DNA from: Bacteroidota bacterium
GTDB taxonomy: Bacteria > Bacteroidota > Bacteroidia > Sphingobacteriales > Sphingobacteriaceae
Reading direction: 5' to 3'
NCBI GenBank assembly: GCA_016868395.1
Contig: VGGW01000005.1
Span: 1 to 35,350, forward strand
Length of the DNA stretch: 35,350 nucleotides
The notes under the pieces: generated by a model
What the model was told of the DNA's origin: nothing
Databases searched by the model: none
The model's input: only the letters and a program-made list of their open reading frames with translations
Position numbers and translations under genes: made by a program
Shown: in pieces, positions 1 to 35,350 of the stretch
Numbering within the stretch: the first letter of the stretch is position 1
Layout: every line of letters begins with the position of its first letter

Positions 1-2
1 AT

Positions 3-95
3 CTCGTATCCCCTTTATGTGATAGTGATTGGATGGATACAAAATATCACCATGCCGAAAATGCATGGTTCATTTTTGAATTAAAAAAGAAATAA
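3..95 (+). CDS. C-terminal tail of an upstream CDS (truncated by window edge), product unknown
   Basis: Frame 3 is open from the window edge: LVSPLCDSDWMDTKYHHAENAWFIFELKKK, TAA at 93-95, one base before the next ATG at 97. Too short to assign a family. Confidence 0.4.
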   Translation, partial: LVSPLCDSDWMDTKYHHAENAWFIFELKKK

Positions 96-96
96 T

Positions 97-1923
97 ATGT
101 CAAGAATTGCCGGGATACATTCCTCAAGGGTAGGATCTCATAACTGTGTGAGCATGTTGAAGTCAGTAAAAACTGATGAAAACTGGAATGTAAATATTGA
201 AGAGAACAAGATTTGTGTGTTAGGGTCAGTGGCCAAAAAAAATGATAATTTTTCTGCAGCTGGTGTCAGCATAGTTATTGACGGTATAGTGTATAACCAT
301 TCTATCATAGACAAAGAAAATGCGATTGGGTCCCCTATATTCAAATTGTACCGGAAGTATGGATTTGAGGGCGCAGTCCAAAGACTGAATGGGGATTTTG
401 CAATCGCTCTTTATGATTCTAACGATCAAACACTTTGGATAGCACGTGATCGGGTTGGTGTAAAACCGATATACTATTCAGCTAAGAACGGCGAACTTGC
501 TTTTGCCTCACGTCCAAAATCATTGTTACAATTAGACTGGATCACAAGCGAACCAAATTCGCGATTTGTTGGCCGGTTTGCAGGCGGCCATTATCGGTAT
601 ATTGACAATGATCCACATGAATCACCTTATGAAGAAATTGCTCAGCTTCCGACCGCCCACATACTTCGTTACAAAAATAACGAAGTTAAAATCTCGGCAT
701 ATTGGAAACTTTCGGAAGAAGAAAACTGGAAGTCTACGGAACTGGAGCTTGCTGAAGAATACAGATCATTACTCTCAGATGCTGTAAACATCAGATTTTC
801 CTCAGCAGATAAGCCAGCATTTACGCTTTCAGGTGGTATGGATTCATCTTCGGTTCTAGCGAGTGTTGTTAAAAAAACAGGAATAAAGCAACACGCATTT
901 TCATCAGTGTATGTTGATAAGACTTATGATGAATCTGATGAAATTGCATCAATGCTTGAATCATCTGTTGAAGAATGGCATCGTGTGGTACTTGATAACA
1001 AGCCAGATGTCTTCGCAAACGTCAGAAAAATGATAGATGCTAATGATGAGCCCGTTGCCACAGCGACCTGGTTATCTCACTTCCTACTGTGTGAAGAAGT
1101 AAAAAACCAGGGATTTGGAAGTCTCTTCGGCGGCTTAGGCGGTGATGAGTTAAATGCCGGGGAATATGAGTATTTCTTTTTTCACTTTGCTGATCTCATC
1201 AAGAATGGCAAGAGTGACATTTTTTTGAAGGAAGTTGAAAAATGGTCAGAATATCATGATCATCCAGTTTTTAAAAAGAACCTTAGTGTTGCGAAGGAAA
1301 GTGTAGAACGCATGGCACATCTTAACCATCCAGGTCTATGTCTGCCAGATCTTAAACGCATGCATAAGTATGCTGCGACGGTAAATAGTGACTTTTTCGA
1401 TTTTTCAAGATTTGAACCGCAGATGGTTCATCCGTTTACATCCTATTTAAAGAATCGTACCTATCAGGACATATTTTATGAGACTGCTCCATGCTGCCTC
1501 AGAGCTGAAGACAGGCAGACACTTGCTTTTGGCCTAGACAATTTCGTTCCATTCTTTGATCATCGGTTATTGGAGTTTATGTTCAGAGTGCCAGGTGATC
1601 TGAAAATCAGGGACGGTGTAACAAAAATCCTACTACGCGAGGCAATGGATGGAGTTTTGCCTTACGAAACAAGGGGACGGATTAAAAAAACGGGTTGGAA
1701 CGCACCTGCACATATGTGGTTTTCAGGAAAAGGGCTGGAAGAATTGAAAGATATGGTTCATTCGCAACAATTCAGGCAGCGCGGTATTTACAACATAGAT
1801 GAAGTAGACAAGATAATTGTAGAGCACGCGGAAATTGTTGAAACGGGAGTAGTGAAGGAGAATCATATGATGTTTTTGTGGCAGATGGTCAATCTTGAAT
1901 TGTGGATGCAAAGTATCCAGTGA
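97..1923 (+). CDS. Asparagine synthase (glutamine-hydrolysing)-like protein; N-terminal catalytic Cys absent
   Basis: 608 aa; class II GATase-like N-terminus (FEGAVQRLNGDFAIALYD, LWIARDRVGVKPIYY) and synthetase PP-loop FTLSGGMDSSSVLASV, FGGLGGDELNAGEYE. Begins MSRIAGI rather than MCGIAGI. Confidence 0.85.
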   Translation: MSRIAGIHSSRVGSHNCVSMLKSVKTDENWNVNIEENKICVLGSVAKKNDNFSAAGVSIVIDGIVYNHSIIDKENAIGSPIFKLYRKYGFEGAVQRLNGDFAIALYDSNDQTLWIARDRVGVKPIYYSAKNGELAFASRPKSLLQLDWITSEPNSRFVGRFAGGHYRYIDNDPHESPYEEIAQLPTAHILRYKNNEVKISAYWKLSEEENWKSTELELAEEYRSLLSDAVNIRFSSADKPAFTLSGGMDSSSVLASVVKKTGIKQHAFSSVYVDKTYDESDEIASMLESSVEEWHRVVLDNKPDVFANVRKMIDANDEPVATATWLSHFLLCEEVKNQGFGSLFGGLGGDELNAGEYEYFFFHFADLIKNGKSDIFLKEVEKWSEYHDHPVFKKNLSVAKESVERMAHLNHPGLCLPDLKRMHKYAATVNSDFFDFSRFEPQMVHPFTSYLKNRTYQDIFYETAPCCLRAEDRQTLAFGLDNFVPFFDHRLLEFMFRVPGDLKIRDGVTKILLREAMDGVLPYETRGRIKKTGWNAPAHMWFSGKGLEELKDMVHSQQFRQRGIYNIDEVDKIIVEHAEIVETGVVKENHMMFLWQMVNLELWMQSIQ

Positions 1924-1937
1924 GTTTAAGATAAACA

Positions 1938-3848
1938 GTGGATATCAAGAAAACGTTAATGGTAATAACAAAGAAATATGAAAGTTTCGGAACCTTAAGT
2001 ACAAAGACTTACGGAAGGAAATTATTAGGAAATTTTCGACAGAATATTGGTAGAGTAATTGATAATCACCGGTCGGCTGATTATACGTCAGTACTTACAA
2101 CTAGTGATATTTTACCTTATATTGCTATTTCACCAAACATCACAACTTATAACAGTTTATATAGCAGATATCTTTCAGTGATAGATGTTGATGAACTTGC
2201 AAAAGTTATCAATGAGTTCATACTTGGTTTTGAAAAGCAAACGGGTTTCTGGCAAGTTAAATTAATCAAGTCTTATTTTTTTGCCTTCCTTATGGATGAC
2301 TGGTGTGAACGCGTGGAACATGCCTTTAAAATTTTCGAAAGCGAAAAGGGAAGATTGTTTTATGTTGGTCAGCGAACCGAGTCGGATTACAAGATATACA
2401 ATGGTATTAGTCATTCGTTCTATCCTAATACATCCGTGGAAAGATTATACTCTTTTTCTGATGACATAATTAGTCGTTTGGGACATGTCTTGAATAAAAT
2501 AAAGAAGGCACGGGAGTTAGAACTTAACAGGTTTCTAAACGGATTTTCTGAAGAAACTACACTACCGACTTTATGTGGAGGCAAGAAAATAATTGTTATT
2601 GGAATATTGGAGGGTCGACGTATTGCCCGGATTGCGGAACTTCATCGTGAGCTGACTTTGCGCGGTTACGAAGTTGTACTATTTTCGGCGCTTCACAAAA
2701 GAGAGACGCTGGTTGAAACTAAGAAATTCCCTGAGTTGTTGTCCTCATTCGTACTAGACAATTCCTTAATAACAAAAGCTGAGGCAACTAAGGTTTTGAA
2801 TCAAAGTAAATCGGAGTTACTTAAACTTTGTAAATTGTTCAGAAACTCTGGAGAGCTAAAAAGTTATACCTATAGAGGAGTGCCTCTTCTTGATATTTGT
2901 TGGGAAGACCTGGAGAATGTAATTTTGATGCGGGGAATGCAAGTTGCAATTAATACCAGCTGTATTCAGAAGTTTATGAAATATTACCCGGTTGCCGGTT
3001 TTATTGGAATGGACAACAGCGTCGCGACCTCTGTATGGATAAATGAATGTAATCAAAAGGACATTCCTACTTTCTTCCATTATTACAACGCCGCGTTGTC
3101 ACCTATTGTTTATAAATTGCTTTTAGAATCGTTCCAGCCAAAAGTCTGGCTTCTCGGAGGTGAAAGGCAAATGGAGTTTTTCAAGAGCTTAAATCCTAAG
3201 GGAAATTATCAGGTAACAGGCGACATATTCGCTGATACAATTGTGAAAGGTGATAAAGATGTAATACGAAAAGTAATTAAAGATAAAATCAATATAAGAG
3301 GAGAGGAAAAGGTCGTTGTTCTGGTATCATCATATATTGTCGCAGATTTCACTATCGAACGAAAGAAAATGTTGTTTCAAAGTGTCGCTTTATCCGCAGC
3401 TCAATTGGATATGCAATTAGTGGTTAAAGCCCATCCGAACGAGAATCTGGAAACTTTACTGTCTGAAATGGACTCGTGGGATGTTAAGGCACCCATTTTT
3501 CAAACGGAAAGCATTCGGGACGTATTTATTGCGGCAGATGTGGTTTGTATGTATTTTAGCGAAGCGGCTCAACAAGCAATGTTAGTGGGTGTACCCGTTA
3601 TTTCATTAATCCCCGAGGAAATGGTGGATGATTTTGATAAACACTGGAACTACTATTCGTCAGGCGCTGTTGAATACGTTCCACTAGGCTCCTCGCCATT
3701 AAACGCAATAAAAGGTATCGTGTTCGATGAGTTGATCCGCGCAAAGTTATTAACTAAAGCTTCCGACTATACAATAGGAGTACTCGGAAAGAATGATGGT
3801 AACAATGCCAGCCGCTTTGCAGAAAAGGTTCACACATTCATCAACTAA
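1938..3848 (+). CDS. Putative GT-B fold glycosyltransferase / surface polysaccharide biosynthesis protein
   Basis: 636 aa, GTG start. C-terminal half looks like a GT-B/epimerase-like fold: VVLVSSY..., LVVKAHPNENLETLLSEM, IFIAADVVCMYFSEAAQQAMLVGVPVISLIP. N-terminal third has no recognisable motif. Confidence 0.5.
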   Translation: MDIKKTLMVITKKYESFGTLSTKTYGRKLLGNFRQNIGRVIDNHRSADYTSVLTTSDILPYIAISPNITTYNSLYSRYLSVIDVDELAKVINEFILGFEKQTGFWQVKLIKSYFFAFLMDDWCERVEHAFKIFESEKGRLFYVGQRTESDYKIYNGISHSFYPNTSVERLYSFSDDIISRLGHVLNKIKKARELELNRFLNGFSEETTLPTLCGGKKIIVIGILEGRRIARIAELHRELTLRGYEVVLFSALHKRETLVETKKFPELLSSFVLDNSLITKAEATKVLNQSKSELLKLCKLFRNSGELKSYTYRGVPLLDICWEDLENVILMRGMQVAINTSCIQKFMKYYPVAGFIGMDNSVATSVWINECNQKDIPTFFHYYNAALSPIVYKLLLESFQPKVWLLGGERQMEFFKSLNPKGNYQVTGDIFADTIVKGDKDVIRKVIKDKINIRGEEKVVVLVSSYIVADFTIERKKMLFQSVALSAAQLDMQLVVKAHPNENLETLLSEMDSWDVKAPIFQTESIRDVFIAADVVCMYFSEAAQQAMLVGVPVISLIPEEMVDDFDKHWNYYSSGAVEYVPLGSSPLNAIKGIVFDELIRAKLLTKASDYTIGVLGKNDGNNASRFAEKVHTFIN

Positions 3849-3933
3849 TGTATATACAGTCACAATACAGCTTAGTATACTGTAATGGTATTCTTAAGAA
3901 AATGCCAACCAGCATAATTGTAAGGATTAGACC

Positions 3934-5685
3934 GTGAGTTTAGTTATTAAGCTAGCAAACTTACTCACCACCAGACATAAACAAGGTATTCTGGTTTTAC
4001 TTGTGCTTATGGTGGTTGGAATGTTGTTCGAGACTATGAGCATTGGATTGATAATACCCGTGTTCACAATCCTGTCAAAAAGTGAAGTGGAAATCGCTAA
4101 CTCCTACATAGGTCCGTTTGTGAAGTACCTTGGTAACCCACCTGTTGAAAAACTCATTGTCATTGTTATGGTGATAATGGTGTTAGCCTACATGGTGAAA
4201 AATATTTATCTGGGCTTCCTAACCTGGGCACAGGTTAAATTTGCTAACTCCGTTCAGGTTTATTTATCACAAAAGCTTTTTTCGGTTTATTTATATCAAC
4301 CGTACATTTTTCACCTGCAGCGAAATTCAGCTCAACTTGTAAGAAATGTTTTAGGGGAAGTCAGTCAGATACAGGCCGCAGTAACCCAACTAATGACGCT
4401 TTTTACTGAATTGGGCATCATACTGGGTATTTCGGTACTGCTAGTCGCCACGGAACCAGTTGGCTCGATATCGATTTTCGTCTTTTTAGGGAGTGTTTCA
4501 TGGTTGTCCAACAAGCTGACAAAATATAAGATAGTTCAATGGGGTGCAGAACGTTTGCATTATGACGGTCAGACCAATCAACATTTGATGCAAGGATTAT
4601 CAGGTGTGAAAGATGTTAAGATATATGGTAGAGAAGAAGCGTTTCTTAAAATATTCTATAGATATCAAACAAATCGTGCTAAACTTAACCGGAGATATTC
4701 AGTGATTGCTACAATACCCAAGCTATGGCTAGAATTGTTGGCCATTATCGGGCTTGCTGCATTGGTTATAATAATGTTAGCACAAGGTAAACCAGTATCG
4801 AATATACTACCTACGCTAAGTTTATTTGCTGTAGCTTCTTTCAAGTTAATGCCATCGATGAATAAGATCCTAAATGCTATCCAGGGTCTTAATTTTACAA
4901 GAGCCTCGATTGAGATGGTTTCATCTGAATTGTCTTACACCTTTGATCATAGAGAAGAAATACTTGATACAAGTAAAGCACTAAAGGATAGTATTTCGAT
5001 TGACAAGATTACTTTTTACTACCCGGGAACTGTGAAACCAGCTCTTGAGAATGTATCCGTGAAGGTAAAAGTTAATCAGTCGGTAGGAATCGTAGGGAGT
5101 TCCGGATCCGGGAAGAGTACATTGGTTGATATATTGTTAGGGATACTTTCACCCTCAGCAGGGAGAATATTGGTAGACAATGAGAATATTTTCGTTTCAG
5201 TTACTAAAACACGGGAATGGCAAAATCAAATAGGATATGTGCCTCAGACTATTTACCTGACTGATGATACATTGCGAAATAACATCGCATTTGGAATAGA
5301 AGTCAAAAACATTGATGATGACGCCATCGATAGAGCATTAAAAGCTGCTCAGTTAGATGAGTTCGTCGATAGTCTTCCCGAAGGGCTAAAAACAATGGTT
5401 GGAGAACGGGGTGTTCGGCTGTCTGGAGGGCAGCGGCAACGTATAGGCATTGCCAGAGCGCTGTATCACAATCCACCCGTTCTTGTATTGGATGAGGCTA
5501 CAAGTGCTTTAGATCAAATCACCGAGCAGGGTGTAATGAATTCAGTTAAGCTTTTAAAAGGAAAAACAGTTATCATTGTGGCGCACAGATATTCAACAAT
5601 TGAGCATTGTGACTGGATCATAAAGTTAAGCCACGGCAAACTGGTATCGCAAGGACCTGCAACTGAAATACTTCATAAACAATAA
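3934..5685 (+). CDS. ABC transporter, fused permease/ATPase (MsbA/PglK-like lipid-linked glycan flippase candidate)
   Basis: 583 aa, GTG start; N-terminal TM segments; Walker A GSSGSGKST, signature LSGGQRQRIGIARAL, Walker B PVLVLDEATSALD, H-loop IIVAHRYSTI. Confidence 0.88.
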   Translation: MSLVIKLANLLTTRHKQGILVLLVLMVVGMLFETMSIGLIIPVFTILSKSEVEIANSYIGPFVKYLGNPPVEKLIVIVMVIMVLAYMVKNIYLGFLTWAQVKFANSVQVYLSQKLFSVYLYQPYIFHLQRNSAQLVRNVLGEVSQIQAAVTQLMTLFTELGIILGISVLLVATEPVGSISIFVFLGSVSWLSNKLTKYKIVQWGAERLHYDGQTNQHLMQGLSGVKDVKIYGREEAFLKIFYRYQTNRAKLNRRYSVIATIPKLWLELLAIIGLAALVIIMLAQGKPVSNILPTLSLFAVASFKLMPSMNKILNAIQGLNFTRASIEMVSSELSYTFDHREEILDTSKALKDSISIDKITFYYPGTVKPALENVSVKVKVNQSVGIVGSSGSGKSTLVDILLGILSPSAGRILVDNENIFVSVTKTREWQNQIGYVPQTIYLTDDTLRNNIAFGIEVKNIDDDAIDRALKAAQLDEFVDSLPEGLKTMVGERGVRLSGGQRQRIGIARALYHNPPVLVLDEATSALDQITEQGVMNSVKLLKGKTVIIVAHRYSTIEHCDWIIKLSHGKLVSQGPATEILHKQ

Positions 5686-5703
5686 GAAATTAAATTTAAA
5701 TTT

Positions 5704-6456
5704 TTGCTAATGCTAAACAGTCTTTTAAACAAAATTGGCTATCAAAAAAAGCCCCTGCCAGCCTTAGAGGCTGAATTTAAGAACCGCGTCATCGAAGAGG
5801 AATTTTGGAATATCTATAACCAATGCCGTGAGTATACGATGACATCTCCTGAGCGAATGTATTCCTTGTATAAAGCTGTTAAATACGTTGTTCAAGCAAA
5901 ATTAGAAGGTGATTTCGTAGAATGCGGGGTATGGAAAGGTGGGAGCGCCATGGTGATAGCTTATACTTTAAAAGCGCTAAGGTTAACAGATAGAGACATT
6001 TTTTTGTATGACACATTTGAAGGAATGTCCGAGCCTACTGAACACGATATGAAAAACTCTACAGTAGACGGCAACCATGTAAGGAAGTATTGGGAGGAGC
6101 AGCAAAAAGGTGGTATAAATGAATGGTGTTACTCATCATTAGATGAAGTTCGGAGCAATTTGGAGCGCACAGGATACCCAATGAGTCAAATACATACAGT
6201 TAAAGGAAAAGTTGAGGATTCCATTCCTAATACCATCCCTAAAAAAATAAGTCTTTTGCGACTAGATACTGACTGGTATGAGTCGACCAAACATGAATTA
6301 ATGTATCTTTACCCAATTTTAACCGATAAAGGCGTTTTAATAATTGATGATTATGGCTCATGGGCGGGAGCCAAAAAGGCTGTAGATGAGTTCTTTGCAG
6401 ATACCCCGATATTATTGAACAGGGTCGATACAACAGGACGTATAGGGGTTAAATAA
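5704..6456 (+). CDS. TylF/MycF-family (macrocin O-methyltransferase-type) SAM-dependent methyltransferase
   Basis: 250 aa; GDFVECGVWKGGSAMVIAYTLK, DIFLYDTFEGMSEPTEHD, LLRLDTDWYESTKHELMYLYPIL, GVLIIDDYGSWAGAKKAVDEFF. Confidence 0.85.
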   Translation: MLMLNSLLNKIGYQKKPLPALEAEFKNRVIEEEFWNIYNQCREYTMTSPERMYSLYKAVKYVVQAKLEGDFVECGVWKGGSAMVIAYTLKALRLTDRDIFLYDTFEGMSEPTEHDMKNSTVDGNHVRKYWEEQQKGGINEWCYSSLDEVRSNLERTGYPMSQIHTVKGKVEDSIPNTIPKKISLLRLDTDWYESTKHELMYLYPILTDKGVLIIDDYGSWAGAKKAVDEFFADTPILLNRVDTTGRIGVK

Positions 6457-6493
6457 AACGATGAATTAGATAGTAGAACAAAAATATAAGAAT

Positions 6494-7240
6494 ATGGCAA
6501 CAAGTTTATTTATACAGGTAAAGCAAAAAATTAAGGATTTCATTCATGAAAGCCTGATGTCTGAGGATTTTGACCACGCAGTTAAAAAGCTAAAGGAAAC
6601 TGAAGCTGAGCACAACAAAAAATATGGCACACAATTCCATGTTCCATTCCAGTTTGTAGGTCGCAGGCACTTTAGTACCATTGGCCCGAGCCAGGTGATG
6701 AAGGAAATTACAAAGTTGTTTGAGCTAATTAAAAGTGAGAATCCAAAAGTAGTACTTGAGATAGGAACTGATAAAGGTGGTACATTGTATTTATGGTGTC
6801 AGGCCGCAGCTGAAGACGCTACAATTGTTTCAATTGATCTGTCAAGCAGACGAAGATATTCTCCCAGACGCCGCGATTTATATGCAAAATTTGTTAAGAG
6901 CGTTCACCAAAAACTTCATTTCCTGCCATTTAGTTCACACGAACAGTCTACTGTTGATAAAGCCTGCGCTTTGTTTGGAAATAAGAAGATTGACTATTTA
7001 TTTATTGATGGCGATCATACTTATGAAGGAGTAAAGCAGGATTATATCATGTTTTCACCGCTAGTAAAAACTGGGGGACTTATCGCGTTTCATGACATCA
7101 AGACAGTAAGACCTGATTGTGGAGTACGTGAGGTTTGGGAAGAAGTTACCAAAGATATGGTAAAAGAAAATTATTGGGAATATGCGGAAAATGACTATGG
7201 ACCATTGGGTGCTGGAATTGGTGTAATTAGGAAGGTCTAA
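6494..7240 (+). CDS. Class I SAM-dependent methyltransferase (CmcI/rhamnosyl O-methyltransferase-like)
   Basis: 248 aa; VVLEIGTDKGGTLYLWCQAA, IDYLFIDGDHTYEGVKQDYIMFSPLVKTGGLIAFHDI. Confidence 0.78.
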   Translation: MATSLFIQVKQKIKDFIHESLMSEDFDHAVKKLKETEAEHNKKYGTQFHVPFQFVGRRHFSTIGPSQVMKEITKLFELIKSENPKVVLEIGTDKGGTLYLWCQAAAEDATIVSIDLSSRRRYSPRRRDLYAKFVKSVHQKLHFLPFSSHEQSTVDKACALFGNKKIDYLFIDGDHTYEGVKQDYIMFSPLVKTGGLIAFHDIKTVRPDCGVREVWEEVTKDMVKENYWEYAENDYGPLGAGIGVIRKV

Positions 7241-7263
7241 ATAGTTAAAAGAGCTCTATTAGT

Positions 7264-8325
7264 ATGGCAGTTTTATTAATTTACAAGGAGAACCCTCAGG
7301 ATCCTTGTCTACAGGCAATGAAGAGGTGGATTTGTAGATTATCCAGGAAGTCGATCTATTTCCGATTCAGACATAGTGAACGGGGTAGGTTTGAAACAAA
7401 AGAGGTTAACCCAAGGCTGCTAAAAATACTTAAAAATCGGGAGGTCACTTGTATTATGGACTGGCTTGGCTTATTTAACCGAGCCGAAGTTGAACTGCTT
7501 AAAGCAAAGGGTATTGTGTATTTTCGTTATCTAAACGGTTTTACATCTCTCCATTGTGGTCATATTCCAGATCAGAAGGAATTTTTTGATCTGCTACGGC
7601 TTACGGATTTTTATATGGTTCCCGAAAAAAATCATATTCCGATTTTGAAGGACGAGAAAATTAATGCTGTACACTCTCCTTTCTTCGCCGATCCGCACAT
7701 TTATAAGCCTTTAAAGTTAAGGGCAGATCTCTACGATTTCTTTTTTGTAGGAGCTGTCAATTCGCATTGGGCTAGAAATAGGCAGGAGTTTTTAGAAAAG
7801 CTGGCAGAACATTACCGTACCGTAATCGTGGCCGGTCCTGACGCTAAGATTGCCAAAGCACATTGCCTTCCGCAAATAACTTTTGAGCCCTTAGTTAATT
7901 TATTGCAAAATCAAAGTAAAATAGTTTGCGGTAGTGATTACCTGCCCAGCGTGGAGCCATATAATAGTCGAATTAAAGATGCTTTCATAGAATATGATTT
8001 AAACTATACTATACGGGCGCGGACCTATACAGTTCTAGCATCCGCCCGACCATATTTAGTTGAAAGTCATAATGATATTAATGAAGCATTTGAGAGCGGA
8101 AAAGAAATATTGACATGGGGAAGTTATGACGAATTATTGGAAGTTGCTTCAAGGGTAATAGCTGACAAAAGGTACCTACAGAATGTCGGAGACGCCGGTT
8201 ATAACGCCTTTTTGTCAAAACATACTATTTTTCATCGACTACAGGAATTCGAATCACTATCGGGACTTGCGCTATTTCCTGATCTTAAAAAATATATTTC
8301 ATGGACAAATCAAAAGCACCGCTGA
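7264..8325 (+). CDS. Glycosyltransferase, CgeB-like GT-B candidate
   Basis: 353 aa; DLYDFFFVGAVNSHWARNRQEFLEKLAEHYRTVIVAGPDAK and a C-terminal NDINEAFESGKEILTWGSYDELLEVASRVIADK block resembling CgeB/GT1-type C-termini. Confidence 0.55.
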   Translation: MAVLLIYKENPQDPCLQAMKRWICRLSRKSIYFRFRHSERGRFETKEVNPRLLKILKNREVTCIMDWLGLFNRAEVELLKAKGIVYFRYLNGFTSLHCGHIPDQKEFFDLLRLTDFYMVPEKNHIPILKDEKINAVHSPFFADPHIYKPLKLRADLYDFFFVGAVNSHWARNRQEFLEKLAEHYRTVIVAGPDAKIAKAHCLPQITFEPLVNLLQNQSKIVCGSDYLPSVEPYNSRIKDAFIEYDLNYTIRARTYTVLASARPYLVESHNDINEAFESGKEILTWGSYDELLEVASRVIADKRYLQNVGDAGYNAFLSKHTIFHRLQEFESLSGLALFPDLKKYISWTNQKHR

Positions 8326-9278
8326 TAACGATTGGTGTTGTTAGCTGCAACAGATTTTATTATTTACGCGCGTTATTGGAGTCGGCAAAATTATGTGTTA
8401 CTTATCCTAATGTGCAGTGGATAGTAGTAGATAACGCATCTATCGAGCCGGGTTTAGTAGATTATCTGAAAGCTCAGACTTTTATCGATTCGCTTATATT
8501 AAGAGAAGAGCGTTCTCCTAAATCCGAACATCCCGAAGCGCTTAATATTATCACCGAACAGGCAAAAGGAGAGTATATTATTATCTTATCTGATGATGTA
8601 CAGTTTATAAGGAAGAATTGGGAGTGGGATATAATAAACATCCTAAATAAGTATCAGGAGATAACTTCTGTTTCTCTTTCTGCCCTTAGGAAAGTTACCT
8701 TGGAGCGTTATTTTAAAGGAATCACATACGAGCGGTTTAAGCACATCGCTTACGATATTAAGCATCGGCGAGTGGTCAGAGCTCAGAGGTCGTTCAAAAC
8801 GGATAAGGGCGTAATTTTCAGATCTTTTGGATATATGCGTGAGCCTATCGACGGAGTTGGAATGTTGATCGCATCACGTACAGCCTTATGGAAAAAACTT
8901 GGCCCATGGAAAACGAATGCAGCAAGCAGTGATAGTATCGATTCCAGTGCCGGGGGAGAAGCCGACATGCTTAAAAGAGCTATTGGATATAAGGTGAAAG
9001 GGCATATGGTTACACCCATTGAGCCAGTGATCGCCACAATTGTAACTGATAGCGAAGGCTTAAACGCAAGGGTTAGAAACAATACACGGTTTGGCAAATA
9101 TTTGCCTCCGCACGGTGATCTATACTATGAAATTAATGATAAATTGGAAACGTATACTGATTTTCCATTTTCCTTTGAATCAGTAGTGGCTCCTGTTAAA
9201 TTTGAACTGCCTTTAGATGAGGCAGGGAATCTTATTAAAGGTTCTGTGAACTTTACAATTGCAAACGAAATAGAATAA
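8301..9278 (+). CDS. Family 2 (GT-A) glycosyltransferase
   Basis: 325 aa; ITIGVVSCNRFYYLRALLESAK..WIVVDNAS, KGEYIIILSDDVQFIRKNWEWD. Overlaps upstream CDS by 25 bp. Confidence 0.75.
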   Translation: MDKSKAPLITIGVVSCNRFYYLRALLESAKLCVTYPNVQWIVVDNASIEPGLVDYLKAQTFIDSLILREERSPKSEHPEALNIITEQAKGEYIIILSDDVQFIRKNWEWDIINILNKYQEITSVSLSALRKVTLERYFKGITYERFKHIAYDIKHRRVVRAQRSFKTDKGVIFRSFGYMREPIDGVGMLIASRTALWKKLGPWKTNAASSDSIDSSAGGEADMLKRAIGYKVKGHMVTPIEPVIATIVTDSEGLNARVRNNTRFGKYLPPHGDLYYEINDKLETYTDFPFSFESVVAPVKFELPLDEAGNLIKGSVNFTIANEIE

Positions 9279-9296
9279 GATGCCTTATAATATATT

Positions 9297-10328
9297 ATGA
9301 TAAACTTCGACAATAAAATTTTTCTCATAACTGGGGGGACAGGATCTTTTGGGAATGCTGTTTTGAAGCGATTAATAGCCTCTGACTGCAAAGAGATCAG
9401 GATTTTTAGCCGTGATGAGAAAAAGCAAGATGATCAGCGTAAATTGTATTCAAATAGTAAAATTAAGTTTTACATCGGGGATGTACGTGACTACCAAAGT
9501 GTTTTAAACGCGGTTCGGGGGGTTGATTACATTTTTAATGCCGCTGCTTTAAAGCAGGTTCCTTCCTGTGAATTTCATCCGATGGAAGCTGTTAAAACGA
9601 ATGTACTAGGAACCGATAATGTACTTGAAGCTGCAATCCAAAGTGGCGTCAAGAAAGTAGTTTGTTTGAGTACTGATAAAGCGGTATATCCTATCAACGC
9701 AATGGGCATCTCCAAAGCAATGATGGAAAAAATAGTTGTTGCTAAGTCCAGAAGCTTAGATGCTCAACGCACCGTAGTGTGTGGAACAAGATATGGCAAC
9801 GTGATGGCATCAAGGGGATCTGTAATTCCTTTATTTGTGGACCAAATTCTTGAAGGTGTGCCCATTACGATAACAGATGCGGAAATGACTCGTTTCATGA
9901 TGACGCTTGAAGACGCTGTAGATTTAGTACTTTATGCCTTTGAATATGGGAACAATGGCGATTTTTTTGTTCAGAAAGCACCTTCCGCTACGATTAAAGT
10001 TCTTGCGACCGCGGTAACGAGGTTGTTGGGGCGGCCGAGTCACCCTATACACGTCATTGGGACCCGGCACGGGGAAAAATTATACGAGAGTTTATTAACC
10101 CGTGAAGAGAAGGCTTCAGCAGAGGATTTGGGGGATTATTTTAGAATTCCACCTGACCTTCGTGATTTAAATTACGAGAAATATATAGAGGAGGGTGAAG
10201 AGAAAATCACCGTAAGTGAAGATTACAATTCACACAACACAGAAAGGCTTGACGTTGACGGCATGGAAAAACTGTTGTTAAAATTGGATTTTATCCAGAA
10301 AGTACTAAAAAGGGCATCTGTTAGTTAA
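9297..10328 (+). CDS. capE: UDP-GlcNAc 4,6-dehydratase/5-epimerase (CapE/WbjB/FnlA-type)
   Basis: 343 aa; FLITGGTGSFGNAVLKRLI, IRIFSRDEKKQDDQRKLY, AALKQVPSCEFHPMEAVKTNVLGTDNV, CLSTDKAVYPINAMGISKAMMEK. Followed by CapF- and CapG-like genes. Confidence 0.85.
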   Translation: MINFDNKIFLITGGTGSFGNAVLKRLIASDCKEIRIFSRDEKKQDDQRKLYSNSKIKFYIGDVRDYQSVLNAVRGVDYIFNAAALKQVPSCEFHPMEAVKTNVLGTDNVLEAAIQSGVKKVVCLSTDKAVYPINAMGISKAMMEKIVVAKSRSLDAQRTVVCGTRYGNVMASRGSVIPLFVDQILEGVPITITDAEMTRFMMTLEDAVDLVLYAFEYGNNGDFFVQKAPSATIKVLATAVTRLLGRPSHPIHVIGTRHGEKLYESLLTREEKASAEDLGDYFRIPPDLRDLNYEKYIEEGEEKITVSEDYNSHNTERLDVDGMEKLLLKLDFIQKVLKRASVS

Positions 10329-10334
10329 TATGTC

Positions 10335-11450
10335 ATGAAGTTGCTTATTACAGGCATAAATGGATTTATCGGGAAGAATGTGTTTACTTATTTTTCAGAA
10401 AATAAGGATATCGATCTGCTCACCTATTCTCATAATCAAACCGATGAGGTGCTGGCAAGTCTTCTGCTTTCCTGCGATTTTATCATTCATCTTGCCGGAG
10501 TTAACAGGCCGGAATCAACGGAAGAATTTAAAACCGGGAATGTGGATCTTACCAACAAGTTATGCCGTATACTCTCAGAAAACAAATTAAGTATTCCCGT
10601 TATTTTTGCTTCTTCTACTCAAGCCTTGCAGAACAATGTATATGGTGAGAGTAAACAGGCAGCAGAATACGCTCTGTTAGATTATTCTGCCAAGCAATCA
10701 GCGCCTATTTTTATTTTTAGATTGCCAAATGTATTTGGGAAATGGGCAAAACCTAATTATAACTCAGCAGTAGCGACATTTTGTCACAATATTGTAAATG
10801 ACCTGCCAATTCAAATAAATGATGGATCTGCTAGTGTAACATTAACCTATATTGACGATGTGATTCTGCAGTTTGAAGCGATAGTCCAGGGTGATTATTC
10901 TGCAATGCCGTTTGTTCCTGTTAAAAACCAGTATAAGATTACGGTTTCTGAGCTCGCAGACAAAATTATTTCATTCAAATCCGAAAGAGCAAACTTAATG
11001 ATCTCCAAAGTAGGTACTGGTCTTGATAGGGCATTATATGCAACCTACATCAGTTATTTAAAGCCCGATCAATTTTCCTACAAGCTTACTAAACATACAG
11101 ATAATCGTGGAAGCTTTGTTGAGATGCTGAAAACTACAAATTCTGGACAATTTTCTTTTTTTACGGCATATCCGGGCATTACGAGAGGAGGGCACTTCCA
11201 CCATACAAAAACAGAGAAATTTTTGGTAGTGCACGGCAAGGCACTCTTTAAGTTTAGGAATGTAATTACCAACGAATATTTTGAGCTAGAGACTAATTCC
11301 GAAACACCGGAGGTAGTAGATACAATTCCCGGATGGATACACGATATAACTAATTGCGGTGCCGAAATAATGATTGTGATGCTGTGGGCTAATGAAGTTT
11401 TTAATCCTCTCTATCCAGATACTTACAATAGAAGCCTAAAAAATGAATAA
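10335..11450 (+). CDS. capF: UDP-2-acetamido-2,6-dideoxy-hexulose reductase with C-terminal cupin (CapF/WbjC/FnlB-type)
   Basis: 371 aa; N-terminal SDR MKLLITGINGFIGKNVF plus C-terminal cupin HTDNRGSFVEMLKT..GQFSFFTAYPGITRGGHFHHTKTEKFLVVHG. Confidence 0.88.
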   Translation: MKLLITGINGFIGKNVFTYFSENKDIDLLTYSHNQTDEVLASLLLSCDFIIHLAGVNRPESTEEFKTGNVDLTNKLCRILSENKLSIPVIFASSTQALQNNVYGESKQAAEYALLDYSAKQSAPIFIFRLPNVFGKWAKPNYNSAVATFCHNIVNDLPIQINDGSASVTLTYIDDVILQFEAIVQGDYSAMPFVPVKNQYKITVSELADKIISFKSERANLMISKVGTGLDRALYATYISYLKPDQFSYKLTKHTDNRGSFVEMLKTTNSGQFSFFTAYPGITRGGHFHHTKTEKFLVVHGKALFKFRNVITNEYFELETNSETPEVVDTIPGWIHDITNCGAEIMIVMLWANEVFNPLYPDTYNRSLKNE

Positions 11451-12570
11451 ATTAAAAGTTGCTGTTGTGGTCGGCACCCGCCCTGAAATAATTCGACTGT
11501 CACGGGTAATAGCAAAAATTGACGAATTTTGTGATTTGGTACTAATTCACACAGGTCAAAATTATGATTTTGAGCTGAATGAGATTTTTTTTAGTCAATT
11601 GGCTATTCCTACGCCTCATCACTTTTTAAATGCAGCTGCATCAAATGCTGCGCAAACTATAGGTCAAATTATCATTTCGGTTGATGAGGTGCTGCAAAAT
11701 GTGCAGCCAGATGCTATTGTGATATTAGGGGATACAAATAGTGCTTTATCTGCTATAGCTGCAAAGAGAAGGAAAATACCCATTTTCCATATGGAAGCAG
11801 GAAACCGTTGCTTTGATCAGCGTGTTCCGGAAGAGATAAATCGTCGCATTGTTGACCATATATCCGACATAAACCTAACTTATAGCAGTATAGCCAGAGA
11901 ATATCTACTAAGGGAAGGAATTCCTCCGGATATGATTATTAAAACTGGTAGTCCGATGTTAGAAGTATTAAATTTCTATCAGACTAGTATAAATGAGTCA
12001 ATGGTACTTGGAGATCTTGGCCTAAAGCCCAATGGTTATTTCGTTATCAGTGCACATCGGGAAGAAAACATTGATTCGGAGATAAATTTTAAAAAGCTTA
12101 CTAATTTACTTAACGCCCTTGCTGAAAAATATAAATTGCCAATTATTGTTTCTGCACATCCTAGAACAGCCAAGAAATTTTCGAATAATGATGTGAAATT
12201 TAATAGCTTGATACAGCTATTAAAGCCTTTGGGCTTTCCCGATTATATAAAGCTCCAGGTAAATTCAAAAGCGGTTTTATCAGATAGTGGCACGATTACA
12301 GAAGAGTCATCGATTTTAAATTTTCCAGCTATTAATTTACGTGAGGCTCATGAGAGGCCAGAAGGGATGGAGGAAGCGTTTGTGATGATGACCGGTTTGA
12401 ATCAAGATATTGTTTTTAGCGCTTTGGATATGCTGGAACAACAGGGACGCGGAGTTACTCGGACATTGCATACTGTAGATGACTATTCCTCGTCTAATGT
12501 TTCTGACAAGGTCGTTCGAATTATTCATAGCTACACGCATTACGTTAACCGAAAGGTTTGGAACAAATAA
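11443..12570 (+). CDS. capG: Non-hydrolysing UDP-N-acetylhexosamine 2-epimerase (CapG/FnlC/WecB family)
   Basis: 375 aa; VVVGTRPEIIRLSRVI, ILGDTNSALSAIAAKRRKIPIFHMEAGNRCFDQRVPEEINRRIVDHISD, VISAHREENID, SDSGTITEESSILNFPAINLR. Overlaps capF by 8 bp. Confidence 0.88.
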   Translation: MNKLKVAVVVGTRPEIIRLSRVIAKIDEFCDLVLIHTGQNYDFELNEIFFSQLAIPTPHHFLNAAASNAAQTIGQIIISVDEVLQNVQPDAIVILGDTNSALSAIAAKRRKIPIFHMEAGNRCFDQRVPEEINRRIVDHISDINLTYSSIAREYLLREGIPPDMIIKTGSPMLEVLNFYQTSINESMVLGDLGLKPNGYFVISAHREENIDSEINFKKLTNLLNALAEKYKLPIIVSAHPRTAKKFSNNDVKFNSLIQLLKPLGFPDYIKLQVNSKAVLSDSGTITEESSILNFPAINLREAHERPEGMEEAFVMMTGLNQDIVFSALDMLEQQGRGVTRTLHTVDDYSSSNVSDKVVRIIHSYTHYVNRKVWNK

Positions 12571-12589
12571 ATCTTAGTGATACTTATTC

Positions 12590-13255
12590 ATGAAACTTAC
12601 ATCAAGGCAATTAAATAAAGAATTAGGCAAAAAATCTTACCGACGTTTTCTGCTGAACGATAAATTGACAGATATCTTTAAAGACTTTCAAGTTACCAGG
12701 GTTGTCGATCTCGGTGGGTCCAATGTAGAAGGAAAAAAATATTTTAAATATCCCAAACACAAAGCCAAGGAATGGATCACAATTAATATCAGCGAAGAAG
12801 CTCTGCCGGATGTAATTGGATCTATCTATGAAACAGGGCTTGAAAACGCCAGCGTAGATGCGGTAGTATGTACAGAAGTGTTTGAACATTTGGCAGATCC
12901 TTTTGCTGCAATTGCGGAAATAAAAAGAATCCTAAAACCTGGGGGGATTTTTATAGGATCAACGCCATTTTTATTTAAAGTTCATGGCGACCCAGATGAC
13001 TATTTCAGATATACAGAGAGCGCCTTGCGAAACGTAATTTTAAAGGATTTTTCAAAAGTAGAATTATTCTCAATGGGCGGGGGATTGGGAACTGTTGGAA
13101 TGCTAATTACTCAGGTTACCAATGACATGAAATATCGTCTCATTAGATATGCTTTTATTTTCTTATCCCGTATGATGATTTTGACAGATTATAAAATGGG
13201 ACATGAGCGTAAAGCCGACCTGACAACGGGTTATATTTGGAGATGCGAATTATAA
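12590..13255 (+). CDS. Class I SAM-dependent methyltransferase (Methyltransf_11-like)
   Basis: 221 aa; RVVDLGGSNVEGKKYFKYPKH, VDAVVCTEVFEHLADPFAAIAEIKRILKPGGIFIGSTPF. Confidence 0.75.
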   Translation: MKLTSRQLNKELGKKSYRRFLLNDKLTDIFKDFQVTRVVDLGGSNVEGKKYFKYPKHKAKEWITINISEEALPDVIGSIYETGLENASVDAVVCTEVFEHLADPFAAIAEIKRILKPGGIFIGSTPFLFKVHGDPDDYFRYTESALRNVILKDFSKVELFSMGGGLGTVGMLITQVTNDMKYRLIRYAFIFLSRMMILTDYKMGHERKADLTTGYIWRCEL

Positions 13256-13297
13256 ATTGATTTGTCTTGAAAAAAGTCCTGAACCAAATATAAAGAC

Positions 13298-13846
13298 ATG
13301 AATAAACTGATAGAAGCTGATCTTTACCGCTATTGTAGAAATACCGGGTTTAATGCTTTTATAACTGGATTGAGATCTCCTGGATTTCATTATATGTACT
13401 TTTTTAGAAAAGCTGTAGCTTGTAACAGAAAGTCACTTATTGGTTTGTTCTACAGGTTCTTCGTAAGAAGATACATGTTTAAGTATGGTTTTCAGATACC
13501 TATATCCACATCGATCGGACCTGGGTTTTACATAGGTCATTTTGGAACAATTGTGATAAATGAAAATGCAAAAATTGGCAAAAATTGCAATGTCGCGCAC
13601 GGTGTGACAATTGGTCAAGCTAACAGAGGTAAGATGCGGGGCTGTCCGGTGATCGGTGACAAAGTATGGATAGGAACGGGTGCAGTTATTGTTGGTCGAG
13701 TCAGCATTAAATCTAATGTCTTGATTGCTCCCAATTCGTTTGTGAATTTTAATGTTCCTGATAATTCAGTTGTATTAGGAAATCCCGGTAAAATCATTTC
13801 CAAAGCGAATGCAACCGAAGGTTATATTAATTCTATCCTAAATTAA
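13298..13846 (+). CDS. Serine acetyltransferase-like left-handed beta-helix (hexapeptide) O-acetyltransferase
   Basis: 182 aa; PISTSIGPGFYIGHFGTIVINENAKIGKNCNVAHGVTIGQANRGKMRGCPVIGDKVWIGTGAVIVGRVSIKSNVLIAPNSFV. Confidence 0.82.
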   Translation: MNKLIEADLYRYCRNTGFNAFITGLRSPGFHYMYFFRKAVACNRKSLIGLFYRFFVRRYMFKYGFQIPISTSIGPGFYIGHFGTIVINENAKIGKNCNVAHGVTIGQANRGKMRGCPVIGDKVWIGTGAVIVGRVSIKSNVLIAPNSFVNFNVPDNSVVLGNPGKIISKANATEGYINSILN

Positions 13847-13857
13847 GGTTTTGCCGC

Positions 13858-15114
13858 ATGATGGTATTTAAGTTTTTATTCTTTTTAATAGGATTGTTGC
13901 GGGGCCTTATCGAAGGATGGAAATATCCGAAATCCGATCAGAGTATAATAAGTTTTTTAAATGAGCCTAGCTTTGGACATAAAATTACGGGACTTGATTA
14001 CCTCGCCAGGCTTTTTCCGAGAGAAAGGATTGTTTTATATGTGCTTGTTAATAGTAAGATAAATAAGTACCTTTTTGATCTGTACAGAGAATATATTTCA
14101 CCGGTTTTTGTATACCCCATATCGGCTAAGTACAATTATTTCCGGATTTGTGCACCAGCTGAAGCGTTGGGTATAAAAAAAGGGATTCAGATGGCCTTCA
14201 TATTCAGGTCGGTGGAATTTTTTATTCCTCATCCTGTAACGCTATACAGAGCAATGAATATGGAATACGAAAAAATGTCTGTATATAAGTTTTCGGATAA
14301 TGAAGTTAAGGTTCCTTACGAAACATTTTATTCTCATGGCTTTTTGCTGGAACACGTCAAACTTAACTCGATCGGGCTGAAAAAAGACGACCTGAGCAGT
14401 GTTCATCGTGCTATAAAAAAGGCCATACCTGAGGCGTCGGACAAGGTAATTAGCTTTATTTTCAGAAATGATGGCAATAAGCATCTTACCTTCCATGACA
14501 AGATTAGAGATAGTGGACCAGTAAAAAACTATCAGGAGGCTATCAATTTTTTGTCGTCTAAAGGCTATGGAATTTTGTTATTTGGAGAATTGGATTTTTA
14601 TGAATTTCATAAGATCAAGAACGTTGTGGAAGCATCCAGATTGGATTGTAATCAGGATTTATTAAACATTTTTTCACTAACCTACTCTTATTTTATAGTA
14701 ACTCAGCATTCTGGTCCAATTCATCTGGCTAATATTGCTTCAGTTCCGGCCGTGATTACAGATTTTCTCCCATTATGGCAAGGTTCATGTGGGAGTAAGG
14801 ATATTTTCGTGCCTAAAAACTTCTATGTAAGAGATGGAATGCGAAGAATCTCCCTTAGAACCATCTTTTCCAAATATAGTGATCTGTTTTTTGGTGCTTA
14901 TGATAAGTACCTGGAATTGGAAGTAGGCCCATCATTACCAGAAGATATCACAGCGGCTGTTGTTGAAATGGAGAATCAACTCGATATAAGCAGTAATTAT
15001 CAGCCAGATCACGAATTGTTGAAAAATTATAGAAGGATGATCCCGGCTAAAAGTCTTCACGCATACAGAAAGAATAGAATTTCAAATCAATTATTAAAGA
15101 AAGAGTTTTCATGA
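13858..15114 (+). CDS. Putative glycosyltransferase, resembling TIGR04372 family
   Basis: 418 aa; VISFIFRNDGNKHLTFHDKIRDSGPVKNYQEAINFLSSKGYGILLFGE, YFIVTQHSGPIHLANIASVPAVITDFLPLWQGS. Family call from remembered motif pattern only. Confidence 0.5.
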   Translation: MMVFKFLFFLIGLLRGLIEGWKYPKSDQSIISFLNEPSFGHKITGLDYLARLFPRERIVLYVLVNSKINKYLFDLYREYISPVFVYPISAKYNYFRICAPAEALGIKKGIQMAFIFRSVEFFIPHPVTLYRAMNMEYEKMSVYKFSDNEVKVPYETFYSHGFLLEHVKLNSIGLKKDDLSSVHRAIKKAIPEASDKVISFIFRNDGNKHLTFHDKIRDSGPVKNYQEAINFLSSKGYGILLFGELDFYEFHKIKNVVEASRLDCNQDLLNIFSLTYSYFIVTQHSGPIHLANIASVPAVITDFLPLWQGSCGSKDIFVPKNFYVRDGMRRISLRTIFSKYSDLFFGAYDKYLELEVGPSLPEDITAAVVEMENQLDISSNYQPDHELLKNYRRMIPAKSLHAYRKNRISNQLLKKEFS

Positions 15115-16091
15115 AAAGAGCAATTGTTACAGGTGGGCTTGGCTTTATTGGCAGCCATCTCGTTGAGATATTGGTAGAAAGAGGGTACGATGTTATAGTA
15201 ATAGACAACCTTGCAACAGGCAGGTACGAAAATGTTGAAAATGTAAGATCTCAAATACAAGTAATCGAAAATAGCCTCGATTCTCATGAGGTACTAGACA
15301 AAATTTTTCAGAAAGGTGATCTTGTTTTTCATTTGGCGGCGCTTGCCGATATCGTTCCAAGCATAGAAAATCCTGATAAGTATTTTCAAGCGAATGTGGT
15401 AGGAACGTATAACGTAGTAAGAGCGGCAGCAAATTGTAAAATTAAAAAACTTGTCTATGCCGCTTCATCTTCTTGTTATGGAATACCTGACCATTACCCT
15501 ACTTTAGAAACTTCCAGGATAGATCCTAAATATCCCTATGCTTTAACTAAACAACTCGGTGAAAGTATCACCCAGCACTGGTGCGAAGTATATAAGGTAC
15601 CGGTAATATCAACCCGCTTTTTCAATGTATATGGGCCCCGTGCAAGAACCAAGGGTACCTATGGTGCTGTTTTCGGAGTTTTTATTGGCCAATATGTTAA
15701 TAATGCCCCTCTTACCATAGTTGGAGATGGTTCACAAACTCGGGACTTCACATTTGTAACCGATTTGTGTGAAGGTTTAGTTTTAGCAGGAGAATCTGAC
15801 GTAAAAAGTGGTATTTTTAACCTTTCTTCAGGGAAGCCAGTTAGCGTAAAGTATATAGCTGACCTAATAAGTAAAAATCAGGTTCATATTCCGAAGCGAC
15901 CGGGAGAACCGGATATTACTCATGGAGATAATACCAGTTTTAAGAAAACTTTTAATTGGTCACCAAAGGTAACAATCGAAGAAGGTGTTGGTAAATTGAT
16001 GGCTGATACTTCATGGGCCAAAGATGCGCCTGTTTGGACACCAGAATCGATTTCCAAAGCAACGGAGGCTTGGTTTAAATATTTATCATAA
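15111..16091 (+). CDS. NAD-dependent epimerase/dehydratase (extended SDR)
   Basis: 326 aa; AIVTGGLGFIGSHLVEILVERGYDVIVIDNLATGR, YAASSSCYG, YPYALTKQLGE (YxxxK), FFNVYGPRA. Overlaps upstream CDS by 4 bp. Confidence 0.82.
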   Translation: MKRAIVTGGLGFIGSHLVEILVERGYDVIVIDNLATGRYENVENVRSQIQVIENSLDSHEVLDKIFQKGDLVFHLAALADIVPSIENPDKYFQANVVGTYNVVRAAANCKIKKLVYAASSSCYGIPDHYPTLETSRIDPKYPYALTKQLGESITQHWCEVYKVPVISTRFFNVYGPRARTKGTYGAVFGVFIGQYVNNAPLTIVGDGSQTRDFTFVTDLCEGLVLAGESDVKSGIFNLSSGKPVSVKYIADLISKNQVHIPKRPGEPDITHGDNTSFKKTFNWSPKVTIEEGVGKLMADTSWAKDAPVWTPESISKATEAWFKYLS

Positions 16092-16092
16092 A

Positions 16093-17592
16093 ATGAATAA
16101 AAAAATAATAGGCGATCTGAATGAAATAAAATCCATACATGGTAATTTGATCTTATGTCATGGTGTTTTTGATCTTTTTCACATTGGGCATTTAAACTAT
16201 ATACAGGAAGCAAAAAAACTCAATCTACCACTTGTAGTGAGTTTAACCGGAGATAAATATGTGAATAAGGGTCCGGGTAGACCGAGATTTAAAGAATTTG
16301 AGCGTGCAAAAATGATTGCTGCACTGGAGGATGTCGATTATGTATATATAAATCAGGAATCTGATGCAATATCACTGATAAAAAAGCTAAAACCAGTATA
16401 TTATTGTAAAGGTAAGGACTATGCAGATAGTACCGAGGATATCACTCAAAAGATAGGTCTTGAAGAGCTGGCAGTTATTGAGGTAGGTGGGGAACTTAAA
16501 ATAATATATACAGACCTTGAAAGCTCTTCAGAACTCATAAACCAAAATATTTCTTCGTTAAATTCAACACAGCTTGAGTTTATATCCAGGGCAAAATCTG
16601 TAACTACAGTAAAAGACGTTATCGGTGTGATGGACAAGCTGTCCAAACTTAAAGTATGCTTAATCGGTGAAATAATTCTTGATAAGTACGTTTTCTGTAA
16701 TCCTGAGAATCTCTCTTCTAAGAGTCCAACAGTATCCTCCAAATATTTGTACGAAGAAACATATTTAGGTGGAGTTTTGGCTGTAGCTCGTAACCTTCAC
16801 GAGCTCGGAGTAGAGGTAGAAGTGTATACATTAACCGGGCCTGATCTTGATGGAACTGACATTCGAGAGAAATTAAATAAGCTTCAGTTTCCTGTACACC
16901 AGTTTGAAACAGCAAGTCCAACCCCAATAAAGACGAGGTATATAAAGCCAGAGAAAAATCAAAGGCTTTTTGAATTATTTAACATTAATACTGAAAAAAC
17001 TTATCTGGAAGATAAATCAGAGCTAATTCAAGCTTTGAGAAATAAAATGTCTTCGTACGAACTTATACTAGCTGCCGATTTTGGTCATGGTTTGTTTAAC
17101 GTGGAAATGCTTGAATTTCTGAAAGAATATTCTAATATAACATTTCTAAATGCACAGACCAATAGCGAGAATTATGGTTTTAATTTGATCACTAAGTTTG
17201 ATAAACTAGCATATTTCAGTATTGATGAGCGGGAAGCGCGATTGGCTCTATCAGATCGTTTCTCGGATATAAATGTTTTAGTTGAAAAGTTTGGCAAAAT
17301 TTATCCTGATAGTGCATTTTCCATTACTCTTGGATCAAGGGGCTCAGTTTACATGAATAAAGAAAACGAAAAAGTATTTTGTCCTGCTTATTTTGATATG
17401 GGTTTGGATGCAACCGGAGCCGGCGATTTATATTTCGCTTTTACCTCGCTTTTAGCCTATTTAAAAACTGATTCAATTACTACTTCATTACTCGGTAATC
17501 TATATGCTGGATTAAAAACCAGGATTCAAGGAAATTCAGAAGTTGTCTCAAAAATTTCATTGATAAAAACTGTTACTTCACTATTTAAATAA
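16093..17592 (+). CDS. Bifunctional HldE-like protein with inverted domain order: N-terminal cytidylyltransferase-like, C-terminal PfkB-type sugar kinase
   Basis: Start trimmed from ORF-track 16024 to ATG 16093, just after the upstream stop. N-term ILCHGVFDLFHIGHLNYIQEAKKL..GPGRPRFKEFERAKMIAALEDVDYV..CKGKDY; C-term LKVCLIGEIILDKYVF..YLGGVLAVARNLHELG..ITLGSRGSVYM..GLDATGAGDLYFAF. Confidence 0.8.
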   Translation: MNKKIIGDLNEIKSIHGNLILCHGVFDLFHIGHLNYIQEAKKLNLPLVVSLTGDKYVNKGPGRPRFKEFERAKMIAALEDVDYVYINQESDAISLIKKLKPVYYCKGKDYADSTEDITQKIGLEELAVIEVGGELKIIYTDLESSSELINQNISSLNSTQLEFISRAKSVTTVKDVIGVMDKLSKLKVCLIGEIILDKYVFCNPENLSSKSPTVSSKYLYEETYLGGVLAVARNLHELGVEVEVYTLTGPDLDGTDIREKLNKLQFPVHQFETASPTPIKTRYIKPEKNQRLFELFNINTEKTYLEDKSELIQALRNKMSSYELILAADFGHGLFNVEMLEFLKEYSNITFLNAQTNSENYGFNLITKFDKLAYFSIDEREARLALSDRFSDINVLVEKFGKIYPDSAFSITLGSRGSVYMNKENEKVFCPAYFDMGLDATGAGDLYFAFTSLLAYLKTDSITTSLLGNLYAGLKTRIQGNSEVVSKISLIKTVTSLFK

Positions 17593-17615
17593 CTCAGGTT
17601 TAATCGGATTTTTAT

Positions 17616-18593
17616 ATGTCGTTATTTTCAAAATTGTTTGGTAAAATAAAGTTAATTGAAGGTGAGTTTAGTGGTAAACGGGTTTCTATCCTTCGTGAGT
17701 TTAAAAAGCCACCATATGGTGGTGGAAACCAATTTATGCTCGCGCTAAAAAAAGGATTTCTGGATTTAGGTACCGAAGTTTATAATAACAAAATAAATTC
17801 TGAAATAGACGCCTACATATTTGATTCAAGTTGGTTAGATAAGGACCTCTTAAAAAAACTACGAAAAGTTAAAGGGGCTAAGATTGCTCATAGAATTGAC
17901 GGTCCAATCCAGTTATATAGGGGAAGCGATAGTACTGCCGATGATGAGATATTTGAGTTAAATAAAGAATTCGCAACAGTAACTATTATCCAGTCTCAGT
18001 ATACACTTACAAAGTTACTAGAGCTAGGTTATCAGCCAATAAATCCAGTAGTTATCTATAACAGTATAAATCCTGATATTTTCTTCTCGAAACCCACCAG
18101 AGAAAAAGGCGATAAAATTCGGGTTGTATCTGCTAGTTGGTCAGACAATCCCAAAAAAGGAGGTAGCGTATACAAGTGGCTAGACGATAATCTTGATTTC
18201 AACAAAGTGGAATATAGTTTTGTCGGTAGAATAAATGAATCACTTAAGAATATTAAATTGATTCCTCCTGTTGATTCTAACAAACTGGCAGAAATACTTC
18301 GTGGTCAGGATATTTATATCACCGCCAGCGAAAATGATCCCTGCTCCAACTCGCTTATTGAAGGCCTGGCATGTGGTCTGCCAGCAATTTACAGGAATTC
18401 AGGTGGGCATCCAGAATTAGTAAAAAAGGCCGGACTACCGTTTAATTGCCAAGAGGAAATACCCGGTCTAATCGAGCAAATAATGGCCGACTATGTAAAC
18501 TATGTAGGCAATATCAATGTAAATTCTATTACTGATATTGCTCATCAATATTTAACGGCAATGTTTCAGGATGGTGAAACCCGCAAAAATTAA
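17616..18593 (+). CDS. Family 4-like (GT-B) glycosyltransferase
   Basis: 325 aa; AKIAHRIDGPIQLYRG, VIYNSINPDIFF, YITASENDPCSNSLIEGLACGLPAIYRNSGGHPELV. Confidence 0.75.
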   Translation: MSLFSKLFGKIKLIEGEFSGKRVSILREFKKPPYGGGNQFMLALKKGFLDLGTEVYNNKINSEIDAYIFDSSWLDKDLLKKLRKVKGAKIAHRIDGPIQLYRGSDSTADDEIFELNKEFATVTIIQSQYTLTKLLELGYQPINPVVIYNSINPDIFFSKPTREKGDKIRVVSASWSDNPKKGGSVYKWLDDNLDFNKVEYSFVGRINESLKNIKLIPPVDSNKLAEILRGQDIYITASENDPCSNSLIEGLACGLPAIYRNSGGHPELVKKAGLPFNCQEEIPGLIEQIMADYVNYVGNINVNSITDIAHQYLTAMFQDGETRKN

Positions 18594-18609
18594 TATAATA
18601 TTATAAAAG

Positions 18610-19161
18610 ATGGAACAGATAAAAACTTATATCGACGATCTGAAAAAGACGCTTGACAGCTTGAATATTGTGGATATTCAGCATGTTGCAGATACTTTTC
18701 TCAAAGCAAGGGACAATAACAAGAAAATAATATTTTTCGGTAACGGTGGTAGCGGATCCACTGCTTCCCATTTTGTTTGTGATCTTAATAAAGGATGTTC
18801 GTTTGAAAAGAATAAGAAATTTAGGGCTCTATGTCTGAACGACAATATCGCAACGATTCTTGCTTATGGAAACGATGTCAGCTATAATGTTATTTTCGTT
18901 GAACAATTAAAAAATTTTATGGATCCTGGTGATGTCGTTGTTGGTATTTCGGGAAGTGGGAACTCTAAAAATATCATCGAGGCCATAACGTACGCAAATA
19001 ACAATGGTGGAATAACTGTTGGCTTAACAGGATTTAATGGAGGAAAGCTAAAAGAAATTGCTGAGCTGTCAGTAAATGCAAATATAAATGATATGCAGAT
19101 TTCTGAGGATATTCATGTGATTATTATGCACATCCTTTACAAACTTTTAAGTAATAAATAA
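18610..19161 (+). CDS. SIS-domain phosphosugar isomerase, GmhA-like (sedoheptulose-7-phosphate isomerase candidate)
   Basis: 183 aa; IIFFGNGGSGSTASHFVCDLNKG, GDVVVGISGSGNSKNIIEAITYANNNGGITVGLTG, EDIHVIIMHILYKLL. Confidence 0.78.
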   Translation: MEQIKTYIDDLKKTLDSLNIVDIQHVADTFLKARDNNKKIIFFGNGGSGSTASHFVCDLNKGCSFEKNKKFRALCLNDNIATILAYGNDVSYNVIFVEQLKNFMDPGDVVVGISGSGNSKNIIEAITYANNNGGITVGLTGFNGGKLKEIAELSVNANINDMQISEDIHVIIMHILYKLLSNK

Positions 19162-19175
19162 TCTCGGATATAACT

Positions 19176-21206
19176 TTGCAATCTTCTAAGGATAATATCC
19201 ATATTCAATATCGACCAGATGTAGACGGTCTGAGAGCTATTGCTGTTCTGTTGGTTGTTGGGTTCCACGCTTTCCCTGAATTAATCCAAGGTGGCTATAT
19301 CGGAGTCGATATTTTTTTTGTTATCTCCGGGTTTCTTATTACAACAATCATTTCTAAAAACCTCCGGAATGAAACGTTTACAATAAGAGATTTCTACGCT
19401 CGCCGTATCCTTCGAATATTTCCGGCACTTTTACTCATATTGATATTCTGTTGGGTAGCTGGGTGGTTTTTGCTTCTTCCAGATGAATATAGTCGATTAA
19501 GTGTTCAAATCTTGGCAGGGACTGCTTTTTTTTCCAATATTCTTTTTTGGATACAAGGGGGCTATTTCGATCTCGCATCAATATCAAAACCACTACTTCA
19601 CCTCTGGTCTTTGGGAATTGAGGAGCAATTCTATATATTTTATCCGCTATTATTATTCGTAGCCTGGCGCCGATCCTATAATATATTGCGTATTTTGTTT
19701 GTTCTTATCCTAATATCTTTATCCTTAAATCTATATTTTGTAATTTGCAATGAGATAATTGTTAAGATAGGCTCAATCGATTTCATTGTTTCTAACACAT
19801 TTTATTCCCCTTTTACGCGTTTTTGGGAATTAATGGTTGGGGGGGGGGTGTTAGCGTTAAATAATCATCCTAGGATAATTGCTAATAAATTCTCTCAATC
19901 AACTTATCATATTTCGTCCTTTTCAAATGCTCAGTCATTATTGGGAGTTACACTAGTTGTTTCCTTTCTCGCTTTCTATCCTTATAATAATAGCGAAAGC
20001 CAAGCAGGGGCTTGGATGCTTTTACCGGTCATAGGCGCTTATCTATTAATCTCAGCTGGTCCGGATTCATGGTTTAATAAGCAAGTACTATCATCCAGGT
20101 TGTTTGTTTGGTTAGGTAAAATCAGTTACCCATTGTACCTTTGGCACTGACCGCTTCTCTCCTTTATTTTTATAACGGATTCACGTAATGAGTCTTGGCA
20201 ACTCAAGTTCGCGATTGTCATAATTAGTATCCTGTTGGGTTGGATTACTTTTCAATTCCTTGAAGTTCCTTTACGAAAGATAAAGAGTAGCAAAAAGAAA
20301 ATTGTGGCTCTTTGCACAGGTATGGCAATTATAGCTATCATCTCCTTAATTACTATTCGAATGAATGGTATACCGAATCGAACTGATGAAATTTACAACA
20401 CAGGGGTCTTCGTGGAAAAGGCACATATTTCCCCGGATGAAACTGCATCTGCTAATGCAAAGGCATTTAACGGTATACCACATCTGTCTCGTGCAATGAA
20501 TACAAATGATCCTACAATTGCACTGGTTGGCGATAGTCATGCTCAGCATTTGTTCGCTGGGCTGGATGTTCATTATAAATTAACAACTGAAAATCTTTTT
20601 CAATTTGACGCTTGCACTCCTATGAATGTAAATTTGGTGGAAAGTGACAAAATTTTTGACTGCTCACAAAACGCTGAAGAGGTTTTTGGATATATTTCAA
20701 AGTCAAAAACGATACATACAGTCATACTTTCCTGGTATGGACAAATGATGTTCAGTGGTGGAAGATACAATCAGAAGACATATAGGTCGGTAAGATTTAA
20801 AGACAATCCGATTATAAGGAATAATGAAGAAATTTATATTGAAGGTTTAAAGCGTACAATTGAATATTTGGAACAAGCAGGGAAAAAAGTCATTTTGGTT
20901 TTGGACAACCCTGATTTGGGATTCAATCCACTTAATGATCTGAGACCTGTTAGTTTCTTTTATTCGGATTCTGATAAAAAAGGTGTTCTTCCGGTCAGTG
21001 ATTACAAGAAATATACAAGCCTATACAAATCCAGGATCTATATGATGCTGAGGGAGTTTCCAGGCACCAAAGTGTTTGATCCGAGCCAATTTCTTTGTGA
21101 TTCTATATATTGTTATGGCATAAAAGATGGGAAACTACTATATTTCGATCCTGATCATTTAACTTATGATGGAAGTGTGTTTTTAGGCAGAAACTTCCCT
21201 TATTAA
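19176..21206 (+). pseudogene. AT3 (OafA/YrhL-like) acyltransferase with C-terminal SGNH domain, interrupted by an in-frame TGA at 20148-20150
   Basis: ORF 19176-20150 (YRPDVDGLRAIAVLLVVGFHAFPELIQGGYIGVDIFFVISGFLIT...ISYPLYLWH*) and ORF 20235-21206 are in the same frame. Bridging codons after TGA read PLLSFIFITDSRNESWQLKFAIVIISI-LLGWITFQFLEVPLRK, then an SGNH domain (IALVGDSHAQHLF, FDPDHLTYDGS). Expected motif is LWHWPLL. Confidence 0.82.
19839..19848 (+). repeat. Homopolymeric G10 tract inside the acyltransferase coding sequence
   Basis: Sequence aatggtt-gggggggggg-tgtta; read as V-G-G-G-V-L. Confidence 0.9.
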
Positions 21207-21239
21207 ATGTAAATATTATTCGATTAGTTAAATGTCCAT

Positions 21240-22166
21240 ATGACTCTTAGAAAATCTTCTTTATCTCTGGGAGTAATTTTGTCTCTTATTATTCTTTTTC
21301 CATGGGAGGCTATTACACCAGGGAGATTCGAAGACCTGGCTTCCTATAGGCTAAATCTGGAGATGGATACTCCACCTGATTTGGCACAGTTTGAATCCCC
21401 TATAATTTTTTTATTCAGGGAGGTGCTTTTTCAGAAGTGGCTCTTCACCGTTTTCGAATCTAGCCAGGACGTTGAACTTACCTTGTTTATAATCGCTTCT
21501 GTAACTATAGTTATTTTCTTTTTCGCATTAAAAAGATTAAAAATTGATTACAGGCTTGCCATATTTTTTCTTAACCCTCTAATAATCGACTTTTTTAATG
21601 CCCAACTCAGGAACTCGCTTGCCTTATCCTTATTTCTACTTGGATATGGGGCAAAGCGAAAGCTGTTCAAGTATTTTTTTATCGTTTTAAGTGTTTCGCT
21701 GCATTTGGGATTACTGATATTGGTTGTAGTATATTTCCTTGCTGTTTTTCTAAAAAACAGAATAAAGAATCGCACTCTCCAGATTATATCACTGACTATG
21801 GCAGCTATACTTTTTGGTTTTGGCGATAAAATATTTTTCTCACTGATTAATGATCGGAGAGCGAATATTTACTCCAGTAGCAACGGGATGTCCGTAATTT
21901 ATTTTTTATGGGCTTGCTGCCTTTTCGCGTGTATCTTCGTTATTAAGAAAAGAGATCAGAAAAGTACCTTGAATATTGATTTTGCCTTTATCGGATCCCT
22001 CCTTATTGTACTTGCATATTTCTCCGGTGCCTATTATGGTCGGTATCTTGCGATGTTCTTTCCATTCATCATTTTGTCCATTGGAACATTTGATTTCAGA
22101 AAGCCAGTTATTTGGGTGATGTCGTTTTATTGTTTTTATACTTTTGTCATGAATTTTGTTTTTTGA
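21240..22166 (+). CDS. Polytopic membrane protein, EpsG/Wzy-like polysaccharide polymerase candidate
   Basis: 308 aa; many hydrophobic segments; FKRLKIDYRLAIFFLNPLIIDFFNAQLRNSLALSLFLLGYGAKRK..FFIVLSVSLHLGLLI resembles the EpsG arrangement (R-x-x-x-A core, then S-x-H). Position in a glycan cluster fits. Confidence 0.6.
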   Translation: MTLRKSSLSLGVILSLIILFPWEAITPGRFEDLASYRLNLEMDTPPDLAQFESPIIFLFREVLFQKWLFTVFESSQDVELTLFIIASVTIVIFFFALKRLKIDYRLAIFFLNPLIIDFFNAQLRNSLALSLFLLGYGAKRKLFKYFFIVLSVSLHLGLLILVVVYFLAVFLKNRIKNRTLQIISLTMAAILFGFGDKIFFSLINDRRANIYSSSNGMSVIYFLWACCLFACIFVIKKRDQKSTLNIDFAFIGSLLIVLAYFSGAYYGRYLAMFFPFIILSIGTFDFRKPVIWVMSFYCFYTFVMNFVF

Positions 22167-22168
22167 TA

Positions 22169-23260
22169 ATGACACCTTTAATCAGTGTAATCATGTCTGC
22201 ATATAATGCGGACAAATATCTTTTAGAAAGTGTTGCTAGTATATTAAACCAAGAATACGCTAATTTTGAGTTTATCATTGTAAATGATGGTTCCGTAGAT
22301 AATACTTCGGTTTTATTAAAACAAATTAAAGAATCAGATAGTCGTGTAAGAATTATAGACCAGGAGAACAAGGGCCTTGCATCTTCTCTGAACACAGCAA
22401 TTCAGATTTCCAAAGGCGAATATATAGCTAGAATGGACGCTGATGATATTGCTAATAGTACACGTTTATCTACTCAGTTGGAGTTTTTAAATAGGTTTAA
22501 AGACATTGACATCCTTGGAAGTTATGTTGAGGCTTTTGGAGATTCTAAGGTTCGTGTATGGACATTTCCGGAAACTAAAGAGGATTGCGACGTAGCCCTT
22601 TTGTTTTTAAATCCATTAGCACATCCTGCTGTTATGTTTAGAAGGCGAATCATTGACGATACGGGATTATATGATTTAAGTTTTAATTATGACCAGGACT
22701 ATGAGCTTTGGGCTAGGGCTTCAGCATCCCATGGCATCTCCAATATCAATAAAGTACTTCTGAAATACAGAATTCACGGGAATCAAATGGGCTCGGTTTT
22801 CTCAAAAGGTGAGCGGACCAACTCTCAAAAACGAACACAGTTATTCCTTTTAAATGAGATGGGGTTGACTGTTTCAGATGAGGATATGGAGATTCATTTA
22901 CTTTTAGCCAATGCTTATAGACTTGAGTTTGAATTCGCAGGGAATTACGATATCCTTAAAAAAGTTTCGTTGTGGATAAAAAAAATAACAGAAACAAACC
23001 GAAGAACGAACCGATATAACGACTTGGCATTAAGGAAGCGCTTATATACTCACTACCACGCTCTTTGTTTGTACCTCGCTGACAACGGTTTTGGCGTATA
23101 TAAAGAATATAAAGTGATTGCAAATTACCTTGGGTTTAATGCGATTAATTTGACTTTAATGATTTCCTGCCTGTTTAGATCTGGAAGAAAAGAGCATCTT
23201 GTATTATATAACTTATCCTATAAACTCAAAAATATCATAAGAAATGTGGTTGGTCAGTAA
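22169..23260 (+). CDS. Family 2 (GT-A) glycosyltransferase
   Basis: Start trimmed to in-frame ATG 22169 (MTPLISVIMSAYNADKYLLESVASILNQEYANFEFIIVNDGSVDNT); IARMDADDIANSTRLSTQLEFL; LAHPAVMFRR. Confidence 0.88.
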   Translation: MTPLISVIMSAYNADKYLLESVASILNQEYANFEFIIVNDGSVDNTSVLLKQIKESDSRVRIIDQENKGLASSLNTAIQISKGEYIARMDADDIANSTRLSTQLEFLNRFKDIDILGSYVEAFGDSKVRVWTFPETKEDCDVALLFLNPLAHPAVMFRRRIIDDTGLYDLSFNYDQDYELWARASASHGISNINKVLLKYRIHGNQMGSVFSKGERTNSQKRTQLFLLNEMGLTVSDEDMEIHLLLANAYRLEFEFAGNYDILKKVSLWIKKITETNRRTNRYNDLALRKRLYTHYHALCLYLADNGFGVYKEYKVIANYLGFNAINLTLMISCLFRSGRKEHLVLYNLSYKLKNIIRNVVGQ

Positions 23261-24356
23261 CATTAAGATATTCATTAAATATTATCTATTGCGGACCTAT
23301 ATGTCTATAAGAAAAGTTAACGAACTTTATAATCTTCGAAGTATCAGATTTAATTCGTTCTCCAAGCCGGCAAATGTTTTTATTGGATTTCAGAATAACA
23401 AAAATAGCGGTGGAGGTCTAAAGTTGCGGGATTTGAAGGAGTTTGATTCTGCCGATAATACTTATAACGCACTTTATCTTTTAAGCAGTTCACTTCCTGC
23501 CAGCTTTGAGGAAATGATTCAAAAGGCAAAGAAAGCTAATGCAAAAGTTATCTGGAACCAGAATGGGATTGGTTTCCCAGCATGGGCCGGTCCAAGATTC
23601 TCAGAGCTCAACAAATCTTTTAAATACGGTCTTGAACATTCCGATATTGTGCTTTTTCAAAGTGAATTCGCCCTTCAATCAGTCAATGAACTGGTAATGG
23701 ATACCGGTAATCTTAATAAAGTGGTTCTATATAATTCGATAGATACATCGGTATTTAAGCCGGATTTTAAGGAATGTGGTAAGTCACCAAATATCCTGGT
23801 TGCCGGTTCTCATAACGATATCAACCGGGTGGTGATAGCCATTAAAATAGTTGCTTTACTAAGAAAATCTGGTATTGAGTGCCATTTAAAAATTGCCGGC
23901 CGTATAAAGGAATCATCCCTGCCAGAAGTAAGGAATTTGATCAGCGAAAACAAATTAACCGACTACGTAACTTTTCTTGGTGCTTATGGAAGATCTGATG
24001 CACCTGGTATTTTTTCGGGTTCAGATATTTTGCTACATTTGCAACCCTTTGATTCCTGCCCTACAGTGGTAATCGAAGCCATGGCCTCAGGTTTAGTCGT
24101 TGTTGGGCCCGGCAATGGTGCAATACCTGAGCTTTTGGGCAGAGAGTTATCGGTGCAACTAGTTGATAATGCAACTAACTACGATAAATACGACTGGGGC
24201 GAGCCAGAACATTATGCAACAAAAATCATTGATTTACTTCCCATGTTAAATGTATTTAAGCAAAAGGCTCGTGCACGTGCTGTTGAACAATTCGATCTGA
24301 CTAAGTGGATGAAATTTCACCGGGATTTGTTTATTCATGACAAAGTGAATCATTAA
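23244..24356 (+). CDS. Family 4 (GT-B) glycosyltransferase
   Basis: 370 aa; VVLYNSIDTSVFKPDF, KIAGRIKESSLPEVRNLISENKLTDYVTFLGAYGRSDAPGIFSGSDILLHLQPFDSCPTVVIEAMASGLVVVGPGNGAIPELL. Confidence 0.85.
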   Translation: MWLVSNIKIFIKYYLLRTYMSIRKVNELYNLRSIRFNSFSKPANVFIGFQNNKNSGGGLKLRDLKEFDSADNTYNALYLLSSSLPASFEEMIQKAKKANAKVIWNQNGIGFPAWAGPRFSELNKSFKYGLEHSDIVLFQSEFALQSVNELVMDTGNLNKVVLYNSIDTSVFKPDFKECGKSPNILVAGSHNDINRVVIAIKIVALLRKSGIECHLKIAGRIKESSLPEVRNLISENKLTDYVTFLGAYGRSDAPGIFSGSDILLHLQPFDSCPTVVIEAMASGLVVVGPGNGAIPELLGRELSVQLVDNATNYDKYDWGEPEHYATKIIDLLPMLNVFKQKARARAVEQFDLTKWMKFHRDLFIHDKVNH

Positions 24357-24380
24357 ATTTTTGATTTTATAAACTATAAT

Positions 24381-25517
24381 TTGAATACTAGTATCACCCG
24401 AAATTATATGATAGACACTACTTTGGAAGATTCGGTTGAGGACCGAAAAATATTAGTAACCGGGACTGCTGGATTTATTGGATTCCATCTTGTGTCAGAA
24501 CTTCTAAATCTGAACTACAAAGTTGTTGGTATTGATTCGATTAATTCATATTACGATACTTCTCTAAAACGTGCTCGTCTGGCTGAGCATGGCATTCGCA
24601 TAACTCAAGCTGATCTGGACAGCAGAACTGGAAATGAAGGAATTCCAGCTATACTAAGTTCGATCCACCCAAATTATAAGTTTTATCATGGGGGTATCGA
24701 CGACAGGAATCAGGTAGAACAAATCTTTGCAGCCGAGAATCCGACCATTGTTATTAATCTTGCTGCTCAGCCTGGTGTCAGATATAGCCTGACACACCCT
24801 AGGGACCATATTACATCCAATATTGACGGATTTTTGAATATCCTTGAAGAGTGCAGAAACTACAAAATTAAACATTTGCTTTATGCCAGTAGTTCAAGTA
24901 TATATGGTCTAAATACACAATTACCTTTCAAGACAAGTGATAATGCTGATCATCCGATAAGCCTGTACGGAGCTACTAAAAAAAGCAACGAGCTAATGGC
25001 ACATTGTTATTCGCATTTATTTGATCTCCCAACTACAGGTTTGAGATTTTTTACAGTTTATGGGCTTTGGGGCCGTCCTGATATGGCTTTATATAGTTTT
25101 ACAAAGTCAATTATAGATGGGATTCCAATGGACCTATTTAACAACGGTGATATGATCAGGGATTTTACTTACGTTGATGACATTGTACAGTCGATAGTAC
25201 GATTAATCGATAAAATACCAAATCGCTTATCTGACAAAAATTTACTTAATAGTCCCAACTCAAGTACAGCTCCTTACCGGATTCTCAATATTGGGAATAA
25301 TAAGCCCATCATTTTAAGTGATTTTTTGAAAGTATTAGAGGAAGCTATCGGTCAGGAAGCCATAATCAATTACAAGGAAACACAGCCAGGAGATGTATAC
25401 GCTACTCAGGCAGATATTGATGATCTTATTGATTTGATAGATTATGCACCAACTACATCTGTTAAAGAAGGCGTTTCCTCGTTTGTGAACTGGTATAAAG
25501 AGTATTATAATAATTAG
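24381..25517 (+). CDS. NAD-dependent epimerase, UDP-glucuronate 4-epimerase-like
   Basis: 378 aa, TTG start (alternative ATG at 24408); ILVTGTAGFIGFHLVSELL, IDSINSYYDTSLKRARLAEHGI, AAQPGVRYSLTHPRDHITSNIDGFLNILEECR, YASSSSIYG. Confidence 0.8.
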   Translation: MNTSITRNYMIDTTLEDSVEDRKILVTGTAGFIGFHLVSELLNLNYKVVGIDSINSYYDTSLKRARLAEHGIRITQADLDSRTGNEGIPAILSSIHPNYKFYHGGIDDRNQVEQIFAAENPTIVINLAAQPGVRYSLTHPRDHITSNIDGFLNILEECRNYKIKHLLYASSSSIYGLNTQLPFKTSDNADHPISLYGATKKSNELMAHCYSHLFDLPTTGLRFFTVYGLWGRPDMALYSFTKSIIDGIPMDLFNNGDMIRDFTYVDDIVQSIVRLIDKIPNRLSDKNLLNSPNSSTAPYRILNIGNNKPIILSDFLKVLEEAIGQEAIINYKETQPGDVYATQADIDDLIDLIDYAPTTSVKEGVSSFVNWYKEYYNN

Positions 25518-25552
25518 ACCCAGTAATTAACAGGATAGAGCATTATTTTTCC

Positions 25553-27697
25553 ATGAGAATAGCTTTTATAATAACTGCATTAGCGAATCAAGGCTCTATC
25601 TCTGTATTTAAAGAGCTCATTAATCAGCTAACTTTACAGGGCATAGCGCTTGATCTTTTTTATTTTGATGAAAAAATTGAGAATAATTTCGATTGCAAAA
25701 AATACAGAATTTCCTTTACATCATCTCTTAAAGATTATAACTACGACGTAGTCCATTCTACTGGCATCAGGCCTGACCTTTATGTTTGGCTTAATAAAAA
25801 GAAATTTCCCAAAAAAACGAAGTTTATAACTACGATCCATAGTTTTATAAGAAAAGATTTCAACAATGAGTATAACTGGTTAGTATCAGCAATAGCCTCA
25901 AACCTATGGTACCGGATAATGTCCGCTCATGATCGAGTAGCGGTTTTGACAAATGATGCAAAATTGTACTATTCAAAGCTTTTAAGTTCGCCTATCCATG
26001 TTGTGAACAATGGAAGAACCTGTATTTCGAATAACGATATAGCATCAGAAGACGAGGTGTTACTGAGGGAAATTGCTTTAAAATACAAGATTTTAGGCAC
26101 ACATGCTAAAATCTCTAAGATCAAAGGGCTAAATCTGGTAATCGATGCCTTGGTGAAACTTACAGATTATGCCTTTGTCGTTATTGGACAGGGTAAGGAA
26201 CTTGATGCATTAAAAGCGCAAGCTTTAAGGCTTGGCGTAAATGACAGGTGCTTTTTTCTTGGTTTCAGAACAAATATTACTCCCTTTTTTCGATTTTATG
26301 ATATCTATGTGATGCCTTCTCTGAGTGAAGGGCTTCCAATGGCATTGATAGAGGCCGTTGCTAATAAGGTGGTTTGTTTATGCTCAGATATTTCAACCTT
26401 CAAAGAGATATTTTCTGAAGATGAGGTTCTGAAGTTTGAACTTGGAGATGTGGATGATTTTATTGAAAAAGTTAGTATGCTTGAAGATAAGAGATTAAAG
26501 GAGCAAATGATTGTCCTTGCACACGAAAAATACTTATCGTCCTACACAGCCGAGGTGATGGCTAGTAATTATTTGAAACTTTACAGGGAAATGTGTGCCA
26601 CAAATGAAAAAGAATTGCCTTATTCTCAAGCAGAATTTATAAGAATGATTCACTTAATTAACAGGAAATACAAGGAAGATACAACAGACAGTATGTTGTT
26701 CACGCCAATTGTGGAGAATATTATATCTAAAGTGGGGTCTGAAAATGTATGTATTTGGGCACAAAGTCCGGGTGCTGATGTAGATCTAGGTTCACGACCT
26801 GCTTTCAAATTACTTGTTGACGCCGCACGAAAAATAAATAGAGGGGATACTATTTTTGTTACATCCACGCCACCTCACTTTGTATTTATGATCCTTATGA
26901 TCAGGTGTTTTAGGAACTTCAAAATAATTTTTCAGGTTCAGGATCTTTACCCGGATATATTGAAGATTCTTGATTGGCGGTTTAAGGTATTGTATTATTT
27001 AACGATTATACCCTCTTATTTTTTTTACAAGTTGGTAGATGTTTTTCTCACAATCAGTGATGAGATTAAAGATCATCTCATTAAGCAATATAATATCTCT
27101 GGAGAAGATATTTTCGTTGAGGAAAATTGGACAGATATTGAATGTGTTAATTTATTTGAAAAGCCCATGGCTAATCGTATTGTTTACATAGGCAATATTG
27201 GTCGTGCCCATGATTACAATTATTTTTTAAAATATATAATGACAGAACCTGTGACAACAGAAGTTGTTATTAAAACCGATAATTCCTCCAAAATAAAACT
27301 TTCCAATTCAGACAAAATCGATGCCAATGGATTAAAGCAGGGCAATTTACCTCCATTCATTAAGTGGAATCATACTAGATATTCTAAAGATGAGTTATCA
27401 GAATTCTTGTCCGGCTTTGATTATTCAATAGTATTTTTGGGGAAGGATTTCGATAAGATTTTATTTCCCTGTAAAATTTATTCCTCTCTGGCGATGTTAA
27501 TGCCGGTCATTTTTTTCGGTCCAAAAGATTCTTTCGTAAATATCTGGCTTGAAAAGTATAATTTAGGCTTCCATTATAAGTCAGTTAAAGAGAATTATAA
27601 AAATCTTGATTTTTACCGCAAAAATATTTATCGGTATAACAAAGAAAACCCTATTGAGAAGAAAATTGAATATATAACGCAGATTATTTTAAAATGA
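25553..27697 (+). CDS. Tandem fusion of two GT-B glycosyltransferase domains
   Basis: 714 aa. N-terminal GT4-like: VHSTGIRPDLYVW, HVVNNGR, FFLGFRTNITPFFRFYDIYVMPSLSEGLPMALIEAVANKVVCLCSDI. C-terminal WcaI-like: VFVTSTPPHFVF, FQVQDLYPDIL, VFLTISDEIKDHL, RIVYIGNIGRAHD. Confidence 0.75.
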   Translation: MRIAFIITALANQGSISVFKELINQLTLQGIALDLFYFDEKIENNFDCKKYRISFTSSLKDYNYDVVHSTGIRPDLYVWLNKKKFPKKTKFITTIHSFIRKDFNNEYNWLVSAIASNLWYRIMSAHDRVAVLTNDAKLYYSKLLSSPIHVVNNGRTCISNNDIASEDEVLLREIALKYKILGTHAKISKIKGLNLVIDALVKLTDYAFVVIGQGKELDALKAQALRLGVNDRCFFLGFRTNITPFFRFYDIYVMPSLSEGLPMALIEAVANKVVCLCSDISTFKEIFSEDEVLKFELGDVDDFIEKVSMLEDKRLKEQMIVLAHEKYLSSYTAEVMASNYLKLYREMCATNEKELPYSQAEFIRMIHLINRKYKEDTTDSMLFTPIVENIISKVGSENVCIWAQSPGADVDLGSRPAFKLLVDAARKINRGDTIFVTSTPPHFVFMILMIRCFRNFKIIFQVQDLYPDILKILDWRFKVLYYLTIIPSYFFYKLVDVFLTISDEIKDHLIKQYNISGEDIFVEENWTDIECVNLFEKPMANRIVYIGNIGRAHDYNYFLKYIMTEPVTTEVVIKTDNSSKIKLSNSDKIDANGLKQGNLPPFIKWNHTRYSKDELSEFLSGFDYSIVFLGKDFDKILFPCKIYSSLAMLMPVIFFGPKDSFVNIWLEKYNLGFHYKSVKENYKNLDFYRKNIYRYNKENPIEKKIEYITQIILK

Positions 27698-28686
27698 AAA
27701 AAGCTTTAGTTATTGGTGGGTGTGGATTTGTTGGCCGCCACTTGGTTAAGAGACTACTAAGTATGGATTATCAGGTGACCGTTGTTGATAATTTCTTCCC
27801 TGGAAGCGGTTTCATGCCTATTAAAAATTGGCCATCACACGTTGACGTTTCTACTTATAAATCCACTTTAACGTTTCATGAAACAGATTGTAGGGCTTTT
27901 TTTAAAGGCAATGACAAGTATTATGATGATGTTTATCACTTGGCGGCGGTTGTTGGAGGAAGAATGGTGATTGAAAATGACCCCTTAGCAGTGGGGACCG
28001 ACTTATCAATCGATGCTGACTTCTTCTATTGGCTGAGTAAACTCACTAAAAAGCCTGGTAAGGTACATTATTTTTCAAGCAGTGCTTCCTATCCGGTAGT
28101 GCATCAGGGTCCTTCAAATCATAAAATACTTAGTGAGTCGGATATTGACTTTAATAGCGGATATTTGGGGAAGCCCGATTTGACTTATGGATGGAGTAAG
28201 TTGACAGGTGAATATTTGGCAAAAATTTATTATGATATCTATAAATCACCAATTATTTGCTACCGGCCTTTTAGTGGGTACGGTGAAGACCAGGATTTAA
28301 CCTATCCATTTCCGTCGATTGTGAAGAGGTGTATTGAAACGCCTGAAGATCAGGCTATAACAGTCTGGGGTTCCGGCAGACAAAGCCGGGATTTTGTACA
28401 TATAGAAAATTGTGTTGACTTGATATGTGATTATAGTCATTCTATTACAGACGGTTCTGCGATTAATATTTCTACAGGAATTGCGACCAACTTCAACCAG
28501 TTGGCTCAGAAAGTCCTTGATATTCTTGATAAGAAAAATACCATTATAAATTCGTCCGATAAACCTGAAGGAGTTTTCTACAGGGTTGGTTCAACTGAAC
28601 TTCAACATAAGCTTGGCTTTACAAAGCGAACTAGCCTTGATAATGGACTTAAGCTAGCAATTGATTATTTTAGAGGACTCAAATAA
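27694..28686 (+). CDS. NAD-dependent epimerase/dehydratase (extended SDR)
   Basis: 330 aa; KALVIGGCGFVGRHLVKRLLSMDYQVTVVDNFFPGSG, YHLAAVVGGRMVIENDP, YFSSSASYP, YGWSKLTGE (YxxxK), YRPFSGYGE. Confidence 0.82.
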   Translation: MKKALVIGGCGFVGRHLVKRLLSMDYQVTVVDNFFPGSGFMPIKNWPSHVDVSTYKSTLTFHETDCRAFFKGNDKYYDDVYHLAAVVGGRMVIENDPLAVGTDLSIDADFFYWLSKLTKKPGKVHYFSSSASYPVVHQGPSNHKILSESDIDFNSGYLGKPDLTYGWSKLTGEYLAKIYYDIYKSPIICYRPFSGYGEDQDLTYPFPSIVKRCIETPEDQAITVWGSGRQSRDFVHIENCVDLICDYSHSITDGSAINISTGIATNFNQLAQKVLDILDKKNTIINSSDKPEGVFYRVGSTELQHKLGFTKRTSLDNGLKLAIDYFRGLK

Positions 28687-28693
28687 TATAATA

Positions 28694-28891
28694 ATGAATT
28701 ATTCATTAAAAGAACTGGTTCAAAAAGTTCAGGATGTTAACACGATGAGTTTTGAAGCTGTTGCGGATAGTATAGGCTACACCAGAGAGTTACTTTTAAA
28801 AAAAATTGGGGATGACGATAACAATGAAACAATTGATTTGTTATTCATGAAACACCCTAATTCACTTCGCGGTATGCGAGATACAAAATAG
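28694..28891 (+). CDS. Small hypothetical protein (65 aa), possible helix-turn-helix-like segment
   Basis: In-frame ATG at 28694 within ORF 28661-28891: MNYSLKELVQKVQDVNTMSFEAVADSIGYTRELLLKKIGDDDNNETIDLLFMKHPNSLRGMRDTK. Tight spacing to neighbouring SDR genes. Confidence 0.5.
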   Translation: MNYSLKELVQKVQDVNTMSFEAVADSIGYTRELLLKKIGDDDNNETIDLLFMKHPNSLRGMRDTK

Positions 28892-28896
28892 TAATA

Positions 28897-29835
28897 GTGG
28901 CATCAGATAGCATCCTATCCATAAAGAATATATTGGTAACGGGATCTTCAGGTTTTGTAGGGCTCAACCTCGGCCCCTATTTAAGTTCAACAACAAAATG
29001 GATCATTACACCATTTGACCGGAATAATATATCTTTTATTGGCGACCAAAATTTTTATGATGCAGATTATGTCGTACATCTTGCCGGGAAAGCTCATGAT
29101 TTAAAGAACGTTTCAAACCCGGATGATTATTACCAAGGTAATACAGAGTTAACTAAAAGGCTATATGATGTTTTTTTAAAATCAAATGCGAAAAAATTCA
29201 TATTTATCAGTTCAGTTAAAGCCAGTGCAGATGTTGTTGAAGGAAAATTAACAGAAAGCGATGTTCCGGCTCCACAAACACATTACGGGAAATCAAAGCT
29301 AATGGCAGAGGAGTACATAAAGAGCCAGCCTTTACCGGATGGAAAGTCTTTTTATATTCTTCGTCCCTGCATGATCCACGGTCCTGGCAACAAAGGAAAT
29401 CTTAATCTACTCTATAAACTAATTTCTAAGGGTATACCTTACCCTCTGGCTGCATTTGAAAATAAGCGCTCATTTTTGAGTGTCGACAATCTTTGTTTTG
29501 TGATCCGGGAATTACTTGAGCGCGATGACATTCCTTCCGGAATTTATAATGTTGCCGATGACGAAGCTTTGTCTACCAATAATCTCATTAAGCTTATAGC
29601 TGATGCATCTGATAGAAGCCCAAAATTATGGAAAATAAATCCTGGATTGATCAGGTCTCTTGCAAAGCTTGGTGATATATTAAAACTTCCTTTAACAACA
29701 GAGCGGCTAAACAAACTAACTGAAAATTATATCGTTGATAATACTAAAATCAGACAGGCCTTGGGTAAGGAATTTCCTGTTCATGCCAGGGCGGGAATTA
29801 TCAAAACGATAAGTTCATTTCAAAATCCCAATTAA
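28897..29835 (+). CDS. NAD-dependent epimerase/dehydratase, WbpV-like
   Basis: 312 aa, GTG start; ILVTGSSGFVGLNLGPYL, VVHLAGKAHDLKNVSNPDDYYQGNTELTKRLYD, FIFISSVKASAD, YGKSKLMAEEYIK, ILRPCMIHGPGNKGNL. Sits directly before the WbpL-like gene, as in Pseudomonas O-antigen loci. Confidence 0.78.
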   Translation: MASDSILSIKNILVTGSSGFVGLNLGPYLSSTTKWIITPFDRNNISFIGDQNFYDADYVVHLAGKAHDLKNVSNPDDYYQGNTELTKRLYDVFLKSNAKKFIFISSVKASADVVEGKLTESDVPAPQTHYGKSKLMAEEYIKSQPLPDGKSFYILRPCMIHGPGNKGNLNLLYKLISKGIPYPLAAFENKRSFLSVDNLCFVIRELLERDDIPSGIYNVADDEALSTNNLIKLIADASDRSPKLWKINPGLIRSLAKLGDILKLPLTTERLNKLTENYIVDNTKIRQALGKEFPVHARAGIIKTISSFQNPN

Positions 29836-29892
29836 AATAATTTCCCATTCTGAATCTTGTTTAATTCCCCGAATTAATTAACCTTTGCAGCT

Positions 29893-30873
29893 ATGCTGCA
29901 ACTGTTATATCTTCCGGTATTAGCTTTAATACTCCTGTTTTATTTCAGGCTTGCGGTTCAGTTTAAAATAATTGATAAACCGAATCAGCGAAGTTCACAT
30001 TCCCGTATAACCATTCGGGGAGGTGGTATTATTTTCCCAATCGCGATCTTACTTCAAGCCCTATTCAGCGGCTTTCAATACCCCCTTTTTACTTCTGGTC
30101 TTTTACTTATCAGTATTGTCAGCTTTTATGACGATCTGAGACCTTTATCCAACAAGGTCCGGATTTTAGTACATCTGATTGCTGTTTCTTTGCTCTTCAT
30201 GCAGACAGGTTTGTGGACTTACCCGGTCTGGATTGTTATTCCAGTTTATATTCTGGTTATTGGTACTATTAATGCATATAATTTCATGGATGGTATCAAC
30301 GGGATTACTGGTGCATATAGCCTTATTACGATACTAAGCTTATATTTCATTAATGAATCTCATATTTCATTCGCTTTAAGTGAATGGCTGATTGTTGCCG
30401 CTCTATCTTTACTTGTATTCAATTTTTTCAATTTCAGGAAGAAGGCTAAATGCTTTGCCGGAGATGTAGGAAGTGTAAGTATGGCTTTTATCATTATTTT
30501 CTTTCTCTTATTGTTGATTATTCAAAGCGGAGATCTGAAGTATATCGGTCTGCTTTTAATTTATGGACTGGATACAGTGAGTACCCTGATTTTCAGGTTA
30601 ATCCGTAGGGAAAATATCTTTGAAGCCCATCGGAGCCATTTTTACCAATATCTGGTCAACGGCAAGGGCTGGCCTCATTTACAGGTTTCTTCCTTGTACA
30701 TGTTGGTACAGGTGCTCGTTAATGTAGTAATTATTTATTCTGATTGGGATGCATTTACCTTTCTGGTTTTTATTCTGCTTTCCGGACTGGCTTTTGTTGG
30801 GATGAGGTTTGTTGTGGAGGGAAGGGGGCGATTAATGGGGAAGGGATTAGCAAATGAGAAAATTAGCAAATGA
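29893..30873 (+). CDS. WecA/MraY-family polyprenyl-phosphate sugar-1-phosphate transferase, WbpL-like
   Basis: 326 aa polytopic protein; SSHSRITIRGGGIIFPIAI, SFYDDLRPLSNKVRILVHL, GTINAYNFMDGINGITGAYSL, CFAGDVGSVSMAFIIIF, RREN(I)FEAHRSHFYQ. Confidence 0.87.
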   Translation: MLQLLYLPVLALILLFYFRLAVQFKIIDKPNQRSSHSRITIRGGGIIFPIAILLQALFSGFQYPLFTSGLLLISIVSFYDDLRPLSNKVRILVHLIAVSLLFMQTGLWTYPVWIVIPVYILVIGTINAYNFMDGINGITGAYSLITILSLYFINESHISFALSEWLIVAALSLLVFNFFNFRKKAKCFAGDVGSVSMAFIIIFFLLLLIIQSGDLKYIGLLLIYGLDTVSTLIFRLIRRENIFEAHRSHFYQYLVNGKGWPHLQVSSLYMLVQVLVNVVIIYSDWDAFTFLVFILLSGLAFVGMRFVVEGRGRLMGKGLANEKISK

Positions 30874-30880
30874 GCAAATG
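30846..30880 (+). repeat. Short direct repeat ATTAGCAAATGAG (2 exact copies plus a partial) overlapping the 3' end and stop codon of the WbpL-like gene
   Basis: attagcaaatgag at 30846-30858 and 30862-30874, followed by caaatg; the CDS stop TGA (30871-30873) is inside the second copy. Confidence 0.7.
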
Positions 30881-30939
30881 GGAAGGGTGGTTCAATTAAC
30901 AATATGAATTCATGCTTGCAGTTCAGCTGATAAGGTGAG

Positions 30940-30972
30940 GCATTCCAAGCATATTTTGAATGCTATTTTTTC
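30940..30972 (+). terminator. Weak intrinsic-terminator-like hairpin
   Basis: GCATTC (30940-30945) / GAATGC (30958-30963) inverted repeat followed by a T7 run at 30966-30972; ~70 bp after the WbpL-like CDS. Confidence 0.3.
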
Positions 30973-31141
30973 CGCGGAATAATTTATTTTTTATTTCTCG
31001 CTAATACGCCAAGACGCGAATGGGTGCCGGCTAGAAAATCACTGGTTTGAGATGATCTATTTTGCGTCCCTGCGTCTCTGCGAGAGTTTTTTGTCGTGTC
31101 GGGTCAAGCCCACCATTGATAATGCCTTGTATGGGTACTAC

Positions 31142-31208
31142 GATTCCAGCCACCGAGCTGGGATCTCCTGTTTATTACCACTGTTTGTCATCCTGGCGGA
31201 GGCCAGGA
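31142..31208. repeat. Two adjacent hairpin-forming intergenic repeat elements
   Basis: GATTCCAGC-CACCGA-GCTGGGATC (31142-31165; 9-bp stem with one G.T) and TCCTGGC-GGAG-GCCAGGA (31191-31208; perfect 7-bp stem). Confidence 0.6.
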
Positions 31209-31401
31209 CCTTCTGTTATACAAAAGAGGAGTATCTCTGTAAGTACCCCTAATTTCAAACAGTTTTATTTAGAGCATAATCATCTTTACGGACCCAGTTA
31301 CATTTCATTAGATTCAGCCTTGTTTCATTTGGGGTGGAAACAATATTACTGCGCTTTAGTTCGTGAATATTCATTTTACTTCAATATTATTTCTTTTACT
31401 A

Positions 31402-31580
31402 CCCTGTAGTCGGTGTTCTCACCCTACCCCTGCCCTGTAGTCGGTGTTCTCACCCTACCCCTGCCCTGTGGTCGGTGTTGTCACCGTACCCCTGTGGTTG
31501 CCCTGTGGTTGGTGTTATCACCATACCACCTCCCTGTGGGTGCCCTGTGGTCGGTGATCTCACCATACCACCTCCCTCCA
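31402..31580 (+). repeat. REP-like hairpin repeat array, five units, upstream of the RAYT gene
   Basis: Units start with CCCTGT(A/G)G at 31402, 31433, 31464, 31501 and 31543. Units 1 and 2 are identical 31-mers (CCCTGTAGTCGGTGTTCTCACCCTACCCCTG). Each contains a GGTG...CACC hairpin core. Confidence 0.85.
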
Positions 31581-31660
31581 CCATATTCCGAATTCTCAAT
31601 CTTAGCTACCGCTTACTAATTACCCAAAAAAATTATTAGTCACTGGGTATAAGTTTAACC

Positions 31661-32173
31661 ATGAATCACGGAGACATGGAATTCTTCACTGTCACCTGCC
31701 TAAATTGGCAGACCTTACTTGATGAAGACAAACACAAACAGATAATCCTTGACAGCCTTGAATTTTTGGTCAAGGAGGAACGGATATGGCTCTATGCATA
31801 TGTAATTATGCCAAACCATATGCATGTACTTTGGCGCAAGCGTAACGACTGGATTGAAAAAAATGTTCAGCAGAATTTTCTCAAATATACCGCACAACAA
31901 ATTAAGTTCAACTTGCTTGATAACAATCCAAATGTACTGGCTAAATATACGAGTACACAAGGTGACAGGCAGTTTCATTTCTGGGAGCGAAGGGCCTACA
32001 GAGCCAGAATATTAACAAGAGCTGTGGCTGAACACAAAATAGATTATATACATTTCAACCCTGTTAAGGCTGGATATTGTAAACTGCCGGAGGAGTATTT
32101 ATTCTCTTCAGCCCAGTACTACTTTTTGAACCAAGGCAATCCTCTTCTTACTCATTACATGGAGCATCTTTGA
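31661..32173 (+). mobile_element. RAYT / IS200-like (Y1, HUH) transposase, 170 aa
   Basis: FFTVTCLNWQTLL, LYAYVIMPNHMHVLW (HxH), FWERRAYRARI, KIDYIHFNPVKAGYCKLPEEYLFSSAQYY (catalytic Tyr region). Flanked by REP-like arrays. Confidence 0.85.
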
Positions 32174-32188
32174 GCCTGAGCTGTGATA

Positions 32189-32314
32189 GGCTGGTACGGT
32201 GTTAGGCTGATACGGTGTTAGGCTGGTACGGTGTTAGACTGGTACGGTGTTGACTGGTACGGTGACAACACCGACCAGAGGGGACACCGACCAGAGGGGA
32301 CACCGCCCGGAGGG
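32189..32314 (+). repeat. REP-like tandem array downstream of the RAYT: ~5 units of GGCTGGTACGGTGTTA then ~3 units of ACACCGACCAGAGGGG
   Basis: Units at 32189, 32205, 32221, 32237 (15 nt), 32252, then 32268, 32284, 32300; 16-bp period. Segment 32256-32276 is the exact reverse complement of 31470-31490. Confidence 0.88.
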
Positions 32315-32350
32315 ATTTTTTTTTACATTCTAATGATTAATTAAAAATAC

Positions 32351-32358
32351 TATATTTG
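32351..32358 (+). promoter_or_regulatory. Candidate Bacteroidota-type -7 box (TAnnTTTG) upstream of the WbpM-like gene
   Basis: TATATTTG at 32351-32358, 20 bp before the assigned TTG start; no clear -33 TTG element seen. Confidence 0.35.
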
Positions 32359-32378
32359 TTGAGCAACAATTAAAGGAT

Positions 32379-34346
32379 TTGTTTAGCCACATCAATATTG
32401 TACCTCGCTGGATCATTTTTTGCCTGGATCTGATTTTTTGTGCAGTTTCCCTGGCTTGTGCCTATTTTCTTAAATTCAATTTCATTTCAGATGAGATCAA
32501 TATAAATGAACTGAGTCGAAATGTTTTCGTATTTGCCGCTGTAAACAGTCTGGTATTCCTGGCTTTGAAGACTTATGCCGGAATTATTCGATACACCAGT
32601 GCTCAGGATACTTTCCGGATCCTCTTCTCGGTGTTCATCAGCAATGGCTTGTTTTTCATCTTTAATTTAATGCTCCTCAGCTTTGATCGGGATCCCTATA
32701 TTTCTAATGTGATTCTGGTGATCAATGGCCTGGGTGGATTTTTAGTGCTGATCACGTATCGCGTGGTGGTCAAATATTTCTTCATGTATCTGAAGAATTT
32801 CAAGGTGGATAAGCGTCGGGTAATTATTTATGGAGCAGGGGAAGCCGGTATTGCCGTCAAAAGGACTCTGGATCATGATCCTAAAATCAATATGGTTCTC
32901 ACTGCTTTTATCGACGATGATGAGCGTAAGTTGGGCAAATCCATCGATGGGATCAAAATCTATCATACCCGTGATTTCAGCACACTCATAGAACAGCAGA
33001 AAATTGACAATCTGATTATTGCCTCTCAAAACATTCCTTACGAAGCCAAGAATATAATCGTAGATATTTGTCTGGAACACGGGATTAAGGTCTTGACCCT
33101 CCCTCCGGTCAGATCCTGGATCAGGGGACAGCTATCTACTAAGCAAATCAAAGACATCAAGATTGAGGATCTGCTGGAACGCGAGCCGATTGAGATACAT
33201 AATGACCTGATTTCTGATCAGATCAAAGGAAAGCGCATTCTGATTACAGGCGCTGCCGGATCCATCGGTTCAGAGATTGTCAGGCAGCTGATCAACTTCA
33301 ATCCGCAATTAATCATTCTAAACGATCAGAGCGAAACTCAGCTTAATGACCTTTGTCTGGAATTTCAGGATGGGCATTTTAAAAATAATTTTCATTGCTT
33401 TATTGGTGATGTGAGAGATTATCAGCGTATGGAATTGCTTTTCCAAACCTTTAAACCTCATTATGTTTACCATGCTGCAGCCTATAAACATGTGCCGCTG
33501 ATGGAACATCATCCCGCAGAAGCGGTTCGAACCAATGTGATGGGCACCAAAATCCTGGCCGACTTTTCTGTCAAGTATGGCGTGCAGAAATTTGTGATGA
33601 TCTCAACGGATAAGGCGGTTAACCCGACCAATGTGATGGGTGCTTCCAAACGTATAGCCGAAATTTATGTACAGTCGCTCTTCAATTCATTTAAATATCA
33701 GGAACCTGGCCTGTACACCAACGGACTCAGTCACCTGAATAAAGATCGTACAGGCGTGAATACCAAATTCATTACCACACGATTCGGCAATGTATTGGGC
33801 TCCAATGGTTCGGTCATTCCTCGCTTTAAAGCACAGATTCAGAAAGGGGGACCGATCACCGTCACTCACCCCGAAATTACCCGCTATTTTATGACCATAC
33901 CTGAGGCCTGCCGTTTGGTATTGGAGGCCGGTTCTATGGGTGAGGGTGGGGAAATCTTCATTTTTGATATGGGTAAGTCGGTAAAGATTATGGAACTGGC
34001 TAAAAAGATGATTCGTTTATCCGGCCTCATACCTAATCAGGATATTTCCATTGAATTTTCGGGACTAAGACCCGGTGAGAAGCTCTACGAGGAACTACTA
34101 AACGACCAGGAAAATACGATGCCTACCCATCATGAGAAGATTATGGTGGCTCAGGTTAGAGAATACCATTTTCATACCATCAATGATCATATTCGAGAAC
34201 TGATTCAACTGAGTTGTGAATACAAAGACCGTCAGGTAGTGATGAAAATGAAGGAGATTGTGCCGGAGTTCAAGAGCAACAATTCAATCTATGAGGTCTT
34301 GGATAATCTCGTGGAAACTCCCTTAAAGGCGATTTCTAAAATTTAA
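32379..34346 (+). CDS. Membrane-anchored nucleotide-sugar 4,6-dehydratase (WbpM/CapD/FlaA1-like)
   Basis: 655 aa, TTG start; N-terminal TM segments; RVIIYGAGEAGIAVKRTL; second Rossmann ILITGAAGSIGSEIVRQLI; AAYKHVPLMEHHPAEAVRTNVMGTK; MISTDKAVNPTNVMGASKRIAE; TRFGNVLGSNGSVIPRFKAQI. Confidence 0.9.
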   Translation: MFSHINIVPRWIIFCLDLIFCAVSLACAYFLKFNFISDEININELSRNVFVFAAVNSLVFLALKTYAGIIRYTSAQDTFRILFSVFISNGLFFIFNLMLLSFDRDPYISNVILVINGLGGFLVLITYRVVVKYFFMYLKNFKVDKRRVIIYGAGEAGIAVKRTLDHDPKINMVLTAFIDDDERKLGKSIDGIKIYHTRDFSTLIEQQKIDNLIIASQNIPYEAKNIIVDICLEHGIKVLTLPPVRSWIRGQLSTKQIKDIKIEDLLEREPIEIHNDLISDQIKGKRILITGAAGSIGSEIVRQLINFNPQLIILNDQSETQLNDLCLEFQDGHFKNNFHCFIGDVRDYQRMELLFQTFKPHYVYHAAAYKHVPLMEHHPAEAVRTNVMGTKILADFSVKYGVQKFVMISTDKAVNPTNVMGASKRIAEIYVQSLFNSFKYQEPGLYTNGLSHLNKDRTGVNTKFITTRFGNVLGSNGSVIPRFKAQIQKGGPITVTHPEITRYFMTIPEACRLVLEAGSMGEGGEIFIFDMGKSVKIMELAKKMIRLSGLIPNQDISIEFSGLRPGEKLYEELLNDQENTMPTHHEKIMVAQVREYHFHTINDHIRELIQLSCEYKDRQVVMKMKEIVPEFKSNNSIYEVLDNLVETPLKAISKI

Positions 34347-34399
34347 TTCAAGCCTCGTTTAACTTACTATTCTTGTTCAAAATAATAAACATTATCCTA

Positions 34400-35350
34400 A
34401 TGCCTGATCATAGGTTCTTGATGTTAGGATGGATGCTCTTGGCTGTTGTTTGCTCCGGACCTGTTTTTGCTCAATCGATTCCCCTTGGCTTCCAGCCTTA
34501 TGAAGACTATTACCGTAGAAAACAATTAAATGGAGAGTTGGATTCCACACTTTCCTTTACCGTTCGTCCGATTTCACCTGCTTGGGTACAGAGCAGGCGG
34601 GAAGTGGCATCCGACAGCCTGCTGAATCCGGGAAGAACTATCCTGACAACAGCTTCCGGTAAAAGCAAAATTGTTCTTCTCCCTGCCTTCTGGCAGCAAG
34701 GGTATTATGGGAATCCGACAATAAATCGTAATGACGGACTGATGATTTCGGCGAAAGGATATCAAAGTTTTCTGACTGCGGGTTTTTTTGCGAAGGCCGG
34801 ACCTTTGAGTATTCAGTTTAAACCGGAATATGTTTTTGCCGGGAATGCGAAGTTCAGGGAGTACCGTTCTCATATGGGTTCTGCCGATCTTCCGGTTCGA
34901 TTTGGTGAGAAACCTTACTCGGCATTATCCTGGGGTCAAAGTAGTGTGCGTCTGACTTTCAATCCGGTTTCATTGGGGATCTCTAATGAAAATCTTTGGT
35001 GGGGCCCGGGTATGCAAAATTCTATTCTGATGTCAAATACTGCTCCCGGCTTTAAACATCTGACCCTCAATACGAGTCGGCCGCTGCGTACCCCGATAGG
35101 CTCGATTGAAACGCAGATTATTGCGGCAAGATTGGAAGGTTCGGGCTTTACACCGGGCTTAGCTGAAGACTGGAGGTATTTATCCGGGATGGTGTTTAGC
35201 TATCAGCCGCGCTGGCTTCCGGGCTTGTTTCTCGGATTAACCAGAAGTTTTCAGACGTATCATGAGGATATGGATGATGGTTTTGACGATTATTTGCCAC
35301 TGTTTCAGGCCTTTCAAAAGGTCAAGACGAATGAGGATGCCAAATTAAGA
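34400..35350 (+). CDS. Wzi-like capsule assembly outer-membrane protein, 3'-truncated by window end
   Basis: Open frame from ATG 34400 to the window edge; signal-peptide-like MPDHRFLMLGWMLLAVVCSGPVFAQS; ISNENLWWGPGMQNSILMSNTAPGFKHLTLNTSRPLRTPIGSIETQII. Not in the supplied ORF track because it lacks a stop. Confidence 0.8.
   Translation, partial: MPDHRFLMLGWMLLAVVCSGPVFAQSIPLGFQPYEDYYRRKQLNGELDSTLSFTVRPISPAWVQSRREVASDSLLNPGRTILTTASGKSKIVLLPAFWQQGYYGNPTINRNDGLMISAKGYQSFLTAGFFAKAGPLSIQFKPEYVFAGNAKFREYRSHMGSADLPVRFGEKPYSALSWGQSSVRLTFNPVSLGISNENLWWGPGMQNSILMSNTAPGFKHLTLNTSRPLRTPIGSIETQIIAARLEGSGFTPGLAEDWRYLSGMVFSYQPRWLPGLFLGLTRSFQTYHEDMDDGFDDYLPLFQAFQKVKTNEDAKLR

Follow-up and report, generated by a model that had tools for sequence, protein, structure and literature searches.

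RAYTs are viewed as transposases that have been domesticated and are not mobile. The closest described systems are the RAYT/REP units of gammaproteobacteria, including the E. coli TnpAREP REPtron (Nunvar 2010, PMC2817692), in which a HuH/Tyr enzyme encoded by a single-copy gene is flanked by inverted REPs that are dispersed extragenically, form arrays beside the gene and carry a GTAG tag. TnpAREP is known to act on its REPs (PMC8266576). In the Bacteroidetes, TnpAY1 subclass 2.6 or RAYT group 5 (Quentin 2018, PMC6006769) combines an NHxH motif with flanking REP-like structures that lack GTAG and are copied elsewhere in the genome. No publication on RAYTs of Sphingobacteriaceae was retrieved in a literature search. 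The window analysed here is a stretch of 35,350 nucleotides (GCA_016868395.1, contig VGGW01000005.1, positions 1 to 35,350) from a draft genome that named relatives place in the genus Daejeonella. It very probably contains a REPtron, that is, a single-copy RAYT/TnpAREP, here from a Sphingobacteriaceae lineage, and the REP hairpins that belong to it. The locus shares with the gammaproteobacterial units the enzyme fold, the single gene copy, the inverted flanking REPs, the extragenic dispersal and the arrays beside the gene, but its REPs carry the tag CCTNT in place of GTAG.

The product of the intact ORF passed the curated RAYT model of NCBIfam (NF047646, REP_Tyr_transpos; 86.5 bits versus a cut-off of 80), and its match to Pfam Y1_Tnp was sub-threshold (15.2 bits versus 23). 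A phmmer search of the PDB identified 4ER8, the complex of E. coli TnpAREP with a REP hairpin (E 1.5e-6). The same entry was the best Foldseek match of the predicted structure (pLDDT 82; E 1.7e-9), followed by ISDra2 and IS608 TnpA, and is the closest solved structure by both sequence and predicted fold. IS608 and ISDra2, of the IS200/IS605 group, have this fold and hairpin substrates, but no multi-copy identical IS was present here and the closest solved structure is that of a RAYT rather than an IS TnpA. The protein has a HuH core with a single Tyr, along with the W and Y-x-x-x-N-P motifs, and the HuH histidines (H53, H55), Y129 and N133 were invariant across a 12-sequence alignment. The gene is the only RAYT copy in the draft genome and is under purifying selection (dN/dS of 0.08-0.13 versus the closest orthologues).

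With 170 residues, the protein is close in size to subclass 2.6 (median 179 aa). Its motifs, NHMH, WE and YIHFNP, compare with NH[LIV]H, WQ and YIH[QN]NP in that subclass (PMC6006769, Table 1), but WE and YIHxNP recall subclass 2.2, and the subclass assignment is therefore uncertain. In one relative (locus L052, genome G001), N takes the place of the first HuH histidine (MPNNLH) and the enzyme may be inactive, although that genome has ~20 exact REP copies.

An earlier note on this DNA had described an exact 21-bp inverted match between two arrays with an intact transposase gene lying between them, and this description was borne out. The sequence GGTCGGTGTTGTCACCGTACC (31470-31490) recurs, without a mismatch, in reverse complement at 32256-32276. 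By our own estimate, an exact 21-mer would be shared by chance between two regions of ~150 bp with a probability on the order of 1e-8. The match lengthens to 27 nt at 96% (31464-31490 and 32256-32282). The differing periods given in the note also stood (31-42 bp upstream and 16 bp downstream), but its view of the arrays as different repeats did not, as both are one hairpin that is amplified in two ways (Table 1). The upstream array comprises five direct REP copies at spacings of 31, 31, 37 and 42 bp, and its copies fold as separate hairpins, four of which are visible in the 132-nt stretch that was folded.

Downstream, five 16-bp units (32183-32264) precede three further 16-bp units (32268-32315). 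The unit GGTACGGTGTTAGRCT is one hairpin arm plus its flank, ACACCGACCAGAGGGG consists of the opposite arm and the inverted tag, and the two kinds of unit meet at a single complete hairpin (32256-32276). Because the two arms of the downstream REP are duplicated in tandem on either side of it, the region 32183-32315 folds as a single nested hairpin (z -5.4). A genome-wide search found the 16-bp unit at this locus only, which ruled it out as a second genome-wide repeat.

Table 1. Coordinates of the REP copies, RAYT gene and half-arm units in the window
Feature	Positions	Strand
REP copy 1, degenerate: CCTGT + AGTCGGTGTTCTCACCCTACC	31402..31428	+
REP copy 2, variant as in copy 1	31433..31459	+
REP copy 3: tag CCTGT + consensus hairpin GGTCGGTGTTGTCACCGTACC	31464..31490	+
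REP copy 4: compensated T-A stem variant GGTTGGTGTTATCACCATACC	31501..31527	+
REP copy 5, closest to the RAYT gene and oriented like it	31543..31569	+
RAYT / TnpAREP, 170 aa; HuH H53-M-H55, W108, Y129, N133	31661..32173	+
Tandem 16-bp units, one REP arm (GGTACGGTGTTAGRCT), this locus only	32183..32255	-
Downstream REP, complete and in the opposite orientation to the gene: consensus hairpin with tag CCTCT	32256..32281	-
Tandem 16-bp units, other REP arm + tag (ACACCGACCAGAGGGG)	32268..32315	-

Two other repeated sequences were observed in the window. A short tandem repeat, AGCAAATG, ends the glycosyltransferase ORF at 30846-30880, and similar sequence is present in the dnaE2 loci L078-L080. At 31080-31095, GCGTCTCTGCGAGA recurs in loci of other genomes (L098, L124, L127, L167) and is possibly another dispersed repeat.

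The REP itself is a hairpin of ~21 nt with an 8-bp stem and a 4-nt loop that usually reads TTNT; in most copies a single base is bulged out of the 3' arm. Its core was found in 56 copies (up to three mismatches) on about a dozen contigs of the source genome, whereas a reversed control pattern gave none, in agreement with the earlier expectation that the repeats extend beyond this locus. The REP clusters are extragenic and overlap only short ORFs that are probably spurious. Profiling of the base composition beside 51 REP copies of the source genome and 53 of its relatives revealed a fixed CCTNT tag directly 5' of the stem (44-51 of 51-53 copies at each fixed position) and no comparable signal on the 3' side. 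This tag ruled out the GTAG/GTGG-tagged REP superfamily; the CGTC-tagged superfamily, which lacks an associated transposase, was ruled out by the CCTNT tag and the adjoining RAYT. Stem position 4 covaries, as C-G or T-A (119 distinct sequences; Fisher p 4e-9, uncorrected for relatedness).

Close REP pairs in the source genome were head-to-tail in 41 of 46 cases, with a modal period of 26 bp, and one array (C7) has higher-order repeats of 85 bp. Arrays of this type are rare in the published families: head-to-tail pairs are described as under-represented or missing in those with a GTAG tag and as negligible in those with CGTC (PMC3733652). The predominance of head-to-tail pairs is also unlike BIMEs/REPINs, although inverted REP doublets do occur in several relatives and at a few loci of the source genome. 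At one relative's locus (L174, G314), REP doublets with a ~197-bp period lie on both sides of the RAYT gene in a BIME-like arrangement.

In other genomes, relatives of the RAYT gene (59-91% identity) likewise lie between copies of this hairpin. Within a first set of 41 genomes (the source genome and 40 relatives), all six with a RAYT orthologue had 9-109 REP matches, whereas 32 of the 35 without one had five or fewer and three had more (Fisher p 2e-5); palindromic copies were scored on both strands, so these match counts are not copy numbers. Three genomes had REPs with no detected RAYT (G017, which is only 87% complete, G008 and G011). In G008 (locus L114), REPs lie right after dnaE2, as if the gene had been lost. 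Across the family, the tagged REP was found in 38 of 301 genomes and the control in none. A second set was chosen across the family, its REP-bearing members lying outside the genus, and a close orthologue was detected in seven of 16 REP-bearing genomes versus none of 26 REP-free ones (p 4e-4). One of these seven orthologues carries a stop codon, and the nine REP-bearing genomes without a close orthologue mostly have a distant or truncated RAYT, or none.

REPs adjoined all 13 orthologues examined, mostly with the nearest upstream REP in the orientation of the gene and the nearest downstream REP inverted. Together with the first genome set, this upholds the proposal in the earlier note that the array is tied to this RAYT family in relatives. 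The 13 orthologues form one clade (support 100/99). The RAYT genes of its sister clade (L177, L178, L190; 42-46% identity) have another REP, GTTGGTGTTGTCACCAAC, on their flanks.

Comparison of the window with the loci of its closest relatives, L078, L079 and L080, revealed common sequence only from REP to REP (31470..32282). Given that the shared sequence stops at the REPs and the flanking genes are unrelated, the block of gene plus hairpins has moved from one location to another, perhaps through horizontal transfer. The earlier idea of a self-contained unit of RAYT and substrate fits this boundary. In L078-L080, the block sits between dnaE2 and a lactonase gene; these two genes are adjacent in G004, with neither RAYT nor REP. 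The RAYT genes of G001 and G020 occupy further genomic contexts. The REPtron is found as a single copy per genome, at different sites in different genomes. A dnaE2 orthologue was not found in the source genome at E 1e-200. In relatives, the site that the REPtron occupies in the window lies in a variable polysaccharide locus, and no clean empty site was found there because the 655-aa gene has different upstream neighbours from one relative to the next; the comparison was made instead at the dnaE2-lactonase site and in the carbonic anhydrase-P5CDH gap.

Synonymous divergence of the RAYT gene from the G010 group (dS 0.54-0.61) was low compared with that of gyrB (1.4-1.6) and P5CDH (1.6-1.7), and was also well below that of pglF and carbonic anhydrase. 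This is suggestive of transfer after the species split, although the control genes are near saturation. RAYT dS was also lower than that of P5CDH within the donor-like G010 group, however, so part of the difference is gene-specific.

Two routes to the relocated block were weighed, both compatible with the same boundary and dS data. Transposition as a unit, in which the REP-to-REP block including the gene is moved within or between genomes in an IS200-like manner, would account for the shared sequence bounded by REPs, the filled and empty states of the dnaE2-lactonase site, the further contexts in G001 and G020, and the low RAYT dS. It is nevertheless considered unlikely: each genome has one copy, no target duplication or cut junction was defined, an incoming REPtron could have integrated by homologous recombination with dispersed REPs, the dS difference is in part specific to the gene, and the order of the RAYT tree agrees with vertical descent within the genus. 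Horizontal acquisition followed by homologous recombination between REPs, with no self-transposition, is a plausible route, if somewhat short of probable. It is consistent with the REP-bounded sequence and the low dS, and REPs at both ends would be recombination sites, but no donor junction was identified and the variable locus around the window site offers no clean empty site.

Between the carbonic anhydrase and P5CDH genes, the source genome has a 591-bp gap with 20 REPs, whereas the gap in G010, G004 and G015 is 64-75 bp with no REPs, indicating that arrays were added between conserved genes in particular lineages; in G007 this gap holds a REP group of its own. From such arrays in otherwise short intergenic gaps, the repeats are possibly still amplifying, as the earlier note had suggested. 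Plain slippage of a hairpin-forming sequence, with no part played by the RAYT, could have produced head-to-tail arrays during replication, and would be in keeping with the 85-bp higher-order repeats and with half-arm unit periods that vary by locus (16/16 in the window against roughly 15/12 at L079). We find it doubtful as the sole origin of the arrays, because it leaves unexplained both the dispersal to many intergenic sites and the association with the RAYT. Half-arm duplications, moreover, seem commoner beside RAYT genes (six of 13 RAYT loci versus ~4 of 35 others, p 0.016, in a small and partly hand-counted sample).

The REPtron assignment has points against it, namely the sub-threshold Y1_Tnp match, the lack of a GTAG/GTGG tag, the modest REP copy number (tens) and the occurrence of REPs in some genomes without a RAYT. 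On the REPtron assignment, the RAYT likely made the dispersed REPs, judging from their association and from the activity of TnpAREP on its REPs (PMC8266576). In the mechanism that we infer, which extends to enzyme activity, cleavage position, amplification route and transposition, the HuH/Tyr enzyme would recognise the CCTNT tag and hairpin on single-stranded DNA, cut near the hairpin foot and rejoin REPs elsewhere or head to tail. Such rejoining would yield both the dispersed REPs and the arrays of 26-bp period, which corresponds to tag plus hairpin with no spacer. Repeated duplication of the downstream REP arms, through strand slippage or repeated cutting and rejoining at the foot, would give the nested hairpin. 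A bolder and rather improbable proposal is that this Sphingobacteriaceae RAYT lineage, which would recognise a bulged REP with a CCTNT tag, has kept its mobility. The REP-RAYT-REP block would then relocate as a unit, and the enzyme would both join REPs precisely head to tail, in arrays of 26-bp period, and make repeated duplicates of single hairpin arms next to its own gene, resulting in nested hairpins.

It is well supported that the REPtron is ordinary in kind and a clear further example, its unusual aspect being the tandem growth of its hairpins. Some genomes of the lineage have the gene and related ones lack it, empty sites exist for the arrays as well as for the gene block, and the substrate is compact and free of GTAG, which makes REP recognition and REPtron mobility testable outside the gammaproteobacteria.
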